From Hyphomicrobium sp. (GTDB lineage Bacteria > Pseudomonadota > Alphaproteobacteria > Rhizobiales > Hyphomicrobiaceae): a DNA stretch of 64,000 bases. Every line of letters starts with the position of its first letter. The stretch's first letter is position 1. Shown in pieces: positions 1 to 64,000 of this stretch. The notes under the pieces were generated by a model. That model made no database searches. It saw only the letters and a list, made by a program, of their open reading frames with translations, and was not told where the DNA came from. Where the stretch lies: the NCBI GenBank assembly GCA_025351425.1, contig JANXVY010000097.1, positions 1 through 64,000 on the forward strand. The letters run 5' to 3'. The translations under genes and the position numbers were made by a program.

Positions 1-134
1 CCACGACACGCTCACGAAGATCGAGGGAATAGGGTCGAGCCATGCATGCTGGCCTCCGCCTCCAGCATGCAGCTTGAATCAGATCGCAGCTGATTTGGGA
101 ATCCCTATTGATTCAGCCTGAGATGAACATGCTC

Positions 135-343
135 TAGAGCATTTTCCGACGAAGTGGATACCGGTTCGTCGTCGACGGCGAAGCCTCGCTCCATGAAGAT
201 GAAAATGCGACAAAATCAAGAACTTAGAGCATTTTCCGACGAAGTGGATACCGGTTCGTCGTCGACGGCGAAGCCTCGCTGCATGAAGACGGCGAAGCCT
301 CGCTCCATGAAGATGAAAATGCGACAAAATCAAGAACCTAGAG
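135..343. repeat. Tandem intergenic repeat, about 90-bp period
   Basis: A unit beginning TAGAGCATTTTCCGACGAAG starts at 135 and again at 225. The second copy carries an extra internal duplication of its 'GCGAAGCCTCGCT..CATGAAGA' segment. Both copies contain the palindromic motif around CCGGTTCGTCGTCGACGG and end in a 'GACAAAATCAAGAAC' segment. Upstream, GCATGCTGG (44-52) and CCAGCATGC (62-70) form a perfect 9-bp hairpin. No credible gene lies in 1-507; the short open frames there only read through the repeats. Similar 'gagcattttccgacgaagtgg' elements are, from memory, frequent between genes of Hyphomicrobiales. Confidence 0.75.
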
Positions 344-344
344 C

Positions 345-374
345 AAAATTCCGATTCCAGAGGATCGGAATTTT
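345..374. terminator. Perfect inverted repeat, candidate terminator after wecC
   Basis: AAAATTCCGAT (345-355) and ATCGGAATTTT (364-374) are perfect 11-bp complements around an 8-nt loop. The arms end in A4 and T4, so the element could terminate transcription in either direction. It lies about 130 nt beyond the stop of the leftward wecC gene. It could equally be the end of the neighbouring repeat element. Confidence 0.45.
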
Positions 375-507
375 CTCTAGCCCGTTTTATTCACGGCACG
401 GTAGGCAATGAGGAGGTGAACGGCGACCAAGGCGGCGGCCTCGCGTGCACGCCCCTCGCCTGCACGTCCCACGGCCCTGTTCTCCCCATCCGGTCTCGTC
501 CCGTGGC

Positions 508-1779
508 TCAGTCCAAGTCCTTCCGGAAACGCCACAAGCCGACGGTGTCGATAATGGCCTTCTCGGCAATTTCCTTGTCTTTGACGCGCGCAAATTCCGC
601 GTGACCAACCAGAACGACCACGAGATCTGCCTCGGCAAGCGCAGTCTTCATCGTCGAGAACCTGACGTTGTTCCATCCGCGAAGGGACGGCGGCAGTTCG
701 TCGATGAAGGGTTCGACGACCAGCAACTGGCCGACGTTCTCGCTCGCCAGCTGTTCGACGATATGGAGCGCGGGGCTTTCGCGCAGATCGTCCACGTCGG
801 GTTTGTAGGCAAGCCCCAGCAGCGCGATGACCGGATCTTTGAAGCGGCCCGCGCGCTGGCGCACTTTCTCAACGACGAAACCGGTCTTGCCCTCGTTGAC
901 CTCGCGTGCCGTGCGGATGATCCGCGCCTTTTCTGGCCACGCATCGATGATGAACCACGGGTCGACCGGAATGCAATGACCGCCGACGCCTGGGCCTGGA
1001 CGCAGGATGTCGACACGAGGATGGAGGTTTGCGGCAGCGATGACGTCGAACACATCCACGTCGAGCCGGTCGCACAGCATCGACAGTTCGTTGGCGAAGG
1101 CGAGGTTGACGTCGCGGTAGGAGTTTTCCGCAAGTTTGACGAATTCCGCGGTGGAGGCCGTGGTCTTCGAAAGGTGGCCCTTCGTGAAGATCCTGTAGAA
1201 CTCGCAGGCGAGATCTCCGCTGACCGTATCGAGCCCACCGACGGTCCGCGAATTATCGATCAACTCGCGCAACGTTTGGCCCGGCAAGATCCGCTCTGGG
1301 CAGTACGCCATTCGGATATCCGACTGGTTTGGGGCGTGCTGGGGAAAGGTCAGATCGGGCCGCAACTGGGCGACCAGTTCGGACATGCGCGCCGTGGTTC
1401 CAACCGGCGAGGTCGACTCGAGGATCACGAGGTCTCCCTTCTTCAAAACCGGCGCGATCGAGCGCATAGCCGCCTCGACAGCGCTCAGATCGGGCCGGTT
1501 GTCCTTGTGGACCGGGGTCGGTACGGCAATCACGAACACGTCCGCCGGTTCCGGCGTCATCACCGCCCGCAAGCGTTTCGCCGCGACCACGCCCTGCAGC
1601 ACGACATCGAGGTCGGGCTCGACGATGAGGCTCGCCCCCGTGTTGATGATTTCGACGGCTTTCGCATTGATGTCGACGCCGATGACGCTTAGTCCGCGGC
1701 TCGCGAGGACGGCGGCTGTCGGCAAGCCGACATAGCCGAGCCCGATAACGGAGGCCGTATCGAATGGTTTTGATTTCAT
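508..1779 (-). CDS. wecC: UDP-N-acetyl-D-mannosamine dehydrogenase (WecC type)
   Basis: This protein probably makes UDP-N-acetylmannosaminuronic acid by NAD-dependent oxidation of UDP-ManNAc in the cytoplasm, giving a sugar for surface polysaccharide. The 423-residue protein opens with a Rossmann motif, VIGLGYVGLPTAAVLASRGL, near residue 11. It has the central 'AEFVKLAENSYRDVNLAFAN' block (residues 211-230). The catalytic cysteine is C269 in 'GPGVGGHCIPVDPW'. These are hallmarks of the UDP-glucose/GDP-mannose dehydrogenase family. Its start overlaps the wecB stop (ATGA), so the two are translationally coupled. The exact sugar is inferred from the wecB neighbour; a related UDP-sugar dehydrogenase is possible. 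Confidence 0.92.
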   Translation of the reverse strand: MKSKPFDTASVIGLGYVGLPTAAVLASRGLSVIGVDINAKAVEIINTGASLIVEPDLDVVLQGVVAAKRLRAVMTPEPADVFVIAVPTPVHKDNRPDLSAVEAAMRSIAPVLKKGDLVILESTSPVGTTARMSELVAQLRPDLTFPQHAPNQSDIRMAYCPERILPGQTLRELIDNSRTVGGLDTVSGDLACEFYRIFTKGHLSKTTASTAEFVKLAENSYRDVNLAFANELSMLCDRLDVDVFDVIAAANLHPRVDILRPGPGVGGHCIPVDPWFIIDAWPEKARIIRTAREVNEGKTGFVVEKVRQRAGRFKDPVIALLGLAYKPDVDDLRESPALHIVEQLASENVGQLLVVEPFIDELPPSLRGWNNVRFSTMKTALAEADLVVVLVGHAEFARVKDKEIAEKAIIDTVGLWRFRKDLD

Positions 1780-2891
1780 TGCTGCAACAACCGCTCTATG
1801 ATTTTTGATCCGGCACGTCCGTCGCCGTACACGTTGACCCGCCGGGCGCGGGCCGCGTATGCGCTTTCATCGTCCAGCAAGTGGTTGGCGGCCGCGACGA
1901 TGTCCTGCCGCCGCGTGCCGACGATTTCGCAAACACCGGCAGCCACCGCCTCGGGCCGCTCGCTGGTGTCGCGCAACACGAGGACGGGCTTGCCGAGGCT
2001 CGGCGCCTCTTCCTGAATTCCTCCAGAGTCGGTCAGAATCAGATGGCAACGCATCAAAAGGTAGACGAACGCCGTGTACGAAAGCGGTTCAATCAGATGG
2101 ACGCCGGCGCGGTCGCTGAGAATACCGTTCACCGCTGAGCGCACGCTGGGGTTGAGATGCACCGGATAGACGATTTCGATGTCGCTGCGCTCGGCAAGAT
2201 CGCGCAATGCAAGGCAGATCTGTTCAAGCCCGTGCCCGAAATTCTCCCGCCGGTGGCCGGTCACAACCACCAGCCGCTTGTTGGTATCGAGCCACGAAAA
2301 CTGGTTCTGGAGTCGTGCCGCCGCTGCCGGATCGGATGCAAGCCGCCCTTCGGTAACCAGCAGGGCGTCGATCACGGTGTTGCCCGTCACCTCGATGGCG
2401 GACGCGTCGATCCCCTCAGCCAGCAGGTTCCCGCGCGACTTTTCCGTCGGTGCAAAATGGAGGGTCGTCAACGCCGCGATCATGCGCCGGTTGCCCTCTT
2501 CGGGCCATGGGCTGTAATTGTTCCCGGTCCGCAGCCCGGCTTCGACGTGACCGACCGGGATCTTATGATAATACCCGGCGAGCGCGCCCGCCAACGCCGT
2601 CGTGGTGTCGCCCTGCACGAGCACCCAATCGGGTTTGACCTCGGCCACGACCGCAGAAAGTTCTTCGATCGAACGGGCCGTAACCGCTGGCAGCCCGCGC
2701 GCCGATCCCATGATGTCCAGTTTCGAATGCGGCTCCAGACCAAGGTCGGTCAACGTCTCGTCCAACATCGAGCCGTGTTGACCGGTCGCGCACAGGTGCC
2801 ACTGGATGGCGCTCTGCTTGCGCAGCTCGAATACCAATCCGGCCATTTTGATCGCTTCTGGCCGGGTGCCGACGACGAGCGCTAACTTCAT
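1776..2891 (-). CDS. wecB: UDP-N-acetylglucosamine 2-epimerase (non-hydrolysing)
   Basis: The enzyme interconverts UDP-GlcNAc and UDP-ManNAc and supplies the substrate of the downstream dehydrogenase. The N-terminus reads MKLALVVGTRPEAIKMAGLV, the usual family opening. Further signatures are 'GHVEAGLRTGN', 'PEEGNRRMIAALTTLHFAPT' and 'LTDSGGIQEEAPSLGKPVLV'. The open frame extends five codons upstream, but the ATG at 2891 matches the family N-terminus and has GGAAAG seven nt before it. The protein has 371 residues, normal for the family. The gene is first of a two-gene leftward unit with wecC. Confidence 0.93.
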   Translation of the reverse strand: MKLALVVGTRPEAIKMAGLVFELRKQSAIQWHLCATGQHGSMLDETLTDLGLEPHSKLDIMGSARGLPAVTARSIEELSAVVAEVKPDWVLVQGDTTTALAGALAGYYHKIPVGHVEAGLRTGNNYSPWPEEGNRRMIAALTTLHFAPTEKSRGNLLAEGIDASAIEVTGNTVIDALLVTEGRLASDPAAAARLQNQFSWLDTNKRLVVVTGHRRENFGHGLEQICLALRDLAERSDIEIVYPVHLNPSVRSAVNGILSDRAGVHLIEPLSYTAFVYLLMRCHLILTDSGGIQEEAPSLGKPVLVLRDTSERPEAVAAGVCEIVGTRRQDIVAAANHLLDDESAYAARARRVNVYGDGRAGSKIIERLLQQ

Positions 2892-3050
2892 GACGCAGCT
2901 TTCCACGATTCGGTCGGGCGTCGTTGGCCCAGCGGACGCGTCGCAACCCTTTCGGAAAGGCTTCCAACACAGTCAGCGGAGTTATGTCGTGCGCTTCCGC
3001 CAGACAACAGCGTTCAAACAGTCGCAGCGGCCACAATTCGACGAGTGTGG

Positions 3051-4502
3051 CTAAAATGCATTGCGGTCCTGGAACACCAAAAGCATGGTCTTGACGATAA
3101 TCTTGATGTCCAAGAGAACCGACCAGGTATCGATATAAATAAGGTCGTAACGAACGCGCTGGCGAAGTTTCTCGCGGGAATCGACATTGCCTCGAAAACC
3201 GTTAACTTGCGCAAGTCCAGTCAGTCCTGGTTTGAAACGGTAACGCAAACTGTACTCGCTGACCAATTCTTCCAACGGGCGGTCTTCGGTCCGCATTCCC
3301 CGGGCATGCGGCCTAGGACCAACCAGCGACATCTGGTTTGCTAACACATTGAAAAGCTGCGGGAGTTCGTCGAGGCTCGTCGAGCGCAGAACCGCGCCAA
3401 CTCTGGTCACTCTCGGGTCGTTGCGTTGAGTCTGCTGGGAGGCAGACTCATCCCGCATTTCGTGATACATTGTCCGGAATTTCCAAATCCTGAATTCCTG
3501 GCCTTGAAACCCGATTCGGCTTTGGCGGAAGAACACGGGTCCTTTTGACTCGAGCCAGATGGCAACCATGATCAGCAAAAGCAACGGCGCTGTCACGATA
3601 AGACCGGCCGTGCTCAATATTAAATCTTCGCAGCGTTTTACAAAAGCGCCCATTTCCGAAATAGGCCTGCGAGCAATTTGAATGACAGGGATCGTTCCGA
3701 CGCGTCCAACTCCGATTGCGCGATCCGCGAATATGCCCAATTGCGGAATAATCGCAACTTCCACCGCCGTGCGCGACAGGCGGCTGACCAATTCCGAAAT
3801 CGCCTGGCTGCTGGATACATCGTCGATCACGTAGATACAGTCGACGCCGCCGTCGCGGATCTTAACTTCGAGGGCGTCGATCGCTTGACGCCGTTGCGCG
3901 CCGTCCGTTCCAAAGGCTTCATCGCTGGGCAGCAGTGAAGTGCAGACGACGCGCTGCTGATTACCGGTTTCATGTTCCATCCGGCGCGCGGCTTCGCGAA
4001 CGGCGTCGAACGAATGGCCGGCAATTGCCACACGCTTGTCGCAGTAGTCCCGCGCCAGCAAGCGGTTCAGCCGCCACGACCAGCCCGCCCTGAGGAGCAG
4101 GAGCCAGCCGAGGGTCCCGCAGGCCCACGAGACCAGCCAGATGCGCGACATGCCGTCGATCGCCCGCGTTCCGAAAGTGACCAGCAGGACGAGGGCGAAA
4201 CACAAACCCCACGTGACGACGGCCATGCGCGCAGCCCGACCGGCATCGAACAAGGCAGCCCGGCGATAGATTTTCTGGCTGCCCGCGATCAGCACCCAGC
4301 CGACGGCGTAGGCGAGCACCGCGTGCCAAAGCTGCTCGGATGCCACCAAGCGAAAATTCGAGAGGATTTCAAAGGATGCCCAGGCGACAAGGCAGCCGCC
4401 GATCACATCCAGGCAGGCCAGCGCCAAGGCGCTCCGCTTGCGAGACAATCTGTTGATTTTGCGAACAGGCGTAGTGAATTTGGGCGAAATTTGCACATGC
4501 AT
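3051..4502 (-). CDS. Exopolysaccharide polyprenyl-phosphate glycosylphosphotransferase (WcaJ/WbaP-like)
   Basis: This membrane enzyme should start a polysaccharide repeat unit by moving a sugar-1-phosphate to undecaprenyl phosphate. The N-terminal half has several hydrophobic spans followed by a CoA-binding-like region. The C-terminal bacterial sugar transferase domain (last ~200 residues) shows '[20 protein letters not shown]', '[16 protein letters not shown]' and '[10 protein letters not shown]', then '[16 protein letters not shown]'. The open frame continues to a GTG at 4553. The ATG at 4502, with GGGG seven nt upstream, looks the better start (483 residues). The sugar donor cannot be read from sequence. 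Confidence 0.88.
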
Positions 4503-5072
4503 TACGCGACCCCAACTCGGCCTTTCCCACCCCTGGGGCGCAGCCGTACTCACAACTCAATTAAAAGAGCAATCGGTGCCCCTCTCGCGGGTTCTAATGC
4601 CCATAGCTATCTAAGATAGAAACCATGATGTCAATCGACCTTGTGCGGATTGACAGCCGACGGCGTTTGATTTTTCGATGGCGTGATGCTGCCGCCACTC
4701 GTGTTCGTCGCCGCCGCCTTTATGCGCCGCAAAACCGATGATCCTTTTCGCTGCGCGCCAAGGATCATCCAGAAGCGCAATGGTCCGCAAGAAACGTTGG
4801 CGGGTGAGGGTGTTGCTGGGGCGGCGTACCTTTTTTTGCGAATGCACGTAATGTATAAGGCGAGCACTCGCTCGGACCAAACTCGACGGCTTAAGGGACG
4901 GCTTAAGGGACGGCTTAAGGGTAGTGTGCCGCATCGATCCTCGCCTGTCATTTCAGTCATAAATGGATCAGAGCCGGACACGATCCAGCGATCTCTGCAA
5001 GCTGTTGCCTCGCCTCGCACGACCGAAACGATCGAAAGTCGACTGACAGGCCGCTGCCCGGCGAAAGGAAAA
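4503..5072. other. Divergent intergenic region with a 12-bp triplicate repeat
   Basis: This 570-bp gap lies between the leftward glycosylphosphotransferase and the rightward flippase gene. It holds GACGGCTTAAGG three times in tandem (4885-4896, 4897-4908, 4909-4920). Each unit carries the palindrome CTTAAG. An open frame from 4683 reads through in phase with the flippase, but its composition is unlike a protein and no ribosome binding site precedes it. I see no RNA gene or further conserved gene. Confidence 0.6.
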
Positions 5073-6533
5073 ATGACAGCTCAACCTCAATCGGCAGCAG
5101 ACGAACGTGCAGTCCACGGCCGCGCCCGGGCGTGGGCGGCACGACTGTCTTGGACGACCGGCAGTTCACTCGTCGAATTCGGCTTCAGGTTGTTGCGCAC
5201 GATCGTCCTCTCCCACCTGCTGTCGCCGACTGAATTCGGCGTTGCCGTTGCGATCATGTCGGTCGTGGTCACAATGGAGCTGGCGACCGATGTGGGCCTG
5301 GACAAGATCGTCGTATTTTATGCAGGCGACAGAGCACGCAATATCCGGGGCGCAGCGCAAGTCCTGCAGCTTGCGCGCGGGGCGCTATTGGCATTGGCCA
5401 TCGTGCTCCTGGCGCCCTACCTCGCGCGCTTTTTCGGCACGCCGCAGTATTCGGCGAGTTTCGCCATGGCGGGGGCGCTGCCGATCGTTCGCGCTTTTGC
5501 CCATCTTGGCGTCAAGGAAGCCCTTCGCGATCACGACTATCGCCCTGACTCGCTCGCAGTCATGACGGCGCAAGCCGCAGCGCTTCTTGCGACCTACGCC
5601 GCCGCTGCCTGGTGGTTTCAGGATCACCGCGCCATGCTGGCCGGCTTTGGCGTTGAATACCTCGTCTATACGTTTCTCACCCATCTCCTCTCGCCCGTGC
5701 GGCTGCAGATGATGGCAAACATGCAATCTCTAAAGGTCGTCCTTCGTTACGGTTTGCCTCTTGCACTCAACGGCATTGCGCTTGCCATTCTTTCGCAAGT
5801 CGATCGCCTGATGGTCGGATCATTTATCGGTGTTGACGCATTGGGCCGATATGCCGTGATCCTGACGGTCGCGATTGCGCCGACAGCCATTGTCGGGCGG
5901 TCGTTTGCCGTCCCCGCCGGGATCATGCTCGCGAGAACGAGCAACGAACCGGAAAAGCTGCGCGATGTCTATGTCCGTATCACCTGGATCTTCGCGACGA
6001 TCGGCCTTGCCTATGCGGTCGCCATCGGCTTGCTGCTCGACACCGTCGTTCCCCTGGTCTTCGGCGCGAGCAATCAGGTTGAGCCCGATGTCAGGCTGCT
6101 CATGGTCGCCATTGTCTTCATGCGGATCTACCGCTTGCCGCCGAACGGACTGCTCGTCACGACAGGCGATACCACCCGCTTGCTGCTGGCAAACTTCACC
6201 GCCGTTTCCGGGCTCGTCGTGGCCGTACTCCTGTGTCTGAACCATCCAGGATTCACCTCCGTGCTGACCGGCGTTCTGGCCGGTGAGATCGTCACGTTCG
6301 TGTCTTTGCAGTCGTGCGTCATCTCGCGGCTGAGAACTGACCCTTGGCCGCTTTGGCAAGGGCCGGCGTTGTCGGCCGCGATGCTTGCGGTCGTATTGAT
6401 GCTGCTGGCGGCGTGGCCGGCCAATACTCTCTCGACGCGGTTGTTTTTGGCCGCTGCCTGTTTGGTCCCGGTCGGAGCGCTGGCGGCTATGGCCGTTCCC
6501 GCTATCCGGTCGCGGCTCCGCCAGTTTATCTAA
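5073..6533 (+). CDS. Wzx-type polysaccharide flippase
   Basis: This is a multi-span inner-membrane protein of the MATE-like polysaccharide transporter (Wzx/PST) fold. It should flip the lipid-linked repeat unit to the periplasm. The 486-residue protein is dominated by hydrophobic helices, for example 'LVVAVLLCL' and 'AAMLAVVLMLLAAWP'. Its N-terminal 'FGFRLLRTIVLSHLLSPTEF' resembles oligosaccharide flippase openings. The start at 5073 has AAAGGAAAA just upstream. The in-phase open frame before it (from 4683) is not hydrophobic and is excluded. Neighbouring wecBC, transferases and a ligase support a Wzx/Wzy-dependent locus. Confidence 0.82.
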   Translation: MTAQPQSAADERAVHGRARAWAARLSWTTGSSLVEFGFRLLRTIVLSHLLSPTEFGVAVAIMSVVVTMELATDVGLDKIVVFYAGDRARNIRGAAQVLQLARGALLALAIVLLAPYLARFFGTPQYSASFAMAGALPIVRAFAHLGVKEALRDHDYRPDSLAVMTAQAAALLATYAAAAWWFQDHRAMLAGFGVEYLVYTFLTHLLSPVRLQMMANMQSLKVVLRYGLPLALNGIALAILSQVDRLMVGSFIGVDALGRYAVILTVAIAPTAIVGRSFAVPAGIMLARTSNEPEKLRDVYVRITWIFATIGLAYAVAIGLLLDTVVPLVFGASNQVEPDVRLLMVAIVFMRIYRLPPNGLLVTTGDTTRLLLANFTAVSGLVVAVLLCLNHPGFTSVLTGVLAGEIVTFVSLQSCVISRLRTDPWPLWQGPALSAAMLAVVLMLLAAWPANTLSTRLFLAAACLVPVGALAAMAVPAIRSRLRQFI

Positions 6534-6654
6534 GGCTGGCGAGCGGAAGATTTGACACTGTCGCCTTGTCTACTCGGCGTGCGGCGAACAGTCGCCGAAC
6601 CCCCCGTTGCCGCCACGGGCATGGCTTGCTGGCTGAAATGGAAAGCGTCGTCGG

Positions 6655-7500
6655 CTATGAGGAGCTCTTGGCTTTCTCCCGCAATCTCGCTCTTTCTCCG
6701 ATCTTGCGTTTGATCCGGCCATAGATTGTCTCGAACGGACCCGAAAGCCGGCTGAAAAACCGGCTGCCGGTTATATACATATACGTACTTGTTGTCTGAA
6801 TGTCGCGGGCGCGAAGCGCGCGTTGCCATTTGCGGCGAAATGTGTCGCGGCACTTGAAAAAATCTGCACCTGTTTTTCCCTGGCCCAGGTGCTTGAGATG
6901 AAAATCGATGACATAAGAGTTGAAGCCGAGTAAATCCGCGACGATGCAAATATCGGTCCCATAAAGATGGAACCCGGAAATGTCCGCGGAGAAGCGGGCG
7001 CCGGTGCTTTTGCGGACCACAATGAAGTTTTCGTCTAGCGACGTGACGCGTTTGGGGAACGAGCCGGTCCGCATGTTTGTGCCATGCCGATCCGAAATGC
7101 GGATGAAAATCTCGCCAGCGCCGCCCCCGCCGGCGTTGCCTGCAAGTGCCCATTGGCTGTCGATCTTGCCGAGTTCGAGCAGCCTCGCCTCCAGCGCCTC
7201 GCGGTTGTCGATGGCCACAACGTCTTGATGAATGAGAACCACGGTTTCTGCGCGCGCTGCCGTCAATATGGCGTTCAAGCCCCCGTAGCCATCGCCGGTA
7301 TTTCCAGACGTGTTGTCGATCACCAGATATTCGCAATCGGCATCCGAAAATCCGGCGGATCGAAACGATGATCGAAACGCCTCGTATTGTTCTGGGTTCG
7401 TCAAAAGCGTGCCGAACGAAAAAGCGACCGCGGCTCCTTGCGAAGGACCGGAAATACGAGTGACCTTGGGTGCGAGCGTGGAGCCGGATGTTTGCAACAT
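6655..7500 (-). CDS. Putative glycosyltransferase (GT-A-like)
   Basis: The product (281 residues from the ATG at 7500) looks like a soluble GT-A-type nucleotide-sugar transferase. 'ADCEYLVIDNTSGN' resembles the first beta strand and donor site, and 'ETVVLIHQDVVAID' carries an HQDV motif seen in glycosyltransferase-like proteins. A glycine-rich stretch follows, 'ALAGNAGGGGAGEIF'. The open frame extends ten codons further to a TTG, but AGAGG lies directly before the ATG at 7500. It is the only leftward gene in this part of the locus. The donor and acceptor are unknown and the family call is by resemblance only. Confidence 0.55.
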   Translation of the reverse strand: MLQTSGSTLAPKVTRISGPSQGAAVAFSFGTLLTNPEQYEAFRSSFRSAGFSDADCEYLVIDNTSGNTGDGYGGLNAILTAARAETVVLIHQDVVAIDNREALEARLLELGKIDSQWALAGNAGGGGAGEIFIRISDRHGTNMRTGSFPKRVTSLDENFIVVRKSTGARFSADISGFHLYGTDICIVADLLGFNSYVIDFHLKHLGQGKTGADFFKCRDTFRRKWQRALRARDIQTTSTYMYITGSRFFSRLSGPFETIYGRIKRKIGERARLREKAKSSS

Positions 7501-7816
7501 AATCCTCTTTCCGTATCCGAATATATTCAAGCGTTGCTTGATGCGGCTGCGCGCGGTGGGCCGCCCCAGCTGTTAGGCCGCCCCGGGCTTGTACAGCGCC
7601 GTGAGGGGCGAGTGAATGCTGATAGCGTCCAAGTGGTCTCGGGCCTATTGCGGCCATTGCACGCTGTTGCGGTGGTGTCTCGCAGGCCGACGTACGGGCC
7701 TGCAGCCAAACCGACATGTGTTTATCGCTTTGCGCGCGTATGCTGCGTTGGCCTATATCGAGGCAGCCTGCGCATTTCGCGACGGCCCGCCGCCATTGCC
7801 AACACGAGAGATGATG

Positions 7817-8569
7817 ATGTCGACTTCCGCCGACCGCACGCCGACGACGGCAGTGCCGCTCAGTCCGGCGAACCGCTTTCGCGGTGCACGCTTTGCGCTC
7901 GTCCGCTCGCTCGCAGCCCAGAGCCTTGAGGAATCCGGCCGGTGCCGGATCATCGATATCGGCGGCTTGCCGGGGTATTGGCGCGCATTTGGCGCCGATG
8001 TCATCGCCGACCCCAGGGTAACGATCACGTTCGTCAATCTTGGCTACACCGACGCTGAACGGGCCGCCGCCGACGGCCCCGAAGCGGAACGGTTTCAACT
8101 CGTGACAGGCAACGCGTGCGAACTGAGTGCCATCCCGGCGCTGGCGTTCGACCTTGCACATTCAAACTCCGTCATCGAGCACGTCGGCCGCTGGACCGAG
8201 ATGACGGCCATGGCAAACGAAATCCGGCGCGTGGCGAGCCGCCATTATGTGCAGACGCCCTATTGGGGATTTCCCATCGAGCCCCACAACCGGACGCCGG
8301 CCTTTCATTGGCTGCCCGAACAGTGGCGCTATCGTCTGGTGCTGAGCCGCAAGCTTGGTTTTTGGGACCGCGCGACCAGCGTGGATGATGCGATGCGGCG
8401 GGTGCACTCGATATGTCTGGTCGACCGCCGTCAGTTCGCAGCCCTCTTTCCGGGCTCGTCCATTTACAGCGAGATCGTCTACGGCTTGACCAAGTCTCTG
8501 GTCGCAATCGGCGGCGAGGGCTTGCCCGTTGATCCACGCTCCAATACACGACGCTTGCGCACGGCCTGA
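7817..8569 (+). CDS. Class I SAM-dependent methyltransferase
   Basis: This 250-residue protein resembles type-11 methyltransferases. 'CRIIDIGGLPGYWRAFGADV' fits motif I, and 'FDLAHSNSVIEHVGRWTEM' fits the motif IV region followed by the 'EIRRV' helix. Three consecutive ATG codons precede the body (7811, 7814, 7817); GAGAG at 7806-7810 best serves the third. It sits between the glycosyltransferase and the O-antigen-ligase-like gene, so it may methylate a sugar or polysaccharide end. The substrate is not shown by sequence. Confidence 0.72.
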   Translation: MSTSADRTPTTAVPLSPANRFRGARFALVRSLAAQSLEESGRCRIIDIGGLPGYWRAFGADVIADPRVTITFVNLGYTDAERAAADGPEAERFQLVTGNACELSAIPALAFDLAHSNSVIEHVGRWTEMTAMANEIRRVASRHYVQTPYWGFPIEPHNRTPAFHWLPEQWRYRLVLSRKLGFWDRATSVDDAMRRVHSICLVDRRQFAALFPGSSIYSEIVYGLTKSLVAIGGEGLPVDPRSNTRRLRTA

Positions 8570-8597
8570 CGCTGGTCTGCGGCTTGGACCAATCCAG

Positions 8598-10046
8598 ATG
8601 GCAGACACGACGCATTCACATGGCAGCCCGCAGGTTTGGCAGACCGCGTCTCGGGCGTGGCGGCGCGAAAATACCGTTACGCGGGCCGGGCACTGGGCCG
8701 AGACGGCAATCTTTTGGGGCCTCATTGCATGCCTCGGTCTGGCGCCGCTGTGGTTTGGTTCGAATCGCGATTTTGCGTGGCGGAACAACGCGGCAGCTGT
8801 TGGCTTCTTGCTCGTGGCGCGGACCCTTTTGGCAGCCTCGAACGGTGAGGTTCGAGCCCACGACGGCGCTGCGGCGCGCGTCCTCGCTTGGCCAGTGCTC
8901 CTGGTGACGATCGTGGCCGCCTGGGTGGTGTGTCAGGCTTTGCCCGTCTTCCCCCCCTCCGTGGTCAATCGCTACTGGACGCTCGCGGCACAGGCGCTCG
9001 ACAAGCCCTTTGCCGGCACCATCAGCATCGCACCCGGCCTCACGCTCGGCGCGCTTCAGCGGTTGCTGACGGACGCCGGCGTGTTTTTGTTGGCGGTTGC
9101 CGTCTGCCGGGGCGCGCGGCGAACCGAGACGTTTTTGATCGCGCTGCTCGTCATTTTCGCCGCCTACTGCGGCTACGGCCTGGTCTGGACCATGACAGGT
9201 CACACCAGTGTCCTGGGTCTGGAGAAGACGGCGTATCGGCTCGATGTCACGGCAACCTTCGTCAACCGCAACAGTTTTGCGACGTTTGCAGCGCTCGGTT
9301 CTGTCCTGGCGTTGGAGTTAACCGCGCACTACTGGCGGCGCTGGAGGTATGGCGGATCTTGGCTGCCGCTATTTGGAACGTGCGTTTGCGGCGCGGTGAT
9401 AGGCGCAGGCTTGGCGCAGTCGCACTCCCGCGCAGGGATTGCGGTCGCTCTCGCCGGAACCGTGACCGTCGCGCTCTTGCGCTTGTCGCGTCCTACCACG
9501 CGCCCCGCGCTTCGCCTTTTAAAGCTGGTCGTCCTGTTGGGGGCGACCGCGGCCGCGATCGCGTTAGCGGTCGCTTTGGGTGCTTCCAGGCTCGCACGCA
9601 GCGAAGAAGATTTTGCCAGCCGCTTGCAGGTCTACCATTTGGTGTTCGATGCCGTGAAAGAACTGCCTTGGACGGGCTACGGGTTCGGTGTCTTTGAACT
9701 CTTGTTTCCAATTATTCGTGACCAGCAGCTTTCGCCGTTTTCGACATGGGATAAAGCCCACAATTCATATCTGGAACTGATGGTAGGCATCGGCATACCA
9801 GCTGCCCTGCTGCTCTTTCTCGCTTTGGTGTGGCTCGTTTGCTTGGCCCTCGGGGCAGCGGTCCGCTCAGGCCCGGAGAGCGCTGCAGCGCGCGTCGCAG
9901 TCGCAGTTGGCGTAGTGGTGGGGCTCCATTCGCTGCTCGATTTTAGTATCCAGATCCAAGGCGTTTCGCTCATGTTTTATGGCCTTCTGGGTGCGGGAGT
10001 GGCAAACGCAAGGCCCGCAGCCGCTGCGCCCATCGAGCCTGGGTGA
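8598..10046 (+). CDS. O-antigen ligase/polymerase family membrane protein
   Basis: A multi-span membrane protein of about 482 residues in the Wzy_C superfamily, which includes O-antigen polymerases and ligases. The large periplasmic loop contains 'TATFVNRNSFATFAALGSVL', typical of this family, and later 'LPWTGYGFGVFELLFP' and 'DKAHNSYLELMVGIGIPAAL', the usual H-N-x-x-L signature. The ATG at 8598 avoids overlap with the methyltransferase gene; the open frame itself starts at 8529. Sequence cannot separate polymerase (Wzy) from ligase (WaaL) activity. The neighbouring flippase favours a Wzy-type role. Confidence 0.8.
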   Translation: MADTTHSHGSPQVWQTASRAWRRENTVTRAGHWAETAIFWGLIACLGLAPLWFGSNRDFAWRNNAAAVGFLLVARTLLAASNGEVRAHDGAAARVLAWPVLLVTIVAAWVVCQALPVFPPSVVNRYWTLAAQALDKPFAGTISIAPGLTLGALQRLLTDAGVFLLAVAVCRGARRTETFLIALLVIFAAYCGYGLVWTMTGHTSVLGLEKTAYRLDVTATFVNRNSFATFAALGSVLALELTAHYWRRWRYGGSWLPLFGTCVCGAVIGAGLAQSHSRAGIAVALAGTVTVALLRLSRPTTRPALRLLKLVVLLGATAAAIALAVALGASRLARSEEDFASRLQVYHLVFDAVKELPWTGYGFGVFELLFPIIRDQQLSPFSTWDKAHNSYLELMVGIGIPAALLLFLALVWLVCLALGAAVRSGPESAAARVAVAVGVVVGLHSLLDFSIQIQGVSLMFYGLLGAGVANARPAAAAPIEPG

Positions 10047-10347
10047 GCGCGCGTTTGGTTGCGCAATGCCCGCTGCCAAGCCCATCGGCGGGGGTCCGTG
10101 TGCGCCTCGCACAGGCACAGAAAGTGGGGTACAAGGCGACGCTACGGCTCGAAACTTTCCGCCTCTGCGACGCTGACACGCGAGACGTTTGGCTATAAGT
10201 AATCCATGATTGATAGCGGCGTTGATCGAAGGCCCGACCGTCCTATCCACTTTGGTCTGCCATGATCGTCATTTTTGGTTTCAGATGGCGTTGATTGCTT
10301 AAAGTTCGGGCCCAGTCTGGCGCTTTACACGTGAACATGAAGGTACC
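10047..10347. other. Intergenic region, no recognisable feature
   Basis: About 300 bp between the ligase-like gene and the next glycosyltransferase. I found no conserved gene, hairpin with T-run or clear sigma-70 promoter. The last bases, ATGAAGG at 10337-10343, are the ribosome binding site of the next gene. Confidence 0.4.
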
Positions 10348-11298
10348 GTGCAAGTTCAGTCGCAACATACCGGCGTCGGCGTAGCGGCTTCGCTATCGAT
10401 GAGCGGGAAAGCCAAAGTTGAAGCCACCGTTCCTGAATTCATTTCCGTCATCATCCCGCACTACAACGATCTTGAGAACTTGGCGCTGTGCGTGTCGAAG
10501 CTCGAAGCTCAAAGCTTGGATCGCGCCCGTTACGAGATTGTTGTTGCCGATAACAACTCGCGCTGTGGCGTCGATGCGGTTGCGAGCGCAGTGCCCACGG
10601 CACGGGTCGTGTCTGCGCTTGAGCAGGGGGCGGGGCCGGCCCGCAACAAGGCGATTTCGGTCGCCCGCGGCGACATTTATGCCCTGATCGATTCCGACTG
10701 CGTGCCCGACAGGGCCTGGCTCGAGGCAGGAATTGCCGCGTTGGCCGATGCCGACTACGTTGGCGGCCATGTCATCACCACCACCGTCAATCCAGACAGC
10801 CCCACGCCTGCCGCCGCCTATGAGGTCGTGTTCGCCTTCAATTTTGAAAAGTACATCAAAGAGCGTGGCTTCACCGGCACCGGAAACATGTTCATCCCTA
10901 AGCGCGTCTTTGACGTCGTCGGTCCGTTTCGCGACCAGGTCGCCGAAGACGTGGATTGGTGCCACCGGGCCAACGCGATGTCATTTCGGATCGGCTATGC
11001 GACCGGCGCCATCGTCTCTCATCCAGCCCGTGAATCATGGTCCGATCTCAAATTGAAGCATTGCAGAGTGACGCGTGAAGGCTTCGCGCTCTACAATGAA
11101 AAGAAGTTTGGGCGGCTGCTTTGGACGCTTCGCTCAGGGCTCGTCGCTGTATCGCCGTTGGTTCACGCTCACCGCGTTATTCTGAGCAAACGGTTGCCGA
11201 ATGTGCGGGCAAAGTTGAGCGGCCTGCGGGGGCTCTGCGCAATCCGGGGGTTCCGGGCCTACCAGATGCTCGGGTTAGTCTTGCAGGGCCGGCCTTGA
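10348..11298 (+). CDS. Family 2 glycosyltransferase
   Basis: A GT-A fold inverting glycosyltransferase of 316 residues. 'FISVIIPHYNDLENLALCVS' is the canonical GT2 opening near residue 30. 'YEIVVADNNS' and 'GDIYALIDSDCVPDRAWL' hold the nucleotide- and metal-binding acidic residues (DSD). 'VAEDVDWCHRA' is the ED-type catalytic-base region. The GTG start at 10348 is favoured by GAAGG five nt before it; an in-frame ATG at 10399 is an alternative. The C-terminus is basic with a short hydrophobic part. It probably adds a sugar during repeat-unit assembly. Confidence 0.85.
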   Translation: MQVQSQHTGVGVAASLSMSGKAKVEATVPEFISVIIPHYNDLENLALCVSKLEAQSLDRARYEIVVADNNSRCGVDAVASAVPTARVVSALEQGAGPARNKAISVARGDIYALIDSDCVPDRAWLEAGIAALADADYVGGHVITTTVNPDSPTPAAAYEVVFAFNFEKYIKERGFTGTGNMFIPKRVFDVVGPFRDQVAEDVDWCHRANAMSFRIGYATGAIVSHPARESWSDLKLKHCRVTREGFALYNEKKFGRLLWTLRSGLVAVSPLVHAHRVILSKRLPNVRAKLSGLRGLCAIRGFRAYQMLGLVLQGRP

Positions 11299-11401
11299 CA
11301 GGGTTCGAGGCATCGTCCGCGCTGCACATCTCGATTTTGCTGCCCGATCACGATGCTGCGGCGGGATAAGGCACGAGCTCGAACAGGGAACAAAAGCCGA
11401 C

Positions 11402-12397
11402 ATGTCCGTTAGTCGAAGCGAAACGGCAAAGGCTGCTCACCAGAAGCGAAAAATTGCGCTTTGGCGTAAGAACATTTTCTTTCTGACCGGTGCGACCGTA
11501 AGCTTCGTACTGGTGGTCCTGGGTTGGAATTGGGCCGCGCATTTGGTTCCCTGGCTTGCCCTCCTCGCCGCCATCATCGCAGTGACAGCGTTTGCAATCG
11601 GCGCGCGCTGGGGCGCAGCACCCTGGGCGGCAGCCGCTCTCATGCTGGGAGTTCCGGTGGCAGCGTCTCTTCTGCCGCACTTTCCGCCGTCCGCAACGGG
11701 TTGCCGCTTCAGCGTTCTCACATTCAACACCAAGCTCACGCGCGGCCCGCAAGAAGATCGCATTGCGGATGTGATCTTCCGTAATCCCGCTGACATTCTC
11801 CTCTTGCAGGAAGTCATGCGCCCCTCCGTCCTGCGCGATACGCTGCGCGCGAAGCCCGCATTTTCCGGCTATCACACGCTTGCCAGCGACGGCAACGGAC
11901 TACTGATCCTCTCCCGGTTCCCTATCGCTGGACCGATTGAGTTTCCTGCCGGATTAGGTGTCGAAATCCGCGTCTCCGGTCAGCCGGCCCGCGTATTGAC
12001 GGGGGTCGGTTCGCGCAACCACGACAATCCGTTGGAAACCTCCACCCTTTTCTCTGGAATCATTGCCGCGATCTCTGGCGCCCATAGCCCCCTCATTTTC
12101 GGCGGGGATTTAAACGCCGGTCCGTTCGCCGATGGACCGCGGCGCTTGCGCGGCGGCCTGAGCGATGCGTTCGCCACTGCCGGCTGGGGGTTTGGATTTA
12201 CGTTTCCAACACCCGGCCGGAGCATAGGAAGGCTCGGTGCGTTCTTGCGAACCGATTACGTCTGGGCTGAGTCGATATTTCAGCCGGCCGCCGCCGAAGT
12301 CCCGGCGGATTTTGGCGGATCGACGCACTATCCCCTCAAGGTCGAATACATTTTCACCGGCGTCGGCGTTAACGGCGCAGAATGCGCCGGTAGCTGA
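11402..12397 (+). CDS. Endonuclease/exonuclease/phosphatase family protein with N-terminal membrane anchor
   Basis: 331 residues. Two or three hydrophobic spans lie within the first ~90 residues, after a basic N-terminus. An EEP (DNase I-like) domain follows, probably facing the periplasm. 'FSVLTFNTKLTRG' supplies the first metal-site Asn, 'PADILLLQEVMRP' the catalytic Glu, 'FGGDLNAGPFAD' the D-x-N motif and 'LRTDYVWAE' the late Asp. Membrane-anchored EEP proteins occur beside polysaccharide and lipid genes, but the substrate is unknown. A gap of about 275 bp separates it from dxs. Confidence 0.75.
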   Translation: MSVSRSETAKAAHQKRKIALWRKNIFFLTGATVSFVLVVLGWNWAAHLVPWLALLAAIIAVTAFAIGARWGAAPWAAAALMLGVPVAASLLPHFPPSATGCRFSVLTFNTKLTRGPQEDRIADVIFRNPADILLLQEVMRPSVLRDTLRAKPAFSGYHTLASDGNGLLILSRFPIAGPIEFPAGLGVEIRVSGQPARVLTGVGSRNHDNPLETSTLFSGIIAAISGAHSPLIFGGDLNAGPFADGPRRLRGGLSDAFATAGWGFGFTFPTPGRSIGRLGAFLRTDYVWAESIFQPAAAEVPADFGGSTHYPLKVEYIFTGVGVNGAECAGS

Positions 12398-12527
12398 GGC
12401 GCCGGCCCGACGGGTCTCCAGGGCGCTGCCTCCTCCGGAGCTCTTTTGTTTGTGCGACGCGAACCATTATTTGAAACAAGCTATGGACATCGCGCTAGCA
12501 ACGGCTAGATTTACTTGACACAAAAAA

Positions 12528-12545
12528 CGTAAAGTAAAGTGGACA
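12528..12545 (+). promoter_or_regulatory. PpsR-like operator before dxs (one mismatch)
   Basis: The sequence CGT-N12-ACA differs by one base from the TGT-N12-ACA consensus of PpsR/CrtJ. It lies about 130 bp before dxs, just after a TTGACA at 12515-12520. No convincing -10 is found at the right distance. The surrounding AT-rich tract (12508-12548) contrasts with the rest of this 276-bp intergenic region. Confidence 0.45.
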
Positions 12546-12673
12546 CACTGTCTCGGGTCGAAAAAAGCAGGTGTGTCCCGGCGAGTGGTCCAAACCAAGC
12601 GCCGCACGTAATTCAAGGGTTGTCACTATCGGAGCCGAGAGCCGAGAATGGCGCCAGGATTGGGAGTTGAACC

Positions 12674-14590
12674 ATGAGTAAGACGCCCCTGCTCGATCTG
12701 GTCGATACGCCTGCAGATCTGCGCAAGCTGAAGAGCAAGGAGCTTCGCCAGCTGGCCGACGAACTTCGGGAAGAGACGATCGAAGCCGTCTCGATCACCG
12801 GCGGCCATTTGGGCGCGGGCCTCGGCGTCGTCGAGCTGACGGTGGCGCTGCATTGGATCTTCGACACGCCCACGGACCGGCTGATCTTCGATGTCGGCCA
12901 CCAGGCCTACCCCCACAAGATCCTCACCGGCCGGCGCGATCGTATCCGCACCTTGCGCCAGCCGGGCGGACTATCGGGATTCACCCGCCGCGTGGAAAGC
13001 GAATACGATCCCTTCGGTGCGGCCCATTCCTCGACCTCCATCTCGGCCGGCCTCGGCATGGCGGTATCGAGCACGCTCGCCGGTCGCGACAACCGCGTGA
13101 TTTGCGTGATCGGCGATGGCGCGATGAGCGCGGGCATGGCCTACGAAGCGCTGAACAACGCGGGCGCACGCGACGAAAACCTGATCGTGATCCTGAACGA
13201 CAACGACATGTCGATCTCCCCGCCGACGGGTGCGTTTTCTGCCTACCTCGCGCGCACGACTTCGAGCGGCACCTACTTCTATATGCGCGATTTCGCCAAG
13301 CAGCTCGCAAGCCGCCTCCCCAAGAACTGGCAGCGCCGCGCGGCCCGCGTCGAGGAATACACCCGCAATCTCTGGCAGGGCGGCGTGTGGTTCGAGGAAC
13401 TCGGCTTCTACTACGTCGGCCCCATCGACGGCCACGATTTCGACCAGCTGCTGCCGGTCTTGAAGAACGTTCGCGACGCCAATCAAGGCCCGATCCTGGT
13501 CCATGTCGTCACCAAGAAAGGCAAGGGCTATGCCCCGGCGGAAGCTGCCCCCGACAAGTATCACGGCGTCAACAAGTTCAACGTTGTCACCGGCGCACAG
13601 GTCAAGACGAAGCAGACCGCGCCGAGCTACACCCGCGTTTTCGCCGACAGCTTGATCTCTGAAGCCAAGCGCGACGACAAGATCGTGGCGATCACCGCCG
13701 CGATGCCGTCGGGTACCGGGCTTGATCTGTTTGGCGCAGCCTTCCCCGAGCGCACCTTCGATGTCGGTATCGCCGAGCAGCACGCCGTCACGTTCGCGGC
13801 CGGAATGGCGACCGAGGGGCACAAGCCGTTCGTCGCCATCTACTCGACGTTCCTTCAGCGCGCGTTTGACCAGGTCGTCCACGACGTAGCCATCCAGCGT
13901 TTGCCCGTCCGCTTCGCCATCGACCGCGCTGGTCTCGTTGGCGCGGATGGTGCAACTCATGCAGGCTCCTTCGACCTCGCCTATCTCGGCTGTCTGCCCG
14001 ATTTCGTGCTGATGGCCGCGGCCGACGAAGCCGAACTGGTCCACATGGTGGCCACCTCCGCCGCCATCGACGACCGTCCGAGCGCCTTCCGTTACCCGCG
14101 CGGCGACGGCACCGGCGCCGAGTTGCCGGCAGTGGGTGTCCCCCTGGAGATCGGCCGCGGAGTGATTCTTCGCGAGGGGACGACGGTTGCGCTGTTGTCG
14201 CTCGGCACCCGCCTTGCCGACTGCATGAAAGCCGCCGATCAGTTGGCAACCTTCGGCCTGTCCGCCACGGTCGCCAACGCGCGCTTCATGAAGCCGCTCG
14301 ACAAAGACCTTCTGGGGCGCCTCGCCCGCAGCCACGAGATTCTAATCACCGTGGAAGAAGGCTCGATTGGCGGCTTCGGCAGTCACGTGCTGCATGCGCT
14401 GGCCGAAGAAGGCTGGCTTGACCGCGGCATGAAGGTCCGCACTCTGACCTTGCCCGACCGCTTCATCGAGCAGAACAAGCCCGAAGTCATGTACGAGCAG
14501 GCGGGCCTCGACGCCCGCGGCATAGTCACGACCGTGTTCCAGGCTCTCGGCATGTCCGATCTAGAGAGAGTTTACACCGAGGGCAGCTGA
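12674..14590 (+). CDS. dxs: 1-deoxy-D-xylulose-5-phosphate synthase
   Basis: This thiamine-diphosphate enzyme condenses pyruvate and glyceraldehyde-3-phosphate in the first step of the MEP pathway. It therefore feeds phytyl/geranylgeranyl and carotenoid synthesis. At 638 residues the length is normal. The TPP motif is '[18 protein letters not shown]', and the opening '[20 protein letters not shown]' is typical. The transketolase pyrimidine domain includes '[20 protein letters not shown]', with the glutamate that activates TPP. The gene stands at the PGC edge, convergent with bchP, behind a PpsR-like site. This suggests that precursor supply is co-regulated with pigments. Confidence 0.96.
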
Positions 14591-14622
14591 TCTGTTGGGT
14601 CACAGGTCAGCCGCGCCCTCCT

Positions 14623-15831
14623 TCAAGCCTTCGGGGCGACCAGTCCCATGAGATGGGCCAGATCCTTGAAAAAGATCTTGGCGTGCGCCATCGGGCTTGA
14701 GTGCACCAGCTTTTTGTTCATGTACGCCTCGAACGTCAGCCGCTGCACGTCCTTGTCGCGGCACATGCTGACGAACCGTTCGCGGCGCTGGTCGTTGCGA
14801 TACCAAAAGTGCTGCAGGATCCCGAGCACCCAGAACACCCGCCCGTGGTCTTTCATGAAGCTGCGGCGCGCGTCTCCGAGCCGTTTGGGATTTCCGGTCC
14901 GTAAGAACGCATCGGCGCTTGCTGCAACCATCTGGCCGCACGCCATCGCATAGTAGATGCCCTCGCCCGATGCCGGAGCGACGACGCCGGCAGCATCGCC
15001 CGCCAGAATGCAATCCCGGCCATTGTCCCATCGCTTCAACGGCTTCAACGGGATGGGTGCGCCCTCGCGGCGAACCGTCGGCTGTCCGGCAAGCCCCGCG
15101 TGCCGGCGCAGTTCGCCGGTCGCCGCGCGCAGCGCGAATCCCTTCCGGCAGCTGCCGACACCCACGCTCGTCGTGTCGCCATGGGGAAACACCCAGCCAT
15201 AGAAGTCTGGCGAGACCTGCCCCTGATAGTAGACATCGCACCGCCGCCCGTCGAAGCCATCGCTGCCCTCGACCGGCGAGCGAACGATCTCATGGTAGGC
15301 GAACACGTAGGGGATTTTGGCTGCGCCCGGAATTTCGCTGCGGCCGACGTTGGAGAGCGCGCCATCGGCGCCGATGACGACGCTGGTTCGCACGCGGCAT
15401 CTTTCGCCCTCGAGTGTTCCAGAGTTTCCTTTTTGATAGCAAACGAAGGTGCGGCCCTCCCCGTCGCGTTCCACGCTTTCAAAGCAACCCAGTTCACGTG
15501 CAGCACCCGCCAAGCGTGCCCGCTCGCGCAGCCATTCATCGAACTCGTCGCGGTCGACCATACCCACGTAGCCGTTTTCGATCGGAATATCGACGCGCGC
15601 GTCGCTCGGGGAAACCATCCGCGCGGTCGTGATGCGCGCCTTGATGAGCTTCGCGGGAATTTCAAAATCCTGGATCAGCCGGGGCGGCACCGCGCCGCCA
15701 CACGGCTTGATGCGTCCGCCCTTGTCCAAAAGCAGCACGCTGCGGCCCATCGCGGCCAGCTCCCGCGCAGCCGTTGCTCCAGCCGGTCCCCCGCCGACGA
15801 CGACCGCATCGAAATAGGCTACTTGGTCCAT
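14623..15831 (-). CDS. bchP: Geranylgeranyl diphosphate/bacteriochlorophyll reductase BchP
   Basis: BchP is a flavoprotein that reduces the geranylgeranyl tail of bacteriochlorophyll to phytyl. The FAD-binding motif 'VVVGGGPAGATAARELAAMG' starts near residue 10, followed by 'SVLLLDKGGRIKPCGGAVP', typical of the geranylgeranyl reductase family. 'RDCILAGDAAGVVAPASGEG' is the second conserved FAD contact. The start is the ATG at 15831, with GGAG seven nt before it; a TTG one codon earlier is unlikely. It is the last gene of the leftward bchG / pucC-like / bchP unit. The 402-residue length agrees with other BchP proteins. Confidence 0.94.
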   Translation of the reverse strand: MDQVAYFDAVVVGGGPAGATAARELAAMGRSVLLLDKGGRIKPCGGAVPPRLIQDFEIPAKLIKARITTARMVSPSDARVDIPIENGYVGMVDRDEFDEWLRERARLAGAARELGCFESVERDGEGRTFVCYQKGNSGTLEGERCRVRTSVVIGADGALSNVGRSEIPGAAKIPYVFAYHEIVRSPVEGSDGFDGRRCDVYYQGQVSPDFYGWVFPHGDTTSVGVGSCRKGFALRAATGELRRHAGLAGQPTVRREGAPIPLKPLKRWDNGRDCILAGDAAGVVAPASGEGIYYAMACGQMVAASADAFLRTGNPKRLGDARRSFMKDHGRVFWVLGILQHFWYRNDQRRERFVSMCRDKDVQRLTFEAYMNKKLVHSSPMAHAKIFFKDLAHLMGLVAPKA

Positions 15832-15835
15832 CAAT

Positions 15836-17191
15836 CTACTCCTGTGCGGAAAAGGCGGGTTGTCCCGCCATGTTGAAGCTTGCGCGTGCAGTCTCTGGCG
15901 AAGCGGCGCGCCGGCTGACCAACAGCGAAAGCGCCGCCGCGCAAACGAAAAGCCCTGCGATTTCGACGAATACGATCGCGTAGGCCGGCTCTGGCTGCAT
16001 CCCGGTCGCCTTCAGCACGTCGACGCTGATGGCGCTGATCAGGCCGCCGAGCCCGAACGCGATGCCTTGGGCCGCGCCCCATACCCCCATTCGCACACCC
16101 TCGCGGCGTTCCTTGCCCCGGCTGACCATGGCCATCATCGAGCTGATCGCCGCAATCGCAAACACGCCGTTTGCGATACCCAGCACGAATACCGCCTGCG
16201 GCAACGGAAACGGATTGCCCGTCAAGGAGCCGGACGCGATCGCGAGCATGATGCCGGCCGATCCAAGGCATCCGTACATGGCCCAGTTGCGCAGGATGTC
16301 CGGGCGGCCTTTCGCAAACCAGTTGCCCGCGGCTCCAAGCACGATCATCCCGAGCAGCACCCCGCCGTGCTGATAGGCCGATAGCTTCGTCGTCTGGCCC
16401 GGCGTGAACGCGTGCACCACCCCGGCAAACGGCTCGATCACCAGTTCTTCGGCGCTGTAGGCAAGCATTGACACGAAGACGAAGGCCGCAAACAGCCGCG
16501 ACTGAGGTTCCGCCCACACGTCTTTCAGGGCCTCCATGAAGCTGGGCTGAGGCTCATGTCCGATCGGGGTTCCTTTCGGCGCCTCGGCAGGCGCGCTTTC
16601 CAGTCCCGTGACCGCGCCAACTGTGACGATGACGGCGAGCGCCGCGACGGTCCCGGTCACCAAGATCAAGCGCTCCGTCGAGAACGGGTCGAGGTAATGC
16701 CCGCTCACGCCCGCGGTCAGCACGAAGCCGAAAATCATCATGATCCAGACGATCGTTGCGGCCGAAGCCCGGCGGTTGGGCGGCACTTCCTTGGCGAGCA
16801 TGACGAGCAGCGATGTCCCGCACGCGCCAGCCCCCGCCCCGACCGCTGCAAACGAGATCAGCGAGAGTGCGAGTCCCAGCACAAAGCTCTGAGGGAACAC
16901 GGCCGTGGCAACAGCTGCGCCAAATCCGCCGGCTGCCAGCGCGCACATGCCGCCGATGATCCACGGCGTGCGGCGGCCGCCCGCATCCGAGCCATGGCCC
17001 CATCGCGGACGCAGGATTTGAATGCCGTAATGCAGGGCGATGAGCGCGCCCGGAATGGCCGAGGGCAGCGCCAGTTCGATGACCATGACACGGTTGATCG
17101 TTGCGGTCATCAAGACGACGATCGAACCCAACGCGAGTTGCACCGCGCCCATGCGGACGACCGCAATCCAGCCGAAATGCTTCTCAGCCAT
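15836..17191 (-). CDS. BCH1/PucC-family MFS protein between bchG and bchP
   Basis: A polytopic major-facilitator-type membrane protein of 451 residues from the PucC/LhaA family, which aids assembly of light-harvesting complexes or delivery of bacteriochlorophyll. It opens 'FGWIAVVRMGAVQLALGS' and continues 'TINRVMVIELALPSAIPGAL', closely parallel to LhaA at 30408. 'RWGHGSDAGGRRTPWIIGG' is the family loop. The ATG at 17191 with AAGGA upstream is preferred over an in-phase start at 17227 that would overlap bchG. In other PGCs an equivalent gene sits between bchG and bchP; its precise role is not settled. Confidence 0.85.
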   Translation of the reverse strand: MAEKHFGWIAVVRMGAVQLALGSIVVLMTATINRVMVIELALPSAIPGALIALHYGIQILRPRWGHGSDAGGRRTPWIIGGMCALAAGGFGAAVATAVFPQSFVLGLALSLISFAAVGAGAGACGTSLLVMLAKEVPPNRRASAATIVWIMMIFGFVLTAGVSGHYLDPFSTERLILVTGTVAALAVIVTVGAVTGLESAPAEAPKGTPIGHEPQPSFMEALKDVWAEPQSRLFAAFVFVSMLAYSAEELVIEPFAGVVHAFTPGQTTKLSAYQHGGVLLGMIVLGAAGNWFAKGRPDILRNWAMYGCLGSAGIMLAIASGSLTGNPFPLPQAVFVLGIANGVFAIAAISSMMAMVSRGKERREGVRMGVWGAAQGIAFGLGGLISAISVDVLKATGMQPEPAYAIVFVEIAGLFVCAAALSLLVSRRAASPETARASFNMAGQPAFSAQE

Positions 17192-17204
17192 GGTTCGCGA
17201 TCCT

Positions 17205-18107
17205 TCAGTTGAGTGTTCTGACGGCAAAGGCGCTGATCAGCATGCCAATAACGAACAACAGCGTGCCGGTGGCGTTGTACCAGGGCGCCCGCGCCTCCGG
17301 ATCTTCGAGCAGCCGCCGCATCAGAACCAGTTGGACCAGCATCGAAGCCGCCACCGCAGTCGCATGCGCCGGCCGTTCCCACGAAACCAGGCAAATGACG
17401 ACGAGTAGCTGTGGCAGCGCCATGAATGCGCAGGCGACGAGCGCGGCATTGTGAATCCCGATGTGGGCAGGAACCGACAGCAGGCCCAGCTTGCGGTCTC
17501 CTTCGACCGACTTGAAATCGTTGAGCGTCATGATCCCATGCGCCCCGATGCTGTAAAGGATCGCCAGTACGATCACAGGGTTGGACGGCATAGCGCCGCT
17601 CATGGCGGCAGCCCCCGTGAACCAGGGCAGCCCCTCGTAGCAGGCGCCGCAAACCCCGCTGCTGATCCAGCCGTTGCGCTTGAGCCGGATCGGCGGCGCG
17701 CTATAGGCCCAGGCAAGCACGATCCCAACGATGGCCGCCGCGAACACCACCGGTCCGAGGGCCGCTGCAAAGGCCATTGAAATGAGCGTTGCCGCGCAGG
17801 CGATGTAGAGGCCCCACATTCCCGGAATGCGTCCAGACGGGATAGGCCGGCCCGGTTCGTTGATGGCATCCACATCCCGGTCGAACCAGTCGTTGACGGC
17901 CTGACTCGTGCCGCAAACGAGCGGGCCGGCCAGGATTGCGCCGGCAACCGCTTCCATCCACCGGTCGCCAGTGGCGTTGCCCACTGAAACCACGCCGCAA
18001 CCATACGCCCACATGGGAGCAAACCAGGTGATCGGCTTCAACAATTCGACGACGGCTGAAATGGCCGGAAGGCGAGAATTAGCGATCGCTGCGGGGTGGC
18101 TTGGCAT
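17205..18107 (-). CDS. bchG: Bacteriochlorophyll synthase BchG (UbiA family)
   Basis: This membrane prenyltransferase esterifies bacteriochlorophyllide a with geranylgeranyl diphosphate. The 300-residue protein carries the UbiA aspartate-rich motif in 'QAVNDWFDRDVDAINEPGRP', typical of chlorophyll synthases, and multiple hydrophobic helices. 'SVPAHIGIHNAALVACAFM' belongs to the C-terminal half. The gene leads a leftward three-gene unit (bchG, pucC-like, bchP). Its promoter region carries a perfect PpsR box at 18138-18155, so oxygen and light repression is likely. Confidence 0.95.
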   Translation of the reverse strand: MPSHPAAIANSRLPAISAVVELLKPITWFAPMWAYGCGVVSVGNATGDRWMEAVAGAILAGPLVCGTSQAVNDWFDRDVDAINEPGRPIPSGRIPGMWGLYIACAATLISMAFAAALGPVVFAAAIVGIVLAWAYSAPPIRLKRNGWISSGVCGACYEGLPWFTGAAAMSGAMPSNPVIVLAILYSIGAHGIMTLNDFKSVEGDRKLGLLSVPAHIGIHNAALVACAFMALPQLLVVICLVSWERPAHATAVAASMLVQLVLMRRLLEDPEARAPWYNATGTLLFVIGMLISAFAVRTLN

Positions 18108-18137
18108 GGCCTGATCGTAGGCTCATCCAACCCCGAG

Positions 18138-18168
18138 TGTCAAATAATTTGGACACAATAAATGTCAA
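18138..18168 (-). promoter_or_regulatory. PpsR operator and promoter region of bchG
   Basis: TGTCAAATAATTTGGACA (18138-18155) is a perfect TGT-N12-ACA box. A second TGT at 18163 begins a degenerate copy (TGT-N12-CAA). On the minus strand TTGACA (18168-18163) can serve as -35, with a TATTTG about 16 nt later inside the perfect box. PpsR bound here would block RNA polymerase at bchG. The box lies 31 nt before the bchG start codon. Confidence 0.75.
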
Positions 18169-18219
18169 AGTATTCCGCAAGTCGGCGTCGATTCCGGGGC
18201 TTGGTTGCGTGATGATGCA

Positions 18220-18447
18220 ACGGCTCGACTGCACGCAGTTGAATGCATCGTAGAGGTCCAGTCTGCGCAACTTCCATGGGTGCTGCCCCGGCCGCTGGTT
18301 CGCGGATGGCGTCACGCCCTCCAAGCCCATCTCGCAAAGATCCAGGCGGTCGCTGAACACGTCGATGGCGCCAACCAGATTGTCCACGGCAACTCAATTG
18401 TCGAAGCATTCCCGCAGCAGTGTCGATTGACCCGGACTGGCAACTTT
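18220..18447 (-). pseudogene. Remnant of an IS1182-family transposase (N-terminal part)
   Basis: Reading leftward from 18447, one frame gives K-V-A-S-P-G-Q-S-T-L-L-R-E-C-F-D-N, then an in-frame TGA (18396-18394). It continues V-A-V-D-N-L-V-G-A-I-D-V-F and then 'DRLDLCEMGLEGVTP'. A 'RPGQHPWKLRRLDLYDAFN' block ends at 'CVQSSR' (18220). This order matches the N-terminus of IS1182-type transposases as I remember it (QSxLLPE, DNPVRAIDVFVDxLDL, GRPxYHP, YLNRVQSSRR). Similarity stops abruptly after QSSR, so only the first ~75 codons survive. It fills most of the 432-bp gap between bchG and ppsR. No terminal repeats were identified. Confidence 0.72.
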
Positions 18448-18539
18448 TAGACGGGCACTTTCAACGAATAGCTGTATTGTTCCACCCAGCAAATTGCATG
18501 GACAACTATGGCAGAGTGGTTCTACTCATGCAGCCCGGT

Positions 18540-19985
18540 TCAGTTGGAATAGGATCCGAGGTCGCCGAGCCCATGGCGGCGCAGCTTGTCGTAGAGCCCC
18601 TGCCGGCTGAGGCCTAGCATCTCGGCCGCCGACGCCCGGTTGTCGCCGGTCAGCTGCAGCGCAGCCTCGATGCACAGCCGTTCGATCACGTCCGTCGTTT
18701 CGCGAACGATCTCCTTGAGCGGTGCCCGTCCGACCAGTTCCCTCATCTGCGTGACCGAGCGCGGGAATTCGTTCGTCGCGTTTTGGGCGACCGACACGCG
18801 GCCGGCAATGTTGTGAACGATGAAGCCGAGGCACGGCGGATCGCCGTCGGGCACCGCGACGCCTGAAATCTCGACATCCATCTGCGTCCCGAACTCGCCC
18901 CGCATCGAAGTGGCGAACAAGCGGACCGACCCGTGCTCATTGACGTTGGCGATCAGCACCTTGAAGTCGACGCCCGGCCGACCGAGGAAGCGGTCGAGAA
19001 GTTCGCCCCGCGCCTGTTCTTCGGTCGCCAGTTCCGCGAACTCGAGAAACGTCTGGTTTGCGGTCAAGATGCGACCGTCGAGACTGGTGACGACAAATCC
19101 CTCGGGTGCCGCTTCCAAGACCTTCAGCAGGTTGGATTTCGCCTTTGGAATGAGCAGGTTACTGGTTTCGACGGGGCTGAAGCGGACGAGGAGATGCGCC
19201 GTCGTGTCCTGGCGGAACAGCGACGCCACCATGTTGACTTCGGTCGTCCCGTCGGCCAGCTTGATGCGAACCGCTTCGGCTTGGCCGAGGTTGCTGGCCT
19301 TGCTGAGCAAGGCTTGTCCTTGTTCGATGCTCTTGTTGGCGAGGCCTTCGATAAACGGCCGCCCCTGCATCCGTTTGCCGGCGTCGCCGAGCAGGGCCGC
19401 CGCGCTCGGATTGATTTCGACGACTTTGAGCGTATCGCGATCGACGATCACGATGGCTTCGGCGGAGCTTTGGAACAGGAAACGGTAGCGCGTTTCGGCG
19501 AGGCGAAAGCGGAGGTATTCCCGCTCCATTGATTGCTGGGCTTCAACGAGACGCTGTTGTGCCGCCGCGATTGTGCGGAGATCCCGGCCCATGGCGACGA
19601 TCTTGCCATCAGCGCTGACGTTGATCGCACGATAACCAATCGGGATCTGCAAGCCGCTCGACGACGTTTGATTGATGTGGCGCCAGCGGGGCTCAAGATT
19701 TGCAGCGGCTTCCTGCAAAACCTCTTTGACTTTGTCGCGGCTGTCGATGGCGACGGTCTCGATCCACGGCTTGCCGACCCATTCCATGATCTCGGGCCCA
19801 TCGAGATCCTGATTGCCGATCGAAACGTCCTTGATCATCCCCTTCTTGTCGATCAAAAGAGCGAGGTCAGACGCCGACGCGATAAGAGCGCCGACGATAG
19901 ATCCATCGATTTTATCGAAGGTTTTATGGGCCGACTTGAATGGCCGCGTGTTGTCTCGCGAGATGACCATGCGTTTGCTGAACAT
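18540..19985 (-). CDS. ppsR: Transcriptional repressor PpsR/CrtJ
   Basis: PpsR represses bch, crt and related genes under oxygen or high light by binding TGT-N12-ACA boxes. The 481-residue protein has an N-terminal domain, a glutamine-rich helix ('TIAAAQQRLVEAQQSMERE'), PAS domains beginning 'YRFLFQSSAEAIVIVDRDTL' and 'VLEAAPEGFVVTSLDGRILT', and a Fis-type helix-turn-helix, 'ASAAEMLGLSRQGLYDKLRR'. The ATG at 19985 has AGGA before it; an upstream in-phase ATG at 20093 overlaps aerR. Only two cysteines are visible, C385 and C438; C438 just before the HTH corresponds to the conserved redox cysteine. The gene follows aerR in the same direction. Confidence 0.93.
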   Translation of the reverse strand: MFSKRMVISRDNTRPFKSAHKTFDKIDGSIVGALIASASDLALLIDKKGMIKDVSIGNQDLDGPEIMEWVGKPWIETVAIDSRDKVKEVLQEAAANLEPRWRHINQTSSSGLQIPIGYRAINVSADGKIVAMGRDLRTIAAAQQRLVEAQQSMEREYLRFRLAETRYRFLFQSSAEAIVIVDRDTLKVVEINPSAAALLGDAGKRMQGRPFIEGLANKSIEQGQALLSKASNLGQAEAVRIKLADGTTEVNMVASLFRQDTTAHLLVRFSPVETSNLLIPKAKSNLLKVLEAAPEGFVVTSLDGRILTANQTFLEFAELATEEQARGELLDRFLGRPGVDFKVLIANVNEHGSVRLFATSMRGEFGTQMDVEISGVAVPDGDPPCLGFIVHNIAGRVSVAQNATNEFPRSVTQMRELVGRAPLKEIVRETTDVIERLCIEAALQLTGDNRASAAEMLGLSRQGLYDKLRRHGLGDLGSYSN

Positions 19986-20019
19986 TATGTCCTGATCGGA
20001 GTGCCGGTCTCCGTTTTCA

Positions 20020-21027
20020 TCAGCGGTTCGTGACCAAGTCAAGTAGTTTCGACGCTCGTGCGACGGCACGGCGGCCGTCCACGGCGCTGGCATCTGCCCC
20101 TAAAGCCTCGGCATGGTCCTGGCGGTCGCCGATCGCTTGGCCGCCGACCATGACGCGAACCGCGCCATTGATCGAGGATCGTTTCACGCGGCCGATGATG
20201 CGGCGAACTTTGTCGAAATGATCTTCGCTGCTGAGCGAGAAGCCTACAATATCGAAATGCCGGGCCTTCACCGCGTCGATTAGATCCTCGCTTTCGATCG
20301 ACGGCGCACTTGTGACCTGCCAGCCCGCCCTGCGGAAGAATTCAGTGACGAGAATGAGGCCAAACGTATGTTGTTCGCCCGGCGCGGGGATCAGCAGCAC
20401 ATTTCGCACTGCTTTGGAGTCTGGAACGACTTCGCGCGACGAGCTGAACGCGGCTCCGAAGCTATGGACGACCTGTTGCAGGTTCGTCAGCCCGATCGTG
20501 ACGGACGTGAAGTCGCACAGATCCTTGGTCCATTGCTCCCCAAGGTGGCGGGCGGCCGGAGCAAGCAGGCCAAGAAACACGTCCGGCAACGGCATGCCTC
20601 GGGCAATGAACCCTTCGACATGAGCACGCAGCGTGCGCACATTTTCGCGGACCGCCATCTCCGCCAGTTCTATGACCTGCTCGTTCGTCGGGGTTGGTAG
20701 GGGTTGCTCTTCGAGTTCGGGGAGGCGACCGCCTCCATAGGCAAGCATTAACCTCGGAATGATCTCGTTTTCGATCGTGCCCTGCAGGCGGGTGCGCAGC
20801 AGCACCGCCTCGTCGGGCCGTTCGTTCCGGTTCGATGCGGACCCGCAATCGATGTTGCGCAAGTCTGCGTCGAATCTGCCTTGTCCCGGAGGCCGCCTTT
20901 TTGACAGCATCCACATTGGGTCCATCCGGTTGGCAGCCGCCTGTACTTGCGACCCCTGGACTTGCCCGCACCGGTCATCTTGGTGCGCCGCCTGCCGCGA
21001 CGCGGCCCCATCTTTTCTGCTTGCCAT
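20020..21027 (-). CDS. aerR: AerR/PpaA cobalamin-binding antirepressor
   Basis: This regulator binds cobalamin and modulates PpsR/CrtJ in response to light. The last ~130 of 335 residues form a B12-binding fold opening 'NVLLIPAPGEQHTFGL'. E218, H220 and G223 reproduce the E-x-H-x-x-G arrangement in which His ligates B12. 'FDIVGFSLSSEDHFDKVRRI' and 'VRVMVGGQAIGDR' follow as expected. The middle region is helical, with 'FLGLLAPAARHLGEQWTKDL' resembling the cap domain of B12 proteins. About the first 70 residues are variable and rich in charged residues. It ends 34 nt before ppsR, as in other PGCs. Symbol ppaA is an equally valid name. Confidence 0.9.
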   Translation of the reverse strand: MASRKDGAASRQAAHQDDRCGQVQGSQVQAAANRMDPMWMLSKRRPPGQGRFDADLRNIDCGSASNRNERPDEAVLLRTRLQGTIENEIIPRLMLAYGGGRLPELEEQPLPTPTNEQVIELAEMAVRENVRTLRAHVEGFIARGMPLPDVFLGLLAPAARHLGEQWTKDLCDFTSVTIGLTNLQQVVHSFGAAFSSSREVVPDSKAVRNVLLIPAPGEQHTFGLILVTEFFRRAGWQVTSAPSIESEDLIDAVKARHFDIVGFSLSSEDHFDKVRRIIGRVKRSSINGAVRVMVGGQAIGDRQDHAEALGADASAVDGRRAVARASKLLDLVTNR

Positions 21028-21233
21028 TTGAGGCTCCCCGATACCGGCAGTCTATGCTGCCGTTAGATGTTCGTATCCACACTTTGAAACATCAGTTCGA
21101 ATGTCGCTTCCATATCGCTCGGGACAATACATCCATACGAGCAATCCAGGTCGCGGGCAGCATAGTGCAGCGAAGTTAAGCATGGGCCGACGATCAAAGC
21201 CAATAACAATAATCTCTCGCTGCCGATAAAAAA

Positions 21234-21290
21234 TGTAAAGAGAAAAATACGTCAAGATAACTTGACACACTCCGGCAAGTGGTTCTAAGT
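21234..21290 (+). promoter_or_regulatory. bchF promoter with two overlapping PpsR-like boxes
   Basis: TGT-N12-ACG lies at 21234-21251 and CGT-N12-ACA at 21250-21267; they share two bases. The second contains the perfect palindrome GTCAAG-ATAA-CTTGAC (21251-21266). TTGACA (21262-21267) is a good -35, and TCTAAG (21285-21290) after 17 bp is a plausible -10. The -35 therefore supplies the ACA half-site. The start codon of bchF is 69 nt further on. The rest of this 332-bp gap toward aerR shows no other clear motif. Confidence 0.7.
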
Positions 21291-21359
21291 TTTGGTTGTG
21301 GCAAGGGTCGCTGAGGCTCCTAAGCCCCGACTGAATGGGCAATTAGAAGGACCTTCGCG

Positions 21360-23335
<1,976 letters not shown>

Positions 23336-23363
23336 ATCCAGCCAGCGAAGGTAAAGTCACGAG

Positions 23364-25005
23364 ATGCAGCTCAGCGTTTGGACATATGAAGGCCCCCCGC
23401 ACGTCGGCGCGATGCGCATCGCGGCTTCGATGACTGGAGTGCACTATGTTCTTCACGCGCCCCAGGGCGATACCTATTCCGATCTCCTGTTCACGATGAT
23501 CGAGCGCAACGACCGCCGCCCGCCCGTGACCTACACCACCTTCCAGGCGCGGGACCTGGGTGGCGATACGGCGGAACTCTTCAAGCGCTCGGCGGTCTCC
23601 GCCTTCGAACGATTCCGCCCCGATGTCATGTTGGTAGGTGCGTCATGCACCGCCGAGCTGATCCAGGATGATCCAGGCGGACTGGCTTCCTCTCTCGGCC
23701 TGCCCATTCCGGTCGTGCCGCTCGAATTGCCCTCCTACCAGCGCAAGGAGAATTGGGGCGCGGCTGAAACATTCTATCGGCTGGTGCGCAGCCTGTGCCA
23801 GGGCACGGTTCCAGCCGTAATAGCGGCGAAATCGGCAGTCTCGCAGCAGCCAGACCGCCGCCGGAGCTGCAACATTCTAGGCCCCGCCTCGCTCGGCTTC
23901 CGTCACCGCGACGATGTGCTGGAAATCACCCGCCTGTTGGGCGATCTGGGCGTCACAATCAACGTAATAGCGCCGCTCGGCGCAACCCCTGCCGATATTT
24001 GCCGGCTGGGCGAAGCGGACTTCAACGTCGTGCTCTATCCTGAAATTGCCGGCGTGGCCGCCAAATGGCTGGAGCGTACGTTCCACCAGCCCGCAACCAA
24101 AACCGTTCCCATCGGGGTTGGCGCGACGCGCGATTTCATCGTCGAAGTGGCCGCGCTCGCCGGCATTGATCCCTCGGCGGTGCTGGCGAAACCCTCCTCC
24201 AGGCTGCCGTGGTATTCGCGCTCCGTAGACTCGACCTATCTGACCGGAAAACGCGTCTTCATATATGGTGATGCAACCCATGCAGTCGCCGCAGCGCGAA
24301 TTGCGCGCGATGAACTGGGCTTCAAGGTTGTGGGGCTTGGCACCTACGCCCGCGAATTCGCCCGCGAAATCCGCGATGCCGCAAAGCTCTATGGCGTCGA
24401 ACCGCTGATCACCGAGGACTACCTCGAAGTCGAACGTCAGATCGTCGAGCTTGAGCCCGATCTCGTTCTCGGCACTCAGATGGAGCGCCACATCGCCAAG
24501 CGCATGGGGGTGGCCTGTGCCGTCATCTCGGCGCCGGTTCATGTCCAGGATTTTCCCGCGCGTTATTCGCCGCAGATGGGCTTCGAAGGCGCGAACGTCA
24601 TCTTCGATACGTTCGTCCATCCTCTGATGATGGGCCTGGAGCAGCATCTTCTGCAGATGTTCAAGGAAGACTTCGAATTCCATCCCGGCGCAGCGCCCTC
24701 CCATCTGGGGCCGTCGCATCATGCAAGTCAGGCCCCCGCGGCCCAGCCGAAGCCGGAGCCCGATACGGAGCCGGCCGTGGCGAAAGCCTCAAGCGCCGCT
24801 GCGGCGTCTGCCGAACCAAGCTTGGCAGCCTCCGGTATCCTCCCCGCGGCGCAGCTTACCGGCGCACCTATCGCCCTCGTCTGGTCGGCAGCGGCCGAGC
24901 AGGAACTCAAGAAAATTCCCTTCTTCGTTCGTTCGAAAGCGCGGCGCAACGCCGAGCGGTTCGCGGGCGAACACGGGCTAAACCTGGTGACCATCGAGAC
25001 ATTGT

Positions 25006-25034
<29 letters not shown>
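23364..25034 (+). CDS. bchB: Light-independent protochlorophyllide reductase subunit B
   Basis: BchB contributes Asp as fourth ligand of the NB cluster; D36 in '[13 protein letters not shown]' is at the expected position. Conserved blocks include '[17 protein letters not shown]', '[18 protein letters not shown]' and '[19 protein letters not shown]'. The final ~55 residues form the PCP-red domain, '[20 protein letters not shown]'. At 556 residues it is longer than usual because of an Ala/Pro/Glu-rich linker of roughly 65 residues before that domain. Its 3' end overlaps the bchH start by 29 nt. Confidence 0.95.
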
Positions 25035-29699
<4,665 letters not shown>

Positions 29700-29709
29700 G
29701 AGCAGCGCC

Positions 29710-30411
29710 ATGTCGGGTTTTACGTATTACGAGCGCCGAGGCCAGTTGAAGACCTACTTCGACCGGACCGCAGTCGATGCCTGGGCGCGGCTCACCACGG
29801 ATGCACCCGTCAGCGGCATCCGCGCGACGGTTCGGGCCGGACGTGACCGGATGCGCGCAACGCTGCTCGATTGGCTGCCGCAAGACCTGCAGGGCCAGCG
29901 GGTGCTGGATGCCGGCGCTGGCACGGGTGCGCTTGCCATCGAGGCTGCCCGGCGCGGCGCGCATGTCGTCGCCATCGATCTATCGCCCCGGCTGATCGAG
30001 CTGGCCCGGGAGCGCACGCCCTCTGATCTCGGCCGCGGATCGATCGAGTTCCGGTCCGGCGACATGCTCGATCCCAACCTCGGCGCGTTCGACCACGTGG
30101 TCTGCATGGACAGCCTGGTCCATTATCAGGCCGCCGACACGGTCGGTGCGCTTTCGCGGCTGGCTGGCCGCACACGGAACTCGGTCCTGTTCACGTTTGC
30201 TCCCCGCACGCCTGCTCTCACCGTCATGCACGCCATCGGGCGGGCGTTTCCGCGCTCCGACAGGGCGCCGGCCATCGAGCCTGTGGCGCCGCACCTTTTG
30301 ACGAACTTGATTGGCACTGAAGCGCGCCTCAGCCGCTGGTCGGTTGGCCGTTCCAGCCGGGTATCGCATGGCTTTTATATGTCGCACGCGATGGAGCTCG
30401 TCCGCGAATGA
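29710..30411 (+). CDS. bchM: Magnesium protoporphyrin IX O-methyltransferase BchM
   Basis: BchM methylates the ring-C propionate of Mg-protoporphyrin IX with SAM, giving the substrate of AcsF. Motif I reads 'RVLDAGAGTGALAIEAARRG', followed by 'HVVAIDLSPRLIELARER'. 'GAFDHVVCMDSLVHYQ' is the motif IV region typical of BchM/ChlM. The 233-residue length is usual. The ATG at 29710 is 10 nt after the bchL stop with GCAGCG before it; upstream in-phase codons fall inside bchL. The stop overlaps lhaA (ATGA). Confidence 0.95.
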   Translation: MSGFTYYERRGQLKTYFDRTAVDAWARLTTDAPVSGIRATVRAGRDRMRATLLDWLPQDLQGQRVLDAGAGTGALAIEAARRGAHVVAIDLSPRLIELARERTPSDLGRGSIEFRSGDMLDPNLGAFDHVVCMDSLVHYQAADTVGALSRLAGRTRNSVLFTFAPRTPALTVMHAIGRAFPRSDRAPAIEPVAPHLLTNLIGTEARLSRWSVGRSSRVSHGFYMSHAMELVRE

Positions 30412-31859
30412 CAGCCTGGGTCGACAGGTTCGCACCGGCCAGAATCGTCAACGCCTGGCGTGACGTGAGCCCGCGGTATTTCCCGTTCGCGGACGCAGCG
30501 ACGGTCGAATTGCCGCTTGGACGATTGATCCGCTTGTCGTTGTTCCAGGTCAGCGTGGGCATGGCCCTGGTTCTGCTGATCGGCACCCTCAATCGCGTCA
30601 TGATCGTAGAGCTTGAGGTGCCGGCCAGCGTTGTCGGCGTGATGATTTCGCTGCCGCTGTTGTTTGCGCCCTTCCGCTCCCTCATCGGGCACCGCTCGGA
30701 CACCTACAAATCGGTGCTCGGCTGGCGTCGTGTGCCCTATCTGGCGATGGGGACGATGCTTCAATTCGGTGGCCTCGCCATCATGCCGTTTGCAATCATC
30801 GTGCTATCGGGTGACACGACTGCGCCAGCCTTCGTGGGCTATCTCGCGGCGGGACTGGCGTTTCTGTTGACGGGGGCCGGCCTCCACACGGTTCAGACTG
30901 TTGGCCTCGCTCTTGCGACAGATCTTGCCCCGGCCGCCGCCCGCCCGCGGGTGGTCGCGATGCTCTGCTTCATGCTGCTGTTTGGCATGATTGTCAGCGC
31001 GGTGAGCTTCGGAATATTGCTCTCCAACTTCAGTGAGTTGCGCCTCATTCAGGTTATCCAAGGCTCGGCGGTCTTGACCATGTTCCTGAACATGGCGGCC
31101 ATCTGGAAGCAGGAGCCGCGCAATTCAGACCGTACTCTGCCGAGCCGGGTGTCGCCGACGTTTGGTAAGGCCTGGGCTGCCTTTTCGTCCAACAGTCAGG
31201 CGACGCGGCGGCTGGTTGCTCTGGCGCTCGGCACGGCGGCCTTCAGCATGCAGGACGTTCTTCTGGAACCCTACGGCGGCCAGATCCTTCACCTGAGCGT
31301 CGGCGCGACGACGGCTCTAACGGCTGGTCTTGCCGCTGGCGGGATCGCGGGCCTGTGGGTTGCGGCAAAGCAGCTGGGGCGTGACGGCGACCCGTATCGT
31401 GTGGCGGCCTGTGGCGCTGTCGTTGGGATCGTGGCTTTCGCAGCCGTAGTCTTTGCCTCGCCGCTCTCCTCGGCGCTGCTGTTCAGCGTCGGAGTGACGC
31501 TGATCGGCTTTGGCGGTGGCCAGTTCGCCCACGCAACCCTGACCGCCGCGATGCATGCCTCCCGCAGCGACGAGACCGGGTTTGCGCTCGGCGTCTGGGG
31601 CGCTGTCCAGGCAACGTCGGCCGGGCTCGCCATAGCGCTCGGCGGACTGATCCGCGATGCGGTTTCGAGCGCAGCCGTAGAGGGCCGGCTAGGTGAAGCC
31701 CTGATGGACCCTGCAACCGGATACAGCTTCGTCTATCACCTCGAGGTTGGCCTGTTGTTCCTCGCCCTTGTTGCGTTGGGCCCCCTGGTCCGCAAGCCGT
31801 TCCATGCGCAGATGTCCCCATCGCGAAGTTCCGGCGATCCCTTATCGATACAAAGTTGA
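30408..31859 (+). CDS. lhaA: LH1 assembly protein LhaA (PucC family)
   Basis: LhaA is a 12-span MFS-like membrane protein needed for efficient LH1 assembly. The 483-residue sequence shows the family start 'GRLIRLSLFQVSVGMALVLL', then 'TLNRVMIVELEVPASVVGVM' and 'PFRSLIGHRSDTYKSVLGWR'. 'QDVLLEPYGGQILHLSVGAT' marks the second half. The gene sits between bchM and puhA, its usual position in purple bacteria. The paralogue at 15836 shares the 'NRVMIVEL' region. Confidence 0.93.
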   Translation: MTAWVDRFAPARIVNAWRDVSPRYFPFADAATVELPLGRLIRLSLFQVSVGMALVLLIGTLNRVMIVELEVPASVVGVMISLPLLFAPFRSLIGHRSDTYKSVLGWRRVPYLAMGTMLQFGGLAIMPFAIIVLSGDTTAPAFVGYLAAGLAFLLTGAGLHTVQTVGLALATDLAPAAARPRVVAMLCFMLLFGMIVSAVSFGILLSNFSELRLIQVIQGSAVLTMFLNMAAIWKQEPRNSDRTLPSRVSPTFGKAWAAFSSNSQATRRLVALALGTAAFSMQDVLLEPYGGQILHLSVGATTALTAGLAAGGIAGLWVAAKQLGRDGDPYRVAACGAVVGIVAFAAVVFASPLSSALLFSVGVTLIGFGGGQFAHATLTAAMHASRSDETGFALGVWGAVQATSAGLAIALGGLIRDAVSSAAVEGRLGEALMDPATGYSFVYHLEVGLLFLALVALGPLVRKPFHAQMSPSRSSGDPLSIQS

Positions 31860-31925
31860 GGACTGCGGCTGATCCAAATTGTTCGTTCGGATCAAAAGAA
31901 ATAAAATGGAAAAGGAGACAAGGCC

Positions 31926-32702
31926 ATGCTGCTGACCGGTGCGATCACAAACTATATCGATGTTCCTCAGGTCGTTTTATACCTGTTCTGGATCTTCTTT
32001 GTGGGGCTGCTGTTTTATCTCCAGCGCGAAAGCCGGCGCGAAGGCTATCCGCTTCACACCGATCTCAACGGTACCGAAAAGAAGATGCTGCCATTCTATT
32101 GGCCGCCGCCCAAGACGTTCCTGCTCGCCAATGGCGAAACAAAAACGCTTCCCGATGGTATTGCAGATAGCCGCCCGGTAAAGGCAGTGCCGACGGCACC
32201 GTGGCGCGGAGCCCCGCTCCAGCCTACCGGCAATCCGCTGGTGGACGCCGTTGGACCAGCCTCTTATGCTGAGCGTGCCGACCGGCCCGACGTGACGTCG
32301 AAAGGAACACCGCGAATTGTGCCCTTGCGTGCCGACCACGAATATCACGTCGACGAACGCGATCCTGATCCGGTGGGAATGCCCGTGTGCGGAGCGGATG
32401 GCGTGGTGGCGGGGACTGTGCGCGATGTCTGGGTTGACCGCGCTGAATCGATCGCCCGTTATCTCGAAGTCGAATTGCCGGGAGAAATTCCGCGCCGGGT
32501 CCTGTTGCCGTTCACAGCCGCCCGCGTCGATATGAAGAACCAGGTGGTCAAGGTATATTCGATCTTGGGCCATCAATTCTCCGACGTGCCCGTTACGCGC
32601 AATCCAGATCAAGTCACTTTGCTCGAAGAAGACCGCATTTGCGGCTATTATGGCGGCGGGCATCTGTATGCTACGGCCAAGCGATCGGAGACGGTGGTAT
32701 GA
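31926..32702 (+). CDS. puhA: Photosynthetic reaction centre H subunit
   Basis: PuhA anchors the L/M core and helps proton entry to the secondary quinone. One membrane helix spans about residues 11-32, 'IDVPQVVLYLFWIFFVGLLF'. 'YLQRESRREGYPL' follows at the cytoplasmic side, as in other H subunits. The PRC-barrel domain contains 'PVGMPVCGADGVVAGTVRDV' and ends with 'DQVTLLEEDRICGYYGGGHL'. At 258 residues the length is standard. An AAGGAGACAAGG ribosome site precedes the start. A 66-nt gap separates it from lhaA; no PpsR box was seen in it. Its stop overlaps puhB. Confidence 0.96.
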   Translation: MLLTGAITNYIDVPQVVLYLFWIFFVGLLFYLQRESRREGYPLHTDLNGTEKKMLPFYWPPPKTFLLANGETKTLPDGIADSRPVKAVPTAPWRGAPLQPTGNPLVDAVGPASYAERADRPDVTSKGTPRIVPLRADHEYHVDERDPDPVGMPVCGADGVVAGTVRDVWVDRAESIARYLEVELPGEIPRRVLLPFTAARVDMKNQVVKVYSILGHQFSDVPVTRNPDQVTLLEEDRICGYYGGGHLYATAKRSETVV

Positions 32703-33388
32703 GCGCAGAATTCGATAGTGAACCAATTCCAGGTCTGCCGGCAAAATTGCCGGCCGGAGAAAAGATCCTCTGGCAAGGAGGATCGCAGTGGCTGGCTTTC
32801 GCCGTCGATGCCTTGCACGTGAAAGCGGTCGCCGTCTATTTCGCGCTTCTGATGGCGTTCCGCTTCTCGACCGCAGTGGCGGACGGCGCTTCGATCCTCA
32901 CCGGATTGCAGGGCGCCGCCTGGGCTTTGGTGCTGGGGCTCTGCGTCGAAGCCATGCTGCTGGCCTATGCCTGGGCCAGCGCGTGGACCACCGTGTACAC
33001 CATTACCAACCGCCGGGTCGTGATCCGGTACGGCGTCGCCTATCAGATTGCGCTCAATCTTCCGTTCAGCAAGATCGACAGCGCTGCCGTCAAGCTGGCC
33101 GCTGCCGGTACGGGCGATATTCCGCTGCAGCTATCGGCCGGTGAGCACGTCGCCTATCTCAACCTATGGCCCCACGTCCGGCGCTGGCACTTTACGCACC
33201 CGCAGCCCGCACTGCGTTCTGTCCCCGATGCGGCAGCCGTGGCCAAGATCCTGGGCGACGCCCTGGCAAAGTCGATGGCCGAAGGACAAGTTCGTACGCC
33301 GTCGATGGCAGGTGAGATGGCGGGTGACACGGCGCGAAAAATTGCTGTGCGGTTGCCGCGCGCTGCGATGGCGCGGGCGACGGCCTAG
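32699..33388 (+). CDS. puhB: Photosynthetic complex assembly protein PuhB
   Basis: PuhB (229 residues) is a membrane protein with a PH-like domain that promotes reaction-centre assembly. 'LPAGEKILWQGGSQWLAFAV' opens the protein. Hydrophobic spans follow, and 'TTVYTITNRRVVIRYGVAYQ' is the signature of the bacterial PH domain. The ATG at 32699 overlaps the puhA stop. The extreme C-terminus (Ala/Arg-rich) lies at a 15-bp tandem duplication that includes the stop codon, so the last residues may be variable. Confidence 0.9.
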   Translation: MSAEFDSEPIPGLPAKLPAGEKILWQGGSQWLAFAVDALHVKAVAVYFALLMAFRFSTAVADGASILTGLQGAAWALVLGLCVEAMLLAYAWASAWTTVYTITNRRVVIRYGVAYQIALNLPFSKIDSAAVKLAAAGTGDIPLQLSAGEHVAYLNLWPHVRRWHFTHPQPALRSVPDAAAVAKILGDALAKSMAEGQVRTPSMAGEMAGDTARKIAVRLPRAAMARATA

Positions 33389-33409
33389 CCTGAGACGGCC
33401 TAGCCTGGG
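33380..33409 (+). repeat. 15-bp tandem duplication at the puhB stop codon
   Basis: ACGGCCTAGCCTGAG (33380-33394) is followed directly by ACGGCCTAGCCTGGG (33395-33409). The first copy contains the puhB stop TAG (33386-33388). The duplication separates puhB from the puhC ribosome site without changing either protein. Confidence 0.8.
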
Positions 33410-33447
33410 ATGGCTCGAGTTTGTGTCCAATGCAGAAGGGTAGTGCC

Positions 33448-33951
33448 ATGCTGAGCGAAACGATCAAGGCAGACGATCCCCGTCCAAGGGATGCAGTGGA
33501 ACAAGTTCCCCCGCTTGCGCTCGTGGGGATCGCCCTGCTCATCGCGGTGAGTTTTGCAGCCGCCATTATGGGACGGGTATCGCATTGGGGTGATCCCGCC
33601 GTAACGGCAGCTGAGGTAGGGGCCTCGGGCGTTGTTGCGGTTCGGCATTTGAAATTCGCCGACCTGCAGAGCGGCGGCATAGCCATCTATGACGCCGGGG
33701 CCGACACCCCCTTCGAGACCCTTGCTCCCGGCGGTGACGGTTTCTTGCGCGGTACGCTTCGCTCTCTTGCCCGGGCGCGCAAGTTGCAGCATGCTGGGTC
33801 GCAACCACCGATCGACCTCGTCCGCAGATCGGACGGCACGCTGAGCCTGGAAGACAAGATGACCGGCCGTTTCATATACCTCGAGGCATTCGGCCCGACG
33901 AACTCGGCCGTGTTCGAGCGCATCATGAACCAAGGGGACCCCAAGCCATGA
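33448..33951 (+). CDS. puhC: Photosynthetic complex assembly protein PuhC
   Basis: PuhC is a small bitopic membrane protein that aids formation of the reaction centre-LH1 core. From the ATG at 33448 it has 167 residues. One hydrophobic helix, 'LALVGIALLIAVSFAAAIMG', lies near residues 20-40 and the rest is periplasmic. 'FADLQSGGIAIYDA' and 'FLRGTLRSLARARKL' match the family pattern. AGAAGGG lies eight nt before this ATG, favouring it over in-phase starts at 33421 (TTG) and 33430. The stop overlaps the next gene. Confidence 0.87.
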   Translation: MLSETIKADDPRPRDAVEQVPPLALVGIALLIAVSFAAAIMGRVSHWGDPAVTAAEVGASGVVAVRHLKFADLQSGGIAIYDAGADTPFETLAPGGDGFLRGTLRSLARARKLQHAGSQPPIDLVRRSDGTLSLEDKMTGRFIYLEAFGPTNSAVFERIMNQGDPKP

Positions 33952-34328
33952 TCGACCTTTCCGCGAAACCGCAGTCGAACTCCGTGGTGGACGCGGCAAT
34001 CTCCCCGTCGTCGGCTGGCCACGCGGCGCGCGGTTCGGACTGGCTTTCGCCGCGTCGCAGTTTCGAGGTGCCTTGCACGATCGAGATCGAGCGCACACGT
34101 GAGACACTTTACGCCCACGTGTCGCTCGACGGAATTCTGGTCGACGAAGGCGATGAGGTGACCGTTCACGATGCGCCCTCACGGGTTGCCTTCGGTGACC
34201 ACGTGACCTGCAACAGCCATGCGACGGTCGTGAAAGCTTCGGCGCTTGGCCGGTTCCTGACGCGGCTGCGTGGATATTTCGAGCTTACCGAGCTTTATGA
34301 AGTCGGTTTCCAGCCCAAGGAGGGATGA
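33948..34328 (+). CDS. Conserved hypothetical protein between puhC and acsF
   Basis: A soluble-looking protein of 126 residues with no membrane helix or signal peptide. The first ~40 residues are Ser/Ala-rich. The remainder has a beta-rich pattern, '[20 protein letters not shown]' then '[20 protein letters not shown]', and ends '[17 protein letters not shown]'. Its start overlaps puhC and its stop overlaps the first ATG before acsF, so it belongs to the puh operon. A small gene at this place is, from memory, common in alphaproteobacterial PGCs, but I cannot name a function. Its position suggests a part in reaction-centre assembly or in the AcsF cyclase. Confidence 0.8.
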
Positions 34329-34330
34329 TC

Positions 34331-35395
34331 ATGAGCACCCAGGCAATCGAACACGATATGATTGACCCTACTGCGACGGCCCAAAAAGAAACACTGCTGT
34401 CGCCGCGGTTCTATACGACCGACTTCGAAGCGATGGACAAAATTGATATCGCGCCGGTACGGGCGGATTGGGATAAGCTGATCGCGGAACTCCGCAATGA
34501 TCCCAATCGCGGACATTTCAAGCGATCGGCCGATTGGGAAAGCCGTATCAATGAGCTCCCGCCTGGTCTGCGCGAGGAGTTCATGGACTTTCTCGTGTCC
34601 TCCTTGACCGCCGAATTCTCGGGTTGCGTGCTGTATGCTGAAACCAAGAAACGCATCACGAACAAGGACGTGCGAGACCTGTTCACGTTCATGAGCCGGG
34701 ATGAGGCCCGCCATGCCGGATTCATCAACGAAGCGCTCAAGGATTTTGGAATCGGCGTCGATCTCGGCTTCCTGACGAAGGCCAAGAAGTACACCTACTT
34801 CCAGCCCAAATTCATTTTCTACGCGACCTATCTTTCGGAAAAGATCGGTTATGCGCGCTATATCACGATTTATCGGCACCTGGAGCGCCATCCGGAAAAC
34901 CAGTTCCATCCGATTTTTTCCTGGTTCGAGGAATGGTGCAACGATGAGTTCCGTCATGGCGAGGCTTTCGCCCTGCTGATGCGCGCCAATCCAAAGCTGT
35001 TGTCTGGCCGCAACAAACTGTGGATCAAATTCTTCCTGCTTGCCGTGTTCGCGACGATGTTCGTCCGCGACCACATGCGGCCGGAATTCCATAAGGCCCT
35101 CGGCGTCGATATCGAGGATTACGACTTCAAGGTCTTCCGGCTGACCACTGAAATCTCCAAGCAGACGTTCCCGCTGACGCTCGATCTCGATCACCCGGCA
35201 TTCCTGAAGGGCTTGCGGACACTGCTTTGGGTGACCAATAAGTCGCGGGAAGCCAAGGCGCGCGGCGGCGTCATGGGTAAGCTCGGTGAGTGGGGGTACA
35301 ACCTGGTGGGCGCTGCGACCTTTGCCAGGCTCTACCTGCTGCCGAGCCGCACCAACGAGATGCCGAGCGATATCCGCCTCGCGCCCGTTTGGTAA
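34331..35395 (+). CDS. acsF: Mg-protoporphyrin IX monomethyl ester oxidative cyclase AcsF
   Basis: AcsF is the oxygen-dependent di-iron cyclase that forms ring E, yielding divinyl protochlorophyllide. The di-iron ligand motifs are visible in '[20 protein letters not shown]' and '[20 protein letters not shown]' (E-x-x-H pairs), with earlier ligands in '[19 protein letters not shown]'. The protein has 354 residues. GGAGG at 34319 fits the ATG at 34331 better than that at 34325. It is the only ring-E cyclase gene here; the anaerobic cyclase BchE is not in this window. That implies some bacteriochlorophyll synthesis in the presence of oxygen. Confidence 0.96.
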
Positions 35396-35403
35396 CGCCG
35401 CCG

Positions 35404-36243
35404 ATGGACCCGTTCGGCTACCCCATCCTGTTTGCGTTGTTCTTCTGGTGGTTTTCGACCGGAGCGATCATCTATCTCGATGGTCTGCCCCGCTCGACCT
35501 TCCGCTGGAGCATGCTCGGTGCGACCGGTGTCGGAGCGCTCGCCCTGTGGGGCATCTGGTGGAGTAGCGATCGTTCCAGCGTCGAATACGTCTATTGCAG
35601 CTTCTCCTGCGCCCTGTTGCTGTGGGCCTGGAATGAGATGGCGTTCCTGATGGGCTTCCTGACCGGTCCGCGCAAGGTGGCCTGCCCGCCCGGCCTCTCG
35701 CTTCGCAGCCGCTTCGAACTGTCGGTGCTGACCCTGGCTCATCACGAAGCGGCGTTGTTGGTGACCGGGGGCCTCATCCTGGTCCTCACGGGGGATGGAC
35801 CGAACTGGATCGGTGCGGCGACGTTCCTGTTGTTGTGGGGCATGCGTCTGTCCACCAAGCTCAATATCTTTCTTGGTGTGCCCAACACCGCCGAGGAGGT
35901 GCTGCCACCCCATCTTCATTTCCTGAAGTCGTATTTCCAAGTCCGTCCGATGAACCTGCTGTTTCCCGTCTCGGTGACGGCCGGAACGGTGGTCAGTGCG
36001 TGGCTGATCGGCCGCGCGATCGCCCCCGGCGCAACGTCGGCTGAGGCGACGGGTGAGACGTTGCTGGCGGCGCTCGCCGTGCTCGGCGTGGTCGAACACT
36101 GGTTCCTGGTGGTGCCGTTGCCGTCTCTTGCGCTCTGGGGCTGGGGATTGGCATCGCACGCCCAATCGCACGCCCAATCGCACGCCCAGACGGCGCGCGA
36201 GGTTGAAGTGCCGCCGGTCATCAGCAAGGCGCGCGCGCCCTGA
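35404..36243 (+). CDS. puhE: Photosynthetic complex assembly protein PuhE (DUF3623)
   Basis: PuhE is a polytopic membrane protein associated with reaction-centre assembly and bacteriochlorophyll supply. The 279-residue protein opens 'GYPILFALFFWWFSTGAIIY' and has 'ALLLWAWNEMAFLMGFLTGP', 'RFELSVLTLAHHEAALLVTG' and 'RLSTKLNIFLGVPNTAEEVL', all characteristic of the family. The ATG at 35404 follows acsF by 8 nt. A 12-bp unit is repeated three times near the 3' end (36154-36189), adding an S-H-A-Q triplicate to the tail. It is the last gene of the long rightward operon. Confidence 0.9.
   Translation: MDPFGYPILFALFFWWFSTGAIIYLDGLPRSTFRWSMLGATGVGALALWGIWWSSDRSSVEYVYCSFSCALLLWAWNEMAFLMGFLTGPRKVACPPGLSLRSRFELSVLTLAHHEAALLVTGGLILVLTGDGPNWIGAATFLLLWGMRLSTKLNIFLGVPNTAEEVLPPHLHFLKSYFQVRPMNLLFPVSVTAGTVVSAWLIGRAIAPGATSAEATGETLLAALAVLGVVEHWFLVVPLPSLALWGWGLASHAQSHAQSHAQTAREVEVPPVISKARAP
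36154..36189 (+). repeat. In-frame 12-bp triplicate in puhE
   Basis: TCGCACGCCCAA occurs at 36154-36165 and 36166-36177, and as TCGCACGCCCAG at 36178-36189. It encodes three consecutive S-H-A-Q units in the hydrophilic C-terminal tail after the last hydrophobic span, which suggests slippage in an unconstrained region. Confidence 0.9.
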
Positions 36244-36305
36244 TACCAAACCGCAGAAGTACGGACGTGTGCAGATGGGTATGACGTGACGGCGTGCGTG
36301 TGCTG

Positions 36306-36572
36306 TCACCGGTTCCAGCGTTGACGCAGGTCGATGATATGTGCGGCGAGCGAGGCGAGCAGGCACACGGCCACCAGTTCCGCCCGCGCGCCCGAAACCG
36401 CCGCACGTAACGCGAGCACGATCATGCCGCCCGAGAGCAGGTTGGCGGCGATTGCGGCATAGCCCAGGCCTTTTCCCGTCGAGGCGCGATAACCCATCAG
36501 CAGCAAACCTTCGGCAACGAACGCTGCAAGAACCCAATCGATCAGATAGGCGTTGGCGATAAGGTCGGCCAT
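36306..36572 (-). CDS. Small membrane protein downstream of bchO
   Basis: An 88-residue protein with three probable membrane helices: 'YLIDWVLAAFVAEGLLLMGY', 'GYAAIAANLLSGGMIVLALR' and 'ELVAVCLLASLAAHIIDLRQ'. It starts 13 nt after the bchO stop and is the last gene of the leftward crtD-crtC-bchI-bchD-bchO unit. It is not an antenna polypeptide, since no His-bearing LH motif is present. I do not recognise a named family. A role beside BchO or the Mg-chelatase is only suggested by position. Confidence 0.7.
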   Translation of the reverse strand: MADLIANAYLIDWVLAAFVAEGLLLMGYRASTGKGLGYAAIAANLLSGGMIVLALRAAVSGARAELVAVCLLASLAAHIIDLRQRWNR

Positions 36573-36585
36573 TGTTGCGGTGCGC

Positions 36586-37515
36586 TCACGTCTCGTGTTG
36601 TCGGAGGTCGTCTGCCCGTTGCGGGTTTGCCTCGATGATGGCGTGCCGGCGGGCGAACGATAGGATCTCGGCCAGGATGGCGTCCGGCTGTTCCTCGTGG
36701 GCGAGATGCCCCAGGCGGGGTATGATGCGAACGTCGCTGTCGGGAACCATCCGTTTGAGTTTCAAGGCCTCTAACGGCGGCACCGCGCGATCACATTCGC
36801 CGGCGATCACGAGCAGCGGAGCCCTCAGTTTCGGCAGGTCGCGTTCCAGCCCATGCAGATCCCAGTTCGCCATCATCCCGAGCGCACCCGCAACATGGCG
36901 CGGATGGGCCATCAGGCGCGCATAAAGGTCGAGCCCGCGGGCATCGATCCGTGATCCTGTATCCTCGATCAGGCGTGCCACCTTGGCAGGCGTGGCGGCC
37001 GACGAGAACAGGCGCGGCGTGAGCGGGTTGAGATAAATAAGCTTCGCCATCGCCGGAAAAATATGACCTGCGATGCCGGGAAACGGCAGCAGGGCGCCAT
37101 TGATGCTGACGAGTCCCGCAGGTGCGATCTGCCCGTCGATCGTCATCCGAACCAGAACGGCAGCGCCGGCCGAGTGTCCAACAGCAAGCATGGGCTTGAC
37201 GCCGAGAGCGGCCAGCAGGCCCGTAAGCAGGCTTGCCATGCCTGCCAGCGACAGCTGCCGGTTGGGCGGTGCGCTCGTGAAGCCATGCGAGGGAAGATCA
37301 GGCGCGACGACGGTGAAATGGCGGGCGAGCGGCGCCATCAGATCGCGCCAGGAATGTGTCGAGGCTGCCGTGCCGTGAATCAGCAGCAAGATTGGCCCCT
37401 GCCCCATCATCTGGACATGCCAGCGCTGCCCGCCGGCTGATACAAACCGGCTGGCATCCCGGTTGGGCCAGTCAGCGCCCGCGACGGCGAAATCCAGAGT
37501 TGAGGCATTTCGCAT
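36586..37515 (-). CDS. bchO: Alpha/beta hydrolase BchO, putative Mg-chelatase accessory protein
   Basis: BchO has an alpha/beta hydrolase fold and is encoded with bchI and bchD in most purple bacteria; its exact activity is unproven. The oxyanion-hole region 'PILLLIHGTAASTHSWRDLM' and 'VVAPDLPSHGFTSAP' are clear. The nucleophile elbow is G-H-S-A-G at S115, and the late His lies in 'IPRLGHLAHEEQPDAI'. The 309-residue length is typical. The start at 37515 lies just after the bchD stop in the same direction. Confidence 0.9.
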   Translation of the reverse strand: MRNASTLDFAVAGADWPNRDASRFVSAGGQRWHVQMMGQGPILLLIHGTAASTHSWRDLMAPLARHFTVVAPDLPSHGFTSAPPNRQLSLAGMASLLTGLLAALGVKPMLAVGHSAGAAVLVRMTIDGQIAPAGLVSINGALLPFPGIAGHIFPAMAKLIYLNPLTPRLFSSAATPAKVARLIEDTGSRIDARGLDLYARLMAHPRHVAGALGMMANWDLHGLERDLPKLRAPLLVIAGECDRAVPPLEALKLKRMVPDSDVRIIPRLGHLAHEEQPDAILAEILSFARRHAIIEANPQRADDLRQHET

Positions 37516-37524
37516 GTCATCACG

Positions 37525-39336
37525 CTAACGGAGGGTCGATTCAAGATCTTGGCGCGCCATCGAGACCGCGGTTGCAACGCGTGACGAGTCTCCGCCAGGA
37601 ATCAACATGTAGCGCGCGCCCAGACCTTCTGCCAGCAGCGCGGCGTCTGCGCTGCCCCGCAGCGACACATCAAGCAGCAGGCAACGCTGACCGGATGCCA
37701 TCAGCCGGCGCGCGGCGAGCATGGCCTCCTCCCGCGCTCGCGGCCGGTTGCCTTTGCCATCGCGCGTCACGTTCGCCCGTCCGTCTGTGAGCACCACCAC
37801 AAGCGGAGTCTGGCCCTGCCGCTTGAGATGGTCGGCAAGACTCCACGCAGCGTCGAGGCCGCTCGCGATCGGCGTTCCGCCGCCGCCGGGCAAGGCCGCC
37901 AGCGATCGCTTCGCCCGTGTCAACGAGCGGGTGGGCGGCAGCAGCAGTTCGGCCGTGACGCCCCGGAAGGAAATCAACGCCACCTGATCCCGCCGCACAT
38001 AGCATTCCCTGAGGATCAGCTCGATGGCGCCCTTCGCCTCCCCGAGCCGTTGCGAAGCGGCCGACCCCGAGGCATCCACGACGAAAATCGCGGTCGTCAC
38101 CCTGCGTCCGGTATAGCGCTTGACCCGGAAATCCTCGCGCCGGATGATCACCTTCGAGCGTAGGGAAGGTGGATCAACCGATCCGGCCGTCTGCGCGCGG
38201 CGCACCCGTTGCCAGGGCGCAGCCGCCCGCAGCGTTTCGTAAAGACACAGGCGTTCGCCCGCTCGTGGATCGCCACGCCGCGAGCCAGCCGGGCGGCCAT
38301 GAAGTTTGTTCTCTTGCCCGGCGCCGGATTTGCCGCGCGCGCCAATTTTGCCGGCAGTCCTGCGGCGGTCAGGGGTCTTATCGTCGAGCAGGTGCGGTGG
38401 CAGGTTCGTCCGGACCGCTTGGAGCACGATATCGTTGAGCGAGGGATCGGACGGCTGGTCGTCCTCGCCTTGCTCGTCTTTGCCAGCCTCCGGGTCTTGC
38501 TCCGGTTCGGGCGGCGCAGGCTCCGGTTGCTCGTCGTCGAATGGGGGGATTTGCGTCGCGCGCGGTGCAAGCACCAGCCGGGCGGCCACCGCTAGGTCTT
38601 CGGCCGTAACCAGCTGGCGTCCATGTAGCGCGGCATGGTGGCGGGCAGTTCGCAACGCCAGCAACGGCGCCCGGATCGAGTGTATGCCGAGGGTCGCAGC
38701 CGCGGCGCACACCGCATCAGTGGCTTCATCGGGCAGGGTGACGCTGGGCAGCAGGTCGCGCGCCTCGTCCACCGTGAGCCGCGCGTCGAGCGCTTGCGCG
38801 GTTGCAGCCGAAATCGGGATGCCGTCCAGGTCGAGGTGCAGCGCTACGCGGTCGAGCAGGCTTGCCGGTGCTCGCTCGCTATCGTCCTCGCCCTCGTCGA
38901 ATAAAATGACGCCAAAGCGTGCCGGATCGAAGGCATGAACTTCAGCGCTCGCCGGCGCAACGCGTTGCTCGTCCATCGCAATCGCCAAGAGGGCCGCCGT
39001 GACCGGAGCGATCCGTTCGGCCATGGGCGCCACCAGGACCCCGCCATTGCACGAGGCTATGATCCCTTGCGCATAGATGGGAGTCCCCGCGGCCAAGGTG
39101 GCGGCGAGATCGAGGCCGCCGGCCAGGCGGTCTGGGGATATGTTCGCGGGCATGCGGCGCACCGGCCTATCGACAGCCAGCGTCTCCATCGCGAGTCCCG
39201 TCCACAGATCGCGCACCGGTCCTGGCCGCGCCCGCACGGAGATACCTCCCAGGCCCGCCGGGTCGACGGCGACCAAAGCGGCGGCCAGCAGGGCATCGCT
39301 GAACCGCACGTCTGTCTTTTGCCGGGGCTCGGTCAT
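37525..39336 (-). CDS. bchD: Magnesium chelatase subunit BchD
   Basis: BchD (603 residues) joins BchI in the AAA+ motor that drives Mg insertion by BchH. The N-terminal AAA-like domain carries a degenerate nucleotide site. An acidic, Pro-rich linker ('PEPAPPEPEQDPEAGKDEQG') precedes the von Willebrand A domain. The MIDAS motif is 'AIFVVDASGSAASQRLGEAK', with 'VALISFRGVTAELLLPPTRS' and 'PLVVVLTDGRANVT' following. The ATG at 39336 overlaps the bchI stop (ATGA); the longer open frame upstream lies inside bchI. Confidence 0.95.
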   Translation of the reverse strand: MTEPRQKTDVRFSDALLAAALVAVDPAGLGGISVRARPGPVRDLWTGLAMETLAVDRPVRRMPANISPDRLAGGLDLAATLAAGTPIYAQGIIASCNGGVLVAPMAERIAPVTAALLAIAMDEQRVAPASAEVHAFDPARFGVILFDEGEDDSERAPASLLDRVALHLDLDGIPISAATAQALDARLTVDEARDLLPSVTLPDEATDAVCAAAATLGIHSIRAPLLALRTARHHAALHGRQLVTAEDLAVAARLVLAPRATQIPPFDDEQPEPAPPEPEQDPEAGKDEQGEDDQPSDPSLNDIVLQAVRTNLPPHLLDDKTPDRRRTAGKIGARGKSGAGQENKLHGRPAGSRRGDPRAGERLCLYETLRAAAPWQRVRRAQTAGSVDPPSLRSKVIIRREDFRVKRYTGRRVTTAIFVVDASGSAASQRLGEAKGAIELILRECYVRRDQVALISFRGVTAELLLPPTRSLTRAKRSLAALPGGGGTPIASGLDAAWSLADHLKRQGQTPLVVVLTDGRANVTRDGKGNRPRAREEAMLAARRLMASGQRCLLLDVSLRGSADAALLAEGLGARYMLIPGGDSSRVATAVSMARQDLESTLR

Positions 39337-40364
39337 GGCGCGCCGGCAACGTCGGCCAGCGCGCGCGCCACCCTGGCTGTCGATCCCGTATCGTCGAGCG
39401 GGTCGCGTCGCAACCGGTGCCGCAACACCGGCGCGGCGACGCGGCTCATATGCGCCAAAGTCATTTCGCGTTCGCACTCGAACGCGGCCAACGCGCGGCC
39501 GGCCCGGATCAAGGTCAGCTCGCCGCGCAAGCCGTCGCTGCCGAGCGCGATGCAGAGTTCGGCGCACTTCGTGACGACGCCGTCGGGGACCTCGATCCCC
39601 TCGAGGTTTGCTTGCGCGGTGGCTAGCCGTTGCCGGAGCTTGTCTTCCTCGTGCCGCCATGTTTCGACGAAGGCCGCGCGGTTGCGTTCAAACGAGTCCC
39701 GGCGTCGGACCACGTCGACCCGCGACGGAATATCGACCGGCGTTTTGACGTCCACAGCCAACCCGAACCGGTCGAGAAGCTGCGGGCGAAGCTCGCCTTC
39801 TTCGGGGTTGCCACTGCCAATCAGCACGAAGCTCGCGGGGTGACGGATGCTGAGCCCTTCCCGCTCGACGACGTTTTCGCCCGAAGCCGCGACGTCCAGT
39901 AACAGATCGACCAAATGATCTTCGAGAAGGTTGACCTCGTCGATATAAAGAAAGCCGCGATGTGCGCGGGCGAGCAATCCCGGCTCGAAGGCCTTTTCGC
40001 CTTTCGTCAGCGCGCGCTCGAGATCGAGTGCGCCCACGACGCGATCCTCCGTCGCCCCAAGCGGCAGATCGACGACGGGAACGGCAACCATGGCCGCTTC
40101 CCGATGGGCGAGTTGTTTGTTTGGGCATTCGGCAGGACAGGACCGTTCGTCCGCCCTATGCGGATCGCAGTTATAAGCGCAGTTGCGCACCACCGCGACC
40201 AGCGGCAGCAGCTGGGCGAGCGCACGCACGGCAGTCGACTTTCCGGTTCCCCGGTCGCCGAGGATCAGCACCCCGCCAACCGAGCGATCGATGGCCGCGA
40301 TAATGAGAGCGAGTTTCATCTCGTCTTGACCGACGATTGCCGAAAAGGGGAAAGCCAGGGCCAT
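39333..40364 (-). CDS. bchI: Magnesium chelatase ATPase subunit BchI
   Basis: BchI is the AAA+ ATPase of Mg-chelatase. It begins MALAFPFSAIVGQDEMKLAL, the family N-terminus. Walker A is 'GGVLILGDRGTGKSTAVRAL', the Cys-rich insert is 'NCDPHRADERSCPAECPNK', and Walker B is 'HRGFLYIDEVNLLEDHLVDL'. 'ASFVLIGSGNPEEGELRPQL' is the sensor-1 segment. The 343-residue length is normal. The start at 40364 has a weak ribosome site; the in-phase extension upstream (to 40529) enters crtC and is unlikely. Confidence 0.96.
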   Translation of the reverse strand: MALAFPFSAIVGQDEMKLALIIAAIDRSVGGVLILGDRGTGKSTAVRALAQLLPLVAVVRNCAYNCDPHRADERSCPAECPNKQLAHREAAMVAVPVVDLPLGATEDRVVGALDLERALTKGEKAFEPGLLARAHRGFLYIDEVNLLEDHLVDLLLDVAASGENVVEREGLSIRHPASFVLIGSGNPEEGELRPQLLDRFGLAVDVKTPVDIPSRVDVVRRRDSFERNRAAFVETWRHEEDKLRQRLATAQANLEGIEVPDGVVTKCAELCIALGSDGLRGELTLIRAGRALAAFECEREMTLAHMSRVAAPVLRHRLRRDPLDDTGSTARVARALADVAGAP

Positions 40365-40429
40365 GCGGGTTACTTTTGCCGTTGTGGGTTGTTTGACGAA
40401 GGCAGGAAGGGAGTGCAGCGCGGGGTGCG

Positions 40430-41518
40430 TCAGCCGGGTTTGGTGCGCGGAATGGTTGGCCAAAGCGCGCGCGGATTGCGGAATGGCAGCAGTCCCCGGA
40501 TGATGGGATGGGAAAAGCGATCGAGGCACAAGCTCTCATGCATCCCAACCGTTGTCTCCCCCAGAACGCGAGCCGCCAGCGTCGAGCGCGAATAAAACGG
40601 CGTATCTTCCAGCGTTCGCAAAACAACGGCGTCTTGCGCATGGTCCGCACGGGTTCGCCGCGGCATACGCCAGATCGCAGTGCAGGCCAGCGGAGCAGCT
40701 GGCAGCGTCGGGATCTCTGTCACGCCGCCGGTGCGGTCGGCTTCAATTCCAAGCGCGCACGTTGTGCCGTCCCGCCGCTGGACATCGTAGAACACGGCTG
40801 AGCGGCCGTTGAGGCGCGCATGCGACCAGTTCCAGCTTTTGAAATCCTGCTCAAGCGGAGCCGCACCCGCGTTGGCATCGACGTAGCCATGTCCCGACCA
40901 GCTGAGCGCAGGATGCGACATGGTAACTTCGACTTTGGCGCGCGGGGCGACGGGCCACCACACATGCCGGCCGGCGGCATCGAGGTTGAATGAGCGCGTT
41001 GTCTCGATCAGCGGGTGAATGACGATCCGGCCTCTGAGCGGGGTGGGAAACGGCGCTGTGGTCTCGTTGACATCGATCACGATTCGGGTGCCGTCGAACG
41101 CAACGCAGCTGGTCCCGATTGCGAGTTCCGACCGCGACCGCAAAACCGATCCACGGCCGCGTTCCGTCATCGCCCAGCGATGCCCTCCTTGGCCGTACAG
41201 GGCGACATTGAGGGCGCAGTGATTGAGCGGGTCCCTCCGGCCCGACCACGCATAATAGGGCGAGAAGACGCTGCCCAGCAGCGCGATCATCGTCAGCCCA
41301 TGGCGACCGTCGCTGCTCAGGGCGTCGAAGTACCACCAACGGTAGCCACCGGCTGGAACCGGCGCATCGAATGCAGGTCCGAGAGTATGGCTGCTGCCGC
41401 ATGTCTCCCCGAGATCGCCGCCATCGGTAGGCCGGGGCCAGGGTGTGTGCTGCCGCCGGCCAGATAGAGGTTGGGAATCCTGGAGCGCGAGCCCGGACGC
41501 TGGAACGAGGCCATCCAT
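40430..41518 (-). CDS. crtC: Carotenoid 1,2-hydratase (hydroxyneurosporene synthase) CrtC
   Basis: CrtC hydrates the terminal double bond of neurosporene or lycopene, the first step to methoxylated acyclic carotenoids. Family signatures are 'PAGGYRWWYFDALSSDG', 'LGSVFSPYYAWSGRRDPLNH' and 'LDAAGRHVWWPVAPRA', with 'FKSWNWSHARL' later. The start is uncertain. The ATG at 41518 gives 362 residues and a 202-nt overlap with crtD. No ATG, GTG or TTG lies in phase between it and the conserved 'GGYRWW' region (residues 57-62). The next ATG (41290) would cut into the conserved core. The product call is firm; the N-terminus is not. Confidence 0.85.
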   Translation of the reverse strand: MDGLVPASGLALQDSQPLSGRRQHTPWPRPTDGGDLGETCGSSHTLGPAFDAPVPAGGYRWWYFDALSSDGRHGLTMIALLGSVFSPYYAWSGRRDPLNHCALNVALYGQGGHRWAMTERGRGSVLRSRSELAIGTSCVAFDGTRIVIDVNETTAPFPTPLRGRIVIHPLIETTRSFNLDAAGRHVWWPVAPRAKVEVTMSHPALSWSGHGYVDANAGAAPLEQDFKSWNWSHARLNGRSAVFYDVQRRDGTTCALGIEADRTGGVTEIPTLPAAPLACTAIWRMPRRTRADHAQDAVVLRTLEDTPFYSRSTLAARVLGETTVGMHESLCLDRFSHPIIRGLLPFRNPRALWPTIPRTKPG

Positions 41519-42891
41519 CCGTGAGAAGCCTGCCCATAAAGGGCGCCGCCGGTCGCTGGAAAGAGCCGGTGAAAATCCGCGGGCGCCGTCAACGCGGTCC
41601 GTTCGGGCAGACGCCGGATCTGCAATCCGCAGCGCCTCAGGCCCTCGAACGTCCTCTCCTCGCATTTGGCGATCTCCTCGTGTGACAATGGCGAACTATC
41701 GGCATGGGCTGGCGCGTTCACCAGCACGAACAGGCGTTGCTCGCGGGGGGCGGACGGCGTGTGACCTGTCGCGCCGGGGTCTTGTTCGGCGGCCAGGCCC
41801 TGGTCTTGCGCGCACACATAAACCGTGGGGTCTGACGGCAGTTTGCGCTCGTTGAAAATCTGGTGGAATTCGGCGGCGTAGTTGCGCCCGAAGAACACGT
41901 TGTGGCGGGCCAGAGGAAAACCGTCCGCAGACGCCAGCAGGCTCCATGTCAGCGCAGACATGGACCTCTGGCTGGGAGCAACCGACGGCGTTGCACTGGC
42001 GGCTTGCGCACCGAACAAACCGCCGGCCAATGCGGCGGCGTCGGCGTTGACAACGATCGCGTCGGCCGAAAGGTGTTCGCCGTCCGCGAGGATCAGCCCT
42101 GTTGCCCGGCCGCGCTGGACGACAATCTCCTTGACGCCCCCATTGCAGATGATCTTGACGCCGCGCGCCTCCGCCAGCGAGGCGAGTGCCTCGGCCAGCC
42201 GCTGCATTCCGCCCTCCACGCCCCACACGCCCTGCTGTTCCACGTGGGAGATCAGCATCAAGGTCGCCGGCGATTGATAGGGGGACGAACCGCAATAGGT
42301 CGCATATCTCCCGAACAGCTGGCGCAGTCGCGGGTCTTGGAATTGCCGCGCGAGCTGGCGCCAGAGGCTGGCATGGGGCTCAATCTTCAGCAGCGTGGGC
42401 AGTTGGGCGAGGCGGGTATTGTAGATCATCCCCGCAACCGTGGGGCGCGCGGCGCGAATGAACGGCGTTTCGAGCGCCTGATAGACATCGCGCGCCGTGG
42501 CATGAAAGTCCCGGTAGCGCTGGGCTTCGGCGCGGTTTGCAAACCGGCCGATGGCGTCGATGGTCGCATCGAGATCGGCATAGAGATCGAGTCGCTCGTG
42601 AGAAGACCAGGCATGACGGGCCAGGATGCGCAACGGATGAAGCCGCAGATGCGCTTCGAGCGAAGTACCCGCTGCCGCAAAAATTTCGTCGAACACCCAC
42701 TTCATAGTCAGCACGGTCGGGCCAGAATCTATGCGCGCAGACCCGACCTCGATTTCGCGCATCTTGCCGCCGGGGCGGGGGCCACGCTCGTAAATCGAGA
42801 CGTCCAGGCCTTGGCCCGATAGCTCCAGCGCTGCCACGAGACCTGCGACACCCGCTCCGACAATCGCCACCTTACGGGCACACACGTTCAC
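41317..42891 (-). CDS. crtD: Carotenoid 3,4-desaturase CrtD
   Basis: CrtD is an FAD-dependent desaturase of the phytoene-desaturase family that adds the C3,4 double bond after CrtC. The nucleotide-binding motif 'KVAIVGAGVAGLVAALELSG' starts at about residue 7, followed by 'VSIYERGPRPGGKMREIEVG'. The C-terminal FAD motif is 'IPNLYLAGGSTHPGPGLPMA'. The GTG at 42891 has AAAAGG five nt upstream and places the Rossmann motif at the usual distance; GTG 42885 is an alternative. The longer frame (to 43077) crosses the divergent promoter and is rejected. The protein has 524 residues. Confidence 0.92.
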   Translation of the reverse strand: MNVCARKVAIVGAGVAGLVAALELSGQGLDVSIYERGPRPGGKMREIEVGSARIDSGPTVLTMKWVFDEIFAAAGTSLEAHLRLHPLRILARHAWSSHERLDLYADLDATIDAIGRFANRAEAQRYRDFHATARDVYQALETPFIRAARPTVAGMIYNTRLAQLPTLLKIEPHASLWRQLARQFQDPRLRQLFGRYATYCGSSPYQSPATLMLISHVEQQGVWGVEGGMQRLAEALASLAEARGVKIICNGGVKEIVVQRGRATGLILADGEHLSADAIVVNADAAALAGGLFGAQAASATPSVAPSQRSMSALTWSLLASADGFPLARHNVFFGRNYAAEFHQIFNERKLPSDPTVYVCAQDQGLAAEQDPGATGHTPSAPREQRLFVLVNAPAHADSSPLSHEEIAKCEERTFEGLRRCGLQIRRLPERTALTAPADFHRLFPATGGALYGQASHGWMASFQRPGSRSRIPNLYLAGGSTHPGPGLPMAAISGRHAAAAILSDLHSMRRFQPVATVGGTSTP

Positions 42892-42916
42892 GGCACCTTT
42901 TCTGGACGGCTTCGAG

Positions 42917-42960
42917 TGTAAATATAACTGGACGAAAGAGGTTGTCCAACAAAAGATACA
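42917..42960. promoter_or_regulatory. Divergent crtD/crtF control region with two PpsR boxes
   Basis: TGT-N12-ACG lies at 42917-42934 (one mismatch) and the perfect box TGTCCAACAAAAGATACA at 42943-42960, separated by 8 bp. For leftward crtD, TTGGAC (42949-42944) and TATATT (42926-42921) are 17 bp apart and make a good sigma-70 promoter. One box covers each element. Rightward, CTGGAC (42928-42933) could be the crtF -35, but no strong -10 follows. Confidence 0.78.
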
Positions 42961-43023
42961 TCGGGAAGCTGGCGATGTGCCGGTTTTCATTCTGTAATTT
43001 CTGCCGCTGAAACAGGTTGAAAC

Positions 43024-44157
43024 ATGTTGCAACAGCTCGCCCGGTGGCGGTCTCTGAAAGACCGCATTATCCGTCATCCCTCATTCCATCGGGCGATGAT
43101 GCGGATGCCGTTCACACGGCCACTGGCAAACAGATATGCGCAATCGCTGTTCGATATTTGCGCGGGTTTTGTTTATTCGCAGGTGCTTTCTGCTGCGGTG
43201 CACTTAAACCTGTTCGAGCGATTGGCGGTCCAGCCGATGACGGCCGCGCAACTGGCTCCAGCCGTATCGCTCCCTGTCGAGTCTGTCCAAGCTCTGCTGG
43301 GTGCCTGCGTGTCGTTGCGCTTGCTTGAGCACCGCCCGGGTGGCGCGTTCGGCATCGCAACATTAGGCGCTGCCATCCTGGCCAATCCTATTGTTCCAGC
43401 GATGGTCCGTCACCACGCGTTGCTTTATGCCGATCTCGCCGATCCGGTCGGCCTGCTGAAGAACGGGCACCAAGGCACGCGGCAGGCGGAATTCTGGGCA
43501 TATGCCACGTCTGCGTCTCCCTCTGATTTGCAGGCATCGCAAGTCGAGGACTACTCGCGTCTCATGGCGCAGTCGCAGGAGTCCATCGCCGGCGAGATCC
43601 TCGACGCCTATCCTTTGTCCCGCCATCGCTGCCTGCTCGATGTCGGCGCCGGCGAGGGCGTGTTTATGGCAAACGCATTGGCGCGCACGCCCGGCTTGTC
43701 CGGCATCGCCTTCGATCTTCCAGCCGTCACCGGACGGGCGCAAGAAAAGCTCGTTGGCGCAGGGTTCGCAGCGCGCGTGCGTATGGAGGGCGGGGACTTC
43801 TTTTCCGATGATTTGCCGCTTGGCGCCGATATCGTTTCCCTCGTCAGGGTCGCTTTCGATCACGACGACGCGCGCGTCATGGCGCTGCTCAAATCCGTGC
43901 GGAAAGCATTGCCGCCGGGCGGCACCATTCTGATCGCCGAGCCGATGGCTGAAAACGCGGCGCGCAATCGGGTGCAGAGCGCCTATTTCGCCTTCTATTT
44001 GATGGCGATGGGCCACGGAAAACCACGCACGCCGCAGCACTTTTTTGCAATGCTGAACGAAGCGGGTTTCAGCAGCTGCCGGTCGATCCGCGTCAACAAC
44101 GCGCTGATGACGAGCCTCGTTCTCGCAACAGCGAACCCGTCCCAGGCAAAAGTGTAA
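43024..44157 (+). CDS. crtF: Hydroxyneurosporene O-methyltransferase CrtF
   Basis: CrtF methylates the 1-hydroxy group made by CrtC, using SAM, giving methoxy carotenoids. The N-terminal dimerisation domain is followed by the O-methyltransferase fold with 'RCLLDVGAGEGVFMANALAR' (motif I) and 'GADIVSLVRVAFDHDD'. 'LPPGGTILIAEPMAENAARN' is the motif V/VI region, with the active-site 'HFFAMLNEAGFSS' after it. The protein has 377 residues. The gene begins the rightward crtF-bchCXYZ-puf run, divergent from crtD. Its stop codon lies inside the first PpsR box of bchC. Confidence 0.92.
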   Translation: MLQQLARWRSLKDRIIRHPSFHRAMMRMPFTRPLANRYAQSLFDICAGFVYSQVLSAAVHLNLFERLAVQPMTAAQLAPAVSLPVESVQALLGACVSLRLLEHRPGGAFGIATLGAAILANPIVPAMVRHHALLYADLADPVGLLKNGHQGTRQAEFWAYATSASPSDLQASQVEDYSRLMAQSQESIAGEILDAYPLSRHRCLLDVGAGEGVFMANALARTPGLSGIAFDLPAVTGRAQEKLVGAGFAARVRMEGGDFFSDDLPLGADIVSLVRVAFDHDDARVMALLKSVRKALPPGGTILIAEPMAENAARNRVQSAYFAFYLMAMGHGKPRTPQHFFAMLNEAGFSSCRSIRVNNALMTSLVLATANPSQAKV

Positions 44158-44196
44158 AATAATATTGACACTTTAGAATGTCAGACTATTCTTACA
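44153..44196 (+). promoter_or_regulatory. bchC promoter with two perfect PpsR boxes
   Basis: TGTAAAATAATATTGACA (44153-44170) and TGTCAGACTATTCTTACA (44179-44196) both fit TGT-N12-ACA and are 8 bp apart. TTGACA (44165-44170) is a consensus -35 and TATTCT (44187-44192), 16 bp later, a good -10. One box therefore covers each promoter element. The first box includes the crtF stop codon. Confidence 0.88.
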
Positions 44197-44241
44197 ACTA
44201 GAGGCTCCGCTTTCTTGCAGGGTCCTAGTGGAGCGCGATAC

Positions 44242-45216
44242 GTGCCAGCCCCCCAGATGAAAGCCACGGCGATCGTTCTGCAAGAGCCCGGCGCCATTGC
44301 GCTCAAAGAGCTCGAACTCACCGCCCCCGGCGATACTGATGTGGTCGTAGACGTGCAATGGAGCGGCGTCAGCTCGGGTACCGAGCGGCTTTTGTGGTCG
44401 GGAAAGATGCCCTTTTTTCCAGGCCTCGGTTACCCCCTGGTGCCCGGCTACGAATCCGCGGGCGCGGTCGTGATGGCTGGCAGCCGGTCGGGCCTCAATG
44501 CTGGAGACTTCGTCTTCGTGCCCGGCGCCAGTTGCTACAAAAGTGTCAAGGGATTGTTCGGTGCCAGCGCCTCGCGGATCGTCGCCGCAGGCTCGCGCGC
44601 GATACGGATCGATCAACGTCTCGGCGAAGATGCGACCCTGCTCGCACTCGCCGCGACCGCCCATCGCGCGGTCGCAGGCGGCGCACCCCGGTCCGATGGC
44701 ACGCCCTCGTTCCCCGAACTGATCGTTGGTCATGGTGTGTTGGGCCGTCTGGCCGCGCGGGTCGTCGTGGCCCTCGGCGGCGCTGCGCCCACCGTCTGGG
44801 AAACCTCGCCGATGCGGCAAGACGCGGGTTCCAGCTATCGCGTGATCGACCCTTCACTCGAGACCCGCCGGGATTATCGCACGATCTGCGACGTCAGCGG
44901 CGATGCAACGATCCTCGACCGCTTGATCGGGTGCCTCGCGCCCGGCGGCGAAATCGTGCTCGCAGGTTTCTACAGCGAGCCGATGTCCTTTACCTTTCCA
45001 CCCGCCTTCATGCGCGAGGCGCGGTTCCGGATCTCGGCCGAATTCAAGCCTGACAACATCTCCGCCATTTGTGCGCTGATTGCTGGCGGAAAACTCAGCC
45101 TCGCCGGCTTGATCTCGCATCGCGCCGCTGCAGCCGATGCAGCGAGCGCCTACCGGACGGCCTTCACCGATACGTCATGCCTGAAAATGGTTCTGGATTG
45201 GAGACACCTATCATGA
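44242..45216 (+). CDS. bchC: 3-hydroxyethyl bacteriochlorophyllide a dehydrogenase BchC
   Basis: BchC oxidises the 3-hydroxyethyl group to the 3-acetyl group of bacteriochlorophyllide a. It belongs to the medium-chain dehydrogenase family: 'VQWSGVSSGTERLLWSGKMP' and 'YPLVPGYESAGAVVMAGSRS' form the catalytic domain, and 'LIVGHGVLGRLAARVVVALG' the nucleotide-binding domain. The GTG at 44242 has GGAG eight nt before it (324 residues). The ATG at 44257, 'MKATAIVLQEPGAI', is the usual family start and may also be used. The stop overlaps bchX. Confidence 0.94.
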   Translation: MPAPQMKATAIVLQEPGAIALKELELTAPGDTDVVVDVQWSGVSSGTERLLWSGKMPFFPGLGYPLVPGYESAGAVVMAGSRSGLNAGDFVFVPGASCYKSVKGLFGASASRIVAAGSRAIRIDQRLGEDATLLALAATAHRAVAGGAPRSDGTPSFPELIVGHGVLGRLAARVVVALGGAAPTVWETSPMRQDAGSSYRVIDPSLETRRDYRTICDVSGDATILDRLIGCLAPGGEIVLAGFYSEPMSFTFPPAFMREARFRISAEFKPDNISAICALIAGGKLSLAGLISHRAAAADAASAYRTAFTDTSCLKMVLDWRHLS

Positions 45217-46229
45217 GTTCGTGCTCGAGCGCGGTCGCCAAGATGGAACAGGAAGTTAACGCCGACCGCTTGCGCCAGGAAGCCATGCTGGACCCGCCGC
45301 CGGTTGCGACCGGTCCCATCACCAAGACAACCGAGATCATCGCGATCTATGGCAAGGGCGGAATTGGCAAGAGTTTCACGCTCGCCAACCTGTCTTACAT
45401 GATGGCGCAGCAGGGTAAAAAGGTTCTGTTGATCGGCTGCGACCCCAAGAGTGACACCACGTCGTTGCTGTTTGGCGGCCGCGCATGCCCGACCATCCTT
45501 GATACATCGTCGCGCAAGAAGCTGTCGGGCGAACAGGTGGCGATCGAGGATGTCTGCTTCAAGCGCGATGGCGTGTTCGCCATGGAGCTGGGCGGTCCCG
45601 AAGTCGGGCGCGGCTGCGGTGGACGCGGCATCATTCATGGCTTCGAGCTGCTGGAAAAGCTCGGCTTCCACGATTGGGGCTTCGACTACGTCCTGCTCGA
45701 CTTCCTCGGCGACGTCGTCTGCGGTGGGTTCGGCCTGCCGATCGCCCGTGACATGTGCCAGAAAGTCATCGTGGTCGGTTCGAACGACCTGCAGTCGCTA
45801 TATGTCGCCAACAACGTGTGTTCGGCCGTCGAATATTTTCGAAAGCTCGGCGGAAATGTCGGCGTTGCGGGGCTGGTGATCAACAAGGACGATCATACCG
45901 GCGAAGCGCAGGCATTCGCGGAAGCCGTCGGCATCCCGGTGCTGGCCGCTATTCCGGCGAACGACGACATCCGTCGCAAGAGCGCCAACTACGAGATCAT
46001 CGGCCGCCCCGGCACGCAATGGTCGGGCGTCTTCGAAGAGCTGGCCGCGAACGTGGCGTCTGCCCCGCCAATCCGTCCCACGCCCCTGACCCAGGACGGG
46101 CTGTTGCAACTTTTCAAGGGCGAGCAGGTCGGCCGCAACGTGAAACTCGAGCCGGCAACAATTCACGACATGATGCCGGCGAGGGTCATCGAAAAGAAGA
46201 CGCTCGAAGTCATCTACGAAACGATTTGA
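45213..46229 (+). CDS. bchX: Chlorophyllide a reductase iron protein BchX
   Basis: BchX is the NifH-like ATPase that passes electrons to BchYZ for reduction of ring B. '[20 protein letters not shown]' holds the P-loop and 'VLLIGCDPKSDTTSLLFGGR' follows. Cluster cysteines lie in 'GPEVGRGCGGRGIIHGFELL' and '[20 protein letters not shown]'. The ATG at 45213 overlaps the bchC stop and follows GGAGA. The 338-residue protein has the N-terminal extension (about 40 residues) typical of BchX compared with BchL. Confidence 0.97.
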   Translation: MSSCSSAVAKMEQEVNADRLRQEAMLDPPPVATGPITKTTEIIAIYGKGGIGKSFTLANLSYMMAQQGKKVLLIGCDPKSDTTSLLFGGRACPTILDTSSRKKLSGEQVAIEDVCFKRDGVFAMELGGPEVGRGCGGRGIIHGFELLEKLGFHDWGFDYVLLDFLGDVVCGGFGLPIARDMCQKVIVVGSNDLQSLYVANNVCSAVEYFRKLGGNVGVAGLVINKDDHTGEAQAFAEAVGIPVLAAIPANDDIRRKSANYEIIGRPGTQWSGVFEELAANVASAPPIRPTPLTQDGLLQLFKGEQVGRNVKLEPATIHDMMPARVIEKKTLEVIYETI

Positions 46230-46300
46230 ACGCTGCTTCGACGACAGGCAGCACGCTTTGCACCGCGGTTGGAACTTGATCGAGAGAGGTCTCTTGAGCT

Positions 46301-47908
46301 GTGACACTTACTGACGCACATAATGTGACAGCCAGTCACGTCCAGCTCGCCACCGCCGAAACGGCGGCTAAGCCGGACCTGAACGCGTCCTTCGGCTCCA
46401 TTGTCGATGATGGCCCAACCCAGATCACCGCTTCTGAGCCCGGCTGCCACGGCGGCAAGAATCGCCTGGTCGAGGCAGCGCGCGCGGCCGGGCAGTCCGA
46501 AATGTTGGACCGCCTCTCAGCCGACTACCCCAAGGGTCCCCACGACAAGCCCCAAAGCATGTGTCCCGCGTTCGGATCGCTGCGGGTCGGCCTTCGCATG
46601 CGTCGCACGGCGTCGGTGCTGTGCGGCTCGGCATGCTGCGTCTACGGTTTGACGTTCACCTCCCATTTTTATGGTGCCCGGCGCACCGTCGGCTACGTGC
46701 CGTTCGACAGCGAGACGCTGGTGACCGGTAAGCTGTTCGAGGATATCCGCGACGCCGTGTTCGCCCTCGCCGATCCGTCCAAATACGACGCGATCGTGGT
46801 CACCAATCTTTGTGTGCCATCCGCGTCGGGCGTGCCTTTGAAGCTGCTGCCTAAGGAAATCGACGGCGTTCGTATCGTCTGCATCGACGTTCCAGGTTTT
46901 GGAGTGCCAACCCACGCCGAAGCCAAGGACGTGCTCGCAGGAGCGATGCTCAATTTCGCCCGCCGCGAGATCGAGCACGGCCCGGTGCAAGCGCCACGTA
47001 GCGGCCGCAGCGAACGTCCCGGGGTCGCCATTCTGGGCGAAGTGTTCCCCGCCGATCCGGTCGGCATCGGCATGCTGCTGGAGCCGATGGGCCTTGCCGC
47101 AGGGCCGGTCGTCCCGACGCGGGAATGGCGCGAACTTTATGCAGCACTCGATTGTCCTTTGGTGGCGGCCGTGCACCCCTTCTACACCGCTTCGGTCCGC
47201 GAGTTCGAAGCAGCCGGACGCACGGTTGTCGGCTCCGCGCCCGTCGGCGTCGATGGAACCGCCAGCTGGTTGCAGGCGATCGGTGAGGCCGCGGGCGTTG
47301 CTCAAGGCAAAATCGATGCGGCCAAGAATCGGGCGCTGCCGGCCATTCGCGACGCGCTCGCCGGTGCACCGGTCAAGGGCCGGATCACCCTTTCGGGCTA
47401 TGAAGGCTCCGAGCTGCTCGTCGCCCGGCTGCTGATCGAAAGTGGCGCAGACGTCCGCTACGTCGGCACGGCATGTCCCAAGACCCCCTGGTCGGCTGCC
47501 GATTGCGTCTGGCTCGAAGAGCGCGGCGTCGAAGTCCGCTTCCGCGCCTCGCTTGAACATGATCTTGCCGCCATGGACGCATTCGCCCCCGACCTCGTCA
47601 TCGGCACGACACCCATCGTCCAGAAGGCGAAAACCCAGGCGATCCCGGCGCTCTATTTCACGAACCTGATTTCCGCCCGTCCCCTCATGGGTCCTGCAGG
47701 AGCCGGGTCCTTGGCAAAGGTGGTCAACGCAGCGCTCGCGTCACAGTCGCGGTTCGACACCATGAAGGCCTTTTTTGAAGGCGTCGGCGATGGCGACACG
47801 GCAGGCGTCTGGCAAGGCCAGCCAGTTGTGCCGGCAGGGTTCAGAGAAGCCAACCGCCGCAAGCTTGCCAAGCAGGGCAAGGCGAAGAAAGCAGAGGAGA
47901 TGATCTGA
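46301..47908 (+). CDS. bchY: Chlorophyllide a reductase subunit BchY
   Basis: BchY pairs with BchZ in the chlorophyllide reductase that makes the bacteriochlorin ring. Cluster cysteines are visible in '[19 protein letters not shown]', '[20 protein letters not shown]' and '[19 protein letters not shown]'. The GTG start at 46301 is preceded by AGAGGT. The 535-residue protein is a little long at its N-terminus, but has the family '[20 protein letters not shown]' block from about residue 45. The stop shares one base with the bchZ start. Confidence 0.94.
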
Positions 47909-49365
47909 TGCTTGTCCTCGACCATGATCGTGCCGGCGGCTACTGGGGCGCCGTCTATGTCTTCACCGCGGTGAAAGGGCTTCAGGTCATCATCGACGGT
48001 CCAGTCGGCTGTGAGAACCTCCCCGTGACGTCGGTGCTGCATTATACGGATGCGCTGCCGCCGCACGAGCTGCCGATCGTGGTCACGGGATTGGGTGAAG
48101 AGGAACTCGGCCAGCACGGCACCGAAGCCGCGATGAAGCGCGCCCATCGCGCGCTCGACCCGGATTTGCCGAGCGTCGTCGTAACGGGTTCGATTGCCGA
48201 GATGATCGGCGGGGGCGTTACCCCCGAAGGAACGAACATCCAGCGCTTCCTGCCGCGCACCATCGACGAGGATCAATGGCAGTGCGCCAATCGAGCGATG
48301 AACTGGCTATGGAGCCAGTATGGCGCAAAGCGAATTCCCGAGCCCAAGCCCAGAGCCGAAGGCGCAAAGCCGCGCGTCAACATCATCGGGCCAAGCTATG
48401 GCGTATTCAACATGGCAAGCGACCTCGCCGAGGTCCGCCGCCTGATCGAAGGGATCGGCGCTGAGATCAACATGGTCTTTCCGCTCGGCAGCCACCTCCA
48501 GGATATCCCGAGCCTTGCCAACGCCGATGCCAATGTCTGCATGTATCGCGAGTTCGGCCGGATGCTGTGCGAAACACTGGAGCGGCCTTATCTCCAGGCA
48601 CCGATCGGGCTTCATTCCACGACGCTGTTCCTGAAAAAACTCGGTGATTTGCTTGGCCTCGATCCCGAACCGTTTATCGAGCGCGAGCGCCACACCACGA
48701 TCAAGCCGATCTGGGATCTGTGGCGCTCGGTCACTCAAGATTTCTTCGGCACCGCAACCTTCGCGATCGTTGCCAACGACACCTATGCGCGCGGCGTCCG
48801 GCACTTCTTCGAGACGGATCTCGGGCTCGAATGCACCTTCTCGTTCTCGCGCCGGCCCGGGGTCAAGCCCGACAACGAGGCCGTCCGTGCGGCCATTCGC
48901 GACAAGACGCCGTTCATTCTCTTCGGCAGTTTCAACGAACGCATGTACCTCGCCGAGACAGGTAAGCGGGCGATGTACATTCCCGCATCGTTCCCCGGCG
49001 CGATCATCCGGCGCCACACCGGAACGCCGTTCATGGGCTACAGCGGCGCGACGTATCTGACCCAAGAGGTCTGCAACGCGCTGTTCGACGCGCTGTTCCA
49101 CATCCTTCCACTCGCGACCGAGATGGATCAGGTCGAGGCAACCCCGGCCCGCGGCGTCCGGGCTCCGGCCTTGGCGTGGGATGATGACGCGCTCGCCCTG
49201 CTGCAACATTACGTCGAGCTGGAGCCCGTCCTGGTGCGCATCTCGGCGTCTAAGAAACTGCGCGATCAGGTTGAGCGCGATACTGAGGCAGCAGGGGAAA
49301 TGCGCGTCAACCGGCAAAGGGTCGTTCGTTCGCGGCTCAATCTCGTCGGAGGTAAAGCGGCATGA
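47908..49365 (+). CDS. bchZ: Chlorophyllide a reductase subunit BchZ
   Basis: BchZ (485 residues) completes the BchXYZ reductase. The N-terminus, '[20 protein letters not shown]', and '[20 protein letters not shown]', with its cluster cysteine, are diagnostic. '[20 protein letters not shown]' and '[20 protein letters not shown]' follow in the second half, and the C-terminal PCP-red-like stretch is '[20 protein letters not shown]'. It overlaps bchY by one base and is followed after 48 nt by pufQ. In related bacteria a puf promoter lies within bchZ; I could not place one here. Confidence 0.95.
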
Positions 49366-49413
49366 ACGAGTGTGCTTCAAACGGCTATCCGGTTCCACAA
49401 TGGGAGATCGATC

Positions 49414-49671
49414 ATGACACCTTATGCTGACGCGTCTGTTCAAAGCAGATTACACGAACGCCGGAAGATCAAGGTCGAATACGCCGTGATTTTCGGCAGC
49501 ATGTTCGTGATTTTCCTCGCCCTTGCGCTTGCCAAGCGAGTCCTGCCTGCGAATTGGCTCTCGTCGTCGGATTATTCGGGCTGGCATGATGATCGCGCCG
49601 GACGGAAATCGGTCATTGCCGAAGCCGTGAACGAGGCTTCGGTCCACGCTCCATTTGCCTTCATGGGGTGA
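49414..49671 (+). CDS. pufQ: PufQ, bacteriochlorophyll-related membrane protein
   Basis: PufQ is a small bitopic membrane protein that stimulates bacteriochlorophyll formation before its incorporation into complexes. The 85-residue product has a basic N-terminus ('RLHERRKIKVEYAVIFGSMF'), one membrane helix and a hydrophilic tail ending 'SVHAPFAFMG'. The order and features match Rhodobacter PufQ, although identity is modest. GGGAG precedes the ATG at 49414; an in-phase start at 49372 is less likely. Position between bchZ and pufB is the classical one. Confidence 0.82.
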   Translation: MTPYADASVQSRLHERRKIKVEYAVIFGSMFVIFLALALAKRVLPANWLSSSDYSGWHDDRAGRKSVIAEAVNEASVHAPFAFMG

Positions 49672-49768
49672 ATATATTCGGCGCATGAGTGAACCCATGC
49701 GTCGCAGAATTCGTCCGGTAGATCCGGGCGATCACGGCGGCGACTTTCGGGTCGCGGCAAAAACCCCG

Positions 49769-49786
49769 CCGCGCGGGATCGCGCGG
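49769..49786 (+). other. GC-rich hairpin in the pufB leader
   Basis: CCGCGCG (49769-49775) and CGCGCGG (49780-49786) are perfect 7-bp complements around a GGAT loop. There is no T-run, so termination is unlikely. Located 36 nt before pufB, it could mark a 5' processing or stabilising structure of the pufBA message, as hairpins do in Rhodobacter puf mRNA. Confidence 0.55.
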
Positions 49787-49821
49787 TAACGGCCGCGAGG
49801 CCATTTCTTAGGAGAAAGCAT

Positions 49822-50055
49822 ATGGCTGCTGATAGACCAGGCGGCTCTTATTCGGGACTTACCGAGGCGGAGGCGAAGGAGTTCCACGCAGGCTTCATGA
49901 CGATGTTCCTCGTGTTCACGGGAATAGCCGTGGTCGCACACTATCTGGTGTGGATCTGGCGTCCGTGGATTCCAGGCACAGCCGGCTGGAAGGCCGCAGC
50001 GCTGATCGACAACGTAACTGCCGGTGTCGCTCAAATCACAACCCTGTTGACCTAG
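49822..50055 (+). CDS. pufB: Light-harvesting 1 beta chain
   Basis: PufB is the beta polypeptide of the LH1 ring, binding bacteriochlorophyll through H40 in '[14 protein letters not shown]'. The N-terminal '[15 protein letters not shown]' carries the second conserved His (H22). One membrane helix spans about residues 24-46. At 77 residues it is clearly longer than typical beta chains, which end within a few residues of the W-R-P-W motif. Here about 25 further residues, '[20 protein letters not shown]', follow. The ATG at 49822 has an AGGAGA site; the stop sits inside the pufA ribosome site (TAGGAGGT). Confidence 0.93.
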
Positions 50056-50064
50056 GAGGTCACG

Positions 50065-50238
50065 ATGCAACTTCATAAAATCTGGCTGAACTTCGACCCC
50101 CGGCAGGCCATTCCGGTGCTGTTCACCTTTCTGTTCGGGCTCGCCGTGATGATCCATTTGGTGCTGCTCAGCACGGATCGTTACAACTGGCTGGACGGTC
50201 CCCGGGCGACCAAGACAGCGGCTCCCTTGCCGAAATAG
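50065..50238 (+). CDS. pufA: Light-harvesting 1 alpha chain
   Basis: PufA is the 57-residue alpha polypeptide of LH1. Translation from the ATG at 50065 gives the typical start [13 protein letters not shown]. The membrane helix includes the bacteriochlorophyll ligand H31 ('[17 protein letters not shown]'). The stop is TAG at 50236-50238. AGGAGGT lies seven nt before the start. The tail, ending 'TKTAAPLPK', is polar. It follows pufB by 9 nt. Confidence 0.95.
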
Positions 50239-50244
50239 GTAGCT

Positions 50245-50297
50245 GCGGCAGGCGTGGCTCAGTCGGGACGTCCAGTCCTGGCCGGCGCGCCTGCCGC
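50245..50297 (+). other. Large hairpin between pufA and pufL
   Basis: GCGGCAGGCG (50245-50254) pairs perfectly with CGCCTGCCGC (50288-50297), enclosing 33 nt that can form inner stems. It begins seven nt after the pufA stop and lacks a T-run. Intercistronic hairpins at this place in other purple bacteria protect the pufBA segment from 3' decay and raise antenna over reaction-centre expression. A similar role is inferred here. Confidence 0.8.
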
Positions 50298-50331
50298 TCC
50301 CTCGCCACCACATCCAATCGTCCATCTAAAG

Positions 50332-50359
50332 CCCCGGCTTCAGGCCCCCGGCTTCAGGC
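50332..50359 (+). repeat. 14-bp tandem repeat in the pufA-pufL spacer
   Basis: CCCCGGCTTCAGGC occurs twice in direct succession (50332-50345 and 50346-50359). Each unit includes the short complements CCGG and GCCTGAAGCCGG on opposite strands, so weak secondary hairpins are possible. It lies between the large hairpin and the pufL ribosome site. Confidence 0.85.
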
Positions 50360-50453
50360 CGTTGCGTCAATTTCACCGATAACCGCGCCCTTCGCGCTGC
50401 TCATGGGAAGCTTTGAGCACGTTGCCCGCCGAGGCCGATATGAGGAGGTCACC

Positions 50454-51278
50454 ATGGCAATGCTGAGTTTTGAGAAAAAATATCGAGTCCGAGGCGGAAC
50501 GCTGGTCGGTGGAGATCTTTTCGACTTCTGGTTTGGACCGTTTTACGTCGGGTTTTTTGGCGTAACGACGATCTTCTTCTCTGTTCTGGGAACGGCAATG
50601 ATCCTCTGGGGCGCATCCCAAGGGCCGACCTGGAATCTCTGGCAGATCAGCATCGCGCCGCCCGATTTGAAATATGGCCTGGCCATGGCGCCACTGCTTG
50701 AGGGCGGCCTTTGGCAATTGATCACCGTCTGCGCGCTCGGTGCATTTGTATCGTGGGCGCTGCGGGAGGTTGAAATCTGCCGGAAGCTGGGTATGGGATA
50801 CCATGTCCCATTTGCGTTCAGCGTTGCAATCTTTGCCTATTTCTCACTGGTGGTCGTTCGCCCGGTCCTGCTTGGCGCATGGGGCCATGGTTTCCCTTAT
50901 GGAATCATGAGCCATCTCGATTGGGTTTCCAACGTCGGATATCAATACCTGCATTTCCATTATAACCCCGCTCATATGATCGCGGTTACGTTCTTCTTTA
51001 CGACGACATTGGCGCTCGCGCTTCACGGTGCCCTGGTGCTATCGGCCACCAACCCCGCGAAGGGCGAGGAAGTCAAAACGCCCGAGCACGAGAACAGCTT
51101 CTTCCGCGACACCATTGGCTATTCCATCGGAACCCTCGGCATCCACCGCCTCGGTCTGTTCCTGGCGCTGTCTGCCGGCTTCTGGAGCGCCGTGTGCATC
51201 GTCATCAGCGGGCCGTTCTGGTCGCGCGGGTGGCCCGAGTGGTGGAACTGGTGGCTCGACCTTCCGATTTGGCGCTGA
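50454..51278 (+). CDS. pufL: Reaction centre L subunit
   Basis: PufL is one of the two core polypeptides of the type II reaction centre. The 274-residue protein has five membrane helices. Counting Met as 1, H174 and H191 correspond to L173 and L190, H231 to L230, and E105 to L104. The QB pocket reads '[20 protein letters not shown]': Glu L212 is kept but L213 is Asn instead of Asp. The ATG at 50454 has a GAGGAGGT site; the in-phase start at 50403 is upstream noise. '[19 protein letters not shown]' is typical. Confidence 0.97.
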
Positions 51279-51295
51279 GTGGAGAGGGTAAGAAC

Positions 51296-52291
51296 ATGGC
51301 AAACCGCCAAGCAAGCATGATCGAATATCAAAATATCTTCACCCGTGTTCAGGTGCACGGCCCAGCCGATCTTGGCGTCCCGATGAAAACGGATGCCTGG
51401 AAACGAGGCAATACCACCCGCAGCGTACACCTGTTCGGACGGATAGGTGACGCGCAGGTCGGCCCGTTTTATCTGGGCTACCTAGGCCTCGTGTCGCTGG
51501 CGTCGGGCGCGATTGCGATCATGATCATGGGTTTCAATATGTTGGCCCAGGTCAATTGGAACCCGGTCCAATTCGTCCGGCAATTGTTCTGGCTCGCGCT
51601 CGAGCCGCCGCCGCCGAGCTATGGCTTGCACTTTCCCCCGCTCAATGATGGCGGCTGGTACATGATCGCAGGCTTCCTGCTCACGCTCTCGATCCTGCTG
51701 TGGTGGCTGAGGATGTACCGGCGTGCCATCGCTTTGGGGATGGGCACGCATGTGGCCTGGGCCTTCGCCGCCGCGATCTGGCTCTATCTGTCGCTTGGTT
51801 TCTTCCGCCCTCTGTTGATGGGAAGCTGGAGCGAAGCGGTGCCGTTCGGAATCTTCCCCCATCTTGATTGGACGGCGGCCTTTTCGATCCGTTACGGCAA
51901 CTTATTCTACAACCCGTTCCACATGCTTTCGATCGTGTTCCTCTATGGCTCGACGCTACTGTTTGCGATGCACGCGGCAACCATTCTCGCCGTCAGCCGG
52001 TTTGGCGGAGAGCGGGAAATCGAGCAGATCACGGACCGTGGTACGGCGTCCGAACGGGCCGCTCTGTTCTGGCGCTGGACGATGGGTTTCAACGCGACGA
52101 TGGAATCGATCCACCGCTGGGCCTGGTGGTTTGCCGTCCTCTGCCCCCTGACCGGTGGTATCGGCATTCTGCTCACCGGCACTGTCGTCGACAATTGGTA
52201 CTTGTGGGCCGTCAAGCATGGCGTCGCCCCTAGCTATCCCCACCTTGGACCCATCGTTGTCGATCCAGCTCTCTCGGAGGTCCCGAAATGA
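51296..52291 (+). CDS. pufM: Reaction centre M subunit
   Basis: PufM (331 residues) completes the reaction-centre core. H209, H226 and H273 correspond to M202, M219 and M266; Y217 corresponds to Tyr M210. '[20 protein letters not shown]' places Asp (D52) at the M44 position, where Rhodobacter has Asn. The C-terminus runs on beyond the last helix ('[20 protein letters not shown]'), as in reaction centres with a bound tetraheme cytochrome. GGAGAGGG precedes the ATG at 51296. The stop overlaps pufC. Confidence 0.97.
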
Positions 52292-53319
52292 CAACCCGTA
52301 CCGCAGTCGCGCTCGCCGCCGCCGCCCTTATCATGATCGGCATCGGCTCGACGTTTGAAAAGCCGCTCACGTCCACCGTTCAATGGGGCTATCGCGGCAC
52401 CGGCATGGTCCATGTGGTCAAGGAGACGGCGCGTCAGAAAATGGCGCTGGCAAATGCAGTGCCAGCTCCCCAGGACAAGGCCGACAAGACCGGAAAGAAG
52501 GCCTCCGAAGTCTATCAGAACGTACAGGTGCTCAAGGACCTGGACGAGGGTGAATTCAACCGCCTGATGGCCGCCATCACCGAGTGGGTGGCGCCCGACC
52601 AGGGCTGCGGCTACTGCCACGGCGAAAGCGGGAATTTCGCCGAGGACAAGCTCTACACGAAGGTCGTTGCGCGGCGGATGCTGCAGATGACCCAGTTCGT
52701 CAACGCCAACTATACCCAGCATGTGCAGGCGACCGGCGTGACGTGCTACACCTGCCATCGGGGCAATAACGTCCCGCAAAATATCTGGTATCGCGATCCA
52801 GGCCCGGATAATTCCCCGCTCTCGCGCGCCACGGGCCGGGACAAGCCGGCAGCAAGTGTCGGTTATGCATCGCTCCCCTACGACCCCTTCACGCCTTATC
52901 TCGAACAGGCTAACCCGATCCGTGTTCTCGCAACGCAAGCCCTCCCGAGCGCTGACGCCAACAATGCCTCGATCCAGCGCACCGAGTGGACCTACGGCCT
53001 GATGATGCATATGTCGACATCGCTCGGCGTGAATTGCACCTACTGCCACAACACGCGCGCGTTTTCGAATTGGGAGCAGAGTTCCCCGCAGCGGGTCTCG
53101 GCCTGGCATGGCATCCGTATGGTCCAGCAGTTGAACGAAAAATACCTCGTTCCATTGCAGTCCGTTTACCCGCCCAACCGGCTTGGCATCGCCGGCGATG
53201 CCCCCAAGCTCAACTGCGCGACCTGCCATCAGGGAGCCTTCAAACCGCTCTATGGCGTGTCGATGGTGAAGGATTACCCCGAGCTCGCGGTATCAGCCGA
53301 GCAGGTCGCGCCCCGCTGA
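52288..53319 (+). CDS. pufC: Reaction centre tetraheme cytochrome c subunit
   Basis: PufC feeds electrons to the oxidised special pair from the periplasmic side. Four C-x-x-C-H heme sites are present: C107-H111 (CGYCH), C153-H157 (CYTCH), C250-H254 (CTYCH) and C310-H314 (CATCH). Conserved segments include '[20 protein letters not shown]' and '[19 protein letters not shown]'. The N-terminus is one hydrophobic stretch (residues 5-20). At the place of the lipobox cysteine it reads G-I-G-S21-T-F-E, so the protein is probably held by an uncleaved signal anchor rather than by lipid. The 343-residue length is typical. Confidence 0.96.
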
Positions 53320-53365
53320 AGGTTCTCGCAGCCTGCACACCGTGCTCCTCTTTGAGCACCTACCT

Positions 53366-53401
53366 TGACCTACCAGCTCCTGCTGTTAGGTCATTTTTTT
53401 T
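53366..53401 (+). terminator. Intrinsic terminator of the puf operon
   Basis: TGACCTA (53366-53372) pairs with TAGGTCA (53387-53393). After a C/T mismatch, CAGC pairs with GCTG around a TCCT loop, and eight T residues follow (53394-53401). This is a strong rho-independent terminator for rightward transcription. A smaller perfect hairpin, GTGCTC (53342-53347) with GAGCAC (53354-53359), precedes it. The stop codon of the opposing crtA gene (53391-53393) lies inside the stem. Confidence 0.92.
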
Positions 53402-54116
53402 GAAGCACCGGGCCAAACTCGCGCCCATTCCACCGGCCGTTCAACGCGACCGGTGTGAATCGGGCAAACATCTCTTCGCTGAAATAGCCGTTGGTTCGGG
53501 CGGCACGGGCGGCGTGCCCGTGGGCATCGCTCGCAGCATACCGCGTCATCGCAGCCTGGTTCTCCCAGATCGAAAAGGTGACTTGCCGCAGGAGTGGCGC
53601 CTCCCCCAGTCCCATGGCGAGCAGGCATCCGTTCACCCGCGCCAGCTGCGCCTCGGCAGGCGCCGCATATCCCCAGAACGCCGGCGCTTTGCGAAGCCGG
53701 ATCGAGGCCCGGGTGATCACGGCGACGGGGCCATCTGCAGGTTCCACGCATGAGACGGCACAAGGCGCAAAGCCACCCCAGGTTCCCCGCAGCGAAAACG
53801 CGGCCATCCGGCAAATGAAGAGGTCGGCGGCGTGGCCGCGCACGCGTTCGACGAGCGGCGATGTGGCGAGGAATGCTTCGGCGTCAAAGTCCACTGCAAA
53901 CGTGCAGAACAGCCCTATATGGTGGACGCTGGGCCAGACGCTGAAACCACCGCCCTGACCGCTCCCTAGCAGCTTGAAGAACGCAACGCGGCCGTCTCTG
54001 GCAAGTGCTGCGCGGCCGAAAGCAAGCGTCCTCATGGCGCTAGCAGCCGTGCCGGGCTTGAACCGAGCCAGTATCATGAGCGCGCAGCTTGCCGCCTGGG
54101 GCTGGGCCGATTGCAT
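53391..54116 (-). CDS. crtA: Spheroidene monooxygenase CrtA
   Basis: CrtA introduces the keto group at C2 of methoxylated acyclic carotenoids (spheroidene to spheroidenone, spirilloxanthin to ketospirilloxanthin). The 241-residue protein carries 'CALMILARFKPGTAASAMRT', 'AVITRASIRLRKAPAFWGYA' and 'GLGEAPLLRQVTFSIWENQA', then 'RTNGYFSEEMFARFTPVAL', matching the family. The ATG at 54116 follows AGGAGA at seven nt; codons further upstream (54152, 54155) lack such a site. It follows hemA by 75 nt in the same direction and probably shares its PpsR-controlled promoter. Confidence 0.88.
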   Translation of the reverse strand: MQSAQPQAASCALMILARFKPGTAASAMRTLAFGRAALARDGRVAFFKLLGSGQGGGFSVWPSVHHIGLFCTFAVDFDAEAFLATSPLVERVRGHAADLFICRMAAFSLRGTWGGFAPCAVSCVEPADGPVAVITRASIRLRKAPAFWGYAAPAEAQLARVNGCLLAMGLGEAPLLRQVTFSIWENQAAMTRYAASDAHGHAARAARTNGYFSEEMFARFTPVALNGRWNGREFGPVLQKK

Positions 54117-54191
54117 GTATGGGTCTCCTGGGTGGGAGAGGTTTGCATGCATCAAACCAGATATCTCGCGGCGCGTCAGGTCCCGCGAGAT

Positions 54192-55427
54192 TTATTCAGC
54201 TGCAAGCCGCGCGTTGGGCGCCAACTGAGACACGGGGCATTCGGCCCATAGCTCGCCGAGCGCAGCGAGCAGCTTGTCCATGTCGGCATCGGAGTGCAGC
54301 GGCGTCGGAGTAAGCCGCAGCCGTTCAGTCCCTCGTTGCACCGTGGGGTAGTTGATCGGCTGCACGTAGATGCGGTGACGGGTCAGCAGCGCGTCGGTCA
54401 CGCTCTTGCAGCGAACCGGATCGCCGATGAAGACGGGCGCGATATGGCTCGGATTCTCCATGACGGGCAGTCCGGCTTCAGTCAGGCGGCGCTTGAGGGT
54501 GCGGGCGCGTTCCTGGTGGCGGGCGCGTTCGAGCTGGCTGTGTTTCAGATGCCGTACGCTGGCGAGCGCCCCCGCCGCAATGGCCGGCGCCAGCGAGGTC
54601 GTGAAAATGAAGCCCGGCGCGAACGAGCGGATGGCGTCGCAGCAGGCCCGGCTGGCGGCCACATATCCACCCATCACGCCGTAACCCTTCGCGAGGGTTC
54701 CGTTGATGATGTGGATGCGATGCATCTGATTGGCGCGTTCCGCGATGCCGCCACCGCGTGGTCCATAAAGGCCGACGGCGTGCACCTCGTCGATATACGT
54801 CATTGCGCCGAACTCGTCCGCCAGGTCGCAGATTTTCTCGACCGGAGAAATATGACCGTCCATCGAGTAGACGCTCTCGAAAGCAATCAGAATGGGCGTA
54901 CCCCGGGGCACCGCCTCGAGCTTGGCCCGCAAATCGCCGACGTCGTTGTGCTTGAAGATTATTTTGCGGCCGCCGCCGTGTTTGATGCCTTCGATCATCG
55001 AGGCATGGTTCTTTTCGTCCGACACGATCACGAGGCCTGGGATAAGCTTCACCAGCGTCGATAGAGTGGCGTCGTTGGCGACATACGCCGATGTAAACAG
55101 CAGCGCCGATTCCTTGCCGTGGAGATCTGCGAGTTCGCTCTCCAGTTCGACATGAAAATGAGACGTTCCAGAAATATTGCGCGTACCCCCCGACCCCGCG
55201 CCGACCTTGTCGATAGCATCGTGCATGGCCGCCAGCACGTCGGGATGCTGACCCATGCCGAGGTAGTCGTTCGAGCACCAAACGGTGACGGGCACGCTTT
55301 CGCCGGAGCGGTGTTGCGTCGCCTGCGGAAACCGTCCTGCCCGCCGCTCAAGATCAGCGAAGACGCGGTATCGGCCTTCGTTACGAAGCTCCTGGAGGCG
55401 CGTCTCGAAAGCGGCTTCGTAGAACAT
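54192..55427 (-). CDS. hemA: 5-aminolevulinate synthase HemA (C4 pathway)
   Basis: HemA condenses glycine and succinyl-CoA, the first step of tetrapyrrole synthesis in Alphaproteobacteria. The 411-residue PLP enzyme has '[20 protein letters not shown]', '[20 protein letters not shown]' and '[19 protein letters not shown]', with cofactor Asp 213. The PLP lysine is K247 in '[16 protein letters not shown]'. GGAGG precedes the ATG at 55427. Two perfect PpsR boxes cover its promoter. A second ALA synthase gene may exist elsewhere, as in Rhodobacter, but is not in the window. Confidence 0.97.
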
Positions 55428-55453
55428 CAGAACCTCCGGTCTTGCGGCGATGG

Positions 55454-55497
55454 TGTAAATTTACAGAGACAATGTAAAGTGTCAAATAATATTTACA
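55454..55497 (-). promoter_or_regulatory. hemA promoter with two perfect PpsR boxes
   Basis: TGTAAATTTACAGAGACA (55454-55471) and TGTCAAATAATATTTACA (55480-55497) both fit TGT-N12-ACA and are 8 bp apart. On the minus strand TTGACA (55485-55480) and TAAATT (55463-55458) with 16-bp spacing form a good sigma-70 promoter. One box overlaps each element. The 153-bp stretch on the other side, toward the DUF2177 gene, shows no clear motif. Confidence 0.88.
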
Positions 55498-55650
55498 CTC
55501 TCCGCTCGAGAACAAGCCCTTGGGCGCTTACCTGCACGCCGGAGCGCCATTTTTGCAACGGTCGAGCGCTCGTTGAAAACCGATCTTACGGGCCGTGCGT
55601 AGAGTGAGCATTCTAAAGTTGGCGATGCGTTCGAAGAAAGGCAACTCGGG

Positions 55651-56058
55651 ATGAAATATCTTACGGCATTGCTTGCTGCCGGCGTTAGTCTGCTTGTGTT
55701 GGACATCATCTGGTTGACGGTGATGGCTCCGGCCTACAAGCGATTGTTCGGGGACCTCATGCTGGATAGTTTTCGGATGGGGCCCGCGGCAGCCTTTTAT
55801 ATTCTGTATCTGCTTGGGCTCGTCATCCTCATCGTCATACCGGCCGTGGATACGAATGAGAGTCTGACCTCCGTCGGGTTCCGCGGTGCGGTTCTCGGCC
55901 TCGTCGCTTACGGTACGTATGCCTTGACCAATCACGCGACCCTGAAGGGCTATGGCGCGCAGCTGATGTGGATGGATTTGCTCTGGGGGCCTGTACTGAC
56001 GGCGATTTCGGCCCTGGTAGGCGTTGCCGCCGTGCGCTACTTTGCAACTGCGAACTAA
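55651..56058 (+). CDS. DUF2177 family membrane protein
   Basis: A 135-residue protein with four probable membrane helices. It shows the DUF2177 pattern 'LLVLDIIWLTVMAPAYKRL' followed by 'GPAAAFYILYLLGLVILIVI' and 'GTYALTNHATLKGYGAQLMW'. The molecular function of the family is unknown. It begins a four-gene rightward set with an FAD oxidoreductase, a DUF1365 protein and a cyclopropane-synthase-like methyltransferase. A comparable set in Rhodobacter sphaeroides belongs, as I recall, to the RpoE-ChrR singlet-oxygen regulon. The grouping suggests work on unsaturated membrane lipids. Confidence 0.83.
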   Translation: MKYLTALLAAGVSLLVLDIIWLTVMAPAYKRLFGDLMLDSFRMGPAAAFYILYLLGLVILIVIPAVDTNESLTSVGFRGAVLGLVAYGTYALTNHATLKGYGAQLMWMDLLWGPVLTAISALVGVAAVRYFATAN

Positions 56059-56061
56059 CGC

Positions 56062-57315
56062 ATGGCCAGGATTGCAATCGTCGGCTCAGGAATATCGGGT
56101 CTGGGTTGCGCCTATCTGCTGGGCGGCGACCACGACATCGTCGTATTCGAGCAGGCACGGCAAGCAGGTGGCCACTCGCGCACGGTGACGATCCAAGGCC
56201 CAACCTCGCAGACCGCTGTGGATACCGGCTTTATCGTCTACAACGAAGCGAATTACCCGCTGCTCACCCGGCTTTTTAAGGAGCTGAACGTCGCGACAGA
56301 ACCCAGCAATATGTCGTTCGGCGTCAGTTACAACGACGGGGAGCTGGAGTTTTGCGGCAATTCGCTGGGCGGTCTTTTTGCGCAGCGCGGGAATCTGGTT
56401 TCGCCGGCCTACTGGTCGATGCTGCGCGACATCTTGCTGTTTTTCCGCAAGGCGCCCGCCGTGCTGGCGGACCCCGGCGAACCGAGCGTCGCCGAATTGA
56501 TAAACCGGATGCGGCTGGGGAATCCGTTCCGCGACAAGTTTCTGTTGCCGATGGCCGCTGCGATCTGGAGCAGCCCACCGGGCGATATCCTCGATATGCC
56601 GGCCAAGACGCTGGTGCGTTTCTTCGCTAATCACAACCTGCTGAGCGCGGCCGGTCATCATACCTGGCGGACCGTTTCAGGCGGAAGCCGGCAGTATGTG
56701 GCCAACCTCGAAGCGCGCCTTGGCACGCGGCTGCGGGTAGGCGATGGCGTGGTCAAGATTGAGCCGGGCGCCAACGGCCAGCACGTCGTGCTGACGAAGA
56801 CAGGCGCGCGAGAGTCGTTTGACGAGGTTGTGCTGGCCTGCCATGCGGACACGGCGCTGCAACTCATCGCCTCTCCCACGGATGCAGAACAGGCCATTCT
56901 CGGTGCATTCGCATTTCGAGACAACCATGCGGTCCTGCATTCCGACGAACGCCTCATGCCGAAGCGCAAGGCCGCTTGGGCCAGCTGGGTCTACGCGGCG
57001 GGCGGCCCCGGCACGGCACGGAGGATGTCGGTCACCTACTGGATGAACAAACTGCAGAACCTGCCGGGTGCCCCGTGCTTCGTGACGCTCAATCCCCACA
57101 TCGAGATTCCTGACCACAAGATCTACGATCGGCATACCTTCCGCCACCCCGTGTTCACCCGCACAGCCATCGCAGCCCAGGATGAGTTACCCTCCATTCA
57201 AGGTCGGCGCGGGCTATGGTTTTGTGGGGCCTGGCAGCGCTATGGCTTCCACGAGGACGGACTCTGGAGCGCCGTCCGCGTCGCACAAGCGAAAGGTGGC
57301 AGGCCGTGGCTCTAG
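56062..57315 (+). CDS. FAD-dependent amine-oxidase-like oxidoreductase
   Basis: A 417-residue flavoprotein with the Rossmann start 'RIAIVGSGISGLGCAYLLGG' at residue 3 and 'IVVFEQARQAGGHSRTVTIQ' after it. 'TAVDTGFIVYNEANYPLLTR' is diagnostic for the subgroup encoded beside cyclopropane synthases. The C-terminal FAD motif is 'GRRGLWFCGAWQRYGFHEDG'. The gene follows DUF2177 by three nt and overlaps the DUF1365 start by 10 nt. Members of this subgroup have been linked to desaturation of methylated fatty acids on the way to furan fatty acids; applying this here is inference. Confidence 0.82.
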   Translation: MARIAIVGSGISGLGCAYLLGGDHDIVVFEQARQAGGHSRTVTIQGPTSQTAVDTGFIVYNEANYPLLTRLFKELNVATEPSNMSFGVSYNDGELEFCGNSLGGLFAQRGNLVSPAYWSMLRDILLFFRKAPAVLADPGEPSVAELINRMRLGNPFRDKFLLPMAAAIWSSPPGDILDMPAKTLVRFFANHNLLSAAGHHTWRTVSGGSRQYVANLEARLGTRLRVGDGVVKIEPGANGQHVVLTKTGARESFDEVVLACHADTALQLIASPTDAEQAILGAFAFRDNHAVLHSDERLMPKRKAAWASWVYAAGGPGTARRMSVTYWMNKLQNLPGAPCFVTLNPHIEIPDHKIYDRHTFRHPVFTRTAIAAQDELPSIQGRRGLWFCGAWQRYGFHEDGLWSAVRVAQAKGGRPWL

Positions 57316-58178
57316 CTGGGATCGTCCAAGAGACGTTGAAGCCGTTGCGGACGAGGTTCGCGCAGCGCTCGATTCCGCGCGGCATCCTGGACGCGCGCGT
57401 CACGCACGTTCGCCATCACCCCAAGCGCTATGCTCTGAGCCAACGGCTTTGGTATCTCCACGCCGGCCTCGACGATCTCGAGCAATTGCCGGGCCTCCTG
57501 CTGGGGTACAATCGCGGCCTCTATTCGATCGCCGATCGCGACCACGGCGATCCAGCAAACCGCACCCAGCCGCTCAAATTGTGGATCGCCGATGTCATGC
57601 GCGAATGCGGCGCGAGAGTGCCGCCGGACTGCCGGATATCGCTGCTGACGCTGCCGCGCGCCATAGGCTTCAGCTTCAATCCGGTCAGCTTCTGGTTCTG
57701 GCGCGATGCGCAGGGCGGCCTTCGTGCCGTGCTCGCCGAAGTCAACAACACGTTCGGCGAGCGCCATTGCTACCTCTGCTGCAAGGAAGACGGCAGCCCG
57801 ATCACCGCGCGCGATCAGATGGCAGCGCAGAAGGTTTTTCACGTTTCGCCGTTTCTGCCGGTCAAGGGGTCATACGTGTTCCGGTTTGCCGGCGAAGGCG
57901 ACCGGCTGGGCGTTTTCATCAACCTGTTTCACGGCGAACTGCCAGTCCTGTTTGTCTCCATTACCGGACGGCTGCGGCCGCTCAGTTCCTGGGCTGTTTT
58001 CGTTCGCGCCTTGACCGCGCCGCTACCCGCACCCGCCGTAGTCGTGTCGATTCATTACCATGCAGCGCGCCTCTACCTGCGCGGAATAGGGCTGTTCGCC
58101 AAGCCGCCGCCATCGGAGCCCCGCATAACAAAGAGCCTCGTCCTAACTAGCCCCGCCAGAGAACGAACGCCGTCATGA
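57306..58178 (+). CDS. DUF1365 family protein
   Basis: A 290-residue protein of a family regularly encoded between an FAD oxidoreductase and a cyclopropane-synthase-like enzyme. It has 'ARVTHVRHHPKRYALSQRLW' near the N-terminus, 'PRAIGFSFNPVSFWFWRDAQ', 'VLAEVNNTFGERHCYLC' and 'KVFHVSPFLPVKGSYVFRF', all conserved in DUF1365. No biochemical function is established. The GTG at 57306 has AAAGGTGG seven nt upstream and overlaps the previous gene; the open frame begins at 57216 but lies inside that gene. The stop overlaps the next gene (ATGA). Confidence 0.85.
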   Translation: MALAGIVQETLKPLRTRFAQRSIPRGILDARVTHVRHHPKRYALSQRLWYLHAGLDDLEQLPGLLLGYNRGLYSIADRDHGDPANRTQPLKLWIADVMRECGARVPPDCRISLLTLPRAIGFSFNPVSFWFWRDAQGGLRAVLAEVNNTFGERHCYLCCKEDGSPITARDQMAAQKVFHVSPFLPVKGSYVFRFAGEGDRLGVFINLFHGELPVLFVSITGRLRPLSSWAVFVRALTAPLPAPAVVVSIHYHAARLYLRGIGLFAKPPPSEPRITKSLVLTSPARERTPS

Positions 58179-59341
58179 CCAAACGCACGTTTTTCCAGTC
58201 AGCCGCTTTCAAGATCCTCGATCGTTCGGCTGTCTACGGCAGCTTGATCCTGCGCGGCCCAGACGGCCAGGAGCGCATTTTCACCGGCCGTTCCCCTGGC
58301 CCGCAAGCAGTCCTCGAGGTGCATGATTGGCGCGTGATCGATGCGGTGTTCGCCAGGGGCGATATTGGGCTCGGCGAAGCCTACATGCATCACTGGTGGG
58401 ATAGCCCGGATCTGGAAGCCTTCGTTGCTTGGGGCATAGCCAACGTCGACGGGATGGGCCGAATGGCCTGGGGTTCGCCGCTGCGGCGGCTTGAAAGCGT
58501 GCTGCGCGACCGGTTCTGGCGGCGCAACAGCGTCACCGGCGCCCGGCGCAACATCATGTCCCATTACGATCTCGGCAACGAGTTTTATGCGCTCTGGCTC
58601 GACCCCAGCATGACCTATTCGAGCGGCATCTATGGTGGCCCGGACGTTGCGTTGGCCGCTGCGCAGGACAACAAATACCAGCGGATCTTGGGCGAGCTCG
58701 GCCACCGCGAGGAAATGCTGGAAATCGGCTGCGGCTGGGGGGGATTTATCTCCGCTGCCGAGCGGCAGGGTCGCCGCGTGACCGCCCTGACGATTTCCCA
58801 GCAGCAGCACAACTATGTCCGCAACCGGATGGGACCGGGGTCGGATGTGCGGCTGCAGGATTACCGTTCGAGCACGGGGAAATATCCCGCGATCGTCTCG
58901 ATCGAGATGCTGGAAGCCGTCGGCGAACGCTACTGGCCGGAGTATTTCAAGACGGTCCGCGCAAGACTGGCGAACGACGGCGTCGCCGTCATCCAGACGA
59001 TCACCATCCGTGACGACATGTTCCAATCCTACCGCAACTGCAGCGACTATATCCGCCACTTCATCTTCCCAGGCGGCATGCTCCCGTCCGTCAAGCGGAT
59101 CGGCGAGGAAGCAGCCGGAGCGGGGTTGGCGGTGCGCGATATCTATTCGTTTGGGGCTGACTATGCGCGCACGTTGCGTGAATGGCTGGCCCGCTTCGAT
59201 GCGGTCGCCCCCGCTATTGGCGCGCTGGGCTACGATGCCAAGTTTCAACGTGGCTGGCGGCTGTATCTCGCCATGAGTGCGGCAGCCTTCGCCGACGGGC
59301 GCACCAACGTGCACCAAATTGCCTTGACCCCGATCAGGTGA
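58175..59341 (+). CDS. Cyclopropane-fatty-acyl-phospholipid synthase-like methyltransferase
   Basis: This 388-residue SAM enzyme of the CFAS family acts on double bonds of phospholipid acyl chains. The SAM site is 'MLEIGCGWGGFISAAERQGR', preceded by 'NIMSHYDLGNEFYALWLDPS', 'MTYSSGIYG' and 'AAQDNKYQRI'. 'IVSIEMLEAVGERYWPEYF' and 'DYIRHFIFPGGMLPSVKRIG' complete the family pattern. Whether it makes a cyclopropane ring or a methyl branch (as in furan fatty acid synthesis) cannot be told. Operon partners DUF1365 and the FAD oxidoreductase favour the second. It is last in the set, before two palindromes. Confidence 0.88.
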   Translation: MTKRTFFQSAAFKILDRSAVYGSLILRGPDGQERIFTGRSPGPQAVLEVHDWRVIDAVFARGDIGLGEAYMHHWWDSPDLEAFVAWGIANVDGMGRMAWGSPLRRLESVLRDRFWRRNSVTGARRNIMSHYDLGNEFYALWLDPSMTYSSGIYGGPDVALAAAQDNKYQRILGELGHREEMLEIGCGWGGFISAAERQGRRVTALTISQQQHNYVRNRMGPGSDVRLQDYRSSTGKYPAIVSIEMLEAVGERYWPEYFKTVRARLANDGVAVIQTITIRDDMFQSYRNCSDYIRHFIFPGGMLPSVKRIGEEAAGAGLAVRDIYSFGADYARTLREWLARFDAVAPAIGALGYDAKFQRGWRLYLAMSAAAFADGRTNVHQIALTPIR

Positions 59342-59370
59342 ACCAAGCCATGAGACTCAAGCGCGAAATC

Positions 59371-59403
59371 ATACCAGCGGTCAAAAGTTTTGACCGCTGG
59401 TAT
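59371..59403. terminator. 33-bp perfect palindrome, candidate terminator
   Basis: ATACCAGCGGTCAAAA (59371-59386) and TTTTGACCGCTGGTAT (59388-59403) are perfect 16-bp complements around a single G. It starts 30 nt after the cyclopropane-synthase stop. No T-run follows, so it may be a REP-like element working as a transcription barrier. It closely resembles the palindrome at 59449. Confidence 0.6.
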
Positions 59404-59448
59404 TCGCGCGCGAGGTTGGTGGGGCGGCCGCGCGCAAAGCCGAGAGTC

Positions 59449-59485
59449 TGATACCGACGGTCAGAATTTCTGACCGTCGGTATCA
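59449..59485. repeat. 37-bp perfect palindrome, sister of the one at 59371
   Basis: TGATACCGACGGTCAGAA (59449-59466) and TTCTGACCGTCGGTATCA (59468-59485) are perfect 18-bp complements around a single T. It lies nine nt beyond the stop of the leftward sensor kinase. With the first palindrome it shares the pattern ATACC-N2-CGGTCA-N-AA. Forty-five nt separate the two, all within the convergent gap. Confidence 0.85.
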
Positions 59486-59494
59486 GCGGCGCCT

Positions 59495-60883
59495 TCATAC
59501 TGCCGCCAGTGGGCCTTTCGCACCCCCTGGTGCGTCATCGAGAACGAATAGTGCTGTAACGCCGCCAAGCGGGCTGCGGCTGATCTCAAGCGTCCCCCGG
59601 TAGGCGGCAATCAAATCCCCAACGATGGCAAGCCCGAGGCCCGAGCCGGCAACCGACGTGTCTGCCCTTTCACCGCGCTTAAGAATTCGCCCCACGTCGG
59701 CGTCTGGAATGCCGGGCCCGTCGTCCTCGACAAGGAACACAGCTTTGCCCTCGACCGTCCTGCTTCTGACGGAAACAGTGCTCTTTGCCCACTTGTGAGC
59801 GTTGTCCAGCAGGTTACCCATCAGCTCGTCGAAGTCTGTCGCGTCGACAGCCGGGCATAGGTTATCCGTGAGCTCCAGCTTCCATTGAAGTTCCTGGCCG
59901 CGTGGTAGCAATTGAAAAGTATGCACGAGGCGCCGGATGGCTGCACCAGTATCAATCCGGGCATGATGCGTCGGCCCCGTGCCGCGGGAGCGCGTCCGGG
60001 CGAGTTCCCGCTCGACATGGCGCCGCATCAATTCGATCTGCCTGTCGAGATGCTCGGCGATTTGATGATCACCGCGCCGGCGCAGAGTGCGGCTTTGGGA
60101 GGCCATGACCGCGAGCGGTGTCTTGAGGCCATGAGCAAGATCTCCCGCGCGCGTACGCGCGGTCGCCAGCGCAGCATCTTGCGCATCCAGCAGCGCGTTG
60201 GTTTCAATGACGAGGGGGCGAACCTCCGTTGGGAAGTCGCCCGTCAGCCGGCCAGTGTCGCCGCGGCGCACACTCGCGAGCTTTATTTGTATTTCCCGCA
60301 GCGGGCGGAGGCCTATCACGACCTGCATCCAGGCAGCAGCGGCCAGCAGCGCCGCCAGCAGCGCCAGCCCGATCAGCAAATCATCGGCAAATCGCTGCGT
60401 GGCTTTCGCGATCTCCTGATAGTCGGCCGCGACAGTGATGGTCAGCGGGCGTTGGTCGGCGCCCGAAGCAACGGGAACCTGCCGCACGATCGCAAACAGA
60501 TCCTGATCGTCTGGGCCAGCGAGGCGAATATTGGTGCGCGTATCGACGTTCGCTGAGTTGGCTGGAACTGCGAGTTTGAAAGCCCAGAGCGATGGTGAAC
60601 GCAGAACCGGCTCCCCGCCTCGCGTGATCTGCCAGTACCGTCCCCCATAGGCAACTCCAAACAGGGGATCTCTCGGCGCCGACGCCAGCGTTATGCTGCC
60701 TTCCGCACCGGAATCGATGGCTTCGGCCAGCAACACCAGGTCCGCGGAGAGTTCGGCCATGGTCCGCCTCAAGAGCGAGCGCTCGAACAGGAGTTGCAGG
60801 CCGTAAGACGCCAAATAAAGCGTCAGCGAAAGAATGATGGCCCACAACGCGACGAGCCGGAAGCGGATCGAACCAAACCTCAT
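59495..60883 (-). CDS. Sensor histidine kinase (FeuQ/PhoQ-like)
   Basis: A 462-residue membrane kinase. Helix 1 spans about residues 10-30 and helix 2 about 168-190, enclosing a periplasmic domain. HAMP-like and dimerisation regions follow, with the phosphorylated H251 in 'AGDLAHGLKTPLAVMASQSR'. The ATPase domain shows 'ELMGNLLDNAHKWAKS', 'FLVEDDGPGIPDADVGRIL' and 'GSGLGLAIVGDLIAAYRG'. The ATG at 60883 overlaps the response-regulator stop. 'AHGLKTPL' with a partner of the FeuP type suggests the alphaproteobacterial FeuPQ/PhoPQ group; the signal is unknown. Confidence 0.9.
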   Translation of the reverse strand: MRFGSIRFRLVALWAIILSLTLYLASYGLQLLFERSLLRRTMAELSADLVLLAEAIDSGAEGSITLASAPRDPLFGVAYGGRYWQITRGGEPVLRSPSLWAFKLAVPANSANVDTRTNIRLAGPDDQDLFAIVRQVPVASGADQRPLTITVAADYQEIAKATQRFADDLLIGLALLAALLAAAAWMQVVIGLRPLREIQIKLASVRRGDTGRLTGDFPTEVRPLVIETNALLDAQDAALATARTRAGDLAHGLKTPLAVMASQSRTLRRRGDHQIAEHLDRQIELMRRHVERELARTRSRGTGPTHHARIDTGAAIRRLVHTFQLLPRGQELQWKLELTDNLCPAVDATDFDELMGNLLDNAHKWAKSTVSVRSRTVEGKAVFLVEDDGPGIPDADVGRILKRGERADTSVAGSGLGLAIVGDLIAAYRGTLEISRSPLGGVTALFVLDDAPGGAKGPLAAV

Positions 60884-61545
60884 CAAGGTGCGGCTTTCAG
60901 GCAATAGCCCATCCCGCGCCGTGTTTCGATCTGGTCGTGCCCCAACTTGCGGCGCAACCTCGTAATGATCGCTTCCACCGCATTGTCGATGCGCCCCTCC
61001 TCTTGCTCGTAGATGTGTTCCTTCAACTCTTCCCGGGAGACGACGCGGTCTTGATGATGGATGAGGTAGCAGATCGCGCGAAATTCGAGAGGGGTCAGCG
61101 GCGTTGCGTTCCCGTTGACCGTGATGGACTTCTGGTTCATGTCGAGGGTCAGCGTGCCGGCCTGGATTTGCGGGTTGATGTGCCCAGACGAACGCCGCAA
61201 CAAGGCTCTGAGCCGGGCGATCAGCTCTTCCATTTGGAACGGCTTCGACAGATAGTCGTCGGCGCCCGAGTTGATCACTTCGACGCGTTCCGTCCAGTTT
61301 CCCCGTGCGGTAAGGACGATGATGGGGACCGTGACGTCCTCTTGGCGCCAACGTTTCAGAACACTCAGTCCATCGATCTTGGGCAGTCCGAGGTCGAGGA
61401 TAATCGCATCGAATTGTTCGGTGCTACCGAGGAACCAAGCGTCCTCGCCATTGTCGCATTTTGAAACGACAAAACCCGCATCGTTGAGGCAAGCGGCGAT
61501 ATCGTTCGCTATCTCCTCTTCATCCTCGACGACGAATATCTTCAT
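60883..61545 (-). CDS. OmpR-family response regulator (FeuP/PhoP-like)
   Basis: A 220-residue two-domain regulator. The receiver domain has the acidic pair in 'VVEDEEEIANDIAACL', phosphorylated D51 in 'FDAIILDLGLPKIDGL', and K in 'DDYLSKPFQMEELIARLRAL'. The C-terminal winged helix includes 'LTPLEFRAICYLIHHQDRVV' and 'VEAIITRLRRKLG'. It is translated just ahead of its kinase (ATGA overlap), so both form one leftward operon. Resemblance to FeuP is from memory of that protein. Confidence 0.92.
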   Translation of the reverse strand: MKIFVVEDEEEIANDIAACLNDAGFVVSKCDNGEDAWFLGSTEQFDAIILDLGLPKIDGLSVLKRWRQEDVTVPIIVLTARGNWTERVEVINSGADDYLSKPFQMEELIARLRALLRRSSGHINPQIQAGTLTLDMNQKSITVNGNATPLTPLEFRAICYLIHHQDRVVSREELKEHIYEQEEGRIDNAVEAIITRLRRKLGHDQIETRRGMGYCLKAAP

Positions 61546-61602
61546 TGGCGCCGCTGCCCCGATTAGGTGGCCTGATCAGGGCTTGCCCAGGTCAAGCAGA
61601 CG

Positions 61603-62247
61603 TCACTGTTTGCGGCTGCCATGGATCACGGCCTCGACACGGTTTCTCACCTGCAGCTTCTGCATGATGATCGTCATATAGTGCTTGACTGTTTTTTCAC
61701 TGAGCGTGAGCGCGCGAGCGATCTCCTTGTTGGTCAGTCCACGTGCGACATGATCCAGGACTTCCTCCTCGCGTGAGGTCAGCTCCGAGTGGCCATCCAA
61801 TTGTTGGGCCTTTTGCTGCGTCTGCTTCTGTTTGATTTGAAACAGCAATTTGGCAGCCAAAGTCGGAGTGACATACGACTCTCCGTTGCAGACCGCCTGA
61901 GCGACGCGGATAAGTTCAGGACCACTGGTCCCTTTCAACAAATATCCTTTGGCGCCACCCTCGAGCGTCGCGGTCACGTTTTCTTCCGCCTCCGAAGCGG
62001 TCAGCATGATCACGTTAATTCCCGGATAGAGTTGCGTGATGAGCGCTGCGGCCTCGACCCCCGAACCCGGCATGCTGATATCGATGAGCATCAGATCCGG
62101 GCTGAATTCCTTGGCCAGTTGTATCGCTTCGCCGGCCGTAGCACCCTCGCCAACGACCTCGAAGCCCGCATTGTCATTAAGAATTTGGACGACCCCGCTG
62201 CGAAACATCGGATGGTCGTCGATAACTGCAACGCGAATGGACTTCAT
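61603..62247 (-). CDS. NarL/LuxR-family response regulator
   Basis: A 214-residue regulator. The receiver domain opens 'IRVAVIDDHPMFRSGVVQIL' with phosphorylated D56 ('LMLIDISMPGSGVEA'). The helix-turn-helix at the C-terminus is 'LTSREEEVLDHVARGLTNKE' followed by 'IARALTLSEKTVKHYMTIIM', typical of the LuxR class. A Gln/Lys-rich linker ('QIKQKQTQQKAQQLDG') joins the domains. It overlaps the upstream sensor kinase by four nt (ATGA), forming a separate leftward pair from the FeuPQ-like one. Targets are unknown. Confidence 0.92.
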   Translation of the reverse strand: MKSIRVAVIDDHPMFRSGVVQILNDNAGFEVVGEGATAGEAIQLAKEFSPDLMLIDISMPGSGVEAAALITQLYPGINVIMLTASEAEENVTATLEGGAKGYLLKGTSGPELIRVAQAVCNGESYVTPTLAAKLLFQIKQKQTQQKAQQLDGHSELTSREEEVLDHVARGLTNKEIARALTLSEKTVKHYMTIIMQKLQVRNRVEAVIHGSRKQ

Positions 62248-63758
62248 AATGGCCGACCCCTGTCGTTACGCAAATTAAACTGAGCAATTAGTCTGGTGCC
62301 ATTTCCGGCACTGGAAATGATTTTCAGCGTTCCATCGCTGGCCTCAATGCGGTCCGTCATTCCTGCAAGGCCCAGGCCACATGTCGCATGCTTCGAGTTC
62401 AGGTCCATGCCCGGGCCCGAATCGGAAACTTCCACGTTGAGTATCGACCCGTCCACAGCTGCAACCACCTGCGCCTCCGCACCCTTGGCGTGATGGAAGG
62501 TATTGTTGAGCCCTTCCTGAACGAAGCGATAGAAACAGATCTTGAGACTGATCGGCAGCTTGGCGGGAAGCTCCCCGATGTTGGCCTTGACCACCGCCGA
62601 TGTCCTGCGCTCGTGATTGAGGATTGCGAGGTTCACTGTCTGCTTCGGAGTCAAGTTGTCGAGTTCCGGTGGCGCAATACCCGCCGAAATGTTGCGAAGC
62701 TCGCCGAGGGCATCTTGCAGCAGGCCGCGTACCGTCTCGAAGCGTTGAGACGGCGCGGCTTTGCCGGCAGTTCCATCCAAGCTGGTGAGGCTGTCGTAAT
62801 AAAGCAGTGCAAGTCCCAGCAACTGCGCCGGCCCATCGTGTAGATCGGCGCCGACCCGCCGCAATAGGCGCTCGTTGGTTGCCAGTGCGAGCTTTCGCGC
62901 AGTGACGATCCTTTGGTTCAGATCATCGTTCTGCTTCAGCAGGCCCGCGAGCTTGGAAATCTGACTTTCAAGCGCCGACCTCTGAGCGAGGATGGTCGCA
63001 TTGCCCCGGCGCACGATGGAAAACAGCATCGCGAGCATGCCGACGGTCGACGCGCCGACGACCAGGAACGTATTCCAGCGGGTCTTGGCAATATCCTCTC
63101 GGAGGGTATCACCAAACTGATAGAGCTCGGCGACCGCAATAACGCGGTTGGTGCCGTGTTGGTGTATCGGAGAGTAAACCTCGAGCAGGGCGCGCCCGAT
63201 CAGTTTTTCCGCTTCATTCTCGGCATCGTTCAGATCGTCGAACTCGGCGACGATCTGGTTGGTCATCGCGGTCTTGAAGCCTGCCGTCTCGGGAAAGCTC
63301 TTGCCGATCTGCTCTTTCGTTGTGCTGTAAATAATTTTACCACGGGTGCCCCAGATCTTGATCGTCGCAATGGTCTTTCCGAGTTGTGTTTGTGTTAAAA
63401 TCCGGTCGATCTCGTGCGCGGTAGTGGCGTCGATCTCGTCGCCGGTGACCAGGGATTGAAGGGCCGGCTCGATCAGGCTGTCCATATAGAACGCGGTCGA
63501 AACGGCGGTATTCTGAACGACGCGCTCTTCGATCTGAGCGCTGATCCAAGCTCCCAGGATAGCCATTGTCGACACCAGCACGATCGAGGCGGCCAGGAGA
63601 AATTGGGTCGACAGCGAAAGTGCTTCCCAGGCCCGCCAGAACGCAGCGAGAGGCGCACGAATTAACCCAAATACCGGCGCCAATCCAAATGCCCAGGATG
63701 TCTTTGGGCTGATCATAGACCGGAAACGGCGACTCGATGTTTCGACCGGAACAGACAT
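62244..63758 (-). CDS. Sensor histidine kinase of the NarX/HisKA_3 class
   Basis: A membrane kinase of 504 residues. Helix 1 is 'FLLAASIVLVSTMAILGAWI'. A periplasmic domain of about 150 residues follows, with 'LGKTIATIKIWGTRGKIIYS', similar to sensory domains of related kinases. A second helix, 'FLVVGASTVGMLAMLF', leads to a coiled coil. The dimerisation box is 'RVGADLHDGPAQLLGLALLY', containing the phosphorylated His of the HisKA_3 type. The ATPase G-box is 'KHATCGLGLAGMTDRIEASD'. The ATG at 63758 has GGGGAC upstream; an in-phase codon at 63803 is rejected. The 240 bp to the window end show no gene. Confidence 0.9.
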   Translation of the reverse strand: MSVPVETSSRRFRSMISPKTSWAFGLAPVFGLIRAPLAAFWRAWEALSLSTQFLLAASIVLVSTMAILGAWISAQIEERVVQNTAVSTAFYMDSLIEPALQSLVTGDEIDATTAHEIDRILTQTQLGKTIATIKIWGTRGKIIYSTTKEQIGKSFPETAGFKTAMTNQIVAEFDDLNDAENEAEKLIGRALLEVYSPIHQHGTNRVIAVAELYQFGDTLREDIAKTRWNTFLVVGASTVGMLAMLFSIVRRGNATILAQRSALESQISKLAGLLKQNDDLNQRIVTARKLALATNERLLRRVGADLHDGPAQLLGLALLYYDSLTSLDGTAGKAAPSQRFETVRGLLQDALGELRNISAGIAPPELDNLTPKQTVNLAILNHERRTSAVVKANIGELPAKLPISLKICFYRFVQEGLNNTFHHAKGAEAQVVAAVDGSILNVEVSDSGPGMDLNSKHATCGLGLAGMTDRIEASDGTLKIISSAGNGTRLIAQFNLRNDRGRPL

Positions 63759-64000
63759 AAGAATGTCCCCAAAATTGGTCCACGCGTTAAAAACTGAGCA
63801 CAAATGTGTTCTAAATTTGGAACTAATACGATCTCACACTTGTTGTACGTTTCAAGACATAATCTTAGCTTATGGTTGTAATAAACTGCTTGACCTGCAC
63901 AAAACGTCCCCGGCAGCCGGCTTAATGGTGGCGCGAAGGTAGGTCTGAAAACGGGTCGTTGAGCTACTTTGGGCCAAGCCTGTCGGACCCTATGGTCTTA

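Follow-up and report, generated by a model that had tools for sequence, protein, structure and literature searches.

Paired PpsR-type boxes over the bchC, crtD and hemA promoters of a Hyphomicrobium photosynthesis gene cluster, with an apparently late gain at hemA

The window analysed here, i.e. the whole 64,000-nucleotide stretch of contig JANXVY010000097.1 from Hyphomicrobium sp., carries a photosynthesis gene cluster, in which family searches identify crtD, bchC, bchX, bchY, hemA, ppsR, bchG and bchP, together with puf L, M and C. A bchFNBHLM-lhaA-puhABC-acsF-puhE run occupies approximately 21.4-36.2 kb on the + strand; within it bchH, lhaA and puhC are named from position, acsF by a rubrerythrin-type domain plus position, and puhE by a DUF3623 match plus position. 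The genome encodes a PpsR protein with a Fis-type helix-turn-helix (HTH), presumed to be the binding protein for the boxes described below, whose Cys474 lies within the HTH region and whose PAS region aligns with the solved structures of R. sphaeroides PpsR. Adjoining ppsR is a gene for a B12-binding AerR/PpaA-like protein, the presumed antirepressor (Table 1).

Three pairs of TGT-N12-ACA boxes lie before bchC (44153/44179), crtD (42917/42943) and hemA (55454/55480), each with its boxes 26 bp apart start to start, i.e. with an 8-bp gap. Re-reading of the window sequence bears out both the positions and the 26-bp phasing given in a preliminary description of this DNA, and likewise its count of five perfect boxes in six: both boxes are perfect at bchC and at hemA, and the crtD pair has one mismatch, in the 42917 box, which ends in ACG. 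The promoter hexamers, matched by consensus, are TTGACA-N16-TATTCT at bchC (+), TTGACA-N16-TAAATT at hemA (-) and TGGACA-N16-TATATT at crtD (-). They fall inside the boxes at all three sites, with one box on the -35 and the other on the -10, and with the -35 supplying a half-site, as had been claimed; the gap is in each case within the 7-9 bp of a tandem operator. Two other elements of the preliminary description need correction. The three promoters are not unlinked, since a single photosynthesis gene cluster contains them all in a span of 12.6 kb, and the promoter labelled crtD/crtF reads as a leftward, crtD promoter, whereas the crtF direction is without a -10 and a promoter toward crtF was dropped on that ground. 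The crtF-like gene ends within the upper bchC box, where its stop codon (TAA, 44155-44157) shares positions with the left half-site.

Table 1. Box pairs, promoter hexamers and genes referred to in the text (window coordinates unless a contig is given).
Feature	Position	Strand	Remarks
bchC pair TGTAAAATAATATTGACA-CTTTAGAA-TGTCAGACTATTCTTACA	44153-44196	+	
bchC upper PpsR-type box TGTAAAATAATATTGACA	44153-44170	+	right half-site within -35
bchC -35 TTGACA	44165-44170	+	from sequence
bchC lower box TGTCAGACTATTCTTACA	44179-44196	+	starts 8 bp past upper box
bchC -10 TATTCT	44187-44192	+	16-bp spacer from -35
hemA pair TGTAAATATTATTTGACA-CTTTACAT-TGTCTCTGTAAATTTACA	55497-55454	-	
hemA upper box TGTAAATATTATTTGACA	55480-55497	-	contains -35 TTGACA 55480-55485
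hemA lower box TGTCTCTGTAAATTTACA	55454-55471	-	contains -10 TAAATT 55458-55463
crtD pair TGTATCTTTTGTTGGACA-ACCTCTTT-CGTCCAGTTATATTTACA	42960-42917	-	
crtD upper box TGTATCTTTTGTTGGACA	42943-42960	-	contains -35 TGGACA 42943-42948
crtD lower box CGTCCAGTTATATTTACA	42917-42934	-	one mismatch; contains -10 TATATT 42921-42926
bchC	44215-45216	+	TIGR01202, 410 bits; true start probably near 44242-44257
crtD	41317-42891	-	NF045637, 688 bits; GTG start at 42891 placed from the family model's start
crtF-like methyltransferase ORF	43024-44157	+	divergent from crtD; BchU/CrtF model 45 bits, weak, below cut-off
hemA, photosynthesis-cluster 5-aminolevulinate synthase copy	54192-55427	-	TIGR01821, 650 bits
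second (housekeeping) hemA copy	G000:C81:6835-8028		without pair
ppsR, presumed binding protein	18540-20093	-	TIGR02040, 488 bits; PAS domains; Fis-type HTH 470-506 (PF02954)
B12-binding AerR/PpaA-like protein, presumed antirepressor	20020-21027	-	adjoins ppsR; PF02310

AT-rich promoters with TTGACA and TA-rich -10 hexamers might give TGT/ACA pairs accidentally, the ACA coming from TTGACA itself, and single TGTN12ACA boxes are no commoner in the genome than their control (345 compared with 337 for the reversed pattern), so that single-box counts carry no signal. The paired pattern behaves otherwise. A scan of the organism's own genome (3.54 Mb) with TGTN12ACA-N8-TGTN12ACA, using the reversed pattern as control, finds two perfect pairs, those of bchC and hemA, where 0.034 are expected by chance, and one pair with a single mismatch, that of crtD, all three in the window; at two mismatches the 25 occurrences, compared with 15 for the control, are at about background. 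Only four perfect pairs with any gap of 0-30 bp exist genome-wide, two with gap 8 (bchC and hemA), one with gap 2 and one with gap 21, the last two on contigs other than that of the window, and, with up to one mismatch over the same range of gaps, the window holds the three pairs and one chance pair at gap 26. In simulations of the intergenic regions with local composition (20,000 each), the frequency of N8 pairs of equal quality was 0 for bchC, 0 for hemA and 5e-5 for crt, and a matrix trained on the bchC pairs of other genomes ranks bchC (50.3), hemA (48.9) and crtD (29.3) as the top three positions in the window. The genome-wide search for 8-bp pairs proposed in the preliminary description, in which equal frequency elsewhere was to count against its claim, places them at 0-1 mismatches solely before photosynthesis/pigment genes, and the tandem pair is rare elsewhere in the genome. 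The counts and simulations led us to reject a chance origin, which is extremely improbable, and which is already refuted for bchC, where the pair is conserved across 23 families.

Conservation at bchC was assessed in 73 genomes of the order that have the gene, the window's own among them, by scanning approximately 350 bp upstream. When at most one mismatch is allowed, gap 8 is represented by 51 pairs and any other gap by no more than 4. Under a looser rule (at most three mismatches, with TTGAC required where the upper box ends) a pair is present in 72 of the 73 genomes and in 23 of the 24 families; TTGACx at the -35 position in 72/73 is here a selection criterion and not an independent result. 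TAnnnT in the -10 register, on which there was no selection, occurs in 65/72, as against 8/72 on the reverse strand, taken as control. A second set of 80 bchC loci, collected by protein similarity from named genomes that are mostly alpha-, beta- and gammaproteobacterial and include a few of the same order, gives 48 pairs at gap 8 and at most 2 for each other gap. Unlike most other loci of this second set, those of its purple sulfur bacteria of the Chromatiaceae (L236, L246, L248, L271, L281, L282, L305 and L306) have no PpsR-type pair, their best candidates having 3-4 mismatches, and the Rhodocyclus bchC loci L241 and L250 have no good pair either. Nearly all the relatives examined in the order thus have the predicted 8-bp double operator before bchC, and it is widespread in alpha-, beta- and gammaproteobacteria.

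Arrangements of this type have been characterised in other phototrophs. Work on Rhodobacter capsulatus describes CrtJ footprints on bchC at -47/-30 and -21/-4, over the -35 and -10, with in vivo ChIP-exo data (PMC5362033), and cooperative binding to the bchC sites 8 bp apart, credited to Ponnampalam 1998 (PMC6199135). As in the window, that promoter has two TGT-N12-ACA palindromes separated by 8 bp, the upper on the -35 and the lower on the -10; the window organism differs in having further copies at crtD and hemA. Tandem PpsR sites of Rubrivivax gelatinosus, 8 bp apart at crtI and 9 bp apart at pucB, have been footprinted, with the pucB footprint extending over the -35 and -10; the palindromes are in tandem as here, but the genes differ (PMC4452267). 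In the gammaproteobacterium Congregibacter litoralis 12 of 15 PpsR sites, all of them predictions, are tandem and 7 or 8 nt apart, and the same work describes several species in which neighbouring palindromes cover promoters of sigma70 type (PMC2654016). ChIP-seq with R. sphaeroides PpsR found bchC (bchCXYZ) and crtEF/crtCD bound, with motifs containing TTGACA (PMC4344238); its targets include hemE, not hemA (PMC4344238, Table 2), whereas the heme gene with a pair is hemA here.

The sequences themselves show how the boxes are arranged, their excess over chance, their overlap with promoter-like hexamers, their deep conservation at bchC and the crt locus and their lineage-specific presence at hemA. 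PpsR binding, cooperativity and oxygen repression in the present organism are what we infer from these studied relatives, and we consider it very probable that the three sites are PpsR/CrtJ double operators on sigma70 promoters, jointly shut off in oxygen, with relief by AerR or redox change. The upper TGT-N12-ACA palindrome would use the -35 hexamer for its right half-site and the lower one, 8 bp further on, would cover the -10. The adjacent boxes would be bound by a pair of PpsR dimers, probably joined in a tetramer, and the bound protein would occlude RNA polymerase under oxygen or oxidising conditions. PpsR is in dimer-tetramer equilibrium (PMC3949515). Repression would thereby switch off bchC, crtD and hemA (its photosynthesis copy) together, until redox change or the B12-binding, AerR-like product of the gene adjoining ppsR relieved it. 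The preliminary proposal of PpsR-type double operators over the -35 and -10 agrees, at the level of sequence, with the presence of ppsR and the aerR-like gene in the same cluster and with a genome scan that hits pigment genes only. Points against are that at crtD one half-site is imperfect and the -35 (TGGACA) is weaker, that hemA is missing from the ChIP-seq targets of R. sphaeroides PpsR (PMC4344238), and that redox-dependent PpsR binding in Rubrivivax was seen only at the 9-bp spacing and not at 8 bp (PMC4452267), so that an 8-bp gap does not ensure control by oxygen. The paired arrangement is genuine and lies well outside chance, and what it chiefly means was known before; little is new, namely the addition of hemA, the likely late and repeated origin of its pair, and the keeping of the spacing even at the crt locus.

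With respect to why the spacing persists, bchC, where it is locked to the promoter, can be compared with the crt locus, where it mostly is not. The crt locus, which in most relatives lies approximately 2.2 kb before bchC and was taken as the crtEF/crtCD intergenic region, contains within the order 31 pairs with gap 8 and 8 pairs with gap 7; on this comparative evidence both the bchC and the crt pairs are old and conserved. The 8-bp gap could in principle arise from the promoter alone, each box being pinned to a hexamer such that a fixed 16-bp spacer forces the gap without protein-protein contact, a proposal that agrees with the bchC half-sites coinciding with TTGACA and abutting TAnnnT in 65/72 genomes, and with the same hexamer coincidence at all three window sites. 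The crt locus nevertheless keeps gap 8, less often 7, although TAnnnT is in register on either strand in just 7 of 29 gap-8 pairs there (an indirect comparison, in which genuine -10 hexamers may be degenerate), and cooperative binding and an effect of spacing, 8 versus 9 bp, have been published. The maintenance of the gap mostly without promoter locking favours a protein-protein constraint and weakens the promoter-only explanation, which we regard as unlikely.

The geometry implied by the sequence differs from the binding to one helix face that had been claimed. With 10.5 bp per turn, a dyad distance of 26 bp amounts to 2.48 turns, or approximately 171 degrees, which would put the two dimers on opposite faces, with alignment limited to the half-sites, i.e. 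the inner ones, which at 11 bp apart are on the same face, and the outer ones, which at 41 bp apart are nearly so. Bending of the DNA could alter this picture.

The sole unusual point of an otherwise textbook pairing is that hemA has acquired it too. Most relatives in the order have hemA behind puhE, at the end of a bchF-puh operon that is split here. The cluster hemA directly follows puhE in 41 of 51 genomes of the order, as judged by protein matches within 500 bp upstream of it; gene layout shows the adjacency in several further genomes. In the window puhE (35290-36243, +) is apart from hemA, which is divergent from a DUF2177 gene, a split suggestive of rearrangement in this lineage; so placed, hemA would need a promoter of its own, which the pair would represent. 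No pair was found at the housekeeping hemA of the same genome (G000), and at the cluster hemA just two of 51 copies have one (contigs ending close to hemA, e.g. those of G088 and G376, cover its upstream region only partly). These are G000 itself and G052, the only genome with the puhE-hemA arrangement to have a pair, which sits in the puhE-hemA gap. With the bchC and crt pairs old and 49 of 51 cluster hemA copies without one, the single evolutionary design for three promoters put forward earlier is not supported.

The hemA pairs of G000 and G052 are similar, both reading TTGACACTTTA-ATTGTC with linkers identical at 7 of 8 positions, and TTGACACTTTA is common to the hemA and bchC pairs of G000; an ancestral hemA promoter common to both, or copying of the bchC promoter, might account for this in place of independent origin. 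The linker letters are themselves biased, however, and the similarity is thus weak evidence, while the cluster hemA lies behind puhE without a pair in nearly all relatives. Moreover, a tree of linked cluster proteins groups G000 with G329 (support 0.98) and G052 with G146 (0.96), and neither these two partners nor G001 and G316 have a pair at hemA. Shared descent or copying is accordingly an explanation that we consider possible but doubtful. Two gains at hemA would be simpler than one gain followed by several losses, and the pair at hemA seems to have been gained late and in particular lineages rather than to be ancestral. In G029, G072, G134 and G182, which belong to one other genus, a weaker 8-bp pair (TGTCAGG.TGCGTTGACA-N8-TGTCATAAAAAATTGACG) lies approximately 200 bp before the single hemA; this is possibly a third, independent gain. 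Independent origin leads to a broader proposal, for and against which we see about equal chances, that the bchC-type operator is a ready-made design that was acquired de novo at least twice, perhaps three times, before hemA, and that in the present organism hemA, having parted from the puhE-hemA operon, regained co-regulation by this means. In hemA we may see a way in which a gene can leave an operon and stay under the same control.

Other boxes in the window depart from the paired arrangement. Upstream of bchG (18112-18155, -) a TTGACA -35 forms part of one perfect box, TGTCCAAATTATTTGACA, whose partner at the 8-bp spacing is poor, with two mismatches and a low matrix score. Between the aerR-like gene and bchF (21224-21267) a one-mismatch box, CGTCAAGATAACTTGACA, is accompanied by an overlapping TGT-N12-ACG, which is not the 8-bp geometry, and a lone perfect TGT-N12-ACA is located at 49437-49454, between bchZ and the puf genes.
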